This document shows positions 1 through 64,000 of a stretch of 64,000 bases of DNA, piece after piece. Source of the stretch: Marinobacter shengliensis (GTDB lineage: Bacteria; Pseudomonadota; Gammaproteobacteria; Pseudomonadales; Oleiphilaceae); NCBI RefSeq assembly GCF_003007715.1, contig NZ_PXNO01000027.1:124001-188000 (forward strand). Reading direction: 5' to 3'. How positions within the stretch are numbered: the first letter of the stretch is position 1; each line of letters opens with the position of its first letter. The position numbers and the translations under genes are program-made. Under the pieces are notes generated by a model. It saw only the letters and a list, made by a program, of their open reading frames with translations, was not told the DNA's origin and did no database searches.

Positions 1-1523
1 CCCGTTCCATCATGTCCCGGGAGGAAGCGGTCAAACTGTTTGAAAAAATGGGTGAGGAATACAAGGTTCGGATCATCGAGGATATCCCCGGTGAGGAAGA
101 TCTATCGTTCTATAGTCAAGGTGACTTTATTGACCTGTGCCGTGGTCCTCACGTGCCCAGCACCGGCAAGCTGAAAGCGTTCAAGCTCACCAAGGTTGCG
201 GGTGCCTACTGGCGCGGTGATACCAGCAATGAACAATTGCAGCGTATCTACGGCACGGCCTGGGGTAACAAGAAAGACCTGAAAGCCTATCTGCATCGCC
301 TGGAAGAGGCCGAAAAGCGGGATCACCGAAAGATTGGCAAGAAGCTGGGCCTGTTCCACATGCAGGAGGAAGCTCCGGGCATGGTGTTCTGGCATCCGGA
401 TGGCTGGTCCCTGTACCAGGAAGTTGAGCAGTACATGCGGGCCAAGCAGCACCAGCATGGCTACAAGGAAATCAAAACACCGCAGGTGGTGTCCCGCACG
501 CTCTGGGAGAAGTCCGGGCACTGGGACAAGTTCAAGGATGGCATGTTCACCACCGAGTCCGAGAAGCACGATTACGCCATCAAGCCCATGAACTGCCCGT
601 GCCACGTACAGGTGTTCAATCAGGGTCTGAAAAGCTATAAGGACCTGCCGCTGCGCCTGGCAGAATTCGGCTCGTGCCACCGAAATGAAGCCTCCGGGGC
701 TCTTCATGGCCTGATGCGGGTGCGTGGATTCACTCAGGATGATGCCCATATCTTCTGTGAAGAAGACGCCATCCAGGAAGAAGTGTCGGCGTTCATGAAA
801 ATGCTGCACGAAGTATACGAGGACTTCGGTTTTACCGAGATTCTGTACAAATTGTCCACTCGCCCGGAGAAGCGCGTAGGTTCGGACGAGGTCTGGGACA
901 AGGCGGAGGCTGCTCTTGAAGAAGCCCTGAACCGCGAGGGTGTTGATTGGGAATTGTTGCCGGGCGAGGGTGCCTTCTACGGTCCCAAAATTGAGTATTC
1001 CCTGAAAGACTGTCTCGGCCGGGTTTGGCAGTGTGGTACCGTTCAGGTGGATTTCTCAATGCCAGGCCGCCTGGGTGCCCAATATGTGGCCGATAATTCC
1101 GAGCGGAAAACTCCCGTTATGCTGCATCGGGCGGTTCTCGGGTCTTTTGAGCGGTTTATCGGTATACTGATCGAAGAATACGAAGGCGCATTCCCCACGT
1201 GGCTTGCTCCGACACAGGTTGCGGTGCTGAATATTACCGATAACCAGCGTGATTATTGTCAGAATCTGGCCAAAAAGTGGGATTCTTTGGGTTATCGGGT
1301 TAATGCTGACTTGAGAAACGAGAAGATCGGCTTTAAAATCCGCGAGCATACTCTTAACAAGGTTCCCTACCTGATCGTTGTTGGCGATAAAGAAATCGAG
1401 AACAACGCCGTTGCAGTAAGAACTCGCAAAGGCGAAGATCTGGGCACCATGTCTGTCGACGAGTTTGAACAGCTGCTTGCAGCTGACGTCGACCGAAAAG
1501 GCAGAAACAAAACGGAGATCTGA
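1..1523 (+). CDS. thrS: Threonyl-tRNA synthetase, 5'-truncated by window edge
   Basis: Class II aminoacyl-tRNA synthetase that charges tRNA-Thr in the cytosol. The frame is open to the first base, so the start lies upstream. About 505 residues are present against roughly 640 in the family; the TGS domain and part of the editing domain are missing. Visible are the end of the editing domain ([19 protein letters not shown]), the zinc-site motif MNCPCHV, the motif 2 region [16 protein letters not shown], motif 3 around [15 protein letters not shown], and the C-terminal anticodon-binding domain ([10 protein letters not shown] to VGDKE). The stop codon shares its A with a possible first infC codon, which fits the usual thrS-infC-rpmI-rplT operon. 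Confidence 0.97.
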
Positions 1524-1525
1524 TT

Positions 1526-2065
1526 ATTAAACAGCGAACGAATCGGGGTGGGCGTACTCCAAAAGCGCCTATCAATGAGAACATTGACGCAACTGAAGTC
1601 CGTCTGATTGATGCCGAAGGCAATCAGGTCGGGATAGTACCCATCGAGGACGCGATCCGCATGGCGGAAGAAGCCACCCTTGATCTGGTGCAGGTTACGG
1701 ATTCCGATCCGATCGTCTGTAAGATAATGGACTACGGCAAGAAAATTTTTGAAGAGAAAAAGGCCAAGGCGGCTGCCAAGAAAAAGCAGAAGCAGACGCA
1801 GGTCAAAGAGCTGAAGTTCCGACCAGGAACGGAAGAAGGGGATTATCAGGTCAAACTACGCAACCTGGTACGTTTCCTTGAGAACGGGGATCGCGGCAAG
1901 ATCACGATTCGGTTCCGCGGCCGTGAGATGGCACACCAGGAAATTGGTATGAAACTCATGGCTCGGATTGAAACCGACATCGAAGAACTTGCAACGGTTG
2001 AGATGCGGCCGAAAATGGAAGGCCGGCAGATGACCATGATCGTGGCTCCCCGCAAGAAGAAGTGA
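1526..2065 (+). CDS. infC: Translation initiation factor IF-3 (non-AUG start)
   Basis: IF-3 binds the 30S subunit and proofreads start codon and initiator tRNA. Seen: the N-domain ([20 protein letters not shown]), a lysine-rich linker, and the C-domain with [19 protein letters not shown] and [14 protein letters not shown]. An AUG start exists only at 1661, which would delete the conserved N-domain. Homology runs upstream to two in-frame ATT codons at 1523 and 1526. GGAGA at 1514-1518 is well spaced for 1526, so that start is chosen (179 residues); 1523, overlapping the thrS stop, is the alternative. Known for the family: an AUU start lets IF-3 repress its own translation. Autoregulation here is inferred from the start codon. 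Confidence 0.95.
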
Positions 2066-2083
2066 ACCTGATCCCAGCACGGG

Positions 2084-2106
2084 TCCCCCGCAGCGGCGGG
2101 GGATTT
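2084..2106 (+). terminator. Hairpin between infC and rpmI (attenuator-like)
   Basis: Perfect 8-bp GC-rich stem (2084-2091 with 2096-2103), 4-nt loop AGCG, followed by a short TTT. The T run is too short for a strong intrinsic terminator. It may be a partial terminator or attenuator, or part of a leader through which L20 controls rpmI-rplT as in other proteobacteria. Confidence 0.5.
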
Positions 2107-2159
2107 GTCGTTCAGGGGCACAGTTGTTTTTATTCATAATAGAATGCGGAGTTTTAAAA

Positions 2160-2351
2160 ATGCCGAAGATGAAAACCAAAAGCGGAGCTACCAAGCGGTT
2201 CAAGAAGACCGCCACCGGCTTCAAGCACAAGCAGTCCTTCACCAGTCACATCCTGACCAAGAAGAGCCCGAAGCGTAAGCGTCAGCTGCGCGGCACCAAG
2301 CTCATCGCCAAGTCGGATGTTGCATCTATCAAGCGCATGACCGCGTGCTGA
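2160..2351 (+). CDS. rpmI: 50S ribosomal protein L35
   Basis: Basic 63-residue large-subunit protein beginning [17 protein letters not shown] and ending [13 protein letters not shown], typical of L35. An in-frame ATG at 2124 would add a hydrophobic 12-residue extension foreign to the family. GGAG at 2148-2151 sits 8 nt before the ATG at 2160, so that start is used. The gene lies between infC and rplT in the conserved order and is probably co-transcribed and translationally coupled with rplT. Confidence 0.97.
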
Positions 2352-2401
2352 TCCAGCCGCGCGAAACGTTCCTTAGAAAGTAAAGGTAGAAGGATTAAAG
2401 T

Positions 2402-2755
2402 ATGGCTCGTGTAAAGCGTGGCGTGGTAGCACGTCGTCGTCACAAGAAGATTCTCAAGCAGGCCAAGGGTTACTACGGCGCTCGTAGTCGTGTATTCCGC
2501 GTTGCCAAGCAGGCGGTTATCAAGGCTGGTCAGTACGCCTACCGTGACCGTCGCAACCGTAAGCGCGCTTTCCGCGCTCTGTGGATTGCCCGTATCAACG
2601 CTGGCGCCCGTGCAAACGGCCTGTCGTACAGCCGTCTGATCGCTGGCCTGAAGAAGGCGAATGTTGAAATCGATCGTAAGGTTCTGGCTGATCTGGCCAT
2701 GAACGAGCAGCAGGCGTTTGCCGCTGTGGTTGAGAAGGCCAAAGCATCCCTGTGA
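2402..2755 (+). CDS. rplT: 50S ribosomal protein L20
   Basis: 117-residue basic protein needed early in 50S assembly; in E. coli it also represses rpmI-rplT translation. Seen: [19 protein letters not shown], then the 23S-binding helices ([37 protein letters not shown]). Length matches the family. The GTAGAAGG tract upstream of the ATG is a plausible ribosome site. A strong terminator follows at 2824, so this is the last gene of the operon. Confidence 0.98.
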
Positions 2756-2823
2756 TCGCTTAAGCTCTTTCATCGATTACTGATCGATCCGGGTGCTTCA
2801 TGTCATCGTGAATGCGCCCTCTG

Positions 2824-3892
<1,069 letters not shown>

Positions 3893-3964
3893 GCCCAGGG
3901 GCAGGACGACGTACGCAGAGCTCAGAATCAACCGCATAAACCGCATCAGGACAAGGCAAGAACG

Positions 3965-6337
3965 ATGAAATTCAGTGAACAGTGGCTGCGCGAGTGGGTT
4001 AACCCGAACCTTGGATCCCAGGAATTGATGGACCAGATCACCATGGCCGGGCTGGAAGTGGATGGCTTTGAGCCGGTGGCCGGGGAGTTCAGCGGTGTTG
4101 TAGTTGGCGAGGTGATTTCCGCCGAACCCCACCCGGATGCTGACAAGCTGCGTGTGTGTCAGGTGAGTGACGGTACTAATACCGTTCAGGTGGTTTGTGG
4201 CGCTCCCAATGTGCGCGCCGGCCTGAAGGTGCCGTTTGCGGTGGTTGGTGCGGTGTTACCCGGTAACTTCAAGATCAAGAAAGCCAAGCTGCGTGGCCAG
4301 CCTTCCGAAGGCATGCTCTGCTCCGAATCCGAACTGGCACTGTCTGAAAATCACGATGGCCTCATGGAATTGCCTGCGGATGCGCCGGTTGGTCAGGGCG
4401 TAGCGGATTACCTGAAGCTCAACGACATCGCCATTGATGTTGACCTCACTCCGAACCGCAGTGATTGCTTGTCCATCAAGGGGTTGGCCCGGGAAGTGGG
4501 TGTTCTGAACAGCCTGCTGGTAGAGGCACCAGAGATTGTCCCGGTGGAAGCGGTGCATTCGGAAGTGCCGGATATCCGCGTAGAGGCGCCGGAAGGTTGC
4601 CCCCGTTACCTGGGCCGCGTTCTGCGTAACGTCAACCTGCAGGCGGAAACACCCCTGTGGATGCAGGAAAAGCTGCGCCGTTCCGGTATCCGGTCCATTG
4701 ATGCTGCAGTGGATGTCACCAATTACGTGATGCTGGAGCTTGGCCAGCCCATGCACGCCTTTGATCGTGATGAGATCAGTGGTGGTATCATTGTGCGTAT
4801 GGCCAAGGCAGGCGAAAAACTGGTGCTGCTGGATGGTCAGGAAGTTGAGCTGACTCCGGAAACCCTCCTGATAGCGGACCACCAGAAGCCGATTGCCATC
4901 GCCGGCGTTATGGGTGGGGAACACTCCGGGGTCAGCCAGAAAACCCGGGACCTGGTGTTGGAGTCGGCTTATTTTGACCCCATTACCCTGGCCGGAAAGG
5001 CGCGGGAGTATGGTTTGCATACCGATGCCTCCCACCGTTTTGAGCGTGGTGTTGACTACCAACTGGCTCGTGATGCCATGGAACGGGCAACCCGCCTTCT
5101 GATGGAGATCGTTGGTGGCGAGCCCGGCGAAATTGTAGAAGTGGCCAGCCAGGAGCATCTGCCCAGGGCCCGGGTCATCGATCTTCGGGAAAAGCGCCTG
5201 GCTGACGTGCTCGGCCTGGCGATTGACCGCACCACGGTGGAAGAAATCCTGTCCCGTCTTGGTCTGCATATCGACAAGTTACTGAAAGACGGCTGGCGCA
5301 TCAGCGTGCCCAGCTTCCGCCCGGACATTTCCATCGAAGAAGACCTGATCGAGGAAGTCGGTCGTATCTTCGGTTACAACAACCTGCCGGTGACCGAGCC
5401 AACGGGTTCGCTTGGCTTGCGGGCGAGAGAAGAGGCGGTGCGGCCGTTGTCGGCCATTCGCAACTTCTTCGTGGCGCAGGGCTACCAGGAGGCAGTTACC
5501 TACAGCTTTGTTGATCCGAAGGTACAACAGCTGATCGATCCAGAGCGGGAAGGCATTGCTCTGGCCAATCCGATTTCTGCGGATTTGTCAGTGATGCGTA
5601 CTACCCTGTGGAGTGGCCTGTTGAAGACGGTGGTGCACAACCAGAACCGCCAGCAGCCCCGCATCCGTCTGTTTGAAACCGGTCTCAGGTTTGAGAAAAA
5701 TGACGGCGAGATCGACCAGCAGCCGATGCTGGCCGGTGTAGTGGTAGGCAATCAGGCACCGGAAAACTGGGTAAACGGTCGCAGAACTGCAGACTTCTTT
5801 GATGTAAAAGGAGAGTTGGAGAGCCTGTTCCGCGTACTGGGTATCGAGATCCAGTTTATTGCCAGCCAGCATCCGGCGCTGCACCCGGGCCAGACCGCTG
5901 AATTGTTGCGTGACGGTGAACATGTGGGCTGGTTGGGCACGTTGCACCCACAAGTTCAGAAAAATCTTGAACTTAATGGCACGATCCTGATGTTTGAGCT
6001 ATTCTTGAACTCGATCGTTACCGGATATGTGCCTAATTTCAAAGATATTTCAAAATTTCCGGAAGTTCGGCGGGATTTGGCTATTATTATCGGGAGCGAT
6101 GTGGCGTTCGCCCAGGTTGAGCATGTGGCCAGGAGGCATGCTGGTGAACACCTTACGGCGTTGCGTGTGTTTGATGTCTATGAAGGCGAAAGCCTGGGTG
6201 AAGGCAACCGAAGCCTGGCACTCAGCTTGTTCTGGCAGCATCCCGAACGCACGCTCAATGAAGATGAAGTGCATTCGCTCTTCAACGGCGTTATTGATGC
6301 CTTGAAAGAAGAGCTGGGGGCAACACTGAGGAGTTGA
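3965..6337 (+). CDS. pheT: Phenylalanyl-tRNA synthetase beta subunit
   Basis: 790-residue partner of PheS that supplies tRNA binding, editing and the anticodon domain. Seen: N-terminal EMAP-like tRNA-binding domain (VISAEPHPDADKLRVCQVSD, residues about 43-62), B3/B4 editing domain (AVDVTNYVMLELGQPMHAFD), B5 domain (FRPDISIEEDLIEEVGRIFG), catalytic-like fold and C-terminal ferredoxin-fold anticodon domain (FKDISKFPEVRRDLAIII). Full family length. The stop is 3 nt before ihfA, indicating co-transcription. Confidence 0.98.
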   Translation: MKFSEQWLREWVNPNLGSQELMDQITMAGLEVDGFEPVAGEFSGVVVGEVISAEPHPDADKLRVCQVSDGTNTVQVVCGAPNVRAGLKVPFAVVGAVLPGNFKIKKAKLRGQPSEGMLCSESELALSENHDGLMELPADAPVGQGVADYLKLNDIAIDVDLTPNRSDCLSIKGLAREVGVLNSLLVEAPEIVPVEAVHSEVPDIRVEAPEGCPRYLGRVLRNVNLQAETPLWMQEKLRRSGIRSIDAAVDVTNYVMLELGQPMHAFDRDEISGGIIVRMAKAGEKLVLLDGQEVELTPETLLIADHQKPIAIAGVMGGEHSGVSQKTRDLVLESAYFDPITLAGKAREYGLHTDASHRFERGVDYQLARDAMERATRLLMEIVGGEPGEIVEVASQEHLPRARVIDLREKRLADVLGLAIDRTTVEEILSRLGLHIDKLLKDGWRISVPSFRPDISIEEDLIEEVGRIFGYNNLPVTEPTGSLGLRAREEAVRPLSAIRNFFVAQGYQEAVTYSFVDPKVQQLIDPEREGIALANPISADLSVMRTTLWSGLLKTVVHNQNRQQPRIRLFETGLRFEKNDGEIDQQPMLAGVVVGNQAPENWVNGRRTADFFDVKGELESLFRVLGIEIQFIASQHPALHPGQTAELLRDGEHVGWLGTLHPQVQKNLELNGTILMFELFLNSIVTGYVPNFKDISKFPEVRRDLAIIIGSDVAFAQVEHVARRHAGEHLTALRVFDVYEGESLGEGNRSLALSLFWQHPERTLNEDEVHSLFNGVIDALKEELGATLRS

Positions 6338-6340
6338 GAA

Positions 6341-6643
6341 ATGGCGGCTTTGACGAAAGCGGACATGGCAGAGCGCTTGTATGAGGAGTTGGGTCTTAAC
6401 AAGCGTGAGGCCAAGGAAATGGTAGAAGCTTTCTTCGACGAAATCAGAGGCGCACTCAGCCACAACGAGCAGGTGAAGTTGTCGGGGTTTGGCAACTTCG
6501 ATCTCAGGGACAAGAAGCAGCGCCCGGGACGGAACCCGAAAACGGGTGAAGAAATTCCCATCAGTGCACGACGCGTAGTTACGTTTCGACCAGGTCAGAA
6601 ACTGAAGCAGAAAGTAGAAGCGTATGCTGGAACCGAGTCATAA
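6341..6643 (+). CDS. ihfA: Integration host factor subunit alpha
   Basis: 100-residue DNA-bending protein of the HU/IHF family, working with IHF-beta in nucleoid architecture and regulation. Seen: [23 protein letters not shown], the dimer core [14 protein letters not shown], and the beta-arm signature [19 protein letters not shown]. Its 3' end overlaps the following MerR-type gene by 20 nt. The pheT-ihfA linkage is shared with E. coli and Pseudomonas. Confidence 0.98.
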
Positions 6644-6989
6644 CAACGAGCTCCCCGCCATTCCGGGGAAACGCTATTTCACGATTGGTGAAGTGGCCGA
6701 TCTGTGTGCTGTAAAAGCCCACGTATTGCGCTATTGGGAACAGGAGTTTCCCCAGTTGTCGCCGGTCAAGCGCCGGGGCAATCGTCGTTACTACCAGCGG
6801 GCGGATGTGATCACCATTCGTCAGATCCGTAGCCTGTTATACGATCAGGGCTACACCATCGGTGGTGCCAAGCAGAAGCTGAGCAGCTCTGAAGTAAAGG
6901 ACGACACCTCCCAGTACAAGCAACTGATCCGGCAGATGATCACCGAGCTGGAAGAAGTTCTGGATGTACTGAATACTCCTGCCCGCTAA
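6624..6989 (+). CDS. MerR-family transcriptional regulator
   Basis: 121-residue protein with an N-terminal winged helix-turn-helix ([22 protein letters not shown], residues 18-39 including the MerR signature) and [22 protein letters not shown], then a short coiled-coil dimerisation helix. No C-terminal ligand-binding domain or metal-binding cysteine cluster is visible, so the inducer is unknown. Start at the ATG inside ihfA (20-nt overlap) fits translational coupling. The same gene follows ihfA in many gammaproteobacteria. Unlike Pseudomonas, no tRNA-Pro gene lies directly downstream. Confidence 0.92.
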
Positions 6990-7022
6990 TTGCCTCGGGT
7001 CGTATAGCGGAAGCAGTCGAGC

Positions 7023-7060
7023 AAAGGCCGGAATGGTATATCCATTCCGGCCTTTTCGCT
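7023..7060 (+). terminator. Intrinsic terminator after the ihfA/merR operon
   Basis: Perfect 14-bp stem (7023-7036 with 7042-7055), TATAT loop and a TTTT stretch. It also lies 20-60 nt beyond the 3' end of the convergent minus-strand gene at 7081 and could act in both directions. Confidence 0.9.
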
Positions 7061-7080
7061 TTCTGGCGAGGATAATCCGC

Positions 7081-7269
7081 TTATTTGGTCTTGCAGGTTT
7101 TGATGCCCAGCAGGGAATAGGCGGGGCAGTTGCCAATGGCAGCGGTCGCCAGGGGCACCACACCAATCCAGCCCCAGGCCGTTTGTGGTCCTGCAAATAC
7201 CAGGGCAATCAGAATAACGCCAACGATGGCGCGAATAATCCGGTCGGCTGAACCCATGTTTACCGTCAT
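7081..7269 (-). CDS. DUF2892-family inner-membrane protein (YgaP-like)
   Basis: 62-residue protein, MTVNMGSADRIIRAIVGVIL onward, with two predicted hydrophobic helices (about 13-28 and 33-50) and a cysteine-containing CPAYSLLGIKTCK tail. This is the pattern of DUF2892 proteins and of the membrane part of YgaP, often found with rhodaneses or sulfur metabolism. A GGAGAGA ribosome site precedes the ATG. It is divergent from the Crp/Fnr gene at 7380, its likely regulator (inference). Molecular function is not established. Confidence 0.9.
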   Translation of the reverse strand: MTVNMGSADRIIRAIVGVILIALVFAGPQTAWGWIGVVPLATAAIGNCPAYSLLGIKTCKTK

Positions 7270-7379
7270 CTTTGTCTCTCCTGTTTGATGTCGGGTGATG
7301 CTGACACTATAGGCCTGCGGCGACGCGCGTTCAGTGATAAAGTCACACAGCTAACCGAGATAAGCGTCCGGAGCCAATA

Positions 7380-8021
7380 ATGGCGAAACACAGTATTCTG
7401 GAAACCCTGAACGAAAGCCTGCGCAAAGACACGCTGACGTCGATCAGTGTTATGCAATTTCCTCCAGGGCAGGTGCTTTTCAGCGCCGGGGAGCATTGCC
7501 GGGGGCTGCCATTGGTGCTTGATGGCAGCATCAAGGTCCAGATGACCGGCGTTTCCGGGCAGGGCATCGTGTTGTACCGGATGGGTGCTGATGATATATG
7601 CACCTTGTCGATTGGCTGCCTGATGACCGGCCGTGGCTACCGGGCCGAGGCCATCGTTGAGGAAGAGGCGGAAGCGGCGATCATCCCTCGAGGGCTTTTT
7701 GACCGGCTGATGGACCAGTCCGCCGAGTTTCGGCTGGCGATTATGGAGTCTTACGGAAAGCGCCTCGACGATCTCATGTTGCTGGTGGAGGAGGTGGCGT
7801 TTCGCCGGATGGATGAGCGCCTGGAAGAGTGGTTGCTGGCGCGGGCGAGTCATGGCCAGCGGGTGCTGGCCATTACCCATCAGGAGCTGGGGATTGAGCT
7901 GGGCACGGCTAGAGAAGTGGTCAGCCGCCTGCTGAAGGAGCTGGAACGGCAGGATCAGGTCAGGTTGGCCCGTGGCAAGATTGAGCTCACGGGGCTTGCC
8001 GGTAAGCTAGCGCCTGCCTGA
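7380..8021 (+). CDS. Crp/Fnr-family transcriptional regulator
   Basis: 213-residue regulator with an N-terminal cyclic-nucleotide-binding-like beta roll (about 20-120), a long dimer helix (about 120-150) and a C-terminal winged HTH (ITHQELGIELGTAREVVSRL, about 166-185). The four-cysteine N-terminal Fe-S pattern of FNR is absent. Instead Cys74 and Cys80 (DDICTLSIGC) form a pair that I recognise from Crp/Fnr regulators linked to DUF2892 or rhodanese genes. The effector is unknown. Its last 15 bp overlap the 3' end of the convergent glycerate kinase gene. Confidence 0.93.
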   Translation: MAKHSILETLNESLRKDTLTSISVMQFPPGQVLFSAGEHCRGLPLVLDGSIKVQMTGVSGQGIVLYRMGADDICTLSIGCLMTGRGYRAEAIVEEEAEAAIIPRGLFDRLMDQSAEFRLAIMESYGKRLDDLMLLVEEVAFRRMDERLEEWLLARASHGQRVLAITHQELGIELGTAREVVSRLLKELERQDQVRLARGKIELTGLAGKLAPA

Positions 8022-9146
8022 AACGCTGTGCACCAGTCGGGCCAGCTGCCCTGCGGTTGTTTCCAGATTATCGGCGGCCTGGGAGTAGGCCTCCTGAAGC
8101 TCCATCGGGGCAGGGGTAATGGAGAAGGCAGCGGATAACCCCAAGCGGTGCAATTCTCCCAGTTCTGCCCCCAGTTTCCCTGCCAGGCCAATCACCGGAA
8201 CACCGTATTTTTTTGCCAGCGATGCGACGCCGGCAGGGGTTTTGCCGTAAGCGCTCTGGGAATCGATTGCGCCTTCGGCAGTTATCACCAGGTCTGCCTG
8301 GGCCAGATGGCTTTCCAGCTCCACGGTTTCCATCACCAGCTCTATCCCCGGGCGCAGTTCTGCCCCCAGAATGCCCGCGACCATGCCGCCGATTCCGCCC
8401 GCTGCGCCACTGCCCGGAAAACTGGCAATATCCATTCCTTGCTGTTCCACCAGGCGGGCAAAGTGCCCCAGATTGCGATCCAGCTCCACCACTTGCCGGG
8501 AGTCAGCGCCTTTCTGCGGCCCGAACACCGCTGCCGCGCCATTCGGCCCCAGCAGAGGGTTGTTAACGTCGCAGGCCACAACCAGGTTTACCCCGGCGAA
8601 TCGCTTCAGAGCGGGGGCCAGGTCCAGGCTGGCCAGTTTTGCCAGGCCGGTGCCGCCGCTTGGGATGGGATGGCCACTGTTATCCAGAAGGCGTGCCCCG
8701 AGGGCTTGTAGTATGCCGGCGCCACCATCCGTGGTGGCGCTGCCGCCCAGACCCATGATCAGGGTTTTGGGCTTGTGCTCAAGGGCAGCCAGTATCAGCT
8801 CACCGGTGCCAATGCTGGATGCAGTGAGGGCATTTCGGCTGCGGGCCGGCACGCAGTGCAGGCCGCTGGCCTCGGCGACCTCAACAATGGCAATCTCGCC
8901 ATCATTAACCAGACCGTAGTGAGCTGAGACGGTTTCACCCATGGGCCCGGTGACCTTCACCGTGTGAAGTTGCCCCTGACGGGCTTCCGTCAGCGCCCGG
9001 GTGGTGCCTTCACCGCCATCGGCCAGCGGCACCGTCACAACCTGGTCATCCGGGGCTGCCAGTCGCCAGCCCCGGGCAATCGCCTGGGCCACCTGTTCGG
9101 CGGCCAGGCATTCCTTGAAGGAGTCCGGAGCAATCACAATCCGCAT
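8007..9146 (-). CDS. garK: Glycerate kinase (GarK/GlxK type)
   Basis: 379-residue glycerate kinase that phosphorylates D-glycerate with ATP, probably to 2-phosphoglycerate as in GarK/GlxK; regiospecificity cannot be read from sequence. Seen: MRIVIAPDSFKECLAAEQVA at the start, VPLADGGEGTTRAL, LGGSATTDGGAG, the glycine-rich PGSGAAGGIGGM and TAEGAIDSQSAYGKTPAGVA near the C-terminus. The open frame extends 13 codons upstream, but the family begins at MRIVIAPDSFK, one base after the stop of the GntP permease gene, so that start is used. Permease and kinase thus form a coupled uptake-activation pair. Confidence 0.95.
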   Translation of the reverse strand: MRIVIAPDSFKECLAAEQVAQAIARGWRLAAPDDQVVTVPLADGGEGTTRALTEARQGQLHTVKVTGPMGETVSAHYGLVNDGEIAIVEVAEASGLHCVPARSRNALTASSIGTGELILAALEHKPKTLIMGLGGSATTDGGAGILQALGARLLDNSGHPIPSGGTGLAKLASLDLAPALKRFAGVNLVVACDVNNPLLGPNGAAAVFGPQKGADSRQVVELDRNLGHFARLVEQQGMDIASFPGSGAAGGIGGMVAGILGAELRPGIELVMETVELESHLAQADLVITAEGAIDSQSAYGKTPAGVASLAKKYGVPVIGLAGKLGAELGELHRLGLSAAFSITPAPMELQEAYSQAADNLETTAGQLARLVHSVSGRR

Positions 9147-9147
9147 A

Positions 9148-10491
9148 TCAAAGTACCGCGAGAGAAGTGAGCCACACGGCGGCAATGGTCACAAGGCCCA
9201 TGATCAGTGTTGCCGTGGTGTGGGACTTGTACGCCGTAGCGACGGTCATCTTGCTGAACTGGGACACGACCCAGAAGTAACTGTCGTTGGCATGGGACAC
9301 GGTCATGGCGCCTGCGCCAACGGCCATGACAGTCAGAACCCGGCCCATGTCGGAGTCCAGACCCAGTTGGGGCAGCAACGGCGCAACCAGTGCAGACGCG
9401 GTGACCAGTGCGACGGTTGAGGAGCCCTGGGCTGACTTCAGAGCGGCAGCCACAATGAATGGCATCAGAACGCCGAGGCCAAGAGTGGACAGCGTATCAC
9501 CCAGATAGTCGCCCAGGGGGGTGGCCGCCAACACAGCGCCAAAAGCACCGCCGGCACCGGTAATCAGAATGATTGGGGCGGCCACTTCCAGCCCTTTGCT
9601 GGTATGGCGGCCAAACTCGTTCAGCTTGCCTTTGCCTTGCAGCAGCGTAAGGGCAAAGCCAAGGCCAATCAGCAGGGCATTAAGCGGTTTGCCCAGGAAA
9701 TTCAGTATCTCGTAGAGCAGTCCGTCACCCAGCGGGGCGGTAGGATAACTGGCGACTGAGCCAATGCAGATCAACAGAATAGGGACAAAGATGGGCGCGA
9801 AAGCCTTACCGGCAGAGGGGAGTTCGCCATAGTGTTGGCGTGCTTCTTCAAAGGCCTCTTCAGCCTGTTCCAGCTCGGTGCTGGTCATATTCTTGCAGCG
9901 GGAAGCCCAGAACAAACCGGCCAACGCCGCGATGATGGCGAAGATCAGACCAACACCGATGACCAGGCCAAGATTGTTCTCCAATCCGAGATTGCCGGCG
10001 GCGGCGATGGGGCCTGGCGTGGGCGGTACCAGGGTATGGGTGGCAAACAGGCCGGTAGACAAGGCAACGGTCATGGCGACCGGGGATGCGCCCAGGGTGC
10101 GGGCCATGGAGCGTTTCAGGCTGTTCAGAATGACATAGCCTGAATCGCAGAATACCGGTATCGATACAATAAAACCCACCAGAGACATCGTGAGTGTCGG
10201 GAACTTCTGGCCCAGCAGTTTAATGATGGTTTCCGCCATCACAATCGCGGCCCCTGTGCGTTCAAGAATCACCCCTATAATGGTGCCCAGAACAATCACC
10301 AGGCCGATGTATCCCAGAATATTTCCAAAGCCGGCGCGGATGGTGGTCTCTATTTCCGACAGCGGCAGGCCAAAAGCAAATGCGGCCAGGAAAGAGGCCA
10401 GCAGAAGGGTAATAAAGGGGTTCAGTTTCAGTCGGCTGGTGGCGAACACAATAAAGATTATGACCGCGACCAGAATCAGCACCAGATGCAT
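9148..10491 (-). CDS. GntP-family permease, likely glycerate uptake
   Basis: 447-residue integral inner-membrane symporter with about 12-14 hydrophobic helices. GntP-family signatures include LGTIIGVILERTGAA, GYVILNSLKRSMAR, ATHTLVPPTPGPIAAAGNLG and AVGAGAMTVSHANDSYFW. The family carries gluconate and related sugar acids with protons. Glycerate is inferred from the adjacent kinase and the CdaR-type regulator. The ATG at 10491 has GGAG 7 nt upstream and is preferred over a TTG two codons earlier. The 152-nt upstream gap holds repeats that may be the operator. Confidence 0.93.
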   Translation of the reverse strand: MHLVLILVAVIIFIVFATSRLKLNPFITLLLASFLAAFAFGLPLSEIETTIRAGFGNILGYIGLVIVLGTIIGVILERTGAAIVMAETIIKLLGQKFPTLTMSLVGFIVSIPVFCDSGYVILNSLKRSMARTLGASPVAMTVALSTGLFATHTLVPPTPGPIAAAGNLGLENNLGLVIGVGLIFAIIAALAGLFWASRCKNMTSTELEQAEEAFEEARQHYGELPSAGKAFAPIFVPILLICIGSVASYPTAPLGDGLLYEILNFLGKPLNALLIGLGFALTLLQGKGKLNEFGRHTSKGLEVAAPIILITGAGGAFGAVLAATPLGDYLGDTLSTLGLGVLMPFIVAAALKSAQGSSTVALVTASALVAPLLPQLGLDSDMGRVLTVMAVGAGAMTVSHANDSYFWVVSQFSKMTVATAYKSHTTATLIMGLVTIAAVWLTSLAVL

Positions 10492-10608
10492 TGGCAATCT
10501 CCAGAAAGGCTCTGTTTTTATCCGACTCTTTTGGTCGGTCTTGTGGTGCTAAGTGTAAAAGGTGATTGCCCATTGTTCGTTATTCATTTGACCAGAGATG
10601 ATCTATTT

Positions 10609-10642
10609 TTGTGCGACAAAATTGTGCGATTGAACAATTTTG
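10609..10642 (-). promoter_or_regulatory. Candidate operator upstream of the permease-kinase genes
   Basis: Two nested repeats just beyond the cdaR stop: a perfect 9-bp inverted repeat CAAAATTGT/ACAATTTTG (10617-10625 and 10634-10642, 8-nt spacer) and an 8-bp direct repeat TTGTGCGA at 10609-10616 and 10622-10629 (13-bp period). They lie 118-151 bp upstream of the permease start. Binding by the CdaR-type protein is inferred from position only; there is no T run to make it a simple terminator. Confidence 0.4.
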
Positions 10643-10643
10643 G

Positions 10644-11735
10644 TCAGCGATTTTCCATAGCCATATACAGAAACAGCAAGTCTTCCAGCCGAAAAGGGGA
10701 CCAGCCGGTCAGGGTTTCAATACCCTTGAGCCGGTAGCGAACGGAGTTCCGGTGCAGGTGCAGCTGGCTCGCGCAGCGTTGAATGTCTCCGTCTGCCTCT
10801 ATAAAGGTTCTCAGAGTTTTGAGGTATTGCTCCCGGCGCGGGTGGGCCAGCAGAGGGCGAATGGCCTGGTTAAGCTGGAGTTGCTGCCAGCCGGGGCTCA
10901 GGCTTTGCCAGAGTGCCGCCAGTGGAAAATCCTGAAATGAGAAATGCCCACCCGAGGGCTGGCGCTGTTTACCTGCCTTCAGGGCAGCTTCGGCCGACTC
11001 ATAACAGGCTTTCAGGTTGCTGTGAAATACCGTGCCGGTAGCGGCAGACACTGAATTCCGGCTCGTTGCAGGAATGCGCCCCAAGGCTGCATTCAGGGCT
11101 TCTGCGGCCGGGCGTTCGGTAAAGAAGAAGGCAAGGTGTCGCTGTCGGGTAAGTAACACCAGAGCCTCGGGCTCGGTGCGTTCGAGGTCTCGGGACAACG
11201 TAGCCATATCGGGTGGCCAGGGTGAGGTTGCCTTATTCGCCGCCAGTACAACCGCAATTCTTGGCTTATGAATGTCCAGACCGATTTGTTGTGGCCAGTC
11301 CTCGGGAACCAGTTCACCGTCGAGCAGGGCCTGAAGGGTATTCTGTATCTGGTTCCGGCGGTGACGGGTCACTTCGATCAGTGCCGCCTGCTCCAGGATC
11401 AGTTCTGCCGTGATTCTTAGCAGGTCAGCGTAGGGCAGCACTTTATCGGGGGTGCCGGAAATGCCGACAACGGCTACTACCGATCCGGCCATCACCACGG
11501 GTAGGTTAACCCCGGGCCTGACCCCCGGGTATTCACCCGCTTGAGCCTCCTCTATCACTAGCGGGTTTCCGGTCTTGGCGACGGTTCTGGCTCCCTCATG
11601 CATTTCACCTACCCGCCGTGAATCGCCAGAGGCAATGATGATGCCTTCCGGTGTCATCACGTTCACCGAGTGGCCAATGACGGGCATGGCCCGGTCCACG
11701 ATCCGTTGGGCGGTGGCCTGGTCAAGAGTGTTCAT
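10644..11735 (-). CDS. cdaR: CdaR-family sugar-diacid/glycerate regulator
   Basis: 363-residue transcriptional regulator. N-terminal sugar-diacid recognition domain (about 5-135; LDQATAQRIVDRAMP, NVMTPEGIIIASGD, GVNLPVVMAGSVVAVVGISG), a GGDEF-like middle region, and a C-terminal PucR-type HTH (FIEADGDIQRCASQLHLHRN then SVRYRLKGIE). E. coli CdaR activates glycerate, galactarate and glucarate genes, with glycerate as a likely inducer. Here it sits directly upstream of a GntP permease and glycerate kinase on the same strand, so local control of glycerate use is the natural inference. GAGGAA precedes the ATG. The Lrp-type gene ends 9 nt upstream. Confidence 0.93.
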   Translation of the reverse strand: MNTLDQATAQRIVDRAMPVIGHSVNVMTPEGIIIASGDSRRVGEMHEGARTVAKTGNPLVIEEAQAGEYPGVRPGVNLPVVMAGSVVAVVGISGTPDKVLPYADLLRITAELILEQAALIEVTRHRRNQIQNTLQALLDGELVPEDWPQQIGLDIHKPRIAVVLAANKATSPWPPDMATLSRDLERTEPEALVLLTRQRHLAFFFTERPAAEALNAALGRIPATSRNSVSAATGTVFHSNLKACYESAEAALKAGKQRQPSGGHFSFQDFPLAALWQSLSPGWQQLQLNQAIRPLLAHPRREQYLKTLRTFIEADGDIQRCASQLHLHRNSVRYRLKGIETLTGWSPFRLEDLLFLYMAMENR

Positions 11736-11744
11736 CGTTGTTCC

Positions 11745-12197
11745 TCAAAGGCCACGATCTTTAACGCTTTCCATTACTACAAAGGTGCTGGTTTGCAGCA
11801 CATGGGGCAGGCTGGAGATCTGTTCGCCAAGCACTTGCCGGTACTCGGCCATGTTTTTGGTTCTGACTTTAAGAAGGTAGTCGAAGTTGGCAGCCATCAT
11901 ATGGCATTGCTCAACTGCGGAGATTTGCCGAACCGCCGTGTTGAACGCCGCCAGCGCCTTGCTGCTGGTGTCGTTCAGGGTGACCTGGGCAAAAGCTACG
12001 TGCGACAAGCCAAGCTTGGTCTGGTTCACCATGGCGCTGTAGCCGGTGATGTAGCCCTGCTCCTCCAGGCGCCGCATCCGGATCTGGCAGGGAGTCTTGG
12101 AGAGGCCTACCCGGGAGGCAAGGTCTGTCACGGTTATGCGGCCGTTCTTCTGTAGTTCCCGGATGATCGAGAGGTCAATCCTGTCCAGATCCGCCAT
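11745..12197 (-). CDS. putR: Lrp/AsnC-family regulator, probable PutR
   Basis: 150-residue regulator: N-terminal HTH (GRITVTDLASRVGLSKTPCQ, about 19-38) and C-terminal RAM ligand-binding domain (SHVAFAQVTL to STFVVMESVKDRGL). It is divergent from putA across 203 bp. In several proteobacteria an Lrp-type activator (PutR) next to putA responds to proline; that role is inferred from synteny and from the absence of the DNA-binding domain in this PutA. AAGGA precedes the ATG. The cdaR gene follows after 9 nt, so read-through is possible. Confidence 0.88.
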   Translation of the reverse strand: MADLDRIDLSIIRELQKNGRITVTDLASRVGLSKTPCQIRMRRLEEQGYITGYSAMVNQTKLGLSHVAFAQVTLNDTSSKALAAFNTAVRQISAVEQCHMMAANFDYLLKVRTKNMAEYRQVLGEQISSLPHVLQTSTFVVMESVKDRGL

Positions 12198-12323
12198 GGC
12201 TGCTATCCTTTTAGAAAGTCGGTCTGTTTTTTGTGCCCAGGCAATAATTCCTGTTCTTGGCCTGAATTAGGGGTAATGATTCTGTAATTTCAATCCAAAA
12301 AAGGAAAAAGGTAAACCAATTTC

Positions 12324-12349
12324 TACCTGAATAGGTAAATAGTATATAG
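12324..12349 (+). promoter_or_regulatory. putA upstream region: inverted repeat and -10-like element
   Basis: An interrupted palindrome TACCT-gaat-AGGTA (12324-12337), with a related AGGTAAACC just upstream at 12309-12317, is followed by an AT-rich TATATA-type -10 candidate at 12343-12348. The position between the divergent Lrp-type gene and putA suits an Lrp/PutR operator overlapping the promoter. No convincing -35 element was found. Confidence 0.4.
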
Positions 12350-12400
12350 CGGCTTCGTTAAAATGCGGACAGTATTCCAATAAGCAGGAGGGTATCCCCC

Positions 12401-15400
12401 ATGAGTCCACAGCAATCCATGACGCCAGAGCTTCATAACATTCGCAAGGCCATCCGTGCCAACTACCTGGCGGACGAGTATGAGGTTATTCATCGATTGA
12501 TTGCTGAGGCTCAGCTCTCCGATGACGCTCGGGTGGCGATCTCTGCCCGGGCGGCCGATCTGGTTCGCAGCGTCCGTGGCAGTGCCCGCCCGACCATTAT
12601 GGAAAAATTCCTTTCTGAGTACGGGTTGACCACCAAAGAGGGCGTGGCCTTGATGTGTCTGGCCGAGGCGCTGTTGCGGGTTCCGGATAACCTGACCATC
12701 CATGATCTCATCGAAGACAAAATTACATCCGGTAACTGGGGCGCCCACGTGGGCAAGGCCAAATCCGGACTGATCAATTCGGCCACCCTGGCCTTGTTGA
12801 TGACCAGTAACCTGTTGAAGGACTCCGAGCGCCAGAGCGTGGGGGATACCCTGCGCAAACTGGTCAAGCGCCTTGGCGAGCCGGTGGTTCGTACCGTGGC
12901 GGGGCAGGCCATGAAAGAAATGGGCCGACAGTTCGTGTTGGGCCGGGATATCGAAGAAGCGCAGGAGCGTGGCAAGGCCCAGGAAGCAAGAGGCTACACC
13001 TATTCCTATGACATGCTGGGTGAGGCTGCCCGTACCGATGCCGACGCCCAGCGTTACTACCAGGCGTACTCCGATGCTATCGACAGCATCAGCAAGCGCT
13101 GCGAAGGTGATGTGCGCACCAATCCGGGTATTTCGGTAAAGCTGTCCGCACTGCTGGCCCGCTATGAGTACGGTAACAAAGAGCGGGTGATGAATGAGTT
13201 GATGCCCCGGGCCCTGAAACTGGCCCAGAAGGCCGCAGCGGCCAATATGGGGTTCAATATTGACGCGGAAGAGCAGGACAGGCTCGACCTGTCCCTGGAT
13301 GTGATTGAAGCGATTCTGTCGGAACCGTCACTGAAAGGCTGGGACGGTTTTGGCGTGGTGGTCCAGGCCTTTGCCAAGCGGGCGTCCCAGACGCTGGACT
13401 GGCTCTATGCACTGTCTGAGAAACTGGATCGCCGGATCATGGTGCGGCTGGTGAAGGGTGCCTATTGGGATGCCGAAATTAAACGGGCCCAGGTGATGGG
13501 GTTGTCGGACTTCCCGGTGTTTACCCGCAAGGCCTGCAGCGATGTGTCGTATTTGGCGTGTTCCAAGCAGTTGCTGGGCATGACAGACCGGATTTACCCC
13601 CAGTTTGCCACCCACAACGCCCATTCCGTATCGGCGGTGCTGGAGCTGGCGAAAGGCCTGGGTCGCGACAAGTTTGAGTTCCAGCGGCTACACGGTATGG
13701 GTGAATCCCTGCACGACCAGGTGCTTGAAGACAGCGGTGTGCCTTGCCGGATCTATGCTCCCGTTGGTGCCCACAAAGATCTGCTGGCGTACCTGGTGCG
13801 CCGCCTGCTTGAGAACGGTGCCAACAGTTCTTTCGTGAACCAGATTGTGGACACCAGTATCACTCCGGAAGAGATTGCCAAAGACCCGATTGATGTGGTG
13901 AAGACTCTGGGGCACAACCTGTCCAGCAAGGCGATTGTGCATCCGTCGAAGCTCTTTGGTGAGCAACGCCGTAATTCCAAAGGTTGGGACATCACCGACC
14001 CGGTAACCGTTGAGGAAATCGACGAGGGCCGCAATCGTTACAAGAGTCATCAATGGCACGGCGGTCCGGTATTGGCCGTTGAGCCCGCCAGTGATGAAGT
14101 GGTTGAGGTGCGCAATCCGGCCAACCCGGATGATCTGGTCGGCCACATTACCTACGCCTCCGAGGCGGACGTGTCTGCTGCCCTGGACGCTGCCCGGGAC
14201 GGGTTCAAGCAGTGGTCGGCGCTGTCTGCGGAGGATCGCGCCGAGATGGTCCGTAAGGTAGGCGACCTGTATGAAGAGAACGTACACGAGCTCTTTGCCC
14301 TGACCACCCGGGAAGCCGGTAAGTCCCTGCTGGACGCGGTGGCGGAGATTCGTGAGGCGGTGGATTTCGCGATGTTCTACGCCAACGAAGGTGTCCGTTA
14401 CAAAGACGCGGGCGAGGCCCTTGGCGTGGTTTGTTGTATTTCCCCCTGGAACTTCCCGCTGGCCATCTTTACCGGCCAGATCCTGGCGAACCTGGCGGCA
14501 GGCAATGCGGTGGTCGCCAAGCCGGCGGAGCAGACCTCACTGCTGGCGGTACGGGCGGTTGAACTGATGCACCAGGCGGGCATTCCCAAGGCGGCGATCC
14601 AGTTGCTGCCGGGCACCGGTGCCACCGTGGGTGCTGGTTTGACCTCCGACGCCAGGGTGAATGGTGTGTGCTTCACCGGTTCTACCATGACTGCCCAGCG
14701 CATCAACAAAGCCATGACCGAGCACATGGAGCCGGACGCGCCACTGGTGGCGGAAACCGGTGGTCTGAATGCCATGATCGTGGATTCCACCGCCTTGCCC
14801 GAGCAAGTGGTGCGGGACGTTCTGGCGTCGTCATTCCAGAGCGCTGGCCAGCGCTGTTCTGCTCTGCGTATGTTGTACGTGCAGAAAGACATCGCCGACA
14901 ACCTGCTGGAAATGCTCTATGGCGCCATGGAAGAGCTGGGCATTGGCGACCCCTGGCTGCTGTCTACGGACGTTGGCCCGGTGATCGATGAGAATGCCCG
15001 CAAGAAAATCAACGATCATTGCCAGAAGTTCGAGCAGCAAGGCAAGCTGCTGAAGAAGATCAAGGTGCCCGAGAAAGGCCTGTTCGTTTCCCCTGCGGTG
15101 CTTCAGGTGAGTGGCATTGAGGAAATGGAAGAGGAAATCTTTGGCCCTGTTCTGCACGTGGCTACGTTTGAAGCTAAAGACATCGACAAGGTTGTGGATG
15201 CGGTGAACGCCAAGGGTTACGGCCTGACCTTCGGCATTCACAGCCGGGTAGATAACCGCATTGAGCACATTGCCAGCCGCATCAAGGTGGGCAACACCTA
15301 CGTTAACCGGAACCAGATCGGTGCCATCGTCGGGTCCCAGCCGTTTGGTGGTGAGGGCTTGTCTGGCACTGGTCCGAAGGCCGGCGGCCCGCAGTACGTG

Positions 15401-16030
15401 CGTCGCTTCCTGAGAGCGGAGGTGGTCCACAAGCGGTCGGAGTCCAGCAACAAGGTACTCGGGGCTGACAAGGTTCAGAAGCTGATCGACAAGCTGGAAA
15501 AGGCCGAAGTACCGGCGGCGGATCGCCGTAAAGAAGCTCTGCGCCCCTGGTTCAAGAACGTACCGGCGCCTCTGGATCTGGGCTATGAAGAAATGCCAGG
15601 ACCAACCGGCGAACAGAACCACCTGTCCTGCCATGCCCGTGGCACCATTTTGTGCCTGGGGCCGGATGCGGAGTCTGCGGTAGAGCAGGCTGGCACTGCG
15701 TTGTCACAGGGCAACAAGGTGGTTGTGATTGCACCGGGTGCCGAAAAAGCCCTGGCGGATGCCATCAAAGCCGGCCTGCCGGTAGTGGCCGCCGACGGCG
15801 TGATCGCTCCGGATGCACTGACCCAGCTTGAGGGCTATGCCGCCATTACCAGCGTGGCCGAAAAGCCTCTGCTCAAGCAATATCGCCAGGCCCTCGCCCG
15901 GCGCGATGGTGCGTTGCTGCCCATCATCACCGAGCACAAACTGGACCAGCGCTACGTGATCGAACGGCACCTGTGCATAGACACCACCGCCGCCGGCGGC
16001 AACGCCAGCCTGATCGCCTCTGCCGAGTAG
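12401..16030 (+). CDS. putA: Bifunctional proline dehydrogenase / P5C dehydrogenase
   Basis: 1209-residue PutA oxidising proline to glutamate via P5C, with channeling between an FAD PRODH barrel and an NAD aldehyde dehydrogenase. Seen: helical arm (1-130), PRODH core (TNPGISVKLSALLARYE, RIMVRLVKGAYWDAEIKRAQ, YAPVGAHKDLLAYLVRRLLE), ALDH domain with SPWNFPLAIFTGQI, Glu785 (VAETGG) and nucleophile Cys819 (GQRCSALR), then a C-terminal ALDH-like extra domain to the end. The E. coli-type N-terminal ribbon-helix-helix domain is absent, so this is a non-repressor (type B-like) PutA. AGGAGGG lies 8 nt before the ATG. The TAG stop merges with the REP array that follows. Confidence 0.97.
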   Translation: MSPQQSMTPELHNIRKAIRANYLADEYEVIHRLIAEAQLSDDARVAISARAADLVRSVRGSARPTIMEKFLSEYGLTTKEGVALMCLAEALLRVPDNLTIHDLIEDKITSGNWGAHVGKAKSGLINSATLALLMTSNLLKDSERQSVGDTLRKLVKRLGEPVVRTVAGQAMKEMGRQFVLGRDIEEAQERGKAQEARGYTYSYDMLGEAARTDADAQRYYQAYSDAIDSISKRCEGDVRTNPGISVKLSALLARYEYGNKERVMNELMPRALKLAQKAAAANMGFNIDAEEQDRLDLSLDVIEAILSEPSLKGWDGFGVVVQAFAKRASQTLDWLYALSEKLDRRIMVRLVKGAYWDAEIKRAQVMGLSDFPVFTRKACSDVSYLACSKQLLGMTDRIYPQFATHNAHSVSAVLELAKGLGRDKFEFQRLHGMGESLHDQVLEDSGVPCRIYAPVGAHKDLLAYLVRRLLENGANSSFVNQIVDTSITPEEIAKDPIDVVKTLGHNLSSKAIVHPSKLFGEQRRNSKGWDITDPVTVEEIDEGRNRYKSHQWHGGPVLAVEPASDEVVEVRNPANPDDLVGHITYASEADVSAALDAARDGFKQWSALSAEDRAEMVRKVGDLYEENVHELFALTTREAGKSLLDAVAEIREAVDFAMFYANEGVRYKDAGEALGVVCCISPWNFPLAIFTGQILANLAAGNAVVAKPAEQTSLLAVRAVELMHQAGIPKAAIQLLPGTGATVGAGLTSDARVNGVCFTGSTMTAQRINKAMTEHMEPDAPLVAETGGLNAMIVDSTALPEQVVRDVLASSFQSAGQRCSALRMLYVQKDIADNLLEMLYGAMEELGIGDPWLLSTDVGPVIDENARKKINDHCQKFEQQGKLLKKIKVPEKGLFVSPAVLQVSGIEEMEEEIFGPVLHVATFEAKDIDKVVDAVNAKGYGLTFGIHSRVDNRIEHIASRIKVGNTYVNRNQIGAIVGSQPFGGEGLSGTGPKAGGPQYVRRFLRAEVVHKRSESSNKVLGADKVQKLIDKLEKAEVPAADRRKEALRPWFKNVPAPLDLGYEEMPGPTGEQNHLSCHARGTILCLGPDAESAVEQAGTALSQGNKVVVIAPGAEKALADAIKAGLPVVAADGVIAPDALTQLEGYAAITSVAEKPLLKQYRQALARRDGALLPIITEHKLDQRYVIERHLCIDTTAAGGNASLIASAE

Positions 16031-16157
16031 GGTCTGCAAGGGTCTGTCCCGAAGGGTCTGTCCCCGAATGGGGACTGACCCACTTTTACCTCGGTCCATC
16101 TCCAAACCCCCGATACCTGGTGCGTTTGGGGTCAGTCCCCGTCCGGGGACAGACCCC
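16030..16157. repeat. REP-like palindrome pair after putA
   Basis: Two inverted copies of an imperfect palindrome: 16054-16081 (GGGTCTGTCCCC, 4-nt loop, GGGGACTGACCC; one T:T mismatch) and 16128-16157 in the opposite orientation (A:A mismatch). Two partial head copies precede the first. The pair resembles a BIME built from REP units. It starts with the G of the putA stop codon and could form a bidirectional RNA hairpin acting as transcription stop or 3'-end stabiliser. The same unit recurs at 52247-52481. Confidence 0.85.
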
Positions 16158-16227
16158 GTAGCCAGCTCCCCATTCCCAAGCTACCATACCCACTCCCGAG
16201 TTCACGTCACCCATTACCGGAACACCA

Positions 16228-17418
16228 TTGAACACACCCGCCCCCAGCAAAACCACCGAAGCCGAAGCCACTCAAACCTTCTGCGCAGTCTGCCTGTCGC
16301 TGACGCTCTGTTTCGTGGTCTACTCCATGCTAATCGTCGTGGTACCGGTCTACGGCTTGCAACTGGGCGCCTCTCCCTTGGTCCTTGGTGCGGTTCTGAG
16401 TGCCCAGTATCTGTTACCCCTGGCCCTGGCTATTCCGCTGGGTGGGGTGGTCAGCCGTTTCGGTGGTCGGGCAACGCTGATAACCGGTGCCGGCTTGATG
16501 GTGGCGGGGCTTCTGGCCATGCACCTCTGGCCTGGTTTTGGTGGATTGGTCCTGGGACAGCTATTGGTTGGTCTGGCGCATCTCCAGATGGTTCTGGCGG
16601 CACAGACCATTATTGCCAACCTGGGCGCGGGTCCGCGCCTTGAGAAGTATTTTGGTTGGTACTCCACCTGGCTTTCCGGCGGACAGGTGATCGGCCCACT
16701 TCTGGCAGGGCTGTTGCTGAACGCCAGCGGAACGGCCTACGTGTTTCTGGTGATGGCAGCGTTTGCGCTGGTAGCCGGCGTGGTAGGATTCTGGTTGACC
16801 GGCCAGGCCACTGAACGCATTCAGGTTACTCGAAAGCAGGCAGGATTCCGGGCCCAGTGGGCTTTGATGCAATCGAATCGCGGCGTACAGCTGTCGGTTC
16901 TGGTGACAGTATTGGGCATGTTTGCCCTCGGTGTTTACGGTAGTTACCTTCCAGTTTATCTGGAGAGCCTTGCAATCAGCCCGGTGATCATCGGGATATT
17001 GGTGAGCCTCAGGGCGGGGGTGTCCATGGTGATTCGTCCGTTCATGGCGTCGATCATCGAGCTCGCCGGCGGCCGTGTGAATACGGTGTTTTTGTCACTG
17101 GTCACTGTGTCTGCAGGTATCGCGCTTCTGGGTGCAACGGAGCAGGTTGTCGTCATGGGATTGCTCGCGGTGCTGGTCGGTATCGGCTCAGGACTTACCC
17201 AGCCTTTGTCCATGGTTATTCTTGCGGAGTCGGTTGACCGCGCCAAGCGCTCCGGTGCGCTGGGAATGCGACTGATGGCCAACCGCGCCATCCACTTTCT
17301 GGCACCGCTGATGTTCGGACTTCTGCTGGAGTTGGGCGGTTTCGCACTGGCGTTCGGCGCCTCCGGTGTTGCCATCGCCGCCGCGCTACCCATAGGGCGA
17401 AAGCTGTTCAAGCCGTAA
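16228..17418 (+). CDS. MFS transporter (substrate unknown)
   Basis: 396-residue major facilitator protein with about 12 hydrophobic helices. Family features: RFGGRATLITGAGLMVAGLL between helices 2 and 3, a GxxxGPLLAGLLL-type helix 5 (SGGQVIGPLLAGLLLNASG), and internal repeat VSLRAGVSMVIRPFMA in the second half. The substrate cannot be inferred; the family includes drug and metabolite exporters. The start used is TTG at 16228 because the next in-frame Met lies inside helix 1; there is only a weak ribosome site, so the start is uncertain. It is isolated from putA by the REP pair. Confidence 0.85.
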   Translation: MNTPAPSKTTEAEATQTFCAVCLSLTLCFVVYSMLIVVVPVYGLQLGASPLVLGAVLSAQYLLPLALAIPLGGVVSRFGGRATLITGAGLMVAGLLAMHLWPGFGGLVLGQLLVGLAHLQMVLAAQTIIANLGAGPRLEKYFGWYSTWLSGGQVIGPLLAGLLLNASGTAYVFLVMAAFALVAGVVGFWLTGQATERIQVTRKQAGFRAQWALMQSNRGVQLSVLVTVLGMFALGVYGSYLPVYLESLAISPVIIGILVSLRAGVSMVIRPFMASIIELAGGRVNTVFLSLVTVSAGIALLGATEQVVVMGLLAVLVGIGSGLTQPLSMVILAESVDRAKRSGALGMRLMANRAIHFLAPLMFGLLLELGGFALAFGASGVAIAAALPIGRKLFKP

Positions 17419-17486
17419 TCCTTTGCAAATTGAACTTCGGTACTCGGGTGGTTACCATTCAGCCTGCAGAAATGAGGGGCTATTCC

Positions 17487-17942
17487 GTGACCAGATTACT
17501 GATTTTCTTGATTGTGGTTCTCGCAGCCAATACTGCGCACGCCAATGAATCCCGCTGGTTGCTGCAGACCAGCGTTTTCACAACCCACCACAATCCCAAA
17601 CCGGAACACAACAACGACCAGAAACTGGTCTCGCTGGAATATGCCCGTGAGGACGATTGGGTGGTTGGCGGAGCAAGCTTTCTGAATTCCTTCAGTCAGC
17701 GTTCAGCGTATGTCTTCACCGGCCGGTACTTTGATTTCGGGCCGGGGCCAGTGTTTGCCAAGGTGACCGGTGGGCTGATGCACGGGTATCGGGGCGAGTA
17801 TCGGGACAAGATTCCGCTGAATCACCTGGGCGTAGCGCCCGCTATCATTCCTGCAGTCGGAGTTCGAGGGCAGCATGTATCCTCAGAGCTTTCGTTTCTG
17901 GGAGCCGCAGCAGTGATGATTACCACCGGCTTGCAGTTCTAG
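17487..17942 (+). CDS. Small outer-membrane beta-barrel protein
   Basis: 151 residues from a GTG start that has GAGGGG 7 nt upstream. Earlier in-frame ATGs at 17430 and 17472 would place extra residues before the signal peptide. An N-terminal signal peptide (about 1-20, ends NTAHA) is followed by alternating-hydrophobicity strands and a C-terminal Phe (ITTGLQF), as in outer-membrane barrels. It resembles a Pseudomonas family that I recall being labelled 'sn-glycerol-3-phosphate transporter' (shared EYRDKIPLNHLGVAP region). That label looks unsupported by the fold, so I call it only an outer-membrane barrel. Confidence 0.75.
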   Translation: MTRLLIFLIVVLAANTAHANESRWLLQTSVFTTHHNPKPEHNNDQKLVSLEYAREDDWVVGGASFLNSFSQRSAYVFTGRYFDFGPGPVFAKVTGGLMHGYRGEYRDKIPLNHLGVAPAIIPAVGVRGQHVSSELSFLGAAAVMITTGLQF

Positions 17943-17960
17943 TGAACGGTCAAGAATTAC

Positions 17961-18188
17961 TTGGCGGCTCCAGCCGGGGATTCTCGATGGTGTTATCCAA
18001 ATTCGTCAGATTCCGGCACGATAATGACTGCACAGGGACTTATGCCTGAGGTGGCTGAACGTTGCCTTAACCATACTGAAGATAATAAGGTAAAGCGTGT
18101 GTATCAGCGCCACATTATGGCCCTGAAAAGAAAGAGGCTTGGGGTTTGTTGGTACCTCATGCACGAGAGTTGTTTCATCTCGGTATAG
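17961..18188 (+). pseudogene. Fragment of a P4-type tyrosine integrase
   Basis: An open frame of 75 codons contains MPEVAERCLNHTEDNKVKR followed by VYQRH, which matches the C-terminal catalytic part of DUF4102/P4-type phage integrases (the LNH motif and the region leading to the catalytic Tyr in YQRH). The upstream HDLRRT motif and the whole N-terminal two thirds are missing, and the start is arbitrary. The fragment therefore looks like a relic of an integrative element. Confidence 0.7.
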
Positions 18189-18374
18189 GTAACTTACTGA
18201 ATGATTCGTCTGCTGATTGTCCAAACCGTAAAAGCCAAGAAGATCTAGCCGAAGTTTAATATCTCAAGAAGTTATGGGGCGAAGAAAAGGTAGTTTCTTC
18301 GATGCATTGGCCGACAAGAGAAGTTTACTACTTCTACTTGCACCGTTCTGGATGGACTTCCCCCAATGAAATGA

Positions 18375-18555
18375 GGCTGTAAACCAAATTGTGTAACTGC
18401 CCACGACTGAGTAATCTTTTCAAAAGGATATCATTGTGGGTGCGCAATTGGACCGCGAAAGCTCAAAGCCATTGAGCCGCTTTATTCTTGAATTCGACGA
18501 CCGCCTAAACGGCCATCTGTAATGGGGTGGCTGGTTGCACACATATATTTGCAGG
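18375..18555 (+). mobile_element. Decayed IS256-like relic with terminal inverted repeats
   Basis: Two similar ends in inverted orientation lie at 18375-18401 and 18529-18555; reading outward, both begin GGC, then (A/T)G(G)TT(A/G)CACA. Between them an 18439-18522 frame ends LSRFILEFDDRLNGHL-stop, preceded in another frame by RNWTAKAQSH. This resembles the C-terminus of IS256/Mutator transposases, which end in a W-rich segment followed by an F-DRL tail. The rest of the transposase is gone and the frame is broken. The call comes from pattern recognition and needs an ISfinder comparison. Confidence 0.4.
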
Positions 18556-18978
18556 CTATTTATCGGCATCATTGTTGCGATATTGATGGTTTGCAAAGCT
18601 CATTAGTCAGTTGCTTGTTTAGTGCTATTGCTATCATCGTCCCCGGGTTTATCAACTGAAAATCAGTAATCAAGTTTTATATTTATTTTTAAGAAGGTTT
18701 CTGTTTTTTTAATGTTAGATGGCTTCTAATTCTGGCTTGTTTAAATAGTTGTCCGTTGAGATTGGCCAGAATAACGTTAACTTGAGAATAATCTTATATA
18801 TTCATTTTCTGTTTCTATATACCTTATCGCAAAGCAAGCTATTTCTCTGAAATAGTTACAAGCCTTAAGTTCCCTCGCGAGTTCGTTGAACTTTCGAGAT
18901 GCATGTATTGCCAGCTGAAAATGGTTTTGTAGGGCCGGCACAGTTTGCCGATAAGTAAATCAATATAGGAAATGGTCA
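18556..18978. other. AT-rich intergenic region upstream of the ompA-like gene
   Basis: About 420 bp, distinctly AT-richer than the flanking genes, with long T and A runs (for example near 18660-18720) and no plausible coding frame. It presumably holds the promoter of the 18979-23090 operon, but no confident -35/-10 pair could be assigned. The composition fits horizontally acquired or silenced DNA. Confidence 0.6.
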
Positions 18979-20097
18979 ATGAAACGGATAACACTTTTTG
19001 GAGCAGCGGTTAGCTTGCTTGTTGGAGGCCAGGTATACGCTGAGGCTGCCACGCAGCACGGCTTAGGCCAGGAAACCACCTCTGACAGGCCACAGCCTGA
19101 TCGTCGGCAAGGTCACGCTTATCTGGGCGTCCGCGCAGGGTGGGCGTCCTTTCATGGCTTCTGCGAATCAGACTCACTGAGCTGTAGTAACGACACCTTT
19201 GGCTATGGGCTTTATGGTGGGTATCAGTTCAATGACTGGTTGGGCCTGGAAGCGGGTGGAACGTCTTATGGCACGCCGGATTCTCGCTACCCTGCTGGCA
19301 AAGTAGAGGCAGAAACTTATGGCGCAGAGCTGGCTGTCAAACTGGGCTACCCACTGACCGACAATGCTGAACTCTTTACTCGGCTTGGAGGCGGTTATCA
19401 GCGCATTGACAAAACCTATTCGCCGCGGCCTGACACCTTAAAAAGTCGTGACTGGAACCCGATGGCATCGGTGGGTGTGGACTATCGCCTGTCCCAGCGT
19501 TGGTCGCTGCGCGGCGAATACCAGTTTATTGATGGTGTAGGCAACAACGCCACCGACAAGGCGGATCTGCACTTCACCTCGCTGGGTGTGACCTATCACT
19601 TCGGGCAACAGGCGCCTGCGGCTCATGCGCCGGTTGAAATGGCGTCTGTGGTGGAGCCCAAGGCGGAACCTCAGATGCCGGTTGCACCAGCCCCTCGCTA
19701 CGTGATGGTTGAGAAAACACGCGTCTTCGATTCAGAAGCCCTGTTTGATGTTGGTTCAGCCGTTATCAAGGACACTAGTCCCCTTCTGCCACTGGTTGAT
19801 CAGATTAAACGGCACGATCAGGGCGCCATTATGCTGATTGGCTACTCCGATTCAACGGGGCCTGCGGCCTACAACCTGCGGTTATCAGAGGCGCGCGCGC
19901 AATCGGTGGCGGATTACCTCGAGCAGCAGGGGGTTGTGCCTTCCCGTCTGAGCGTTAAGGGACTGGGCGAAGCGAACCCGGTTGCCAGCAATGACAGCCC
20001 CGAAGGGCGCGCCAAAAATCGCCGGGTTGAGGTGCGGTTTACCACCACGGTTAGAGAGACACGGAAAGTAACCAGCGGACAGGTAGGTAATCAATGA
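18979..20097 (+). CDS. OmpA-family outer-membrane protein
   Basis: 372 residues: signal peptide (about 1-21, ends QVYA), an eight-strand OmpA-type barrel (about 45-210; AYLGVRAGWASFHG to LHFTSLGVTYHFG), a Pro/Ala/Glu-rich hinge, and a C-terminal OmpA/MotB peptidoglycan-binding domain (about 245-360; FDVGSAVIKD, YNLRLSEARAQSVADYL, NRRVEVRF). One cysteine pair (C57/C64 region) may close a surface loop. The stop overlaps the start of the next gene by 4 nt (ATGA), so this protein and the large repeat lipoprotein are translated together and may act together at the cell surface. Confidence 0.92.
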   Translation: MKRITLFGAAVSLLVGGQVYAEAATQHGLGQETTSDRPQPDRRQGHAYLGVRAGWASFHGFCESDSLSCSNDTFGYGLYGGYQFNDWLGLEAGGTSYGTPDSRYPAGKVEAETYGAELAVKLGYPLTDNAELFTRLGGGYQRIDKTYSPRPDTLKSRDWNPMASVGVDYRLSQRWSLRGEYQFIDGVGNNATDKADLHFTSLGVTYHFGQQAPAAHAPVEMASVVEPKAEPQMPVAPAPRYVMVEKTRVFDSEALFDVGSAVIKDTSPLLPLVDQIKRHDQGAIMLIGYSDSTGPAAYNLRLSEARAQSVADYLEQQGVVPSRLSVKGLGEANPVASNDSPEGRAKNRRVEVRFTTTVRETRKVTSGQVGNQ

Positions 20098-23090
20098 ACG
20101 TCAATATGAAAGTCGTTTGGGTCTATTTGTTATCCATATTTAGTGCTGTTTTGGTCGGCTGTGGCGGTGGAGACTCTGGTCTTGGTAAGGTGCCCAGTGT
20201 GGGCGAGGTGCCCAGTGTTCGGAGCGGGCAGGTGGCGTCGCTGGTTGTCACCCCTAAAAACGCGACCGTAGCAGTGGGTTTGACCGTTCAAATGCAGGCA
20301 GACGCTGTGCAGAACGACGGCCAGGTCGTGAGTGTAACGACGAATCCGGGGCTGACCTGGGCGTCAGAACATGAGAATGTCGCCACCATTGACAGCGAAG
20401 GTCGGTTGATCGGGCGCAGCCCGGGCACCGCTACCATTACCGCAGAGTTGGTGGATAAGGACGGTTCAACGGTGTCGGATTCGGTTACCGTAACGGTGAA
20501 GCCCGCCATCGTTCAGTCGCTGCAGGTGACCCCGCCCTCGGACACCGTGCCCGCAGGCCTTGGTAAGCAATTCTCAGCGACGGCGGTGCTGTCTGATGGC
20601 ACCACGTACGACATTACTCGTGATACCAACACGAAGTGGTCATCAGAAGATGGGGCCATAGCCACTATTAGCGCTTTGGGTTTGGCCACCGGCGAGCGCC
20701 AGGGCTCCGTTAAAATTCGAGCGTCCTATGAAACGCCTGATGGCTTGATTCTGCGGGATGAAGTGGCTTTGACGGTTACCTCGGCGGTGATCGAGCGATT
20801 GCAGGTTACCTCGAAAAGCAAGAACAGTCCGGTTGGCGTGACAACTGAATTCAAGGCAGTGGCGCTCATGTCTGATGGCGATGCCTTTGATGTCACTAAC
20901 GATCCGGCCACCGGCTGGCGAACCTCAGATGCCAGCATCGCGACGATTACCACCGGACAGCCCGACAACAATGGTCAGGCGGTTGGTCACGCCGTTGGCG
21001 AGGTATCGGTCACGGCCAGTACCACCATTAACGGCGTGACCGTGGATGGCGAAATAATGTTGAACATCACGGCCCCGATACCATTGAGGATGAGCGTGTC
21101 GCCGGCGATAGCCAGCATTGCTAAAGGAATCGAACAGCCGTTCTCCGCCAACCTGAAGTATTCAGATGGTTTGACGCGCTCGGTCACCAGCGACCCGGCA
21201 ATCAGCTGGGTCTCTGACACAACCAGCGTTGCGACTATTCAGCGGGATGGAAGGGCCACGGGCGAAGACGTGGGCACTGCGATCCTCAAGGCGTCCGGCA
21301 CGTTTGACGGAGTTACCCTGTTGGCATCGGCGACCCTGACAGTGACCCAGGCGGAAGTGGTGAGCCTTGAGGTGACCCCGGCTGAGGCCGAGGTGCCGGT
21401 GGGGCATAAAAAAGCGTTCTTTGCCACCGTCACCATGACCGACGGTTCAAAAGAGGACGTGACGGGCAACGCTAATCTTAGCTGGACCTCAGATGCCACG
21501 GGCATTGCGACGGTGATTGCCAAGGGGCAAGCATCCGGCGTGACGGAGGGGGTTGCCAATATCACGGCCTCCTACCCCTCGCCGGCAGGCGGAGCGCCGA
21601 TGACTGGGTCAGCTACCCTGACAGTGATCGGGGCGGTACTGGAAAGCATCGAAGTACCGGCCTCAGTGGAACTGTACGCTCTTGGTACAGCAACTATAAC
21701 CGCAAACGGTGTCTATTCCGATGGCAGCTCCCGGGATATCACTAAAGATGTAGGCTGGACTGGTCATAGCCCATTGATGGTCTCAGTTGGCAGTGGTGCT
21801 GAAGACGGTGGTGTGGTTACCTCTATCTCGCTTCCGTATTTTGGGATCCAGCTCGGGGAGACACAGACGCGAGCTAAGCTAACCAATAGCCTCGGTGAGG
21901 AAATCGTCAGCGACGATGTGGTGATAAAAGTGGTTGCCCCAGCAGAAGAGGTAATCACCTGGGGAGTTACCAAGTATGGAGGGGACAGTTCTTCGGTGCG
22001 TTACCAGCTTACTGATGTGGTGGATATTTCCAGTGCCAACCGGGCTTTTGCGGCCCTGAAAGGGGATGGCACAGTGGTTACCTGGGGAGCCTGGGCGGGT
22101 GGAAACAGTGACGAGGTACAGGATCAACTGGTTAACGTGAAGAGTATCACGGGTAACAATGGCGCCTTTGCCGCGATCCGGGAAGATGGCAGCGTTGTCA
22201 CCTGGGGCACCCCTGCCCTCGGAGGCAATAGCAGCCATGTGAAAGACGAGTTGATCAATGTTCGGAGCGTTCATTCTGCCTGGAACTATGCCGATCATGT
22301 TACTGGGCGGGCCTTTGCTGCGCTCCGAGAGGACGGCGGTGTCGTCGCGTGGGGTGATGCCCTCTATGGCGGGGACGCCAGCGCGGTGAAAGATGATGTA
22401 GTCAATGTTCGGGCCATCGCTGCCAGCCCGGCAGCCTTTGCCGCGGTAAAGGAGGATGGCACGGTGGTCACCTGGGGTGATCCGGCAAAAGGTGGCGACA
22501 GCAGCGCGGTTGAAGACAAGCTCACCAATGTAAAGTCTGTTTTTTCTAATGGTTGGGGCTTTGCGGCGGTCCGGGAGGATGGCTCGGTGGTGACTTGGGG
22601 CCGGTCAATTAGCGGGGGTGATAGCAGCTCAGTTCAAGCCCAGCTGACGGACGTTCGATCGGTTGTTGGTACTCAGAATGCCTTTGCCGCGCTCCGAGGA
22701 GATGGTTCGGTAGTGTCTTGGGGCGCGTCGGCTTTTGGAGGCGACAGCAGCGCGGTGCACGACCAGCTAACGGACGTGACTGCTATTTTTCACACCACCG
22801 CTGCCTTTGCCGCACTCAAGTCAGATGGAACGGTGGTTACGTGGGGGGGAGATTACCCGTCCGCGGATAGCAGTGCAGTGCAGGACAAACTCAGGGACGT
22901 AGTCACTATTTCTTCAAACCGGTCGGCGTTTGCGGCGCTTAAAGCGGATGGTTCTGTGGTTACCTGGGGACGCGAACAAAATGGAGGGGACAGCAGCGCG
23001 GTGAAAGACAAGCTCACTAACGTCCAGAAGGTTGTTGGCAATGGTGGGACTGCTTTTGCGGCGCTGAGAAAAGTGGACGAAACGGAGTAA
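20094..23090 (+). CDS. Surface lipoprotein with six Ig-like and nine RCC1-like repeats
   Basis: 998 residues. A lipoprotein signal (lipobox LVGC, Cys about 23, then GGGDSG) is followed by six tandem BIG2-type Ig-like domains of about 90 residues (about 45-610; each has LxVTPxxxxVPxG, SDGxxxDIT, W-S and GxxSGxxxGxAxITA features). Nine repeats of about 45 residues follow (about 620-995) with the pattern AFAAL-DGSVVTWG and GGDSSAV-D-L-NV, forming an RCC1-like beta-propeller. Ig stalk plus propeller suggests an adhesin or ligand-binding surface protein; the ligand is unknown. It overlaps the ompA-like gene by 4 nt. The repeats are near-identical enough to recombine. A strong terminator follows. 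Confidence 0.9.
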   Translation: MNVNMKVVWVYLLSIFSAVLVGCGGGDSGLGKVPSVGEVPSVRSGQVASLVVTPKNATVAVGLTVQMQADAVQNDGQVVSVTTNPGLTWASEHENVATIDSEGRLIGRSPGTATITAELVDKDGSTVSDSVTVTVKPAIVQSLQVTPPSDTVPAGLGKQFSATAVLSDGTTYDITRDTNTKWSSEDGAIATISALGLATGERQGSVKIRASYETPDGLILRDEVALTVTSAVIERLQVTSKSKNSPVGVTTEFKAVALMSDGDAFDVTNDPATGWRTSDASIATITTGQPDNNGQAVGHAVGEVSVTASTTINGVTVDGEIMLNITAPIPLRMSVSPAIASIAKGIEQPFSANLKYSDGLTRSVTSDPAISWVSDTTSVATIQRDGRATGEDVGTAILKASGTFDGVTLLASATLTVTQAEVVSLEVTPAEAEVPVGHKKAFFATVTMTDGSKEDVTGNANLSWTSDATGIATVIAKGQASGVTEGVANITASYPSPAGGAPMTGSATLTVIGAVLESIEVPASVELYALGTATITANGVYSDGSSRDITKDVGWTGHSPLMVSVGSGAEDGGVVTSISLPYFGIQLGETQTRAKLTNSLGEEIVSDDVVIKVVAPAEEVITWGVTKYGGDSSSVRYQLTDVVDISSANRAFAALKGDGTVVTWGAWAGGNSDEVQDQLVNVKSITGNNGAFAAIREDGSVVTWGTPALGGNSSHVKDELINVRSVHSAWNYADHVTGRAFAALREDGGVVAWGDALYGGDASAVKDDVVNVRAIAASPAAFAAVKEDGTVVTWGDPAKGGDSSAVEDKLTNVKSVFSNGWGFAAVREDGSVVTWGRSISGGDSSSVQAQLTDVRSVVGTQNAFAALRGDGSVVSWGASAFGGDSSAVHDQLTDVTAIFHTTAAFAALKSDGTVVTWGGDYPSADSSAVQDKLRDVVTISSNRSAFAALKADGSVVTWGREQNGGDSSAVKDKLTNVQKVVGNGGTAFAALRKVDETE

Positions 23091-23095
23091 CGTTG

Positions 23096-23138
23096 CAGTC
23101 TGACAAGCATCGAACATCAATACTTGTCAGACTGTTTT
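23096..23138 (+). terminator. Intrinsic terminator after the repeat lipoprotein
   Basis: Perfect 12-bp stem (23096-23107 with 23123-23134), 15-nt loop, then TTTT. Ends the ompA-like/lipoprotein operon. Confidence 0.85.
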
Positions 23139-23144
23139 CCAGAA

Positions 23145-23180
23145 ACACAAAACCCGGACCTTTCGGCCCGGGTTTTGTGT
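23145..23180 (-). terminator. Hairpin terminator downstream of tRNA-Pro
   Basis: A 12-bp perfect stem (23145-23156 with 23169-23180) lies just beyond the 3' end of the minus-strand tRNA-Pro. On that strand the descending arm ends GGGTTTTGTGT, giving a T-rich tail. Confidence 0.75.
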
Positions 23181-23189
23181 AGGGAATTC

Positions 23190-23267
<78 letters not shown>

Positions 23268-23377
23268 AAACTGCTGCCCACCAAGAAAAGAGGTTTATCT
23301 CAGTGGCTTAGCGGGAGCGAAGTCTACACCAGCCCACGGTAAAAATAAACAGGGAGCGGGCGATTTTCTTCGGCGGA

Positions 23378-25021
23378 TTATCGCAGTTTGGTTTCCCGCA
23401 GTTTCAGGATGAATTCCGGCGGCTCAAAGGTATCGGGCCGGGCTTCTTCCCAGTATTTGTCGAATACCGTCAGGCCGGTTTTGCCTTCCAGCAGGGCGCC
23501 GGGTTCCAGAAACGGGAACAGGTCCAGATAGCTATGTATTTCCGTTTTGGAGACGCGCCGGACAATATGCTCGGGGCCCAGTTCGGAGGGGTGTTTCAGG
23601 CCAGATGCTTCCAGCAGGTTCTGAAGGGCGTCCAGCGTGTTCTTGTGGTAGTTGAATACCCGTTCGCTTTTCAGGGGAACGTCCAGTTTGTTGCCCCGGC
23701 GTGGGTCCTGGGTGGCTATCCCGCTGGGGCAGCGTCCGGTATGGCAGTTAAGGGCCTGGATGCATCCCAGGGCAAACATATAGCCGCGAGCGGCGTTACA
23801 CCAGTCTGCACCGAGTGCCAGGGTGCGGGCAATGTTAAAGGCCGAGGTGATCTTTCCGGCGGCGCCAATGGCGATGTCTTCCCGAAGGTTGGTGCCTACC
23901 AGGGTGTTGTGTACCAGCAACAGGGCTTCGGTCATGGGCATGCCCAGCCGGTTGATGAACTCGAGGGGCGCGGCACCGGTTCCTCCTTCGCCGCCGTCTA
24001 CCACAATAAAATCAGGCTTCTTGCCGGTTGCCAGCATGGCTTTGACAATGGCAAACCACTCCCAGGGGTGACCAATGGCCAGTTTGAAACCGACCGGCTT
24101 GCCACCGGAGAGTTCGCGAAGCTGCTCCAGAAACTCCAGAAGCTCTACCGGGTTGGAAAAAGCGGAATGGCTTGCCGGGGATACGCAGTCTTCGCCGACC
24201 TGAACGCCTCGGGCTTCGGCAATCTCTTGGGTTACTTTTTCACCGGGCAGAATGCCGCCATGGCCGGGTTTGGCACCTTGGGATAGTTTGACCTCTATCA
24301 TTTTAACCTGATCAATGCAGGCATTTTCCCGGAACATATCCGGGTTAAAGCTGCCGTCTGGATGTCGGCAGCCGAAATAGCCGGAACCAATTTCCCAAAC
24401 CAGATCGCCGCCTGGCTTCCTGTGGTAACGGGAGATAGAGCCCTCGCCGGTGTCGTGGTAGAACCCGCCTTTGCGCGCACCGGAATTCAGGCTGAGAATG
24501 GCGTTGGCAGACAGCGAGCCAAAACTCATGGCGGAAATGTTGAAGACGCTGGCGCTGTAGGGCTTGTCGCAGTTCTTGCCGATCACAATACGGAAGTCGC
24601 TGGAGCTCAACTTGCTTGGTGTAAGGGAATGGTTCATCCATTCGAACCCCTCCTCATACATGCCGAGTTGTGAGCCAAACGGTCTCTTATCGAGTACGTT
24701 CTTGGCCCGTTGGTAAACAATGGTGCGTTGTTCCCGGGAGAATGGCCGTTCTTCGGTGTCTGACTGGATGAAGTACTGCCGGATTTCCGGCCCCACGGAC
24801 TCAAACAGGTAGCGAAAGTTCGCCATGATCGGATAGTTGCGACTTACCGTATGACTTCTCTGAAGCAAATCCCAGGTTCCCAGGGTGGTCAATCCAGCGA
24901 AAATCAATGGAATAACGTATCCAGCGCCTGCCCACAAAGTGATCGGTAAGGAAATGATCAGACCGGCAATGCTGATTACATAGGCCGAGTAGCGCAGCGG
25001 GAAGGTGGTGGTTTTCGGCAT
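23378..25021 (-). CDS. FMN-binding glutamate synthase-domain protein (GltB2-type)
   Basis: 547 residues. Two N-terminal hydrophobic helices (about 11-50) anchor a domain homologous to the FMN/Fe-S synthase domain of GltB: SAMSFGSLSANAILSLNSGA, LSQGAKPGHGGILPGEKVT, DFIVVDGGEGGTGAAPLEF and NCHTGRCPSGIATQDP with clustered cysteines. The glutaminase domain of true GOGAT is absent, so ammonia-dependent glutamate synthesis or another FMN reaction is possible; the physiological substrate is not known. AGAGG precedes the ATG. It is divergent from the BCCT gene. Confidence 0.9.
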   Translation of the reverse strand: MPKTTTFPLRYSAYVISIAGLIISLPITLWAGAGYVIPLIFAGLTTLGTWDLLQRSHTVSRNYPIMANFRYLFESVGPEIRQYFIQSDTEERPFSREQRTIVYQRAKNVLDKRPFGSQLGMYEEGFEWMNHSLTPSKLSSSDFRIVIGKNCDKPYSASVFNISAMSFGSLSANAILSLNSGARKGGFYHDTGEGSISRYHRKPGGDLVWEIGSGYFGCRHPDGSFNPDMFRENACIDQVKMIEVKLSQGAKPGHGGILPGEKVTQEIAEARGVQVGEDCVSPASHSAFSNPVELLEFLEQLRELSGGKPVGFKLAIGHPWEWFAIVKAMLATGKKPDFIVVDGGEGGTGAAPLEFINRLGMPMTEALLLVHNTLVGTNLREDIAIGAAGKITSAFNIARTLALGADWCNAARGYMFALGCIQALNCHTGRCPSGIATQDPRRGNKLDVPLKSERVFNYHKNTLDALQNLLEASGLKHPSELGPEHIVRRVSKTEIHSYLDLFPFLEPGALLEGKTGLTVFDKYWEEARPDTFEPPEFILKLRETKLR

Positions 25022-25186
25022 GGATACCTCTGTGGTCGGTGCGGGTCACGCCAAATTGGCGTGGGTTCAAGTATATCTTACGGCTTGCAGTGCGGAGGGG
25101 TTCAGATAGATGTCCGGTTGTACTTTCGCTTCTGAAATCTGGTCTATGCTTGAATGTGCAGTGATGACACATGTCAACTTTTGATG

Positions 25187-25200
25187 TTTTGAGCTCAAAA
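25187..25200. promoter_or_regulatory. 14-bp perfect palindrome upstream of the BCCT gene
   Basis: TTTTGAGCTCAAAA lies in the 275-bp divergent gap between the GltB2-type gene and the BCCT transporter, 97 bp before the transporter start. It could be a dimeric-regulator operator; no regulator gene is adjacent and no factor can be named. Confidence 0.3.
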
Positions 25201-25296
25201 TAATAAGATGACTAGCTTGTAATCTATGAGGATAGATTCACAGCTAATGAACCCGAACGAATATTCAATCGTCACACCAGACCAGGAGGCGCCAAC

Positions 25297-26889
25297 GTGG
25301 GCGAGGTAGTGAAAGACGAATATCAGACGGATTACGTCGCAGGCCAGGACAACATAAGACCGTTTGGACTGGACCTCCATAACTGGGTATTCCCGGTCAC
25401 ATCAGTCATTGTTGTGCTGTTTGTCATAGCAACCCTGATGTTCCCGACAGCCGCCAAGGAAACGTTGGACGGCATGAAGTGGGACATTATCGGATCCTTT
25501 GACTGGTTCTTCCTGATCAGTGCCAACATCTTTGTGGTGGTTAGCCTGGCCCTGATCTTCATGCCCGTAGGCAAAATACGGATTGGCGGTCAGGAGGCAA
25601 CGCCGGAATTCTCGACAATGTCGTGGTTTGCCATGTTGTTCGCAGCGGGTATGGGGATTGGCCTGATGTTCTGGGCCGTAGCAGAACCCGTGGCTTACTA
25701 CACCGGCTGGTATGAGACGCCGTTCAATGTAGAGGCGAACTCGGCCGAGGCCCGTAACATGGCCATGGGCGCGACTCTGTACCACTGGGGTCTGCACCCA
25801 TGGGCAATCTACGCTGTGGTCGCCTTGTCGTTGGCGTTCTTTGCTTACAACAAGAACATGCCCCTGACCATCCGCTCAGCCTTTTTCCCGCTCCTGAAAG
25901 ATAAAGTGTGGGGCTGGCCTGGGCATGTCATTGATGTGCTGGCAGTGGTCGCCACCATCTTTGGTTTGGCGACGTCCCTCGGCTTTGGTGCGCAGCAGGC
26001 TGCCTCGGGCCTGGACTACCTGTTTGGTATGGGCGCCGGGATCAATGTTCAGATGGCCATTATTGTTGGTGTCACGGCATTGGCGCTGATTTCGGTGCTT
26101 CGCGGTCTGGATGGCGGCGTCAAGGTGCTCAGTAACATCAATATGGTCACCGCTGGCGTCCTGCTGGCCTTCGTGATTTTCGCTGGCCCGACCCTGGCCA
26201 TCGTCGAGACCATCTGGATTACGTCATCCACCTACGTGGCTAACGTGGTGCCTCTGAGCAATCCGTTTGGCCGTGAAGACGAGGCCTGGTTCCAGGGCTG
26301 GACTGTCTTCTACTGGGCCTGGTGGATTTCCTGGTCACCGTTCGTGGGTATGTTTATCGCCCGGGTGTCCAAGGGCCGGACAGTGCGCGAGTTTGTAACT
26401 GCGGTACTGATCATCCCAACCCTGATTACCACCGTGTGGATGAGTGGGTTTGGTGGCTCCGCCCTGGATCAGATCCAGCAAGGCATGGGTGCACTGGCAG
26501 AGGACGGCCTGACAGAAGTCTCGCTGGCGACTTTCCAGATGTTCGCCAACCTGCCGCTGACCGGAATCATCTCCTTTGTGGGTATTGTTCTGGTGCTGGT
26601 GTTCTTCGTGACATCGTCGGATTCTGGCTCACTGGTCATCGATAGCATTACTGCCGGTGGCAAGACCGATGCACCGACGGCTCAGCGTGTGTTCTGGGTG
26701 GTGATGGAAGGTGCGATTGCCGCAGCCTTGATCTTTGGTGGCGGTGACGACGCCCTGGGGGCCATTCAGGCGGTGGCCATCAGTGCCGGCCTGCCGTTCA
26801 CTGTCGTGCTGCTGATCATGACATGGGGCCTGTTGAAAGGCCTGACACACGAACGAAAACTGTTGTTGCAACGCGGTGAGCTGCTCTGA
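25297..26889 (+). CDS. BCCT-family transporter (glycine betaine/choline/carnitine type)
   Basis: 530-residue inner-membrane carrier with 12 predicted helices. Seen: AAGMGIGLMFWAVAEPVAYY (helix 3 substrate region), HWGLHPWAIYA, the aromatic box and signature WTVFYWAWWISWSPFVGMFI followed by ARVSKGRTVREF, and SSDSGSLVIDS. BCCT proteins import quaternary ammonium compounds, often for osmoprotection in marine bacteria. The cytoplasmic tails are short, so strong osmosensing of the BetP type is less likely. The start is GTG at 25297 with AGGAGG 7 nt upstream. No betaine catabolic genes are adjacent. Confidence 0.95.
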   Translation: MGEVVKDEYQTDYVAGQDNIRPFGLDLHNWVFPVTSVIVVLFVIATLMFPTAAKETLDGMKWDIIGSFDWFFLISANIFVVVSLALIFMPVGKIRIGGQEATPEFSTMSWFAMLFAAGMGIGLMFWAVAEPVAYYTGWYETPFNVEANSAEARNMAMGATLYHWGLHPWAIYAVVALSLAFFAYNKNMPLTIRSAFFPLLKDKVWGWPGHVIDVLAVVATIFGLATSLGFGAQQAASGLDYLFGMGAGINVQMAIIVGVTALALISVLRGLDGGVKVLSNINMVTAGVLLAFVIFAGPTLAIVETIWITSSTYVANVVPLSNPFGREDEAWFQGWTVFYWAWWISWSPFVGMFIARVSKGRTVREFVTAVLIIPTLITTVWMSGFGGSALDQIQQGMGALAEDGLTEVSLATFQMFANLPLTGIISFVGIVLVLVFFVTSSDSGSLVIDSITAGGKTDAPTAQRVFWVVMEGAIAAALIFGGGDDALGAIQAVAISAGLPFTVVLLIMTWGLLKGLTHERKLLLQRGELL

Positions 26890-26904
26890 CGGAGCAGCCT
26901 TCAC

Positions 26905-26947
26905 GGCCACAAAAAACCGGAGCTTAGTGCTCCGGTTTTTTGTGGCC
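26905..26947. terminator. Bidirectional intrinsic terminator
   Basis: A 19-bp perfect stem (26905-26923 with 26929-26947) has a 5-nt loop and A6/T6 runs inside the arms. It ends both the BCCT gene and the convergent ATP-grasp operon. Confidence 0.93.
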
Positions 26948-26956
26948 TGCCGCTTG

Positions 26957-27904
26957 TCAGAATTTCCCGAAAGCTCCCATCGCGTACTGAACACGCTCCC
27001 TGGGGCTGAAATGAGGGCGCTTAAGGGCCTCGATGTTTCTCAGCCTGGGTAACAGCCCCTCCCCGTTAGCCATCTGTATGGCCAGGCCAGGGCGTGCGTT
27101 GAGTTCCAGCAGCAGGGGGCCTTTCTGGGTGTCGACCACCAGGTCTACGCCCATATAGCCCAGCCCGGTGGCTTCATAGCATCGGGACGCCATTTCCAGC
27201 ATGTCTTCCCAGCTGTCAATCTGGATGTTTTCCAATGCCAGGCCAGTGTCCGGGTGCAGGGTGATCGGGCGATTGAACTGAACCGCGTTGAGGCTGCGGC
27301 CGGTGCCTATGTCCAGGCCAACACCAACGGCTCCCTGGTGCAGGTTGGCTTTGCCATCGGAATCCTTGGTGGCCAGTCGCAGCATGGCCATCACCGGATA
27401 ACCCTGGAAGATAATGATGCGGATATCCGGAACGCCCTGGAAGGAGTATCTGGCGAGGGAGGGGGTGGACTGTACCAGATCTTCCACAATCGCGACGTCT
27501 GGCGTTCCTGCCAGGGAATAGAGGCCGGCCAGAATGTTGGTCAGATGGCGTTCGAGCATAGCCACGGAAATACGGGCGCCAGAGGCCTTGACGTAGTCAT
27601 CGCCATCTCGCCCGGTGATCACGGTAATGCCTTTGCCACCGGAACCTTTGGCGGGCTTGATGGCGAAGCCAGCGAGCCCCTCGGCAATTTCCCGAAAATG
27701 GGATATTTCGTGTTGCTGGCGAACTACCTGCAACAACTCCGGGGTTTTGACGCCGTATTCGCTGACTGCCAGCTTGGTTTTCAGCTTGTTATCAACCAGC
27801 GGATAAGACTCCCGTTCATTGTACCGGGAAATGTAGTCCACATTTCGCCGGTTCATGTTCAGGATGCCAAGCTTTTTCAGTTTTCTGGGGGAAATCCAGT
27901 CCAT
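26957..27904 (-). CDS. RimK-related ATP-grasp ligase (alpha-L-glutamate ligase-like)
   Basis: 315-residue ATP-grasp enzyme. Seen: N-terminal NRRNVDYISRYNERESYPLV and lid motif FAIKPAKGSGGKGITVI (about 80-96); further on VPDIRIIIFQGYPVMAMLRL and the metal-binding end GVDLVVDTQKGPLLLELNAR. The family ('alpha-L-glutamate ligase-related') is expected to join an amino acid to a carboxylate on a protein, peptide or small molecule; the substrate is unknown. It is the last gene of a three-gene operon, 1 nt after the 7TM protein and downstream of a retropepsin-like protein. This clustering is conserved in many gammaproteobacteria. Confidence 0.9.
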   Translation of the reverse strand: MDWISPRKLKKLGILNMNRRNVDYISRYNERESYPLVDNKLKTKLAVSEYGVKTPELLQVVRQQHEISHFREIAEGLAGFAIKPAKGSGGKGITVITGRDGDDYVKASGARISVAMLERHLTNILAGLYSLAGTPDVAIVEDLVQSTPSLARYSFQGVPDIRIIIFQGYPVMAMLRLATKDSDGKANLHQGAVGVGLDIGTGRSLNAVQFNRPITLHPDTGLALENIQIDSWEDMLEMASRCYEATGLGYMGVDLVVDTQKGPLLLELNARPGLAIQMANGEGLLPRLRNIEALKRPHFSPRERVQYAMGAFGKF

Positions 27905-27905
27905 A

Positions 27906-29423
27906 TCAGTCGTAGGCCTTCATCGGGGTAAAGCGCCTTAATTCGCTGAGCTTGTAACCGGTGTATTGCCCCATCAGCAGGATCAATCCCAGCACCACCA
28001 GATGCAGTTCCGGGAAGTTGAATGTCAGGTGCCCGGCCAGCGACGTGTTCATGGCCAGATAGGCACAAATTGCGACAAACAGGCTGCCGCTGCCTTGTAC
28101 CATAACTTCGCGGGCACCTTCCTCTTCCCAGAGTATGGACATTCGTTCAATGGTCCAGGCAATGATCACCATCGGGAAGAAAGTGACGGTCATGCCGGTA
28201 TTGAAGCCCATTTGATAGCCGATAATACTGAGTCCGGCGGTGATGAAGATCACCAGGATGATCAGCGCAGATATTCGTGAAACCAGAAGCAGGTTGAGGC
28301 TGGAGAGATAGCCTCGTAACAGCAGACCAATAGCGACTACCGACAGGAAAGCGATCAGTCCGGGCACCAGGGTTGTCTGAACAAACGCCACGGCAATCAA
28401 CACGGGCATGAATGTGCCGGAGGTGCGAACCCCGATGACAATCCGCATAAATGCCACGATCAGAGCCCCGATGGGCAGTAGCAGTAGCATCCGGAACATG
28501 CTTTGCTCTTCGATCGGGAGTTGGTAGAACCCCAATACCCCAAGGCCGTTCTTGTTGGCCTCCAGGGTGGCCAGCTGAAGTGCGGGCACCGTCTGCCGGA
28601 GCATGGAGAAGCTTACCTGGGAGTTGTCGCCGCCCACCACATCAAGCAGCGACTCCGACCCCTGGCGCCACAGCAGCAGGTTTTCCGGTACCCCCTGTTC
28701 GGCGGTTCTTGGGTCAAAGGTGAGCCAGCGGTCACCGTTATGTATCTGCAGGAACTGCATCAATTGCTGACGGCGGCGGGCATCTTCCAGTTTGAGTGCG
28801 TCGGCGGTGCGGGCTGGGATGCCAGCATGATTCAGCATTCGAACCAGCATTTGCAGGTAGTTGTCGTCAGCCACCAGCAGGGTGGTGTTCTGGGTTCGGC
28901 TGTCAGGCTGAAGCAGCCGGATTAGCTCCCGTGTCAGGCTTTCCGGAGAGCTGGAGCGTTCGTTAGCCTGGCGCAGTACTTCGCGGACTGCGGTAGCCTG
29001 GGGTTCTTCCCAAAAGGTGGGGGTTGGCCTCGGTTTTCGTGACCGCGCGGATTCCCCGGCACTGTCATCAGGCACAAACTGGGCTTTGAAATAGAGTGTC
29101 TGGGGGCCGGAGACATCCCGCTTGGTCCACTCGGCGCGCCGGCTGCCAGAGGTTTCGATAATGGAGAAACCATAGCCCGGGGACGCTGCTTGTTCGGTGA
29201 GGATGCTGAACCCCGGCGGTTGCTCGGGAATGTGCAGGCTTATCTGTGCCGCCTCATCCTGGCCGACAAAGTCCACCCGGGCTTCGATCATCCAGACTGG
29301 CCTTTGCTCGCCCGTCATCCAGGGGACGCCAAGCTCGATGTGCCGCCAGGTGGCAATGGAAATGCCGGCGGCGATCAGCAGCAGAACAAATGCGTAGAAC
29401 GGCGCTCTGGAGCGGACGGTCAT
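27906..29423 (-). CDS. UUP1-family inactive transglutaminase with 7TM domain
   Basis: 505 residues. One N-terminal membrane helix (about 9-25), a periplasmic region of about 300 residues with a transglutaminase-like fold (about 160-250; MLNHAGIPARTADALKLEDA) lacking a clear Cys-His-Asp triad, then seven hydrophobic helices (about 310-495). This matches the 'inactive transglutaminase' plus 7TM architecture. The ATG overlaps the upstream retropepsin gene stop by 4 nt, and the ATP-grasp gene follows after 1 nt, implying a functional unit spanning periplasm, membrane and cytosol. Biochemical role unknown. Confidence 0.88.
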   Translation of the reverse strand: MTVRSRAPFYAFVLLLIAAGISIATWRHIELGVPWMTGEQRPVWMIEARVDFVGQDEAAQISLHIPEQPPGFSILTEQAASPGYGFSIIETSGSRRAEWTKRDVSGPQTLYFKAQFVPDDSAGESARSRKPRPTPTFWEEPQATAVREVLRQANERSSSPESLTRELIRLLQPDSRTQNTTLLVADDNYLQMLVRMLNHAGIPARTADALKLEDARRRQQLMQFLQIHNGDRWLTFDPRTAEQGVPENLLLWRQGSESLLDVVGGDNSQVSFSMLRQTVPALQLATLEANKNGLGVLGFYQLPIEEQSMFRMLLLLPIGALIVAFMRIVIGVRTSGTFMPVLIAVAFVQTTLVPGLIAFLSVVAIGLLLRGYLSSLNLLLVSRISALIILVIFITAGLSIIGYQMGFNTGMTVTFFPMVIIAWTIERMSILWEEEGAREVMVQGSGSLFVAICAYLAMNTSLAGHLTFNFPELHLVVLGLILLMGQYTGYKLSELRRFTPMKAYD

Positions 29424-30220
29424 GAGTCATCTCCGTTATTCGCTCGCCTGCGGTAGGAGTCAGGAAGTTCCGTGGCGTATTCCTTACCCACGTCAATGAG
29501 CATGACATCCCGCAAAACGTTCCGGCCAATCAGTACCTCGTAGGTCAGGTTAGTCCTGTCGGCCAGGGTAAACTCGGCCACTTGCTGGTGGTCGCCGATG
29601 GCAAACTGGAGCTCCACCACCACGCGCCGTTCGGCTTCTTCGGCACTGGCCTGAATGACCCGAACACGGCGCGATATCTCCCGCTCCATGGTGACCCATT
29701 CGCCGTCCGCACCGGGCACAGGTACCTCAAAGCGTACCCAGTTGCTGCCATCCCGCTCGAAACGTTTGACGTTACGTGCGTGAATCGAGGATGTCTCTGC
29801 GCCACTGTCAATGCGTGCGGTGTAGATGTGCCCGGGGCCGGCCAGGTAAAACTTCTCTATTTCCCCCACAATCACTTTGCCTTTGAGCCTGTCGGCGCGC
29901 CCCTGGTTCTCTGCAACTGCAGGGCAAACCGGTGCTGCGGCTGGCGGGCAAACGGGCCTTTCAACCTGGGTAGCGATAGCATCGAGAATGGTTTGTGTGG
30001 CAGCGTCGCTTTTGTGGAGGAGTTGTTCATGCCGCACGGTGGCGTTGTTTTCCATCGTCACCTGCGTGGCTCTCTGGGTTTGTACCGACGTTCTCAGGTC
30101 TTCCATGTTATTTTTGGGGACCATGAAGTAACGATCTGCCGAGCAGCCGGTGATCACAAGCGCCATGGTTGGAATAACGAACATCAGGAAGCGCCGAGGC
30201 TGGAAGAACCTGTAACCCAT
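29420..30220 (-). CDS. Retropepsin-like aspartic protease, lipoprotein
   Basis: 266 residues. Lipoprotein signal peptide (lipobox ITGC, Cys 26), a helical linker (about 35-85), a Cys/Pro-rich segment (VCPPAAAPVCP), and a C-terminal domain of the RimK-associated 'ATP-dependent zinc protease' family, now regarded as retropepsin-like. The catalytic motif is D138-S-G (ARIDSGAETSSIHA), and a flap and dimer region follows (YEVLIGRNVLRDVMLIDVGK). Predicted location is periplasmic, lipid-anchored. It heads the operon with the 7TM and ATP-grasp genes. The pairing suggests the ligase adds, and the protease trims or processes, the same envelope substrate (inference). Confidence 0.88.
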   Translation of the reverse strand: MGYRFFQPRRFLMFVIPTMALVITGCSADRYFMVPKNNMEDLRTSVQTQRATQVTMENNATVRHEQLLHKSDAATQTILDAIATQVERPVCPPAAAPVCPAVAENQGRADRLKGKVIVGEIEKFYLAGPGHIYTARIDSGAETSSIHARNVKRFERDGSNWVRFEVPVPGADGEWVTMEREISRRVRVIQASAEEAERRVVVELQFAIGDHQQVAEFTLADRTNLTYEVLIGRNVLRDVMLIDVGKEYATELPDSYRRRANNGDDS

Positions 30221-30366
30221 TGATTTCCCCTGAGCTGGCTGCGGAAGCGGTTTCTGCGACCGATTATGAATGCAGCCTGTGAATGTGTTTCTGAATCAGG
30301 CGGCAAAGTATACTACACGTGACCTGTGTGAATACTTTACAGTTGGTTAAGGCCTTGAAAATCGAC

Positions 30367-30753
30367 TCAGGGTGAAATCAGTTGTTCCTGGCCAAGGGCG
30401 GTTTCCGAGCGGAGAAATTCCTGGATCACCGGGGAGCAATTCAGATAGAACAGCAACAGTTCGCGCTGGATATCCTGATCCTGAATGCGGGAGGCAAAGC
30501 CTACGATGTCTTTCAGCGTCTGGTCGCTCACAGCGCTGTGTTCATTTGTGGGCACTGACTGGCCATAGCGAGAGTTGAGAAGTTGGGTCAGGCGCTCAAG
30601 GTGAAATTCGCCGGTGTGGGTGATGTGAGGCAATACCCGTACAGACTCGCGCCCCGAGTGCGCATCTGAGGTGCAAAGTGCGTCATCCATGCATCCCGCA
30701 CCTGTTGCCGGCATGTTATCTACGCCCAGTTTTCTCCAGAGTGCCTTGAGCAT
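30367..30753 (-). CDS. Hypothetical protein, 128 residues
   Basis: Not recognised. Starts MLKALWRKLGVDNMPATGAG, with three cysteines in the first 30 residues region (GCMDDALCTSD), a middle segment with HITHTGEFHLERL, and a predicted helical C-terminal half (LKDIVGFASRIQDQDIQREL). No signal peptide or membrane helix. AGGA lies about 8 nt upstream of the ATG. It is on the same strand as the retropepsin operon but 146 nt upstream of it, so co-transcription is possible but unproven. Confidence 0.65.
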   Translation of the reverse strand: MLKALWRKLGVDNMPATGAGCMDDALCTSDAHSGRESVRVLPHITHTGEFHLERLTQLLNSRYGQSVPTNEHSAVSDQTLKDIVGFASRIQDQDIQRELLLFYLNCSPVIQEFLRSETALGQEQLISP

Positions 30754-31021
30754 GTGCTGGTCCTGCCTTGGCGCGTTCAGGGTTCGGAACCCTGCGCCGT
30801 TGAGAGATCCTTTTGTTCCTTGTAGAGCAATTTACGTTAGCCGTAAAGAGCCGGATTCCGTCACTTGCCGGAAATGCCGATCAGTCGAGGGCGGAATTGA
30901 GATCAGCACAGGTAATGAGGGTTTAACGGGCAAAAAGTTCCGCGCTTGGGGTAGACTGGTCCGCTAACACTAACCATTGAAAATCTTTGGTGTTAACACG
31001 CTACGAAAGGAGTTTCACGCT

Positions 31022-32689
31022 GTGGTCGATACCCTGACCAATCTTATGGAGCTACGCCCCGAATGGCTGGCCGGCTGGATTATCACGCTTCTGGTGGCGT
31101 GCGTCGCCTTGTTTGCTGGCCTGGTCTGGGCCGCTATGACAGTGCGCAAAGTTCGTGCCGCGCTGGATCTGAAGGCACAGGAACTGTCGGATCAGAATGC
31201 TCGGTTGCGCGAATCGGATCAGGCTCAGGCGTTGCACCATCAACACGTAAGCCATCTGGAACAGCAGATAGAGCAGCAGCGGCAAACCCTGCTGGAGCGG
31301 GATAACAGTATCGAGACCTGGCGCCAGAAAGCCACCAGTCTGGAGAACCGATTGGCCTCTACAGATTCGGAGTTGGCCAGTCGCCGGGACCGGTTAAGCC
31401 AGCTGGAGCAGGAGAACCGGGATCTCCGACTGCGGGCTGAGAGCCTGAGCGATGAGTTCAACCAGCTGAAAGTGGAGCTCCGGGAACAACAGGTGACCCT
31501 GGACAAAGAGCGCCGCTCGGCAGCGGAAAAAATGGAGCTGCTTGAGAAAAACCGGGACGCTCTCAAACAGGAGTTCGAGAACCTGGCCAACCGCATCTTT
31601 GACCAGAAAAGTGAGCGCTTCAGTCAGCAGTCGAAAACCAGCCTGGATTCCCTGCTCAACCCGTTCCGGGACCAGCTCCAGGACTTCCGCAAACGGGTTG
31701 AGGATGTATACACCACCGAAACCCGGGATCGCCAGGCCCTGCGAAGCGAAATTAAATCGCTGCAGGATCTGAACCGCCAGATTACCGAGGAAGCCGCCAA
31801 CCTGACTCGCGCCCTCAAAGGCGACAAGAGAGTTCAGGGCAACTGGGGGGAATTGATTCTTGAGCGAGTGTTGGAACGCTCAGGCCTGCGCAAGGGCGTG
31901 GAATACGAAACCCAGGGCAGCTACCGGGACGAAGACAACCAGCTAATGCGCCCCGATGTCATCGTACATCTGCCGGACCAGCGCAACCTGGTGGTAGACT
32001 CGAAAGTGTCACTGCTGGCTTACCAGCAGTGGGTAGTGGCCGAGGAAGACAGCGCCCGTGACGAAGCCCTCAAGCAACACGTAGAGGCGGTGCGCAGCCA
32101 TATCCGAAGCCTCAGTGAGAAAGACTACAGCCAGCTTAATGGCCTGCATTCTCCGGATTTCGTGCTGCTGTTCATGCCAATCGAGCCAGCCTTTGTGGCA
32201 GCATTCCAACAAGACGAGAACCTGTTCGCAGAAGCCTTTGAGCGAAAGATTATTGTGGTGACTCCCACCACCTTGCTGGCAACCCTGAGGACCATTGAAA
32301 ACATCTGGCGTTACGAACGGCAAAGCCAGAACGCCCGGCGGATTGCCGAGCGGGCCGGCGCGGTCTACGACAAACTTCGGGTGTTTGTGGAGGCTATGGA
32401 GCGCCTGGGCACCCAGCTGCACACGGCTCAGGGCACCTATGACAACGCCATGAATACGCTGACTCGTGGCCGTGGTAATCTGATCTCCCAGGCCAACCGG
32501 TTTGTTGAGCTTGGCGTTCGAGTTAAGAAGGAGCTACCCAAGGCCATTGTGGACCAGGCCGAGGTGGATGCGGATGACGAAGATGCCGATTCCGGCGAGC
32601 CGAAGCATACCGAGCTTGGCGCACCTACAGACGCAGGTAGCGACGCACCTGAGGTGTTGGAAGAAGGCACAAATGACAATCAGGAGTAG
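31022..32689 (+). CDS. rmuC: DNA recombination protein RmuC
   Basis: 555 residues from the GTG at 31022, which has AAAGGAG 9 nt upstream; a TTG at 30977 would add 15 residues but lacks a ribosome site. Seen: one N-terminal membrane helix (about 17-38), a coiled coil (about 45-205), then the RmuC nuclease-like domain (GDKRVQGNWGELILERVLER, PDVIVHLPDQRNLVVDSKVS with PD-(D/E)xK character, PTTLLATLRTIENIWRYE). The acidic C-tail is disordered. RmuC limits recombination between inverted repeats in E. coli. The next gene starts 4 nt after the stop. Confidence 0.95.
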   Translation: MVDTLTNLMELRPEWLAGWIITLLVACVALFAGLVWAAMTVRKVRAALDLKAQELSDQNARLRESDQAQALHHQHVSHLEQQIEQQRQTLLERDNSIETWRQKATSLENRLASTDSELASRRDRLSQLEQENRDLRLRAESLSDEFNQLKVELREQQVTLDKERRSAAEKMELLEKNRDALKQEFENLANRIFDQKSERFSQQSKTSLDSLLNPFRDQLQDFRKRVEDVYTTETRDRQALRSEIKSLQDLNRQITEEAANLTRALKGDKRVQGNWGELILERVLERSGLRKGVEYETQGSYRDEDNQLMRPDVIVHLPDQRNLVVDSKVSLLAYQQWVVAEEDSARDEALKQHVEAVRSHIRSLSEKDYSQLNGLHSPDFVLLFMPIEPAFVAAFQQDENLFAEAFERKIIVVTPTTLLATLRTIENIWRYERQSQNARRIAERAGAVYDKLRVFVEAMERLGTQLHTAQGTYDNAMNTLTRGRGNLISQANRFVELGVRVKKELPKAIVDQAEVDADDEDADSGEPKHTELGAPTDAGSDAPEVLEEGTNDNQE

Positions 32690-32693
32690 CGGT

Positions 32694-33575
32694 ATGTTGT
32701 CACCCAGAATTTTAAGCCTGGCCGGTGGACGGTCGTTAATGGTCGGCTTGGCAATGGTGGCCTCGTTGGCCACGGTTTCTGCCCACGGGCAGTCGTTGGC
32801 GCCTGAACATGAGATCCGCCGCCTGATGCTGGCTACCGAAGAGGCCGTCGCGGCGGAGCGTTGGGGTGAGGCGAGCGAATACCTGAACCGTCTGCAGAAG
32901 ATGGAAACCGAAAAGCCGGCGGATTATTTCTACTACCGTGGCCGAGCAATGTTGCAGGCCGGCCACCTCAACGAGGCACGGGCAGCCCTGGAAGCTTATG
33001 TGAGCAGGGCTGGAGTGGATGGACAGCACTACCAGCATTCACTGAAGCTGATCACCGATATTGAGAAAGAAAATCGCGCCAACGTTCGGGCGCTGGCCAA
33101 CGGCAATGGCGAAGCCAAAGAGCCCGTGGCCATTATCGAACCGGCGGGCGGCCAGGAGCTGAAAAGCCTGCGCCAGCTGTACCTGGCCGACTCAGACCGG
33201 GAGGCGTTGACCATCCATCTCAATGCCCTCTTGGAAACCGCCGGCTGGCGCAGGGACAAAACCGTGGTGCGGTTGGACCGGCCAGCAGACATCCGGTACC
33301 GGGTGAGCGTTGCCAACGGTAACCTGAACATTCAGGAAATCACCCGGAACACCGATGATACAACCGTCCGGAAGTCTGTTTCGCTGCCGGTATTTGGCGT
33401 AAACCCACAGCCCCGTTGGGACTGTGAGCCCGCTGTAGGCGCCTGCTGGATTTATGATCCGAGGGATGGCTCCCGGCTGTTCCAGCTGGCTCAAAGCCGA
33501 AACCAGGTGAACGAGATTGCCCTGACCCTGGGCCGACTGATTCGCAACCTGCAGCAGGGCAGTTCCGGCTCCTGA
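32694..33575 (+). CDS. Exported TPR-like protein of unknown function
   Basis: 293 residues with a signal peptide (about 1-32; GLAMVASLATVSAHGQS). A TPR-like pair follows (about 40-110; ERWGEASEYLNRLQKME, YYRGRAMLQAGHLNEARAAL), then a C-terminal region without a recognised family (RYRVSVANGNLNIQEITRNT, FGVNPQPRWDCEPAVGACWI with two Cys that could form a disulfide). AGGAG sits 7 nt before the ATG; the open frame upstream of that is a shadow of rmuC. Probably periplasmic and co-transcribed with rmuC. Confidence 0.8.
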   Translation: MLSPRILSLAGGRSLMVGLAMVASLATVSAHGQSLAPEHEIRRLMLATEEAVAAERWGEASEYLNRLQKMETEKPADYFYYRGRAMLQAGHLNEARAALEAYVSRAGVDGQHYQHSLKLITDIEKENRANVRALANGNGEAKEPVAIIEPAGGQELKSLRQLYLADSDREALTIHLNALLETAGWRRDKTVVRLDRPADIRYRVSVANGNLNIQEITRNTDDTTVRKSVSLPVFGVNPQPRWDCEPAVGACWIYDPRDGSRLFQLAQSRNQVNEIALTLGRLIRNLQQGSSGS

Positions 33576-33602
33576 TCCGCACTGATTGCAAGGTCCTGGC
33601 CG

Positions 33603-34634
33603 TTATTCGGCCAGGTCACCCCGTTCGCCCTCCCGCCAGGCACCCGGGGTGACGCCGGTCCACTTCTTGAAGGCCCGGTGAAACGTTGACGGCTCCGTAA
33701 AGCCCACCCGCTCGGCAATATCGTTGATCGGCAGCTCCTGATGGCTCAGGTAGTAAATGGCCATATCCCGACGCAGCAGATCCTTGATCTCCTGGAACGA
33801 CGTATTTTCCTGCTTGAGCCGCCGCCTGAGGGTTTGCGGGCTGGTGTGAAGCTCCTGGGCAATCCAGTCAAAATCCGGCATGGGCTTGGAAAAATCCCGG
33901 CCAATCAGCCCCCGAATTCTACCTGTCCAGGTGTTGCTTTCGTCCGGCCGGGATAACAGATCCGCAGGCGAGGTTTTCAGAAACTGGCGCATCTCCGGCT
34001 TGTCGCGAATCACCGGGGCGGAGAGAAAACGCTTGCTGAAGGTGAGGGCGATGCAGTCGGAGTCGAACGCCAGTGGGCAATGGAAGATATGGCGGTACTC
34101 ATCGCCATGCTCGGGGCGGGGATAGTTGAACTCCGCCTTCTCCAGCTCGACCGGCTGGCCAATCAGCCAGCTGCCCAGGCGGTGCCAGATCACCAGGATG
34201 CTCTCGCGCAGGAAATAGCTTGGGTCGTGAATCTCGCCCTCGATACGGGCCACCAGCCGGGCGTTGTCCTCGTTAACTTCCAGTTCCATGCTCACCATGG
34301 GCTCAAACAGGCGGGAGAAGCGGAACGCCTGCTCGTAGACTTCTTCCAGCGTCTGGCAATTAATCACCAGGGCGCACATGGTGGCAAAGGTGCCGGTGCG
34401 GGCCTTACGCGGCCCCATGCCCATAAACTCGTCACCGGTGCGGTTCCAGATCACCTGCATCAGCCGGCTGAACTGGTCGCTGCTTACCCGGGCCATGTCT
34501 ATGCGCAGCAAATCCGGCGAAATGCCGGCCTCCTGCAGCAGCGCACGGCTATCCAGCCCCAGGCGCTCCGCGCCGGAGAGGGATGCTTCAACGAAATGCT
34601 TTGAAACCGTAAGGGTAGACATAACCGGTGCCAT
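33603..34634 (-). CDS. AraC-family transcriptional regulator
   Basis: 343 residues with an N-terminal Arabinose_bd-type domain (about 20-205) and a C-terminal AraC HTH pair (about 240-335; IAQELHTSPQTLRRRLKQEN and INDIAERVGFTEPSTFHRAF). This layout matches OruR/ArgR-like or lipid-responsive AraC regulators. It is divergent from the CaiB-type gene at 34812 across 177 bp, so control of that gene is a reasonable guess. The effector is unknown. Confidence 0.92.
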   Translation of the reverse strand: MAPVMSTLTVSKHFVEASLSGAERLGLDSRALLQEAGISPDLLRIDMARVSSDQFSRLMQVIWNRTGDEFMGMGPRKARTGTFATMCALVINCQTLEEVYEQAFRFSRLFEPMVSMELEVNEDNARLVARIEGEIHDPSYFLRESILVIWHRLGSWLIGQPVELEKAEFNYPRPEHGDEYRHIFHCPLAFDSDCIALTFSKRFLSAPVIRDKPEMRQFLKTSPADLLSRPDESNTWTGRIRGLIGRDFSKPMPDFDWIAQELHTSPQTLRRRLKQENTSFQEIKDLLRRDMAIYYLSHQELPINDIAERVGFTEPSTFHRAFKKWTGVTPGAWREGERGDLAE

Positions 34635-34811
34635 TGATGGAAACGATGTTCATCATAAGTGCCCCGAGGGACAATGCAACCATCTGATTTCGCGAAAGAT
34701 GGAAGATTCTGCCAATGGGAATGAAGGAACCGGCAGTTGGCCCCCTCTGCAAAACCCGGCAGCATGAGCCAAAGTACTAACAATACCTCAGATCAACCAA
34801 TGGAGACGACC

Positions 34812-35882
34812 ATGGCAGGCCCACTGAACACCCTGAAAATACTCGATTTCAGCACCCTGTTACCCGGCCCCTACGCCACCATGATGCTCGCCGACATGGG
34901 CGCGGAAGTGTTGCGTGTGGAAGCGCCGGACAGGGTAGACCTGGCCAAGGTAATGCCCCCATTTGATGGCAAGTTCAGCACCACCTTCTCGTACCTCAGT
35001 CGTGGCAAGCAGACACTCCAGCTCAACCTGAAACAGCCTGAGAGCGTGGAGAAGGTGAAAGAACTGGTCAAAGACTACGACATCGTAGTGGAGCAATTCC
35101 GCCCGGGTGTGATGGATCGGCTGGGCATTGGCTACGAAACCCTCAAAGCCATCAACCCGAATCTGATTTACTGTGCCATCACCGGTTACGGCCAGACCGG
35201 CCCCTACAAAGACCGCGCCGGCCATGACATCAACTACCTGGCTATCTCCGGCGTCGCCAGCCATTGCGGCCGCGCCGACAGCGGCCCACCACCCATGGGT
35301 ATACAGGTTGCCGACGTGGCCGGCGGCTCTCACCACGCGGTGATGGGCATTCTCGCTGCGGTCATTCAGCGCCAACAAACCGGGCAGGGCGCCTTCATCG
35401 ACATCAGCATGACCGACGCCGCCTTCTCCCTCAACGCCATGGCCGGCGCCGCCGCCCTGGCCGGCGGCCAGCCCCAGAAGCCGGAGAGTGGAATGCTCAA
35501 CGGCGGCACCTTCTACGATTACTACCAGACCAGCGATGGCCGTTGGTTGTCGGTAGGCAGCCTGGAGCCGCAGTTCTCCGCGCGGTTGTGTGACACGCTC
35601 GGACTCAGCGAGGTGAAGAGCTTTGCCCTGAGCCAGAACCCTGAGCATCAGCAGAAGTTGAAGGCTGCCATTAAAGAGAAGATTGGAGCGAAAACGTTTG
35701 CCGATTGGCGGGCAATTTTTGCCGAGGTGGATGCTTGTGTGGAGCCTGTGCTGACGATCGAGGAGGCGGCGGAGCATCCGCAGATTGTGGCGCGGAGGAT
35801 GGTGGTTGAGAGGGATCGGGGGGATGGTGTGGGGCAGCAGCAGTTAGGTTGTCCGATTCGGCATGTTGCGGCGTCAGATTAA
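34812..35882 (+). CDS. CaiB/BaiF-family CoA-transferase or acyl-CoA racemase
   Basis: 356 residues of the class III CoA-transferase/alpha-methylacyl-CoA racemase family: LKILDFSTLLPGPYATMMLA, MGAEVLRVEAPDRVD, YCAITGYGQTGPYKDRAGHD with Asp as the likely catalytic residue, and ISMTDAAFSLNAM. Racemase versus transferase cannot be settled; the compact size and GHDINYLAISG favour the racemase-like branch. Start chosen at the ATG 34812 with GGAG 6 nt upstream; earlier in-frame ATGs at 34737, 34764 and 34800 lack family homology. Likely role in branched-chain or isoprenoid acyl-CoA degradation (inference). Confidence 0.88.
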   Translation: MAGPLNTLKILDFSTLLPGPYATMMLADMGAEVLRVEAPDRVDLAKVMPPFDGKFSTTFSYLSRGKQTLQLNLKQPESVEKVKELVKDYDIVVEQFRPGVMDRLGIGYETLKAINPNLIYCAITGYGQTGPYKDRAGHDINYLAISGVASHCGRADSGPPPMGIQVADVAGGSHHAVMGILAAVIQRQQTGQGAFIDISMTDAAFSLNAMAGAAALAGGQPQKPESGMLNGGTFYDYYQTSDGRWLSVGSLEPQFSARLCDTLGLSEVKSFALSQNPEHQQKLKAAIKEKIGAKTFADWRAIFAEVDACVEPVLTIEEAAEHPQIVARRMVVERDRGDGVGQQQLGCPIRHVAASD

Positions 35883-35990
35883 AGAGTGAATTGGCGTTCA
35901 TTTGCGGGCAAAAACTAAAGTCGTCTGCTAATTTGTGATAGTGAGTCAGGTTTTTGGCTCCTATCCAACAATTACAATGGACGATTTATT

Positions 35991-38633
35991 ATGAGATGGC
36001 TAAGCGATAGTTCTCAACACGCCCACCTGGGGGTGTTGAAAGCTGCTGGAGTAATGCTTGCTTCCAGCATGTTGTTAGTCGGTTGTTTTGGCGGCAGCTC
36101 ATCGGGTTCCGGTTCAAGTGTCGACGAAACGCTATTCCCCGCAGACGGTAAGTTCAACGCTACCATTCGCAGGACCACCAATGGCGTGCCTCACGTCAAA
36201 GCCGACAACCTCGCATCGGCGGCATTCGGCGCGGGTTACGCCCAAACACAGGACAATGTGTGTTTGCTGGCGGAGGCAATCGTCAAGGCCAGGAGTGAAA
36301 GAGCAAAGTACTTTGGGCCTGGGCCCGGAGATATCAACATCATCAACGATTTCAGCTTCAAGGCCCAGAAAATTCTGAGTGGTGCCGAAGCTGAATATCC
36401 GAGCCTCAGTAGTGAGACCAGAGCCCTCATCGAGGGATTTGCCGCTGGCTACAATAAGTATGTGAAAGAAACAGAGTCGGCAGATTTGCCTCCAGAGTGC
36501 CGGAATCAACCTTGGGTAAAAGAGATCACACCTGTTGATCTGTTTGCTCATTACCGGATCGTCGGTCAATACGCCAGTGGTGCTTTGTTTGCCACGGGAG
36601 CAGTATTCCTGGCAGTGCCGGACGGCGAATCACCTTCTCCAACACCGGTCATGAATGCGGCCTCACGAGATACCTCTTCCGATGAAATGCTTCGGAAACT
36701 GGTTGCAAACGCAACGTCAAACGCGGCCAATCAAATCGATTATCAGGATTTCGGGCTTGGTAGTAACGCCTGGGGTGTTGGTGGAGACCTGACGGAGCAG
36801 GGTAAAGGTGCGTTGCTGGCAAACCCGCATTTTCCCTACACCGGCCATAGGAGGCTATACCAAGTCCAGATGACCGTTCCTGGCTACCTGAATACCAACG
36901 GAGCGGGGCTTTTGGGTACCGCGATTCCATTGATTAATTTCAATGAGAATCTGGCATGGTCTCATACGGTAACCACGAGCCGCCGTTTTACGTTATATGA
37001 GTTGCAACTCAAAGACGGCGATAACTTCACTTACCTGAAGGATGGTCAGGAGCGGCCCATAACCTCAGAAACCTACAGAATCGAGGTGAACAACGGCTCT
37101 CCAACACCAACTATTCTTGAGAAGACGTTCTACTTCTCAGAGTATGGCCCTATGTTGGCCGCTGATGCGGTAACCAGCGGCGGCCTCCCCGCCTGGGGCG
37201 CAGCGGGTACTGCATACACCTATCGGGATGCGAATGCCTCCACTCAGCGGCTATTGGATACCTGGCTGCAAATGAGCCGGGCCAGTACTTTGGCTGAGTT
37301 CCGGCAAGTGTTCCAGAATTGCGGCACCACATTCTGGACAAATACCACCTACGCGGATGATCAGGGCAACGCCTATTACATTGACAGCAGCTCGGTGCCG
37401 CATCTTTCGGATGCTGCGCTGGCGGTTGTAGATTTTAAGCGAAAGGTCAGCCCCGAATACAATCAGCTCTTTAATGCAGGCCTGACTTTGCTGGATGGAA
37501 GTAAGTCCCGCGATGATTGGGTAGAGGGTGAATGCGGCGGTTTGGTGCCCTATGAAAAACGACCTCAGTTACTTCGTACCGATTGGGTGCAAAACTCCAA
37601 TGACAGTTACTGGGCAACCAACCCGGATGCTTTCCTGACAGGGTTTTCCCCCCTCTTCGGCTCAGAAGAAACGCCCCTGAACCCAAGAACCCGTATCGGC
37701 ATCAAAATGTTGCAAAACCCTTCTGATCCGGGATTTGCTGCCGGCGCGCCGGCTGGGCAAGATGGGAAGTTTGGGGCGATTGATCTGATCAACGTGATCT
37801 ACAACAACCGTACCTGGTACGCAGAGGAGTTCCTGCCCGAGTTGCGGGACCGTTGTACGTTGATTGGTAGCGACCCCGTGAATCTTTCGGGCGGTGGCTC
37901 CAGGGCTGTGGAGGAGGCCTGTGATGTCCTGCAGGACTGGAATGGCGTATATGATGTGGATAGCGTTGGCGCCCATGTGTTCCGGGTATTTATTGCTAAC
38001 TACCGGAACAGTTTTGGGGCGGACCTGACCGTTCCGTTTGATCCTAGCGATCCCGTTGCAACCCCCGCGTCGCCGTCAGAAGCTACTAAAGGTACGGCGG
38101 ATGATGCAATGTTGATAGCGCTTGCCGAAGGGCTTGAAGCTCTGGATTCCGTTGGAATTGCCTACGATGTGGCGCTCGGACAGGTGCAATACTATCAGCC
38201 GAGCGGTGGAGTGCCGCCTGGTGGTACCCCAGTTGAGCAGCTTCAGTCGTTTCCCTGGCATGGAGGTGACGGGACTATCGATGGCGCCTTTAATGCGATT
38301 GGTGTAGTGGCCTCGCCTGTTGCCGAAGACACGGTATTTCCAAGGATTGCCCCTTCGACCATTGGTAACACGGCGGGGCTTTCTGATCAGCCTGGCGAAG
38401 GTTGGTTGATGGCCAGAGGGACCAGTTGGCATTTCGGTCTGGAGTTCACAGACGAGGGCCCTCAGGCCTATGGACTGGTGAGCTACTCCCAGTCGAGTGA
38501 TGAGGGATCACCATACTTCAATGATCAGGGATTGCGTTACTCGGAGAAGGATTATCGGAAGCTGTACTTCAGTAATGGTGAGATTGAGGCGAATCTCATT
38601 CCCAACGGGACAGTCCAGATCATGACCGAGTAA
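35991..38633 (+). CDS. Penicillin acylase-family lipoprotein (AHL/acyl-amide acylase type)
   Basis: 880-residue Ntn hydrolase. Lipoprotein signal (lipobox LVGC, Cys about 32, then GGSSSGSGSS linker), alpha chain (about 50-240; GVPHVKADNLASAAFGAGYA, QTQDNVCLLAEAI), and the autoproteolytic site where the nucleophile Ser258 of the beta chain follows Gly (LGSNAWGVGG). The order matches PvdQ/QuiP/aculeacin-acylase relatives that cleave acyl-homoserine lactones or other acyl amides. The substrate is not predictable; quorum quenching is possible. Codon use looks less GC-rich than the neighbours. The ribosome site is weak. Confidence 0.9.
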   Translation: MRWLSDSSQHAHLGVLKAAGVMLASSMLLVGCFGGSSSGSGSSVDETLFPADGKFNATIRRTTNGVPHVKADNLASAAFGAGYAQTQDNVCLLAEAIVKARSERAKYFGPGPGDINIINDFSFKAQKILSGAEAEYPSLSSETRALIEGFAAGYNKYVKETESADLPPECRNQPWVKEITPVDLFAHYRIVGQYASGALFATGAVFLAVPDGESPSPTPVMNAASRDTSSDEMLRKLVANATSNAANQIDYQDFGLGSNAWGVGGDLTEQGKGALLANPHFPYTGHRRLYQVQMTVPGYLNTNGAGLLGTAIPLINFNENLAWSHTVTTSRRFTLYELQLKDGDNFTYLKDGQERPITSETYRIEVNNGSPTPTILEKTFYFSEYGPMLAADAVTSGGLPAWGAAGTAYTYRDANASTQRLLDTWLQMSRASTLAEFRQVFQNCGTTFWTNTTYADDQGNAYYIDSSSVPHLSDAALAVVDFKRKVSPEYNQLFNAGLTLLDGSKSRDDWVEGECGGLVPYEKRPQLLRTDWVQNSNDSYWATNPDAFLTGFSPLFGSEETPLNPRTRIGIKMLQNPSDPGFAAGAPAGQDGKFGAIDLINVIYNNRTWYAEEFLPELRDRCTLIGSDPVNLSGGGSRAVEEACDVLQDWNGVYDVDSVGAHVFRVFIANYRNSFGADLTVPFDPSDPVATPASPSEATKGTADDAMLIALAEGLEALDSVGIAYDVALGQVQYYQPSGGVPPGGTPVEQLQSFPWHGGDGTIDGAFNAIGVVASPVAEDTVFPRIAPSTIGNTAGLSDQPGEGWLMARGTSWHFGLEFTDEGPQAYGLVSYSQSSDEGSPYFNDQGLRYSEKDYRKLYFSNGEIEANLIPNGTVQIMTE

Positions 38634-39300
38634 AATGGGAAGGGCGGACTTGTTAACAAAGGCTGCCCGTGTTCTTGATAGTTAGAGATATGAAAAAGAA
38701 GCGACCGAAAAGGCCGCCTTAGATTACAGGCCCTCGCCATCGCGGCGGGGGGCTGTAATTGGGGCATCGACGTTTCTGAGGTTGCCCCCTGCTCAAGGGC
38801 TGGCTCTGCAATAACACGAATTAGAGGTCGTGAGTCACGATCGCTGTTCCTAGACAACCACCTACTACGCTCAGCAAAATTGATGAGTACATCGATCTGG
38901 AATGCATCCGGGAACCCTTTTGGTACTCTTGTTGCTCAAGTTGTTTTTTGGGGGACAGCCTGAGAGGCATTTCAGGGAGCAGCAGCTGTATTGGGTGACA
39001 GGTCAACGTAGCCTATTCCTTGTACTTGCGACTCAACTTTGCAGACGAGATTCCCTATGCGTTTACGCCGAGCTAGAAATGCTGGCGTGGACTTCGTGCT
39101 AGCAGCCTCTAACAGGCGATCTTTGGTGAGGATGTCATCCAAGCGATGCTGAGCGGTCTTGTTGGTGATGACGTCTTCTACGCCGAGAGCATGCAACTAA
39201 CGACAAATGCCAACGAAAAAACGGCTTGAAATAGGAGTAGGTTAAGGTGGCCGCTTACTTCCATGGTCTGGAAAGTACTATTGGGAGGAGGCGCGGGACT
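38634..39300. other. Gene-poor stretch with degraded coding sequence
   Basis: About 670 bp without an intact gene. Short frames exist on both strands (minus 38972-39196, starting MHALGVEDVITNKTAQHRLD; plus around 39113-39228, FGEDVIQAMLSGLVGDDVFY) but are interrupted and match no family I can name. It looks like decayed insertion DNA between the two large lipoprotein genes. Confidence 0.5.
38723..38759 (+). terminator. Hairpin after the acylase gene
   Basis: Stem ATTACAG/CTGTAAT (38723-38729 with 38753-38759), extended inward by CCC and CGCC pairs with one mismatch and one wobble, and a 5-nt loop. Only TT follows, so termination is plausible but not strong. Confidence 0.45.
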
Positions 39301-39336
39301 AAAAGAAAAAAGCCCCCTGTTAACTACAGGGGGCTT
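39301..39336 (-). terminator. Intrinsic terminator of the lipase gene
   Basis: On the minus strand, an 11-bp stem (39310-39320 with 39326-39336), loop of 5 nt, then a T-rich run (complement of 39301-39311). It lies 54 nt beyond the lipase stop. Confidence 0.9.
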
Positions 39337-39389
39337 GGGTTGTAAGGGAGCTCAAATACTTCCTAGTTCAAATTGTTTTAACGGATCAA

Positions 39390-42300
39390 TTAGTCCTGCG
39401 GCGGCGCGTTTACTGTGCCGATCAGGGCAATTGTCTGAGCAATCATCGTGCCAAATGTTGCCTGAGCTTCTTCTGCACTGCTAACGACTTCTCCGCCTGT
39501 AGCGATAGAGCGATCCTTCAGTACATCACCGGCCTCTGCGATACTCTCTTGCGGGAGGACCGGTGTGCCGTGCACGCCACCTTGATACCTGGTGATCATC
39601 GGCAGGTTCAGTGGCAGGTCGGTTGGGGTAGCTCCCATGACGAAGGCTAGAGCTTCAGAGCCCGAAAGGGGAGCTGCCGGCGACTGAACTCGAACGCCAT
39701 TCGGGAAGGTGATGTTCAGCGGAGCGTTGTCCTCACCGAACCGGACATCCGCAGCGTTTGGCGTTGTGCGATCACCGGCTATTTGAGCAAGAACTGTGTT
39801 CGAAACAGCAAGCTCATTAGCAAAGTTGATCGGATCAACTGAGTCCAGCATGGCCTGATTTACGTAGAAGAAAGTCTCCAGATTCGCGTCGCCCTGCTCA
39901 AGGCCCGCAGCTGCCCGCAGACCGCCCAAAATCGTGGGCGCGAAACTGGGCGAGTTTTCCAGCAAGCGAGTCGTGCCTGCTACGGGTGTCAGTAGGTGGG
40001 CTCCGGCAACGAACAAGTCCGGATTGCCACTGGCTGTGGCTGCGCCGACGAAAGCGCCGCCGTTGAGCGTGCCAAGAGAGTGTCCAATGAACGTCACGCC
40101 GTTTTTGGTGACTCCTTCTAGGCTATTGATCGTGGCTGTCAGGTTCATCAGATCGATTGCACCCTGACGCAGAACGTCACGTGAGTTCATGAAGTTTGTG
40201 AGGTTGATGAACAATGATCCTGAACTACCTACTCCAGACTCGAAGTTCATGGCTATCGGGTTGCCATCAGGACCGGCGGTGAAGCCGTAATGGCGCTCAT
40301 TGATACCCTCAACAGCGCCTGTTGCTGTGCTAGCCGCCGCCAGGCCAGGAATGGTGCTTCCAGCATTTGCGACAGTGTTGTCGAGAGAGAAGGCACCACC
40401 AAGACTTTGAGCGGCCTCTGGTCCGCATTGCGGTGTCTCATTGCCCTCAATAGAGAGGACGTTCGCCACTGCCTCTTGGAAGGTCCGTTCAGCGGAGGGA
40501 GCAATGCCTTCGTGGAGGGCTGCCTCACACTGAACCACTGGAGTTTCCCCTGAGGTGTCGAAAGCGATCGACTGAAGAACCAATCCGGGGAACTGTCTCG
40601 CAATAATTGCGTCAATAGTTGCCTGAACCTGCGGAGTAACAATTGGATCCCCATTCTCATCCTCAGTTGGAGCAGGCACCAGGCCGCCTTGGACCAACAA
40701 TGTCAAAGCGAGACTTTCCTGATCATCTCTGGTGAACGGCGATACGCCGTGCAGTGGTTGATCGATTGCGAAAACCGCTAAGTTCAGGCCCTCACTCTGT
40801 GCTGCTGCAACGAGCTGAGTGCCGAACGCAAGAGCTGCGCTGCGGTCGGTGGTGATGCCGTGTTGGAAGATCACTGGGATCAGTGGATCGCCCTCAGCTG
40901 TTGTCGGGTCGGCGTCAGCTGGAGTAATGACCAGCATTGGAACTTCGACCTTGCCTTGCAGTGTTGGGAAAGGAAAGTTGTAGTTCAATACATTTGAAAC
41001 ATCAGCGTCTTGCTGGGGGATTGTCGCCCCCAGCGCTTCACCGAGCACCGCTGCAAGCGGAACGTCAGGGCGCCAGCTTACAGTTCTAAGAGTTGAAGTT
41101 GACCCGGTTTGAGTGCTGTCCGGAACGGCGACATATTGTGGCAGCTCAATGAAGCCTTGATGCACATCCACTTGGCCTGGCTGAACGTTCAAAGAAGAGA
41201 GTACCGCAGAAACCGAAAGCGCATCATTGGTGCTGTTAATGCCAATATTCTCAATGGCCTTGGGCTGAGGGAAAGACAGCTGTGCGTCTGCAAGAACGCC
41301 ATCGAGTGAAAACTTCACCAGTGCGCCAACGCAGTTGAATTGATCGTCGAACGAGCCTAGCGGTGTGTCAAAAGGCGGTTCGTCGCATGGGGCCAGCCCA
41401 TCGTCTTCCAAAGCAATGCTTGGTTCGAAGTTTGCCAGAGCAGTACTAACGGCCCCGAACACGGTGGCGAAGTCGCTGGCTCCGTCCTTAACCGCAGCTG
41501 AGGCGGCACCAACGGTTACAGAGCGTCGGAGCTGGTCGGAGATCCAGTTGGCCGGATTCGCCATGTGACTTAGGACTTTCTTGTCTTCGCTGGTGGTAAA
41601 GCTGTAAGAAAGAGCGATGTTGCTATCGGTCAATGCCGGCATACCAAGCGCTGCGCGAGAGCTGTTATTGAGAGCGAAGTAGTTGGTGCCGATGTTTTCC
41701 CAGAAGCTGTTGATCAAGGTCCGCACTGGATTGAGAGCGGAGTTTCCAACTGGCTGATTTTCGTCGGTCAGGTTTTGATAAGCTGGAGAGGCAACGATCG
41801 CCTCTCCACTGATGTCCTTGATACCGTTGGTGATAACGACCACGTGCCTGCTAAGCGGGTTTAGTGGTTTGTTGGGTCGAATTCTGATCGCGGAGTCGCC
41901 ATCAAGCTCAAGCACATCGTGGTCATAAGCTGGTGAATTGGCGAGTTCGACCAAGTGAGCTATCGCTGCGCCTTGATCCCGCCCGCTTAGATCTCGGCCG
42001 TTACCCAGTGGATTCTGCCCGGCGGCAACTTGAAAAGTAATTGCTGAAGGAATGGTCGGTGGTTCGCCGATGCCAAGCGCACGAACGGGTTCTCCGCTAG
42101 CGTACTGAACCTCAATAAGGAATACATTCTGATTAGGGTTCGGTATTACAGGCAGCTGCCCTTCTTGGCCAGCAGCAGGATTGGGGATAAATGCTCTGGA
42201 GTCTACCGTGCTAGCGTCGATGTCGCCGCTAAGTCTTACCACTGCAGGGGCCACCGTAGACGCCCCACTGAGATTATTTAATGCGGCGATGACAGGGTTG

Positions 42301-42539
42301 GTCATATCGCCAGCTACACCAAAAGAGCCATCTGCAGCTTGCTGGTCGAAGTTGAGGTCCGATGGAACAGGGATTTGACCAGTTAGAGGGTTGAATACCG
42401 GCCAGGTTTTCCCAGTAAAATCTGGATTGCTGATCTTATAATCCGGATTCGCATTACCCCCATCGCCGGCGCTATCGAAGCAACCAGTCAACCCAAGGGA
42501 AGAAGCCACGGCAAGACTTATTAGAGTTTTCTTGAACAT
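39390..42539 (-). CDS. Pla-1/cef (VolA-like) extracellular lipase, lipoprotein
   Basis: 1049 residues. Lipoprotein signal MFKKTLISLAVASSLGLTGC, a long N-terminal 'virulence factor lipase N-terminal' domain (about 35-480) and a C-terminal alpha/beta-hydrolase domain with FQHGITTDRSAALAFG (oxyanion region) and nucleophile elbow GHSLG (Ser821). The family includes Aeromonas Pla-1 and Vibrio VolA, a surface-exposed lysophospholipase that releases fatty acids from host or environmental phospholipids. The open frame continues 46 codons upstream, but the lipobox fixes the ATG at 42539. A clear terminator follows; there is no operon partner. Confidence 0.92.
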   Translation of the reverse strand: MFKKTLISLAVASSLGLTGCFDSAGDGGNANPDYKISNPDFTGKTWPVFNPLTGQIPVPSDLNFDQQAADGSFGVAGDMTNPVIAALNNLSGASTVAPAVVRLSGDIDASTVDSRAFIPNPAAGQEGQLPVIPNPNQNVFLIEVQYASGEPVRALGIGEPPTIPSAITFQVAAGQNPLGNGRDLSGRDQGAAIAHLVELANSPAYDHDVLELDGDSAIRIRPNKPLNPLSRHVVVITNGIKDISGEAIVASPAYQNLTDENQPVGNSALNPVRTLINSFWENIGTNYFALNNSSRAALGMPALTDSNIALSYSFTTSEDKKVLSHMANPANWISDQLRRSVTVGAASAAVKDGASDFATVFGAVSTALANFEPSIALEDDGLAPCDEPPFDTPLGSFDDQFNCVGALVKFSLDGVLADAQLSFPQPKAIENIGINSTNDALSVSAVLSSLNVQPGQVDVHQGFIELPQYVAVPDSTQTGSTSTLRTVSWRPDVPLAAVLGEALGATIPQQDADVSNVLNYNFPFPTLQGKVEVPMLVITPADADPTTAEGDPLIPVIFQHGITTDRSAALAFGTQLVAAAQSEGLNLAVFAIDQPLHGVSPFTRDDQESLALTLLVQGGLVPAPTEDENGDPIVTPQVQATIDAIIARQFPGLVLQSIAFDTSGETPVVQCEAALHEGIAPSAERTFQEAVANVLSIEGNETPQCGPEAAQSLGGAFSLDNTVANAGSTIPGLAAASTATGAVEGINERHYGFTAGPDGNPIAMNFESGVGSSGSLFINLTNFMNSRDVLRQGAIDLMNLTATINSLEGVTKNGVTFIGHSLGTLNGGAFVGAATASGNPDLFVAGAHLLTPVAGTTRLLENSPSFAPTILGGLRAAAGLEQGDANLETFFYVNQAMLDSVDPINFANELAVSNTVLAQIAGDRTTPNAADVRFGEDNAPLNITFPNGVRVQSPAAPLSGSEALAFVMGATPTDLPLNLPMITRYQGGVHGTPVLPQESIAEAGDVLKDRSIATGGEVVSSAEEAQATFGTMIAQTIALIGTVNAPPQD

Positions 42540-42916
42540 GGGTGGAACCTTTTCCTGTTGTTGTGTCGTTATATCCGGCGTAGACGGAACCGGTCGGCCC
42601 CTGAATTCCGTGCTTTTGCCTGTTCTGCTTTTACGAATTCGTTCGTTGTCTGAAATTGTAGCCAGCACTTGAGCCAATTTCTGTAGCTTTGACTATAGCG
42701 ACAGTCTGGCAAGTGTTGATCAGCCAAAAGTGTGATTCTGCTTTCGGAATCCCTCCTCGCACAGTCGGAGTGGCCTTTCTGAAAAATAGTGGGCACTGGC
42801 GGGTTTGTCGAGTCCTATCGAGTTCATTTCTGGTAAACTCACGCATCCTTATACAAGCAGGGGCTACCAGGGTGGCTCCGCACATTTCCGATAATCAGAA
42901 AGCTGATGAGGCGACT
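42540..42916. other. Divergent intergenic region, lipase / fumarase
   Basis: 377 bp between divergent starts, presumably holding both promoters. A reading frame is open on the plus strand from 42689 into the fumarase but has no family homology before 42917. No convincing promoter or operator was identified by eye. Confidence 0.5.
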
Positions 42917-44431
42917 ATGACCACTGTTATCCGCCAGGACGACCTGATCGAAAGCGTAGCCGATGCGCTGCAGTTTATTTCCTACTATCACCCCAAGGAT
43001 TTTATTCAGGCTGTGTACGAGGCCTATCAGCGCGAAGAGTCCCAGGCTGCCAAGGATGCCATGGCCCAGATCCTGATTAATTCCCGGATGTGTGCCCAGG
43101 GCCATCGCCCGATCTGCCAGGACACCGGCATTGTGACCGTATTCGTGAACATTGGCATGGATGTGAAATTCGAGTGCGACATACCGCTGGACGACGTGAT
43201 CAACGAAGGCGTGCGCCGTGCTTACACCCACCCGGACAATGTTCTTCGTGCCTCCGTGCTGGCCGACCCGGACGGCAAGCGCCAGAACACCAAGGACAAC
43301 ACCCCCGCCATCATCCACTACAAAATGGTGCCGGGTAACACGGTAGACGTGCACGTGGCAGCCAAGGGCGGCGGCTCTGAAGCCAAGTCCAAGTTTGCCA
43401 TGCTGAACCCGTCTGACTCGGTGGTGGACTGGGTGCTGAAGATGGTGCCCCAGATGGGTGCCGGCTGGTGCCCGCCTGGTATGCTGGGTATCGGTATTGG
43501 TGGTACTGCCGAGAAGGCGATGGAACTGGCCAAGGAAGCCCTGCTGGACCCAATCGATATTCACGATCTGCAGGCCCGTGGCGCGTCTAACCGCTCTGAA
43601 GAATTGCGCCTGGAGCTGTTTGAGAAGGTCAATGAGCTGGGCATTGGTGCCCAGGGTCTGGGTGGTCTGACCACGGTTCTGGATGTGAAGGTGAAGGACT
43701 TTCCGACACACGCGGCCAACAAACCGGTGGCGATTATTCCGAACTGTGCCGCTACCCGCCACGCGCATTTTGTGCTGGATGGCTCTGGCCCGTCTCTGCA
43801 GACACCGCCGAGCCTGGACGACTGGCCAGAAATCACCTGGGAAGTGGGCGAGAACGTTCGCCGTGTAAATCTGGACACCGTGACTCCGGAAGACGTGAAA
43901 GACTGGCAGCCCGGTGAAACTGTTCTTCTGTCTGGCAAAATGCTGACTGGCCGTGACGCCGCCCACAAGAAGATGGTGGATATGATCGAGCGTGGCGAGG
44001 AGCTGCCGGTGGATCTGAAAGGTCGCTTCATCTATTACGTGGGCCCGGTTGATCCGGTGCGTGAAGAAGTGGTTGGCCCGGCTGGCCCCACTACCGCCAC
44101 CCGTATGGACAAGTTTACCGACACCATGCTGGAGAAAACCGGCCTGACCGGCATGATCGGTAAAGCCGAGCGTGGCCAGGTTGCTATTGATGCGATCAAG
44201 AAGCACGGCGCGGTATACCTGATGGCGGTGGGCGGTGCGGCTTACCTGGTATCCAAGGCGATCAAGGGTGCCGAAGTGGTGGCCTTCGAAGAGCTGGGTA
44301 TGGAAGCCATTTACGAGTTCGAAGTGGAAGACATGCCGGTAACCGTAGCGGTGGATTCCCGTGGCAGCTCCGTGCACCAGACCGGCCCGGTTGAGTGGCA
44401 CGACAAGATCATTGCTGCCAAAGCGGTTTGA
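42917..44431 (+). CDS. fumA: Class I fumarate hydratase (4Fe-4S)
   Basis: 504-residue iron-sulfur fumarase interconverting fumarate and malate in the TCA cycle. Seen: CQDTGIVTVFVNIGMDVKFE with a cluster-region Cys, PGNTVDVHVAAKGGGSEAKS, PPGMLGIGIGGTAEKAM, GAQGLGGLTTVLDVKVKDFP, then C-terminal domain GKMLTGRDAAHKKM and YVGPVDPVREEVVGPAGPTT. The length matches single-chain FumA/B-type enzymes. The start is the ATG at 42917 just after GATGAGG; upstream codons are not conserved. The oxygen-sensitive cluster implies iron-dependent expression, though no regulator site was seen. Confidence 0.95.
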   Translation: MTTVIRQDDLIESVADALQFISYYHPKDFIQAVYEAYQREESQAAKDAMAQILINSRMCAQGHRPICQDTGIVTVFVNIGMDVKFECDIPLDDVINEGVRRAYTHPDNVLRASVLADPDGKRQNTKDNTPAIIHYKMVPGNTVDVHVAAKGGGSEAKSKFAMLNPSDSVVDWVLKMVPQMGAGWCPPGMLGIGIGGTAEKAMELAKEALLDPIDIHDLQARGASNRSEELRLELFEKVNELGIGAQGLGGLTTVLDVKVKDFPTHAANKPVAIIPNCAATRHAHFVLDGSGPSLQTPPSLDDWPEITWEVGENVRRVNLDTVTPEDVKDWQPGETVLLSGKMLTGRDAAHKKMVDMIERGEELPVDLKGRFIYYVGPVDPVREEVVGPAGPTTATRMDKFTDTMLEKTGLTGMIGKAERGQVAIDAIKKHGAVYLMAVGGAAYLVSKAIKGAEVVAFEELGMEAIYEFEVEDMPVTVAVDSRGSSVHQTGPVEWHDKIIAAKAV

Positions 44432-44452
44432 TCTGAGTCTTTGTTAGTCTCG

Positions 44453-44487
44453 GTGGCAGCCTTGGGCGTTCGGCTCAGGGCTGCCAC
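44453..44487. terminator. Convergent hairpin, fumarase / ATL
   Basis: 9-bp perfect stem GTGGCAGCC/GGCTGCCAC (44453-44461 with 44479-44487) between the fumarase stop and the ATL stop, overlapping the last ATL codons. No T run, so its role as a terminator is tentative. Confidence 0.35.
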
Positions 44488-44798
44488 TGAAAGTCCTTCA
44501 TCTTTACCTTTCCTTTATACACCTCCACCCCCTCCAGTCTCAGCTTCTCGGTTTGAAGCTGGCAGGTTTCTGTGCCTCCAGGAAAAGCGATCTGGCCGTT
44601 GCTGCGGATAACCCGGTGCCAGGGGATGCTGTGGCCGGCGGGCAGTTTGCCCAGGGCCCGGCCAACAAAGCGCGCCTGGCGGCCCAGGCCGGCCATGGCG
44701 GCGACCTGGCCGTAGCTGGCCACTTTTCCTTGCGGAATGGCGGCCACTACCTGCCAGATTTTCTGCTCTTTTGTCGGTTCTTTGTCGAACTCGTCCAT
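44475..44798 (-). CDS. atl: Alkyltransferase-like protein (ATL, MGMT family)
   Basis: 107-residue protein matching the C-terminal DNA-binding domain of O6-alkylguanine transferases: IPQGKVASYGQVAAMAG, GRALGKLPAGHSIPWHRVI, then a GxxAFPGG-type tail. The alkyl-accepting Cys of PCHRV is replaced by Trp60 (PWHRV), the hallmark of ATLs. ATLs bind O6-alkylguanine without repairing it and hand lesions to nucleotide excision repair. It starts 23 nt after the SDR stop on the same strand. Confidence 0.93.
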   Translation of the reverse strand: MDEFDKEPTKEQKIWQVVAAIPQGKVASYGQVAAMAGLGRQARFVGRALGKLPAGHSIPWHRVIRSNGQIAFPGGTETCQLQTEKLRLEGVEVYKGKVKMKDFQWQP

Positions 44799-44821
44799 TC
44801 AGAGCCTCATGCGTCTGCGCA

Positions 44822-45583
44822 CTAGAGACGCAGTGCGCCGTCCACTTCGATCATACGGCCGGAGACGTAGTCGTTCTCGAAGATGAACGCCACGGCAGAG
44901 GCGATTTCCTCCGGCTTACCCATGCGCTTGAGCGGAATGCCCGCGGTCATTTTCTCCAGGGCTTCGGGTTTCATGGAGGCTGTCATTTCGGTTTCGATGA
45001 AGCCAGGGGCGATGCCCATGCAGCGGATGCCATAGCGGGCCAGCTCTTTGGCCCAGACCGGCACCAGGGCAGAGACACCGGCCTTGGCGGCGGAGTAGTT
45101 GCTCTGGCCCATGTTGCCGGCGCGGGAGATGGAGGCGATGTTGATAATGACGCCCTGGTCACCGTTTTCGATCATGCGGGTGGCGGCTTCGCGGCCGCAC
45201 AGGAATACGCCGGTGAGGTTTACATCAATGACGGACTGCCACTGGGCCAGTTCCATGCGTTTTTCCAGTTTGCCGTCCTTGAATTTCACCATCAGGCCGT
45301 CGCGCAGAATGCCAGCGTTGTTTACCAGACCGTTCAGGTGGCCAAAGTCGTTGATGATAGCTTGGAAGGTTTTCTCAACATCGTTTTCTTTAGCGACGTT
45401 GCAGACATAGGTTTTTGCATCGCTACCGGCTTGTTTGCAGGCGTCGGCGGCTTCCGTCAGTTTGTCTTCCATCAGGTCGATGAGCGCGAGCCTGGCGCCT
45501 TTGGCTGCCAGGTATTCTGCCATGGCGCGGCCGAGGCCCTGGCCGCCGCCGGTGATTGCGATCACTGAATCTTGAAGTTTCAT
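44822..45583 (-). CDS. SDR-family oxidoreductase (FabG-like)
   Basis: 253-residue short-chain dehydrogenase. Cofactor motif [23 protein letters not shown] (about 88-93), active-site Ser in [20 protein letters not shown] (Tyr-x3-Lys about 167-171), and APGFIETEM. The extra segment [17 protein letters not shown] is unlike the shortest FabG forms. The substrate is unknown; 3-oxoacyl or hydroxyacyl compounds are plausible. It may be co-transcribed with the downstream ATL gene, and is divergent from fxsA. Confidence 0.9.
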
Positions 45584-45655
45584 GGTTTGCCCTAATTAAG
45601 TTCAGAGGTGGTTTACGTTCTCTGTGTGTCTGCATCGTTTTTATAAGGAGGCATT

Positions 45656-46225
45656 TTGCCCGTTTTCCTTTTTCTTTTCATTATTCTGCCCATCGCCGAG
45701 ATGGTGGTTCTGATCAAGGTCGGCGGCCTGATCGGGGTGTTGAACACCATCGGGCTGGTGCTGCTGACCGCCGTCATTGGCGCCTGGCTGTTGCGCCAGC
45801 AGGGGTTGGCCACGTTGTTGCGGGCGAACCAGCGCTTGAACAGCGGCGAATTGCCGGCGAAGGAAGTGGCTGAGGGGCTGATTCTGGCCGTGGGCGGGGC
45901 CTTGTTGCTGACACCGGGGTTTATTACCGATGCGGTGGGGTTTGCCTGTTTGCTGCCGGGGTCCCGGCACTGGCTCGCGGCGAAGGCTTTGAGGCGAATG
46001 ACGGTAGCCGGCCAGAGTCGGAGCTTTTATTTTGGTGCTGGCGGCGGTGCCGGGCCATTCGGGCAGGGCCCGTTTGAAGGGCACGGACCGTTCGGGCCGC
46101 AGCGGCCGTTTGATCGGGATGCCAATGGCGACATTATTGAAGGTGAATATCAGGATCAGACGGAGAGCGATCGGGAACGCCTTGAGCGTGCACGGGAGCG
46201 CGGTGAGGGCGACGAAAAAAAGTGA
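45656..46225 (+). CDS. fxsA: FxsA-family inner-membrane protein
   Basis: 189 residues starting at TTG with AAGGAGG immediately upstream (4-nt spacing; no alternative ATG precedes the first helix). Four predicted membrane helices lie in the first 110 residues (FLFLFIILPIAEMVVLIKVG, LNTIGLVLLTAVIGAWLLR, GLILAVGGALLLTPGFITDA); a Gly/Pro/Phe-rich and charged cytoplasmic tail follows. Overexpressed E. coli FxsA relieves exclusion of phage T7 by F-plasmid PifA; the native role is unknown. Location directly upstream of groESL is conserved in many gammaproteobacteria. Confidence 0.92.
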   Translation: MPVFLFLFIILPIAEMVVLIKVGGLIGVLNTIGLVLLTAVIGAWLLRQQGLATLLRANQRLNSGELPAKEVAEGLILAVGGALLLTPGFITDAVGFACLLPGSRHWLAAKALRRMTVAGQSRSFYFGAGGGAGPFGQGPFEGHGPFGPQRPFDRDANGDIIEGEYQDQTESDRERLERARERGEGDEKK

Positions 46226-46245
46226 AATTTTTTTCGCTCCGGGTG

Positions 46246-46273
46246 TTGAAAACGTTGGTGGCAACCCCATTAA
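46246..46273 (+). promoter_or_regulatory. Sigma-32 heat-shock promoter of groESL
   Basis: TTGAAA (46246-46251), 13-nt spacer, CCCCATTAA (46265-46273): a near-consensus RpoH promoter about 150 bp upstream of groES. No CIRCE inverted repeat was seen, so HrcA control is not indicated. Confidence 0.85.
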
Positions 46274-46421
46274 CTCACCACAGATTCGTCTCAGGCTGAA
46301 AACTGCTGTCTATCAGTGGCTTGGATGCCGGGGCAATTTGTCCGGTCCGGGGTTCCGGCCAGACACTTTTAACATGCAATTGTCATTGCCACATTAATCT
46401 GACTATTGGAGAAACCGAGCA

Positions 46422-46709
46422 ATGAAAATTCGTCCGCTACACGATCGTGTTGTCGTACGCCGTAAGGAAGAAGAAGAGAAAACTGCGGGTGGCATCGTGC
46501 TGCCGGGTAACGCCAAAGAGAAGCCTTCCCAGGGTGAGGTAGTTGCTGTGGGCAATGGCCGTATTCTGGACAACGGCGAAACCCGTGCACTGGCGGTCAA
46601 GGTGGGTGACACCGTGGTCTTCGGTCAGTATGCCGGTAACACCGTAAAGGTTGACGGTGAAGAGCTGCTCATCATGAGCGAAAGCGAAATCTACGGCGTG
46701 CTTGAGTGA
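46422..46709 (+). CDS. groES: Co-chaperonin GroES
   Basis: 95-residue heptameric lid of the GroEL cage. [20 protein letters not shown], mobile loop [18 protein letters not shown] and [20 protein letters not shown] are all typical. It starts the groESL operon, 77 nt before groEL, and is driven by the sigma-32 promoter at 46246. Confidence 0.98.
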
Positions 46710-46767
46710 TCGCAGCAGCGATAAGTACGAACGCTCATTAATCCGATCTTATTCAACTTCGGTTTAA

Positions 46768-48435
<1,668 letters not shown>

Positions 48436-48492
48436 TGCCGGCCAGGTCCCGACCAGATCTCAGTTTCTGAGGTCTGGCCCGATCTACCCCTG

Positions 48493-48530
48493 AAAAACCC
48501 CGCGCTGGTTCACACTGGTGCGGGGTTTTT
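48493..48530 (+). terminator. Intrinsic terminator after groEL
   Basis: 11-bp stem (48493-48503 with 48520-48530) ending in TTTTT, with a secondary pairing inside the 16-nt loop. Confidence 0.88.
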
Positions 48531-48603
48531 CGTTATTTTTGTCATGAAGTTGCCCAATGGCTTTGTTAGACTCGGTTACCCGTTCATTAACGTGCAAAAC
48601 TCA

Positions 48604-49395
48604 ATGACTGAACCCCAAGCCAAGCCTTTCCTGCGCCCTGCCAAGATCCTGCTGATGTTGCTGCTTGGCTTGCTGGTGTATGGCGTGGTTCTGGTGCTGT
48701 GGGTGCCGGCGGGATGGGTTTGGCATCAGGCTTCCCGGTATGTCCAGTTGCCACCGCAGGTAGTGGTGCAACAGGTGTCGGGTCGGCTCTGGGATGGCGC
48801 CGCAGGCGTTGTGGTTGCCGGTTTTCCGGCCCGGGTGCAGTGGACGTTGGGGTGGCCCTCGCTGACCGGATTGGAGTTACCGATTGGAATTTCCCTGGCG
48901 TCGTCACAATCCCGGGTGGAGGGAACTGCTAGTATCGGTTGGCCGGGTAACCTGGATGTGACGGCCCGCGGCCGAATAGCGGTAGAGGAATTCGAAGATC
49001 TGATTCGCCAGAGCGGCGGAGCGATGATTGAAGGGGACGTCAGTATCGATCGACTACGCCTGGTCTTCGCGGATACCCGATTACAGCAAGCCGACGGTGT
49101 CGGGCGCTGGAATGGAGGGCTGGTTACCTGGCCTATGGGGAATCAGACCGGGCAGGCAGAGTTCCCGCCTATGCAGGCTAATGTAGATACCACCGAGGGT
49201 GGCGTTGCTTTGACGGTATCGGAGCAGGGCGGCGATGGCCCAGCTGCGGATGCCAGTATTCTTTGGGACGGCATGATGGAGCTCAGGGTATATAAGCGCA
49301 TGGTTGACCTGGCGCAGCAGCCATGGCCCGACAGTGCGCGCCCGGGTGATGTGGTGTTCCGGGTTCGTCAGCCAATACTGCCGGGAGGGTTCTGA
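48604..49395 (+). CDS. gspN: Type II secretion system protein N
   Basis: 263 residues: a single N-terminal membrane helix (about 15-38; ILLMLLLGLLVYGVVLVLWV), then a periplasmic beta-rich GspN domain (VSGRLWDGAAGVVVAGFPAR, VQWTLGWPSLTGLELPIGIS). GspN belongs to some T2SS operons and may help assemble the inner-membrane platform. The ATG at 48604 gives a standard N-terminus; an ATG at 48544 adds 20 residues next to the groEL terminator. The stop is 1 nt before the gspC start. Confidence 0.88.
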   Translation: MTEPQAKPFLRPAKILLMLLLGLLVYGVVLVLWVPAGWVWHQASRYVQLPPQVVVQQVSGRLWDGAAGVVVAGFPARVQWTLGWPSLTGLELPIGISLASSQSRVEGTASIGWPGNLDVTARGRIAVEEFEDLIRQSGGAMIEGDVSIDRLRLVFADTRLQQADGVGRWNGGLVTWPMGNQTGQAEFPPMQANVDTTEGGVALTVSEQGGDGPAADASILWDGMMELRVYKRMVDLAQQPWPDSARPGDVVFRVRQPILPGGF

Positions 49396-49396
49396 C

Positions 49397-50251
49397 GTGG
49401 CAGGATTGGCAGTACATCATCAGGAGCGTCTATCCAGAGCCCTGGCAAACATTATTCTGGTCGCCCTGGTGGTTTATCTCAGTATTTCGGCAGCCAAACT
49501 GACCTGGCTGTATGCATGGTCTGATCGGCCGGTTCCGGATGTCCCGGCACAGTTGGGTGGCCAACCTGGCGCCCAGAACCGGGTACCCCAGGCTTCCATC
49601 GCCGGTTACGAATTCTTCGGCCGGCCAGAGCAGCAGGCCGGTGTGGCAGAGGTTGTTCGCCGCAGCGCACCGGAAACCGGGTTACGGTTGCGCCTCGAGG
49701 GGGTGCTGATAGGGCAGCGGCCGGAAGACTCCGGTGCTATAGTTGCCGGAAGCAATGGTGAAACCGAGTATTACCGGGTAGGTGAAACCCTGCCCGGTAA
49801 TGCAGAGCTGGCCGAGGTGGAATCAGACCGCATTCTGATTCGGCGTGGTGGCCGCTATGAGTCACTCGCATTTGAAGAGAAGCTGGACTCTTCGGTAATG
49901 GTTGCGGACGCACCGGTTCAGGCGGCAGAATCGCCCGATGATTTCCTGGCCGGGGCCAGGCAGCAGCTGGATGCAGAAGGGGCGGCGGCATTGGCGGCTT
50001 ACGGCTTACGGCCAGCGGATGACAGCGGCGCTTCTGGGTATGTGTACGATGGCTCCAACCCGATGCTCAATGCGGTCAATCTGCGCCAGGGCGATGTCAT
50101 TACTGCCATTAACGGTCAGCGCCTGGGTGATGTAGAACAGGACAAATCCCTGCTGGAAGACTGGCGAAGCCAGGCCCAGCTGGATATCGAGATAGAACGA
50201 GACGGCTCCATACTGACCGTCAGCTATGCCATACCCGAGCAGTGGCGCTGA
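49397..50251 (+). CDS. gspC: Type II secretion system protein C
   Basis: 284 residues from GTG at 49397 with GGGAGGG 7 nt upstream. Membrane helix (about 16-38), homology region (about 75-150; YEFFGRPEQQAG, LRLRLEGVLIGQRPEDSGAI, YYRVGETLPGNAELAEVESD), and a C-terminal PDZ-like domain (about 205-280; GLRPADDSGASGYVYDGSNP, LRQGDVITAINGQRLGD). GspC links the inner-membrane platform to the GspD secretin and helps choose substrates. Operon with gspN and gspD. Confidence 0.93.
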   Translation: MAGLAVHHQERLSRALANIILVALVVYLSISAAKLTWLYAWSDRPVPDVPAQLGGQPGAQNRVPQASIAGYEFFGRPEQQAGVAEVVRRSAPETGLRLRLEGVLIGQRPEDSGAIVAGSNGETEYYRVGETLPGNAELAEVESDRILIRRGGRYESLAFEEKLDSSVMVADAPVQAAESPDDFLAGARQQLDAEGAAALAAYGLRPADDSGASGYVYDGSNPMLNAVNLRQGDVITAINGQRLGDVEQDKSLLEDWRSQAQLDIEIERDGSILTVSYAIPEQWR

Positions 50252-50283
50252 TCGGGAACATTACAACAGGACGATATCGCCAG

Positions 50284-52239
50284 ATGTATAACCACAAGAC
50301 CAACGTACTCCGGACCCTCGTGTTTCTTCTGCTGTTGCCAATCCTATCGGTGGCTCAGGCACAGGATGAAACCTGGCGGTTGAACCTCAAGGATGCGGAC
50401 ATCCGGGCTTTTGTCACTCAGGTGGCGGATATTACCGGGTACAGTTTTGTGGTGGACCCCAGGGTTAAGGGCAAGGTGACCGTACTGTCCAGTGCGCCCA
50501 TGAACAAGCACGAAATCTATGATCTGTTCCTGGCGGTATTGAATGTGCACGGTTTCACCGCCATTCCCGGGGAAGAAGTGATCAAGATCATCCAGCAGGT
50601 GGATGCAAAGCAGTCTGCCGAGATTCTGGATCGATTCGAGGTTACCCCATCTGAACAGCTGATTACCCGGGTTATCCAAATTGATAATGCCAATGCCCTG
50701 GAGTTGGTGCCCATCCTGCGCCCGCTGGTGGCCAAGTATGGACATCTGGCCGGCGTGGCAGCAGCTAACGCGCTGATTGTCAGTGACCATTCGTCCAATA
50801 TCCAGCGTATTGAGCAGATCGTTCGCGAACTGGACAGCCCTTCCAAATACGAGGTTGAGGTTATCCAGCTCAGGGAAGCCTGGGTGGGCGATATGGTCAA
50901 ACTCCTGCAGGAACTCGCGCCCGATGAATTGCGTCGTGGTAGCGGTGACAGTTCCGCGAGAAAGTACAGTGTGACTGCGGATGAGCGAAGCAATCGGCTG
51001 ATTCTCAGGGGCGACGAGACTTTTCGTGACAAAATGCGGGGCTTGATTCGCCAGCTTGATCAGCCCTCGGCAACTGGCGGCACGACAAAAGTCATCCGAC
51101 TCAAGCACGCTGACTCCAAAGCCCTGACCGAAATCCTAAAGGGCGTGATGGGCGAAGTGGTGCGGGAATCGAGTACCGGCAGTGGTTCCGGGGGCAGTGG
51201 CTCATCGGGTAGCCGTTCCGCAAGCTTCTCGGTGTTCGCCGATGAAGGTTTGAATGCGTTGGTTGTCCGTGGCGAGCCGTCGTTGATGCAGGAAGCCGAG
51301 CAAATTGTGGCCGCTCTGGATGTGCGCCGGGCTCAGGTGATGATTGAAGCGGCGATTGTCGAGATCAGTGACGAGCTGGGAGATCAGTTGGGTGTCCAAC
51401 TGGCGGCTGGTGATGAGTCTGCCAACGCTTTCCCGGTAATGGGCACTAACCTTACCAGTGGTGAGGGCATGCTGGGGCTGAACTCGGTGATTGGTGCGCT
51501 GGTAGGCGATACCCTGCCGCAGTTGGGCGGAGGCATTACCGTTGGCGCTGGCCAGCGGGATCGGGACGGTCTCACCTGGGGTATTCTGATTCAGGCGCTG
51601 TCTTCCTCATCCGCTGCCAACCTGCTTTCGACACCGAGCATCATTACCCTGGATAATCAGGAATCCGAGATTATTGTGGGCCAGAACGTGCCGTTCCGGA
51701 CAGGGCAGTCGACGGTCACCGGTGATGGAACCACCAACCCGTTTACCACCATTGAGCGCCGTGATGTGGGCCTTTCCCTGAAAGTAACACCGACCATTAG
51801 TGCCGACGGCCTGGTTCGGCTGGTGGTCGAGCAGACCACCGAGGATATCTCTACCACGACGGTCTCCGGCGCCTCCGATCTGATTACTAACAAACGTGAG
51901 ATCAAAACCACTGTGCTCGCCGATGATGGTGAAACCGTGGTTCTGGGCGGGCTGATCAAGGATGACTTCCAGGTCAACAAGAGTAAGGTGCCGCTGCTAG
52001 GGGATATCCCGTTGCTTGGGCGCCTGTTCTCATCGGAATCTGAAACCCGCATCAAGCGCAACTTGCTGGTCTTCCTGAGGCCGACCATTATGCTCGGCAA
52101 AGACGAGAGCGTGGCTGCCACTACCGAGAAGTTTAACCAGCTGTGGGACGTAAACCTTGAAGTCCGCGAAAAGCTCGGCCTGCCCGCCCCGGAAGACCCG
52201 CCCTCCGTTGATATGCTGTTCCAGGGGCGTAGGCAATAG
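50284..52239 (+). CDS. gspD: Type II secretion system secretin GspD
   Basis: 651-residue outer-membrane secretin. Signal peptide (about 1-27), N0 domain (WRLNLKDADIRAFVTQVADI), N1-N3 repeats (KAIRLKHADSKAL-like; VIRLKHADSKALTEILKGVM), a Ser/Gly loop (about 300-312), then the secretin core (QVMIEAAIVEISDELGDQLG, VPLLGDIPLLGRLFSSESE) and the S-domain tail. ATG 50284 is used; a GTG at 50242 overlapping gspC is possible. The rest of the T2SS (gspE-M) is not in the window. The TAG stop merges with the REP array. Confidence 0.96.
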   Translation: MYNHKTNVLRTLVFLLLLPILSVAQAQDETWRLNLKDADIRAFVTQVADITGYSFVVDPRVKGKVTVLSSAPMNKHEIYDLFLAVLNVHGFTAIPGEEVIKIIQQVDAKQSAEILDRFEVTPSEQLITRVIQIDNANALELVPILRPLVAKYGHLAGVAAANALIVSDHSSNIQRIEQIVRELDSPSKYEVEVIQLREAWVGDMVKLLQELAPDELRRGSGDSSARKYSVTADERSNRLILRGDETFRDKMRGLIRQLDQPSATGGTTKVIRLKHADSKALTEILKGVMGEVVRESSTGSGSGGSGSSGSRSASFSVFADEGLNALVVRGEPSLMQEAEQIVAALDVRRAQVMIEAAIVEISDELGDQLGVQLAAGDESANAFPVMGTNLTSGEGMLGLNSVIGALVGDTLPQLGGGITVGAGQRDRDGLTWGILIQALSSSSAANLLSTPSIITLDNQESEIIVGQNVPFRTGQSTVTGDGTTNPFTTIERRDVGLSLKVTPTISADGLVRLVVEQTTEDISTTTVSGASDLITNKREIKTTVLADDGETVVLGGLIKDDFQVNKSKVPLLGDIPLLGRLFSSESETRIKRNLLVFLRPTIMLGKDESVAATTEKFNQLWDVNLEVREKLGLPAPEDPPSVDMLFQGRRQ

Positions 52240-52246
52240 GGTCAAG

Positions 52247-52481
52247 GGGTCTGTCCCTCAGGGTCTGTCCCCCAGGGTCTGTCCCCGCATGGGGACTGAC
52301 CCATTTTGGAAGGCCCAGTAGGTAGTTAGGCTGGGGTGCAACAGACGGGCAAAAGTGGGTCTGTCCCCCAGGGTCTGTCCCCGAATGGGGACTGACCCAT
52401 CTTGGCGGGCTACGTACGTGGTCAGACTTGGTCGCAACAGACGGGCAAAGGTGGGTCAGTCCCCGTTCGGGGACAGACCCC
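52247..52481. repeat. REP-like array between gspD and the M48 peptidase gene
   Basis: Three full palindromic units (52275-52302, 52371-52398, 52453-52481), the last inverted, plus two partial head copies at 52247-52274. Units one and two with their linkers form a 96-bp tandem repeat: GCAACAGACGGGCAAA recurs at 52338 and 52434. Same unit as at 16054-16157. The inverted last unit encodes the C-terminal residues and stop of the minus-strand M48 gene. Likely REP/BIME elements mobilised by a RAYT-type transposase elsewhere (inference). Confidence 0.88.
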
Positions 52482-54453
52482 TTAGAGGCATCGGGCAATC
52501 CAGCTGGTCTGCCACCAGCCGCATTAATTCATACTCCCGAACATCCACCTTGCCATCGTGGGTCACGCAGTAGCCGCAGGCGTCGATGACGGCGGGCTTC
52601 AGTAGCGGCGACAGCCGATTCAGTATTTCCAGCGCTTCTCTCAGTTCTCGCATGGACACCTTCCCGGCTCTGCTTTCTTCCTGACCGGTACCAAAGCCGG
52701 CCATGGCTTCAAGATACAGTTTGTCTGCGTCCTCAGGGGTGTCGGTGCCGGCGCGGGCGAACAGGCTGAGCAGGCGCCGCAGGGCCGGCATCACCTGGCG
52801 ATAGTTCCTGTATTTGACCGGTACAACCTGTTCTGCGCCAAGCCCGAGATGCCGGTTCAGGAAGGTGGTCAGGGCCATCTCGAACAGGCTCACCCGGTTG
52901 TCGGCTGCGACCAGCTTCTGAACGTTTTCAAGCAGGGCGTCGCGTTCTTCCGGGTCCAGTTTCCGCAATGCCGGCATGGCCAGTTCCAGTACCGGGAAGC
53001 GTGCAGTTTCACCCAGCCTTGCCAGGGCTGGCAGCATCTTGTCCAGCAGTTCTGGCTGAGCGCCCAGTAGCGGGTGTTCGGTTAACAGCGTCAGTCGTTG
53101 TTTCTGGATGCTCGGCGAGAGATCAAAGATCAGCAGGGCATAGCACAGCTGAATCGCGCCGGAGCGGGTGTAGAGCAGGTTACGGAAGGTGGATGGCAAT
53201 TGTTCCAGAAGCTGGACAGCAAAGGCTTCGCTCTGGGCGCTGACGGTGCCTACCCGTGTGGACAGCTTTTCAGCCGGCTGTGGCGTATTGGGTGCCAGGG
53301 AAGAGCGCACCGGTGATGAGCTACTACGGCCCCTGGCAGGCGCCACAACCTGATTGACCAGGTCGTTCAGGCCCGCTTTACCGGCAGTTCTGGAGGTGTC
53401 CTGGCGCAGCTTTTGGCTTGGTTCAGTGTCTCGCAGGCGGCTGCGTAAGCGTGCCAGCATACCCGGTTGGATCGCATTGATGCGTTCGTTGATGGGCGGG
53501 TGGGACGCGAGCAGGGTGCTGAACTTCATCCGTGCCGACTCACCAAAACACATGTGGTTCATATCGCTGGCATGGCTGGTGGTGTCCAGGTAGCCGCCCT
53601 TCATGCCAATCTTGAACAGGGCGCTGCCTATGCCTTCGGGGTTACGGGTAAATTGTACGGATGAGGCGTCGGCCAGCATTTCCCTTTGCCGGGATACCGC
53701 TGCCTGAATCAGCCGGCCGAAGAACACACCCACATAGCCGATGATCATCAGGGCCAAACCTATCAGGCCCATTGCAGCCTGCGCCCGGCCATCCCGGTTT
53801 CGGCTTCGGCCGCCGCTGTAGAAACCTGCCCGAAGCAGGAACTGGCCAATCTGACCTAGCATCAGAATGCCGGCCAGCAGCGCAATCAGCCGGACGTTAA
53901 TGCGCATATCACCATTCAATATATGGCTGAACTCGTGCCCCACCACGCCCTGAAGCTCGTCTCGGGTGAGGTGGGTAAGTGCGCCGTGCGTAACCACCAT
54001 AACGGCCTCACCAGGCGTGTAGCCTGCCACAAAGGCGTTGATGCTGGTCTCGTTGCCCATCACGTAAAGGTCTGGCACGGGCACGCCACTGGCGATGGCC
54101 ATTTCTTCCACGATATTGCGAAGTTTGCGTTCCTCGGCATCTTTGGTGTCGGGCTCAATCGGACGGGCGCCCACCATTTTGGCCACCCGGCTACCGCCGC
54201 CAGCCAGGTCTGCCCAGCGAACCAGCGAGCCAACGCCTATAAGCAACACCACCGCAAGTGCGGTGGTGAGTCCGTGGCTGGAAGTGAGCCAGTAATGGAA
54301 GGGCAGAGCGGAGGTTTGGCTGCGGGTGACAAGGTAACCGACCAGACAAACGGCCAGGGTAATCAGGGTGACGGCTGTCAGGAACAGTACGATTAACAGG
54401 CCGGTATTGCGCCGGGCATGGGCCTGGCGCTGGAAGAAACCGGAGTTTGCCAT
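52456..54453 (-). CDS. M48-family membrane metallopeptidase with TerB-like C-terminal domain
   Basis: 665 residues. Two N-terminal membrane helices (about 18-42, 62-80), zinc motif H173-E-F-S-H177 (GVVGHEFSHILNGDM), two more helices (about 188-250), third-ligand region REMLADASSVQFTRNPEGI, and HPPINERINAI. A long C-terminal extension of about 350 residues ends with a TerB-like helix pair (CVTHDGKVDVREYELMRLVA). HtpX relatives degrade damaged membrane proteins. The last 11 or so residues (MPLRGLSPNGD) and the stop come from the adjacent REP unit. lemA lies 10 nt upstream on the same strand, a common pairing. Confidence 0.92.
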   Translation of the reverse strand: MANSGFFQRQAHARRNTGLLIVLFLTAVTLITLAVCLVGYLVTRSQTSALPFHYWLTSSHGLTTALAVVLLIGVGSLVRWADLAGGGSRVAKMVGARPIEPDTKDAEERKLRNIVEEMAIASGVPVPDLYVMGNETSINAFVAGYTPGEAVMVVTHGALTHLTRDELQGVVGHEFSHILNGDMRINVRLIALLAGILMLGQIGQFLLRAGFYSGGRSRNRDGRAQAAMGLIGLALMIIGYVGVFFGRLIQAAVSRQREMLADASSVQFTRNPEGIGSALFKIGMKGGYLDTTSHASDMNHMCFGESARMKFSTLLASHPPINERINAIQPGMLARLRSRLRDTEPSQKLRQDTSRTAGKAGLNDLVNQVVAPARGRSSSSPVRSSLAPNTPQPAEKLSTRVGTVSAQSEAFAVQLLEQLPSTFRNLLYTRSGAIQLCYALLIFDLSPSIQKQRLTLLTEHPLLGAQPELLDKMLPALARLGETARFPVLELAMPALRKLDPEERDALLENVQKLVAADNRVSLFEMALTTFLNRHLGLGAEQVVPVKYRNYRQVMPALRRLLSLFARAGTDTPEDADKLYLEAMAGFGTGQEESRAGKVSMRELREALEILNRLSPLLKPAVIDACGYCVTHDGKVDVREYELMRLVADQLDCPMPLRGLSPNGD

Positions 54454-54463
54454 GATTCAGGCC

Positions 54464-55051
54464 TCAGAAGCTGACTTTTGGTACCTGGCGCGCTTCCGGG
54501 GTTTCCAGTTGCAGCTGGGCGGTTTCCTTGAAGGCAAACATGCCGGCGACAATGTTGTTCGGGAACTTCTCGCGGAAAATGTTGTAGGTCATCACACCGT
54601 CATTGTAGGCCTGGCGGGCAAAGGCTACCCGGTTTTCGGTACTGGAGAGCTCTTCCATCAATTGCTGGATGGTTTCGTTGGCTTTCAGTTCCGGGTAGTT
54701 TTCCGAGACGGCGTAGAAATTTGCCAGGGCTTTGGTCAGCAGGTTCTCGGCACTGCCCAATCGCTGTATTTTGGTGCCATCTCCCGGGTCTTTCGCCGCG
54801 TCTTTCTGGGCGCTGACTGCGTTGTTGCGGGCTTCCATCACTTGGGTCAGCGTGGATTTTTCGTGAACGAGGTAGGCTTTGGCGGCTTCCACCAGGTTGG
54901 GAATCAGGTCATGGCGGCGTTGTAGCTGCACATCAATCTGCGCAAAGCCATTCTTGAACTGATTACGCAGCGATACCAGGTTGTTGTAGATAAACACCAG
55001 GTAAAGTATGACAACGGCAATAACAACAAGGCCGATGACGGTCGTTCCCAT
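54464..55051 (-). CDS. lemA: LemA-family protein
   Basis: 195 residues: N-terminal membrane helix (about 5-24), then a helical bundle with the family signature NLVSLRNQFKNGFAQIDVQL and RRHDLIPNLVEAAKAY, and NFYAVSENYPELKAN. LemA proteins are frequently paired with M48 peptidases, and the gene here is 10 nt upstream of one. Molecular role unknown; an adaptor or scaffold for the peptidase is an inference from linkage. Confidence 0.95.
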   Translation of the reverse strand: MGTTVIGLVVIAVVILYLVFIYNNLVSLRNQFKNGFAQIDVQLQRRHDLIPNLVEAAKAYLVHEKSTLTQVMEARNNAVSAQKDAAKDPGDGTKIQRLGSAENLLTKALANFYAVSENYPELKANETIQQLMEELSSTENRVAFARQAYNDGVMTYNIFREKFPNNIVAGMFAFKETAQLQLETPEARQVPKVSF

Positions 55052-55074
55052 GACTACTCCTCAGGGTGAAAGGT

Positions 55075-57135
55075 TCAGGCGTTATTTTCCACGATACGGG
55101 CATGGAAAGTCTGTACAAACGTCTCAAATTCCTTGGGTGGCAGTGGCTTGCTGAAAAAGTACCCCTGAGCCAGTTTACAGCCACGCTGGCTCAGATAGTA
55201 CTCTTGTTCAGCGGTTTCAACCCCTTCGGCCACGACGGTAAGGTTCAGGCTTTTACCAAGGTCTATGATGGTGTTGGCAATTCGTGTGTCTTCCTCGTTG
55301 ACCAGCAAGTCCCGAATGAACTGCTTGTCGATTTTCAGGTGCTGAACTGGCATCTGCTTCAGGTAGGTGAGGGATGAGTATCCGGTGCCAAAATCGTCCA
55401 CCGCGATGCTGATGCCTGCACGATGAAGGCGATGCAGCTTGGCCACGGCGTCGGTGAGATTGGTCATAAAGCTGGTTTCGGTGACCTCAAGCTCCAGCCG
55501 GCCGGCGGGAATGCTGTGGCGTTTCAGGGTGTTCAGTATGTCATCGACGATTGATTCCTGGCGAAGCTGAACAGCAGACAGGTTCACAGCAATTCTAAGG
55601 GGTGAGCCTTCACTGGCCCATCGGGCGGCTTGCCAGCAGGCCTGGTCGAGCACCCATTGGCCAATCTCGACAATGGCACCATTGGACTCGGCAACGGGGA
55701 TAAAGTGGTCCGGGGGGATCATGCCGCGCTCGGGATGTTCCCAGCGCAACAGCGCTTCTGCACCGATAATTCGCTTGGTCTCAAGGTTGATCTGAGGCTG
55801 GTAGACCAGATGGAACTCGTGATTTGCGAGGGCGTTGCTCAGGTCTTTCTCAAGCTGTTTGCGTTCACGGATTTCCTGATCAATGCTGGCTACGTAGAAC
55901 TGGAAATGATTGTGTCCATTCTGTTTGGCCAGTGCCATGGTCTGTTCGGCGCTTTGCAGAAGACGGTCGGCCTGGTCAGCATCAGAGGGGAACAAGGCAA
56001 TACCGAGGGTAGCCGTCATGGATATGCGGTGGTTGCCGGCGTTGATCGGGGTGGCGAAGCTGCCCAGAATCTTTTCGGCGGTATCGGCCGCCTGAAATCC
56101 ATCGCGCAGCCGCTTCTCAACAACCACAAACTGGTCGCTGCCCAGCCGGGCAACACTGAACCGTTCCGAAGGCAGGTTGGCGGTCAGGCGACTGGCGACG
56201 GTCTGCAATATGGTGTCGCCAGTTCGGAAGCCGCACTGTTCGTTCACGGATTTGAAGTCATCAATGCCGCAAACCGTCAATGCCAGTGTGCCATGGGATT
56301 CCCTGGCAGCCACGATGTCGTGTTGCAGGTCTTCCATGAATGCGTCGCGGCTGGGTAGCCCGGTCAGAGTGTCATAGCGTGCCAGGCGATTGACCCGATC
56401 TTCGGCTTCCTGATGCCTTTTCTGGCTCTCAGCGATAGATACCAGAAGATTGTTGGTGGCGTTCACCCATAGCCCAAGCTCGTCTGCCCGATGTCCGTCC
56501 GGAACCGCAATCAGCCGGTCGTCGGGCCGTGCCGGGTCGACTGTGCGAACGGACTGTACAATGCGCAAAAGGGGGCGGGTAAGTACCAGGTGGAACACCA
56601 CGAACAGTACAAGGCCCAGAATCAGTGCCAGTGCAATGCCTGAACCAAAGGTGATTAATGCCCGGTTCAGCCAGTTCTCAGCGATAGGGGCAGTGTCGTA
56701 GTGCAATTCAAGGTAGCCGTAGATCGTGTCTGGGCTGGTGCCTCGGTGCAGGCTTTCGCGGTATTCACGAATGCTGCCGAAAATGGGGTCGGTAATGGGG
56801 CGGAATGCCCGGTCTTGCAGCGGCCTGAGCCGGCCGCCCAATTGGTCGCCATCCGGGTGGGAAATGCGAGCGAGGTGAATGGGCTCCAGCGCGAAAAGGC
56901 CATCAACCACTTGCTGGGCCAGGGTGTCATCAATACTGAAAACGGACTGGGTGGCGGCGTCACGAACCATTGCCATGGTCTGGTTGGCCTGGCGTTCCAG
57001 TTCCATGGATACCCGCCTGGCGTCGAGAACAACCTGAACGGTGCTGACCAGGATGCCTGTCAACAGGGCGACAATCAGCACCCAGCGCAGGATTCGGTAT
57101 CCCAGGTGATTTTCAACTTTGAAGGCGGTTTGCAT
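55075..57135 (-). CDS. GGDEF/EAL protein with degenerate GGDEF (probable c-di-GMP phosphodiesterase)
   Basis: 686 residues: two membrane helices (about 15-36, 160-185) flanking a periplasmic sensor region, HAMP-like linker (about 187-235), GGDEF domain (about 250-415) and EAL domain (about 430-680). The GGDEF signature reads GSDQF (332-336), so cyclase activity is unlikely. EAL motifs look intact: E460-A-L-L-R-W, NLS (518-520), DDFGTGYSSL (580-589), KIDKQF and AEGVET. Predicted to hydrolyse c-di-GMP, with the GGDEF part possibly regulatory. lemA follows 23 nt downstream, so the three minus-strand genes may be one transcript. Confidence 0.93.
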   Translation of the reverse strand: MQTAFKVENHLGYRILRWVLIVALLTGILVSTVQVVLDARRVSMELERQANQTMAMVRDAATQSVFSIDDTLAQQVVDGLFALEPIHLARISHPDGDQLGGRLRPLQDRAFRPITDPIFGSIREYRESLHRGTSPDTIYGYLELHYDTAPIAENWLNRALITFGSGIALALILGLVLFVVFHLVLTRPLLRIVQSVRTVDPARPDDRLIAVPDGHRADELGLWVNATNNLLVSIAESQKRHQEAEDRVNRLARYDTLTGLPSRDAFMEDLQHDIVAARESHGTLALTVCGIDDFKSVNEQCGFRTGDTILQTVASRLTANLPSERFSVARLGSDQFVVVEKRLRDGFQAADTAEKILGSFATPINAGNHRISMTATLGIALFPSDADQADRLLQSAEQTMALAKQNGHNHFQFYVASIDQEIRERKQLEKDLSNALANHEFHLVYQPQINLETKRIIGAEALLRWEHPERGMIPPDHFIPVAESNGAIVEIGQWVLDQACWQAARWASEGSPLRIAVNLSAVQLRQESIVDDILNTLKRHSIPAGRLELEVTETSFMTNLTDAVAKLHRLHRAGISIAVDDFGTGYSSLTYLKQMPVQHLKIDKQFIRDLLVNEEDTRIANTIIDLGKSLNLTVVAEGVETAEQEYYLSQRGCKLAQGYFFSKPLPPKEFETFVQTFHARIVENNA

Positions 57136-57316
57136 TCCGAGTCTTGTGGCTCATCTGTCCGGATTGTTCTTGGGTGCAGGCGCCAGGGTCAGGCCTGCCG
57201 TGTACGACAGTATGGTTCAGATTTTTTGCAACTGCATGGAGTATGGCCGATTTTTTCAAATAATCATGGGTGGGCGTGTATCGATTTGTTGCGGTTTCGT
57301 CGCATTTGGATACAGA

Positions 57317-57346
57317 AACGCCCGCCAGGCTGACCTGGCGGGCGTT
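57317..57346 (-). terminator. Hairpin terminator after sodB
   Basis: 13-bp perfect stem (57317-57329 with 57334-57346) and 4-nt loop, 45 nt beyond the sodB stop. On the minus strand only a short T-rich tail (TTTCTGT) follows. Confidence 0.7.
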
Positions 57347-57390
57347 CAGGCGGAAGCGGCCGGGCAGCTTCCGACGGCACTACTCTGTGA

Positions 57391-57969
57391 TCAGGCCAGA
57401 TTTTCGTTAACGAAATTCCAGTTGACCAGGTTCCAGAAGCCTTCGAGGTAATTCGGGCGGCTGTTCCGGTAATCGATGTAGTAGGCGTGTTCCCAAACGT
57501 CAACAGTCAGTACCGGCTTGTCAGCGCCGGTCAGCGGAGTTTCCGCGTTGCTGGTATTAACGATGGCTACGCTGCCGTCGGCCTTCTTCACCAGCCAGGT
57601 CCAGCCGGAGCCGAAGTTGTTGGCGGCTTTGTCGTTGAATTCTTTCTTGAACTCTTCGAAAGAACCAAACGCTTTCTCGATCGCTTCTTTGGCAGCGCCA
57701 GTGGGCTCGCCACCGCCGTTCGGGCTCAGGCAGTTCCAGAAGAAGGTGTGGTTCCACACCTGCGCAGCGTTGTTAAACAGTGGGCCGCTAGCGCTCTTGA
57801 TAATGTCTTCCAGGGATTTGCTGGCATTATCGGTGCCGTCAATCAGGCCATTCAGCTTGGTGACGTAGGTCTGGTGGTGCTTGCCGTAATGGTATTCCAG
57901 GGTTTCCTGGGACATGTGCGGTTCCAGAGCGTTTTTTTCGTAAGGCAGTGCGGGAAGTTCAAATGCCAT
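57391..57969 (-). CDS. sodB: Iron superoxide dismutase
   Basis: 192-residue cytosolic Fe-SOD converting superoxide to peroxide and oxygen. Seen: FELPALPYEKNALEPHMSQE, metal-ligand regions TLEYHYGKHHQTYV, NHTFFWNCLSPNGGG and VDVWEHAYYIDYRNSRPNYL. The GGG after NCLSPN and the overall pattern favour Fe over Mn. GGGAGAA precedes the ATG. Iron-dependent (Fur/sRNA) control is usual for sodB; no Fur box was confirmed here. Confidence 0.96.
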   Translation of the reverse strand: MAFELPALPYEKNALEPHMSQETLEYHYGKHHQTYVTKLNGLIDGTDNASKSLEDIIKSASGPLFNNAAQVWNHTFFWNCLSPNGGGEPTGAAKEAIEKAFGSFEEFKKEFNDKAANNFGSGWTWLVKKADGSVAIVNTSNAETPLTGADKPVLTVDVWEHAYYIDYRNSRPNYLEGFWNLVNWNFVNENLA

Positions 57970-58043
57970 GAGGTCGTTCTCCCTGTCTCTCTGTTTATGT
58001 TGAATGTGTACGTCACAGCAATATAGGGGCGATTTGAGCTAAA

Positions 58044-59162
58044 TCAACCCCTTGGTGTAAGAGTGCTTGTAAACTCGGGGCTGCCGGGCAGGAACTGTGC
58101 GCAGTTCCGGACCCGCCACACCAGTTCTTCGTAGCTGTCGGCCAGAATGTTTACATGTCCCAGCTTGCGCCCCGGGCGCTCACCTTTATTGTAGAGGTGA
58201 ACATGAGCGTAGGGCAGTTCCAGTATGCGTTCAATGTCTCCATGCTCGCCGATGATGTTAATCATGCAGCTAAGCCCTCTGGCTGCCACGTTGCCCAGGG
58301 CATGGCCGCTGACAGCGCGAATGTGGTTTTCAAACTGGCTGGTCATGGCACCTTCGATGGTCCAGTGCCCGGAGTTGTGTACTCGCGGCGCCATTTCGTT
58401 GGCCACCAGGCCGTCATCGGTCTCAAAAAGCTCGAGGGTTAATACGCCCACGTAGTTCAATTCGTTCAGCAGAGATTTGATGTATTTCTCTGCGTCTTGC
58501 TGAATGTGTGCCTGAAGCGCAGGCGCGGGAGCAATGGAATAACGAAGGATGCCTTCGTGGTGGGTGTTCTCGGCAATGGGGTAGAAGGCCAGGTCGCCGT
58601 CCTCCGCGCGCACGGCAATAATCGATACTTCACGTTTGAAGTTGACGAACTTTTCGACGATCACCCGTGGGTGCCCGATGCTGCTCCAGGCGGCTTGTGC
58701 TTCTTCCGGTGTTTTCAGTACTGCCTGGCCTTTGCCGTCGTAGCCTTCGGTGATGGACTTGGCAACCACCGGGCAGCCGAGTTCTTCGGCAGCGGCTTTG
58801 AGTGACTCGGCGCTGTCTGCGATTTGCCATTGGGGTGTGGGGATGCCCAGGCGGCCGAACAGGGTCTTTTCGGCTTCGCGGTTCTGGCAAACTTCCAGGG
58901 CCCTGGGGCAGGGATGCACGGGTTTGTGTTTGGCGAGTTCTTCTGCCACGGCGACGGGCAGGTGTTCGAATTCGTAGGTAACGCGGTCCACCCGGGAGAT
59001 GAAGTCGTCCAGGTATTGGCCGTCACGGTCGATGATGACTTCGCCAAGGCCGGCGCTGGGACTGCCGGACATGTCATAGAACACGAAGTCTTTGGCCAGG
59101 GGGTAGCCTGCGAGGGCTAGCATGCGGCCTAGCTGGCCGGCGCCAAGTACACCAATTCTCAT
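58044..59162 (-). CDS. purK: N5-CAIR synthetase
   Basis: 372-residue ATP-grasp enzyme that carboxylates AIR to N5-CAIR in purine synthesis. Seen: MRIGVLGAGQLGRMLALAGY, VTYEFEHLP, ATP-grasp lid SITEGYDGKGQAVL, VEKFVNFKREVSIIAVR, and EMAPRVHNSGHWTIEGAMTS. Works with PurE, whose gene lies upstream on the same strand but is separated by an inverted-repeat element at 59206-59315. AGGAG lies upstream of the ATG. Confidence 0.97.
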   Translation of the reverse strand: MRIGVLGAGQLGRMLALAGYPLAKDFVFYDMSGSPSAGLGEVIIDRDGQYLDDFISRVDRVTYEFEHLPVAVAEELAKHKPVHPCPRALEVCQNREAEKTLFGRLGIPTPQWQIADSAESLKAAAEELGCPVVAKSITEGYDGKGQAVLKTPEEAQAAWSSIGHPRVIVEKFVNFKREVSIIAVRAEDGDLAFYPIAENTHHEGILRYSIAPAPALQAHIQQDAEKYIKSLLNELNYVGVLTLELFETDDGLVANEMAPRVHNSGHWTIEGAMTSQFENHIRAVSGHALGNVAARGLSCMINIIGEHGDIERILELPYAHVHLYNKGERPGRKLGHVNILADSYEELVWRVRNCAQFLPGSPEFTSTLTPRG

Positions 59163-59205
59163 GTAATTTCTCCTGCCACGGTTTCGGCTCTGACATTGGT
59201 GGTGT

Positions 59206-59315
59206 GAGCAGTTCGGGGAAGGCTTTCCAAAACACGCTCAAGCCCATCCATGGGGCGCTTGGGCTCCGCCATCCATGGCTCCGCACAGTTTTGGAAAGCC
59301 TTCCCCGAACTGCTC
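59206..59315. repeat. Long inverted-repeat element between purE and purK
   Basis: Perfect 28-bp arms (59206-59233 with 59288-59315; 29 bp if the next T:A pair is counted) enclose a 54-nt centre that itself carries CCATCCATGG-type palindromic segments. The whole 110-bp unit folds into one large cruciform or RNA hairpin and looks like a MITE or repeat element inserted in the 174-bp purE-purK gap. No transposase frame and no clear target duplication seen. It could attenuate purK expression or act as an RNA-processing site. Confidence 0.8.
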
Positions 59316-59336
59316 ATCCAGCCTTGGGAGTTGGCT

Positions 59337-59828
59337 TCACTGATCTCTTGGATCAGGGTTATCCAGAATTGTTTGTGTCTGTGTTGCTCTGAACTCGTCA
59401 ACAGCCTTTCGGACGCCATCGTCAGACGTGCCAATAATCTGTGCTGCCAGCAGGCCGGCGTTGGTGGCGCCCGCTTTGCCGATGGCCAGCGTGCCAACGG
59501 CGATGCCGCCAGGCATCTGTACGATAGACAGCAGCGAATCCAGGCCGTTCAGGGCCTTTGATTGTACAGGAACGCCCAGGACTGGCAGAGAGGTCTGGGA
59601 GGCAACCATGCCGGGTAGGTGAGCTGCACCGCCGGCGCCTGCAATGATGACTTTCAGGCCGCGGTCGGCTGCGGTTTTGGCATAGTCAAAGAGCAGGTCG
59701 GGGGTGCGGTGGGCGGAGACCACCCGGGTTTCGTAGGCGACGCCGAGTTTTTCGAGCATGTCGGCGGCGTGTTCCATGGTGGGCCAGTCGGATTTCGAGC
59801 CCATGATGAGTCCTACAAGCGGCTGCAT
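59337..59828 (-). CDS. purE: N5-CAIR mutase
   Basis: 163-residue enzyme converting N5-CAIR to CAIR. Seen: [54 protein letters not shown] and the C-terminal LDNPDPRDQ. An in-frame ATG at 59864 would add 12 residues not present in the family; the ATG at 59828 ([12 protein letters not shown]) is used. First gene of the purE-purK pair. Confidence 0.96.
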
Positions 59829-60001
59829 ATGCAACTGTCCTGTGATAATTGGAAAGCCGGCCATTGTATGTTTTGCCTACCTACCATGCAACACAGGGCG
59901 GGCGTGGTTCCGGTAATCTTTAAAAGGCTTCATTTTAACGGATTGTTAAGTACGGGTATTATCGTGGCTGACATTTTGACCATCCCGATTCAGGAGTAGT
60001 A

Positions 60002-60958
60002 ATGGAACCCATTCGCCCGGACGATGACGAGCTGAGAGCTGAGCCCCCTATTGGTGGCGCCGAGCCCAGAAAGCCTGATGGGCAAAAAGGTAAATCCGCC
60101 AGTAACCGGCAGAAGCCTCCTAAGCCCCCAAAACCGGAGAAGACGTCTGGCGGTGGCGGCCCGGGAGGTGGGTTGTTGATGTGGCTTTTGTTGGTGGTCG
60201 TGGCCGCAGGCGCGGGTGCCGGCTGGTATTTTCAGAATGAGCGTATTGAAGCCCTTGAGGGGCAGCTGGAAGAGGCGGATTACTGGGCTCGGCAGAGTAA
60301 GTTGGCGCTGGCGCGCTTTGAGGGTGAGTTATCAGAAACCGGGGAGTCGCTGCAGGAGCGGGGAGCTTCCCTGGAGGAGAAGATTGCGGCTAATGACGAG
60401 CGCCTGGATTCCGCAGACAGTGAAATCCGTAAACTCTGGGTGATTGCCAACGAGCGCAACAAAAAACGGCTTGATGAGCACCAGCAAAGGTTGGCGGATG
60501 TTGATGATCAGCTTGCCCAGGCAAACAAGGCTGCGTCTGATTTGACCTCATCGTTGGAGCAGGCACGCACCGGGTTGTCGGCGGATGTGGCGCAGGTGCG
60601 GCAGCGGCTTGACGATTCCGTCGCTTCGCTGGAGCGAGCGAACCAGGAGGCAACGCAGCAGTTGACACGGTTGAGTCAGCAGATCGGTGATGTGGACCAG
60701 GTGGTTGAGAGCCGGATAAGGCGCTTTGAGCAGGAGCAAAAGCTGGGGATCAGTGGCATGGAAGGCCAGATTGCCGCGCTGGAACAGAAGGTGGACTCCA
60801 TGGCGGGCGACGGCGAGGTCCGGGCTTTGAGGAATCAGCTGTCTGAGCTCAAGAAAACCGTTGATGCGGTGGATGCGTCGCGGTCTCAGCTTACTTCCCG
60901 GCTGGTCCGGTTGTCCGAAGAGGTTAACCAGCTTCGCTCGCAGGTTTCCGGAAACTAG
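60002..60958 (+). CDS. Single-pass membrane coiled-coil protein, function unknown
   Basis: 318 residues: a Pro/Lys/Gly-rich cytoplasmic N-tail (1-56), one membrane helix (about 58-76; LLMWLLLVVVAAGAGAGWYF), then an almost continuous coiled coil to the end (about 78-315) with heptads such as LRNQLSELKKTVDAVDASRS. AGGAG precedes the ATG. Comparable proteins lie near purEK in other gammaproteobacteria, but no function is known to me. The topology suggests a periplasmic spacer. Confidence 0.82.
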   Translation: MEPIRPDDDELRAEPPIGGAEPRKPDGQKGKSASNRQKPPKPPKPEKTSGGGGPGGGLLMWLLLVVVAAGAGAGWYFQNERIEALEGQLEEADYWARQSKLALARFEGELSETGESLQERGASLEEKIAANDERLDSADSEIRKLWVIANERNKKRLDEHQQRLADVDDQLAQANKAASDLTSSLEQARTGLSADVAQVRQRLDDSVASLERANQEATQQLTRLSQQIGDVDQVVESRIRRFEQEQKLGISGMEGQIAALEQKVDSMAGDGEVRALRNQLSELKKTVDAVDASRSQLTSRLVRLSEEVNQLRSQVSGN

Positions 60959-61104
60959 GCTCTTGCCTTCTCCAGAAGACTCGGCTTCCAAGGTGTAGGG
61001 GGTGAATGTAACGATTTGTATTCATCCCTTGCGGTAGCTCTCATTTCTATTGAGTGGCAGTTGTTATCATCGGCTAACTCGATAGGGATGAAGAGTGCAT
61101 AACA

Positions 61105-61965
61105 ATGAAAAAACGAGTGCCTTACCTTCGGAACGCTATCGCCCTGTTGTGTGTGGTGGCGCTCTCCGGCTGTACCATCTATCAATCTATTGGCAAGAGT
61201 GTGGGGGCTTTCCTGCATCCTGTGTCGGGGCATGACTTTGTCCATATCGACACCGATGCCTGGGATCAGCGCAATGCTGTTCTTTACTTCTACCGCACTC
61301 ACTCCCAATGGGCTGCGGATGAGATCGAGTCGCCCAGCGTCTACATCGACGACAAGCACTACTTCAACATCCGCAACAACAGCTACACCTGGCTTGAGGT
61401 GAAACCCGGTGAGCGCCACATTGCTATGCGCAGGCCGCTGTTGGGACTGGAGGGGCTGAATTCGTTCAGCTTGAGCCTGATTGCCGATGCCACGCTGCGG
61501 GTTGAGCCCGGCAAGATCTATTACCTGCGTTACAACGAGCTGACCGAGCCGGAGCGGCGCCATCCGGATCTGGACCCGGATCATCCCCTGGCCAGTGGCG
61601 ATCTGCAGCTGGTGACCCGTGACTACGCCATGCAGTCCGGTCAGATTGTTTCCACCCTGTTCCTCAACAGCGACCTGCTGGCGCCGAATCATGCTGGTGC
61701 TTCCATTGTTGAGGTCAATGAAGACATGGATTACAAGAAGCGAAAGGCGGCGTTGGAGGAAGAGCGGGAGCTTGAGGTTGAGCAACTGAAACAGCAGGGT
61801 AAGTATGAGTCTGCCTCCTGGTACTGGCCGTTCGGTGGTGGCCCCACAGAGCCCCTGGAGGCGGATCAGAAGCTGGAGGCGTTGGAGCGGGATTACGCAA
61901 AGCTGGAATTGGAGCGTAAGCGGCGCCGTGAAGAGGAATCCGGCGGCGGCTGGTGGATTTTCTGA
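61105..61965 (+). CDS. DUF2846-type lipoprotein
   Basis: 286 residues. Lipoprotein signal with lipobox LSGC (Cys about 23), then a beta-rich DUF2846-like domain (about 48-160; AVLYFYRTHSQWAADEIESP, SVYIDDKHYFNIRNNSYTWL, GERHIAMRRPL), and a long charged C-terminal helix (about 215-286; KKRKAALEEERELEVEQLKQ) ending GGGWWIF. Probably outer-membrane-anchored; function unknown. It stands alone, 146 nt after the coiled-coil gene. Confidence 0.85.
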   Translation: MKKRVPYLRNAIALLCVVALSGCTIYQSIGKSVGAFLHPVSGHDFVHIDTDAWDQRNAVLYFYRTHSQWAADEIESPSVYIDDKHYFNIRNNSYTWLEVKPGERHIAMRRPLLGLEGLNSFSLSLIADATLRVEPGKIYYLRYNELTEPERRHPDLDPDHPLASGDLQLVTRDYAMQSGQIVSTLFLNSDLLAPNHAGASIVEVNEDMDYKKRKAALEEERELEVEQLKQQGKYESASWYWPFGGGPTEPLEADQKLEALERDYAKLELERKRRREEESGGGWWIF

Positions 61966-62014
61966 GCGAGGGTTGTCTACACTGGAGTTGGTTGACTGCG
62001 GTGAGATAAAAACA

Positions 62015-62272
62015 ATGTCGCTCAAAGATAATCTGGTAGTTCGATTCGAGAAAGTGGCGGGGCGCCTGGTGCCCTATCTGGAAGAGTCCTGGCGGGATGT
62101 CAGGGTCAAGCTGGATGATCTCAACCGTTCGCTGGCCAGTCAGGCGATACCGAATGAACGGAGAGACAAAGTCAGTGAGTTGGCGTTGCGTCAGAAGGGC
62201 GAGCAGGCGGGCCAGAAAACCGGGGAGGTGCGCGACTTTCCTGGCGGGCGCAAACGGCACACAAGCCCCTGA
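62015..62272 (+). CDS. Small hypothetical protein, 85 residues
   Basis: MSLKDNLVVRFEKVAGRLVP onward: amphipathic, charged, mostly helical, no signal peptide; C-tail basic (GGRKRHTSP). The start is the ATG at 62015; the longer open frame upstream is a shadow of the lipoprotein gene. The ribosome site is weak. It lies 49 nt after the DUF2846 gene, so it is likely co-transcribed. No family recognised. Confidence 0.6.
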   Translation: MSLKDNLVVRFEKVAGRLVPYLEESWRDVRVKLDDLNRSLASQAIPNERRDKVSELALRQKGEQAGQKTGEVRDFPGGRKRHTSP

Positions 62273-62337
62273 TTTTGATTAATAAATGCTCAGGTAATGC
62301 CGGGTCAGAAAAAATTCATGAATTTTCCGGAAAACAT

Positions 62338-62365
62338 TTGACACGGTGAGTGAAATGCTTAAAAT
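62338..62365 (+). promoter_or_regulatory. Sigma-70 promoter of the tRNA Val-Asp-Val cluster
   Basis: TTGACA (62338-62343), 16-nt spacer, TAAAAT (62360-62365), followed by a GCGCG discriminator as expected for a stringently controlled stable-RNA promoter. About 97 bp upstream of the first tRNA. Confidence 0.82.
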
Positions 62366-62462
62366 GCGCGTCTCACTTGGTTGATGCAGCAATGCTGAAT
62401 CAACAAGCGCTAAGCGCAACAAGTGACCGCTTTGAGCCTGAAGAACAGTAAGGCCACGAAGT

Positions 62463-62538
62463 GGGTGGTTAGCTCAGCTGGGAGAGCATCGCCCTTACAA
62501 GGCGAGGGTCGCAGGTTCGATCCCTGCACCACCCACCA
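62463..62538 (+). tRNA. tRNA-Val (anticodon TAC), copy 1
   Basis: 76-nt cloverleaf with encoded CCA; acceptor GGGTGGT/ACCACCC, anticodon loop CTTACAA (TAC), T-arm GCAGGTTCGATCCCTGC. Identical to the copy at 62676. Confidence 0.98.
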
Positions 62539-62588
62539 TTTTCAAGCGGTTTCAGGTTCGGCGTTTATTTGCAGCGTTGAACCGATGC

Positions 62589-62665
62589 GGAGCGGTAGTT
62601 CAGTTGGTTAGAATACCGGCCTGTCACGCCGGGGGTCGCGGGTTCGAGTCCCGTCCGCTCCGCCA
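62589..62665 (+). tRNA. tRNA-Asp (anticodon GTC)
   Basis: 77-nt cloverleaf with encoded CCA; acceptor GGAGCGG/CCGCTCC, anticodon loop CTGTCAC (GTC), T-arm GCGGGTTCGAGTCCCGT. Lies between two identical tRNA-Val genes. Confidence 0.98.
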
Positions 62666-62675
62666 ACTTTTTCCC

Positions 62676-62751
62676 GGGTGGTTAGCTCAGCTGGGAGAGC
62701 ATCGCCCTTACAAGGCGAGGGTCGCAGGTTCGATCCCTGCACCACCCACCA
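62676..62751 (+). tRNA. tRNA-Val (anticodon TAC), copy 2
   Basis: Sequence identical to copy 1, 10 nt after tRNA-Asp. Ends the stable-RNA transcript before the terminator at 62761. Confidence 0.98.
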
Positions 62752-62760
62752 GATGTGAAG

Positions 62761-62792
62761 AAAAGCAGATCCAAACGGATCTGCTTTTTTTT
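62761..62792 (+). terminator. Intrinsic terminator of the tRNA cluster
   Basis: 12-bp stem (62761-62772 with 62777-62788), 4-nt loop, T8 run from 62785. Confidence 0.95.
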
Positions 62793-62829
62793 CGCCTGAA
62801 GGAAAGTCTGACCGCTTCCCCGATACAAA

Positions 62830-62856
62830 AAACCGGGAGCTCGATGCCCCCGGTTT
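62830..62856 (-). terminator. Terminator of the minus-strand reductase gene
   Basis: Stem AAACCGGG/CCCGGTTT (62830-62837 with 62849-62856) with an inner 2-bp extension after one mismatch; on the minus strand it is followed by a T run (complement of 62827-62832). Lies 32 nt beyond the reductase stop. Confidence 0.88.
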
Positions 62857-62887
62857 CTCGTCGTTCAGGTTGGTGCAAGGTCCGGCA

Positions 62888-64000
62888 TCATTTGCCGATC
62901 AGCGACTGCCCGCACACCCGCACAACGTTGCCGTTAACGCCGGCAGAAGCCGGGTTGCAGTACCAGGCAATGGCTTCTGCAACGTCTACCGGTTGTCCGC
63001 CCTGAGACAGGCTGTTCATTCGCCGGCCCGCCTCGCGGATGGTGAATGGCATGGCGGCGGTCATCTGGGTTTCGATGAAACCGGGGGCAATGGCGTTGAT
63101 GGTTATGCCGTTTTTCAGGTGCTTTGCCATAGATTCCACATAACCGATCACACCGCTCTTGGCGCAGGAATAGTTGGTCTGGCCGAAGTTGCCGGCAATG
63201 CCGCTGATGGAGGAAATGCAAACAATACGGCCGTTGTCGCGCATCAGCTTGCGCTCGGCCAGTTCTTCATCGATCAACTCCTCAGCAGTCAGGTTGACAG
63301 CGATCGTCATATCCCAGAAGTGCGCTGGCATGTTTCCGAGGGTTTTGTCGCGGGTAATGCCGGCGTTGTGAACCACAAAATCCACCCCGCCGGTTCCTTT
63401 TTCAATGAAATCTGCAATCAGCTTGGGTGCCTTTTCTTCGGTAATGTCGCAGGCCAGCGCCTTGCCTTTGATGGCGTCGGTTACTTTCTGCAGTTCCTCC
63501 AATGCCGGGGGGATATCCAGGCCGATAACGGTTGCGCCGTCGCGGGCCAGGGTTTCTGCAATGGCTGCGCCAATGCCCCGGGAGGCGCCAGTGACCAGGG
63601 CTACCTTGCCGGCCAGCGGAGCCACCGGGTTGGTGGCTTTGGCTTCCTCTGCTTTGCCAATACGCACCACCTGGCCGGAAACATAAGCCGAGCGTGCAGA
63701 CAGGAAGAAGCGAACCGTGGAATCCAGCTGGTTCTCGGCGTTCGGAGCCATCCATGCCAGGTTGGCCGTGCAGCCCTTCTTGCCAATTTCCTTGCCAACG
63801 GCGCGTACAAAGCCTTCAAGGGCTTGCTGGGCGGCGGCCTGGGGTGCCTTCCGGCAGGTGTGAGGGTCCAGGCCTATCACCAGCACCCGGCCATTGGAGG
63901 CCAGTTTGCGGATGGTCGGATGGAAAAAGTCGTACAGAGCACGTAGTTCCTGAGGGTTTTTGAGACCGGTCGCGTCGAATACCAGGGCTGAGAACTTTCC
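62888..64000 (-). CDS. fabG: 3-oxoacyl-ACP reductase, long FabG form, N-terminus cut by window edge
   Basis: The frame is open to base 64000, so the start lies outside; 370 residues are present. An N-terminal region characteristic of the high-molecular-weight FabG (FabG4-like) class precedes an SDR domain: ALVTGASRGIGAAIAETLAR, VVHNAGITRDKTLGNM, active-site region CISSISGIAGNFGQTNYSCA with Tyr-x3-Lys (YSCAK), and [20 protein letters not shown]. It reduces 3-oxoacyl thioesters, probably CoA or ACP forms. A GTG at 63886 opens a shorter frame but would remove conserved upstream sequence (LVFDATGLKNPQELRALYDF). Confidence 0.93.
   Translation of the reverse strand, partial: GKFSALVFDATGLKNPQELRALYDFFHPTIRKLASNGRVLVIGLDPHTCRKAPQAAAQQALEGFVRAVGKEIGKKGCTANLAWMAPNAENQLDSTVRFFLSARSAYVSGQVVRIGKAEEAKATNPVAPLAGKVALVTGASRGIGAAIAETLARDGATVIGLDIPPALEELQKVTDAIKGKALACDITEEKAPKLIADFIEKGTGGVDFVVHNAGITRDKTLGNMPAHFWDMTIAVNLTAEELIDEELAERKLMRDNGRIVCISSISGIAGNFGQTNYSCAKSGVIGYVESMAKHLKNGITINAIAPGFIETQMTAAMPFTIREAGRRMNSLSQGGQPVDVAEAIAWYCNPASAGVNGNVVRVCGQSLIGK

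Follow-up and report, generated by a model that had tools for sequence, protein, structure and literature searches.

How an exported protease, a seven-helix membrane protein and a ligase might act together in the cell envelope is the question raised by three minus-strand ORFs (26957–30220) in the window, a stretch of 64,000 nucleotides from Marinobacter shengliensis. ORF calls and family searches identify them as an rloA-rloB-rloC operon, a known kind of system that was named and studied in 2025 in Pseudomonas aeruginosa, where it influences hypo-osmotic survival, biofilm, beta-lactam sensitivity and cell shape (PMC12239564). A preliminary description of this DNA had called the system under-described; this holds only in part, as its name, the cleavage reaction and the genetic rescue have been published (PMC12239564).

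The rlo operon of the window

The three genes are linked on a single strand as first described, rloA overlapping rloB by 4 nt and rloB ending 1 nt short of rloC (Table 1), and each family is assigned with a Pfam score far above its cut-off (112 bits for PF05618 in RloA, 183 and 343 bits for PF14400 and PF14402 in RloB, and 308 bits for PF14397 in RloC). The ATP-grasp nature of the third protein is borne out by TIGR02291 as well (416 bits, cut-off 314). RloB scores 324 bits against NF052267, for which the cut-off is 900, and is placed in its family by an inactive transglutaminase-like region joined to a 7TM domain; the region does lack the triad, with a gap, M222 and D237 at the C-H-D positions. 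The D-S-G motif pointed out in RloA is the catalytic motif (D138-S-G-A), and the predicted export signal is a lipobox (I-T-G-C26) found by pattern. Between the operon and its convergent neighbor lies a perfect 19-bp inverted repeat (z –8.1), which is absent from the output of a simple terminator scan that gave eight other sites, with 4.2 expected.

Table 1. Features of the rlo operon and its downstream boundary, in window coordinates
Feature	Position	Strand	Description
rloA	29420..30220	-	266 aa; predicted lipoprotein with a spacer and a retropepsin-like aspartic protease domain (residues 117-249)
Lipobox cysteine C26 of RloA (I-T-G-C)	30143..30145	-	Pattern match
Catalytic D138 (D-S-G-A) of RloA	29807..29809	-	Alignment to P. 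fluorescens RloA, PDB 9g58
rloB	27906..29423	-	505 aa; a transmembrane helix, then a transglutaminase-like region that lacks the triad, then the 7TM domain
Inactive transglutaminase-like region, RloB residues 26-186	28866..29348	-	PF14400; Pfam
7TM domain, RloB residues 258-501	27921..28652	-	PF14402; Pfam and alignment
E494-x-x-R497-F498, RloB C-terminal motif	27930..27944	-	Candidate RloC docking site; locus comparison
rloC	26957..27904	-	315 aa; ligase of the ATP-grasp type (PF14397, TIGR02291) with D254, E267 and N269 as predicted metal ligands
Inverted repeat with A/T tracts	26905..26947	.	Likely bidirectional terminator of rloC and a convergent BCCT transporter gene

The RloA of the window belongs to a sub-branch in which the usual cysteine pair is missing, a lipoprotein is often predicted and the four conserved polyglutamate-contact positions remain basic (by alignment, candidate contacts R136, R184, R199 and R222 in the window protein). 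No cysteine follows its catalytic Asp, and the same holds for six other scored members of this eight-row sub-branch and, by reading, for locus L199. Since the disulfide-forming pair is termed conserved in periplasmic RloA orthologs (PMC12239564), we treat its absence as a branch difference and not as grounds for exclusion.

A conserved RloB-RloC core with exchangeable partners

Among 143 genomes of the class, TIGR02291 scores above 150 bits in 23 (17 others score weaker), all 23 of which contain PF14402, and 23 of the 25 RloB genomes have such an RloC match, so that the rare co-occurrence set beforehand as speaking against a common system was not found. One of 26 PF14402 genomes, G077 (L027), was removed on reading as a symporter-like false match, an unrelated membrane protein that we take to be putP-like. 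The locus comparison covers 66 RloB loci: a class set of 26, a phylum set of 20 regions taken from 65 RloB genomes (all 11 low-scoring ones among them), and a further set of 20 rows that includes six new orphan-like and four sister-like loci and omits the three weakest rows; as the latter two were sampled in part, the class set is the only complete one. Locus types were named post hoc by triad and RloC presence, and the lack of RloC in orphans is therefore a definition and not a result.

The RloA-B-C order on one strand recurs among the compared loci, and the constant core is the RloB 7TM domain together with RloC, which is either fused to it or encoded no more than 300 nt away on the same strand in 57 of the 66 loci. 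The nine others are eight orphans, which count against the mechanism proposed below, and L139, which is ended by a contig edge. In the single fusion (L249; one ORF in a draft genome), 838 aa unite an intact-triad transglutaminase, the 7TM domain and the ATP-grasp domain, an order that places the RloB tail on the ATP side. The tail itself carries an E-x-x-R-F motif in 58/58 RloC-bearing loci (L139 included, its RloC assumed at the contig end) and in 0/8 orphans, making it a candidate docking site for RloC. Within the 7TM domain, R427 is invariant across 46 loci and position 327 is arginine in 44. The correlation of 7TM and RloC tree distances (r 0.91, n 41) was set aside as evidence, because vertical inheritance by itself yields high values. 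Inner branches of the 7TM tree are weak and long-branch warnings were raised for it, so it was used for tight groups only.

What changes around this core is the periplasmic equipment. Thirteen sister loci retain an intact C-H-D triad, and none has RloA within 300 nt; all 13 encode a TPR-rich protein (12 with an N-terminal hydrophobic stretch, the start of the remaining one being unsure) and 11 a barrel-like exported protein, neither of which occurs at the thresholds used in the other 53 loci. A weaker TPR match (119 bits, threshold 200) was seen 3.5 kb away in L234. In this the sister set resembles polymer exporters. In five of the 66 loci, rloB has within 1.2 kb the gene for RimK, which is known to synthesize poly-glutamate, against about 0.25 expected in the fetched regions. 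The clade tree took in 8/13 sister and 2/8 orphan loci, and each form may be a single clade, in which case the clear-cut associations would reflect only a small number of independent events. More orphans were sought in two small orders (four genomes and one genome), where none was found, and no RloB relative was confirmed in a viral collection. For the four comparative results (constant core, sister clade, ExxRF motif and rimK neighbors), our searches turned up no match in print.

A hypothetical mechanism and its alternatives

In Pseudomonas, RloA cuts stretches of eight or ten glutamates in vitro but leaves six uncut, and the hypo-osmotic growth defect of a triple protease mutant is rescued by deletion of rloB or rloC (PMC12239564). 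On balance, we favor a mechanism of synthesis by RloC, export by RloB and cleavage by RloA. Specifically, cytosolic RloC would dock on the E494-x-x-R497-F498 tail of RloB and build an acidic peptide chain, most likely of alpha-linked poly-glutamate, which would reach the periplasm via the 7TM domain; there the dead transglutaminase-like domain may hold the chain or hand it over, and the retropepsin RloA, presumably anchored in the membrane, would trim it into short pieces. In its favor, besides the published genetics, are the near-constant RloB-RloC pairing and the one fusion, the tail motif that follows RloC, the conserved 7TM arginines, the basic RloA contacts, the recurrent rimK neighbors and the exchangeable periplasmic partners. 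The preliminary description had suggested that the 7TM protein lets a ligase product through and that the protease then trims it, and this part finds partial support in that it fits the published genetics, the fusion, the tail motif and the sister systems.

RloC and RloB could instead tag an envelope protein or lipoprotein with glutamate, which RloA would remove, in the manner of RimK and RimB acting on ribosomal protein S6. In vitro, a polyglutamylated ribosomal protein is indeed cut by RloA (PMC12239564), RimK-like ATP-grasp models match RloC, and rimBK occur as neighbors; however, since RloC is predicted to be cytosolic and RloA exported, the tagged protein would still have to cross the membrane, the TPR and barrel-like partners of the sister clade suit a polymer better, and the published study did not find a poly-glutamate target encoded in the genome, but leaves room for a protein modified after translation (PMC12239564). 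We regard such tagging as unlikely. Still less probable in our estimation is that RloB and RloC modify a precursor, either of peptidoglycan or lipid-linked, that RloA edits. The P. aeruginosa phenotypes in beta-lactam sensitivity and cell shape (PMC12239564) would then be direct, and the Pfam name of the RloC family, "sugar-transfer associated", points the same way, but RloA's cleavage of eight- or ten-glutamate runs, and not of six, does not; neighbors beyond the three families were family-searched in a few loci only, so that cell-wall genes may yet recur there. Signaling via the 7TM protein, the other half of the initial proposal, gained no support. A sensor RloB that steers RloC on osmotic or envelope signals, with no polymer crossing the membrane, would suit the 7TM layout with its periplasmic domain and the strong upregulation of the rlo genes in Vibrio cholerae, where they rank with the top targets of the response regulator VxrB (PMC12239564), but Pfam recognizes no cytosolic effector domain in RloB, the protease is left without an obvious role and the sister systems have TPR and barrel-like parts, and we consider it very improbable.

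Homology of RloB to PgsC, the membrane subunit in poly-gamma-glutamate synthesis, is not supported, which counts against the favored mechanism: the match was never significant and lay well inside column-shuffled controls. Both proteins have G-x4-G-x3-P after the first helix, by eye, and hhalign aligns this block in register. With few sequences, E was 0.072, 0.24 and 0.13 (reversed 0.38 and 0.17), the best in another register; the next run gave 0.52 and 0.14 (reversed 0.66 and 0.67), and more sequences 0.4 and 0.099 (reversed 0.46–0.58), where a score of 17.3 against 11.6 and 12.2 was somewhat higher than most reversed alignments. Against two types of shuffled control the score was 15.3, with means of 13.1–13.9 (sd 2.4–2.6) and shuffles reaching 22 and 23. 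PF14102 (PgsC) has no match in the window genome, RloB included; among its matches elsewhere, G349 (L034) was removed on reading as an unrelated membrane protein, presumably cox15-like. A single-sequence model of the RloB 7TM domain (pLDDT 53) is too poor for judging a conduit, a PDB search with a PgsC model (pLDDT 85) gave nothing at E ≤ 0.001, and a PDB sequence search with RloB gave no match (best E 0.76).

More tentatively, and as a possibility that we would not yet call probable, the RloB 7TM domain and RloC may represent a type of peptide-polymer synthase-exporter not recognized before in Gram-negative bacteria. Seated on the ExxRF tail, the ligase would make and feed an acidic, probably alpha-poly-glutamate chain into the 7TM domain; depending on the clade, RloA would cut it in the periplasm, or an active transglutaminase-fold domain would handle it before exit via the TPR protein and an outer-membrane barrel, and in the orphan clade the ligase may be RimK. 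If true, non-ribosomal poly-glutamate would be an envelope component in many Gram-negative bacteria. The comparison gives RloB and RloC testable roles, with a docking motif, a conserved arginine and a polymer to seek, and it hints that other bacteria have a possibly secreted version of the machine.

Comparison with known systems

The nearest system is rloABC of P. aeruginosa (PA14_41690, PA14_41710 and PA14_41730; PMC12239564), which shares with the window the gene order, the three families, the catalytic Asp, the basic poly-glutamate contacts and, at a separate locus (L152 here), an extra RloA-type gene for an exported protein. The window RloA differs in being a predicted lipoprotein with a spacer, in having D-S-G in place of D-T-G (other branches have D-S-G too) and R in place of K46, and in a protease domain free of cysteines; the NCBIfam scores of the window RloA and RloB are under the cut-offs. 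RimB-RimK, also encoded in this genome (L151), likewise pairs a retropepsin-like peptidase with a RimK-like ATP-grasp ligase, but RimB lacks a signal peptide (PMC12239564) whereas the window RloA has a lipobox, rim includes no 7TM protein, and Rimk_N (PF18030) has no Pfam match in the window RloC, which separates the operon from RimBK with its cytosolic RimB. The poly-gamma-glutamate synthase PgsBCA/CapBCA may resemble rlo in outline, in that a ligase in the cytosol works with a partner in the membrane. Its ligase PgsB, however, is of the Mur type and not an ATP-grasp enzyme. Finally, the sister RloB-RloC clade resembles in its pairing of TPR and barrel-like proteins the polymer exporters with TPR and outer-membrane barrel parts, alginate AlgK/AlgE and PgaA, which export polysaccharides built by glycosyltransferases.

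The rlo operon and its published genetics

The three genes at 26957-30220, joined by a 4-nt overlap and then a 1-nt gap, form an rlo operon, an already known kind whose definition comes from work on P. aeruginosa (Lormand et al., mBio 2025; PMC12239564). The window proteins score against the NCBIfam models for RloA, RloB, and RimB, in the case of RloA and RloB under the model cut-offs. P. aeruginosa secretes three RloA proteases that act redundantly and are required in hypo-osmotic medium; reporters with 8 or 10 glutamates are cut by RloA while those with 6 or fewer are not, and a mutant lacking all three proteases regains hypo-osmotic growth when rloB or rloC is deleted (PMC12239564). None of the terms export, transport, lipoprotein, tetratricopeptide, or docking appears in the main text of that paper. 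We take the same genes to be those met as PA1766-PA1768 among exopolysaccharide suppressors (PMC7314104), as PA1767 in ceftazidime mutants (PMC10187892), and as the broken ‘inactive transglutaminase’ gene of a hyper-vesiculating Shewanella (PMC12096838).

Features of the window operon and of the loci compared with it
Feature	Location	Strand	Size	Description
rloA product	29420-30220	-	266 aa	predicted lipoprotein, PF05618 retropepsin-like domain
rloB product	27906-29423	-	505 aa	inactive transglutaminase-like region PF14400, 7TM domain PF14402
rloC product	26957-27904	-	315 aa	ATP-grasp, PF14397; TIGR02291 416 bits (cut-off 314)
Inverted repeat	26905-26947		43 nt	perfect 19-bp arms, A/T tracts; downstream, between rloC and convergent BCCT transporter gene
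ORF upstream of rloA	30367-30753	-	128 aa	no family match
BCCT-type transporter gene	25297-26889	+		osmolyte uptake family; adjoins operon
Glutamate-synthase-domain protein gene	23378-25021	-		neighbours operon
Variant RloA	L199:3730-4467			D-T-G-I instead of D-[ST]-G-A
RloB-RloC fusion	L249:6475-8991		838 aa	residues 21-526 RloB with intact triad, 548-830 RloC; TPR protein next
Sister clusters	L145, L146, L150, L182-L186, L238-L241			intact-triad transglutaminase-7TM, RloC-like ligase, TPR, barrel-like protein (not reached in L184)
Orphan RloBs	L147, L148, L232-L237			no RloC; six of eight end W-[LIM]-x-E-P

The inverted repeat folds at -40.4 kcal/mol (z -8.1); simple scanning did not list it and matched no sigma-70-type promoter. 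The small upstream ORF has a counterpart in one of 45 other loci searched, L201 of the same genus, where the BCCT-type transporter and glutamate-synthase-domain genes also lie near the operon.

Alignment to P. fluorescens RloA (PDB 9g58) shows that the catalytic Asp is kept as D138 and that the four symmetric contact positions are basic in the window (K46 corresponds to R136; R92, R114, and R137 to R184, R199, and R222). Of 32 RloAs encoded beside RloB, all have K or R at position 46 and keep R114 and R137, and 30 keep R92. The window RloA lacks the cysteine pair typical of periplasmic RloAs and belongs to a supported sub-branch of eight rows (99/99 in the RloC tree), whose RloAs all have R at position 46, as do a few others, and in 5/8 a lipobox by pattern. 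In RloC, alignment with RimK predicts D254, E267, and N269 as metal ligands, the role of the matching RimK residues; each is retained in 42 of 43 RloCs.

Locus types and the RloB-RloC core

A search of 143 genomes of the class gave PF14402 in 26, of which one was dropped as false; the remaining 25 include all 23 with a TIGR02291 match above 150 bits. That model matches at any strength in 40 genomes, and PF05618 occurs in 65. We compared 66 RloB loci (all 26 of the class, 20 chosen from a phylum search and 20 chosen from a search that used an orphan RloB as query) and set four types by the triad and the presence of RloC. Classical loci (n = 43, defined by RloC next door, L139 being included though its contig ends there) have a same-strand RloA in 40. 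Sister loci (n = 13, their defining trait being an intact C-H-D triad) have RloC and a TPR-rich protein in 13, RloA in none, and a barrel-like protein in 11, the exceptions being L184, whose contig ends too soon, and L249, where none was recognised. L187 and L188 encode an RloB without transglutaminase, RloC in both, and a possible barrel protein upstream. Orphan loci (n = 8, defined by the absence of RloC) have an opposite-strand RloA-like gene within 300 nt in five and rimK nearby in three.

At thresholds of 200 bits (TPR) and 100 bits (barrel), neither sister protein was found in classical, L187-type, or orphan loci; in L234 a TPR match falls short of the threshold at 119 bits. For the barrel reading, a single protein (L150) passes a Pfam cut-off, that of MtrB/PioB, and L146 and L182 match below threshold; the proteins also resemble one another, begin with hydrophobic stretches, and in 6/11 end in F or Y. 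L145, L239, and L240 gave no Pfam match. The case is weaker again in L187 and L188, with sub-threshold matches only and a final F. Some sister clusters have a TPR lipoprotein or a presumably PepSY-like gene upstream.

The core of the system is RloB and RloC, paired in 57/66 loci, in one of which (L249, a single draft genome) they are fused. Since ATP-grasp enzymes act in the cytosol, the fusion argues that the RloB C-terminus is cytosolic. Near this terminus lies E-x-x-R-F (E494, R497, and F498 in the window RloB), a motif present in 58/58 RloBs with RloC (L139 counted) and 0/8 orphans, and we therefore propose it as a candidate RloC docking site. In trees drawn from the 46 loci of the class and phylum searches, the first eight sister loci form one group (7TM domain 99/96; RloC 100/97) and the 32 classical RloCs fall together on the same side of a branch (97/98), so that the locus-type associations may reflect few evolutionary events. 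Among open-licence papers we found none on the sister clusters, tail motif, or fusion; some of the neighbourhood pattern may already be described in Iyer et al. 2009, a paper to which others refer for the RloC ligase group.

A proposed make, export and cut mechanism

The genetics, in which protease loss harms only if RloB and RloC work, and the anatomy are together best explained by a chain that would be made by RloC, exported by RloB, and then have to be cut by RloA. The product, its passage through RloB, and RloC docking are proposed steps; across 46 loci the 7TM arginines R427 (invariant) and R327 (R in 44) are conserved as would be expected if an acidic chain passed along them. Sister-clade systems, with their intact transglutaminase-fold domain, TPR protein, and barrel-like protein, would export the chain outward or cross-link it instead of cutting it.

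The rimK product makes poly-alpha-glutamate (PMC12239564), and in five of the 66 regions (L139, L187, L234, L235, L236) rimK is found no more than about 1.2 kb from rloB, four times together with a rimB-like gene. About 0.25 such regions would be expected, counting the regions whole, by a rough estimate that assumes 3.2 Mb per genome; the loci are not fully independent. In three of these regions (L234, L235, L236) the RloB is an orphan with no RloC, so RimK may be the ligase there. Separately, proteobacterial proteins L029-L033 have two tandem CapC-like domains together with an extended C-terminal region, in open frames that reach 1089 aa. The window genome itself also has rimB and rimK as a pair (L151), and it encodes a further exported RloA-like protein (L152), resembling the redundancy of P. 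aeruginosa.
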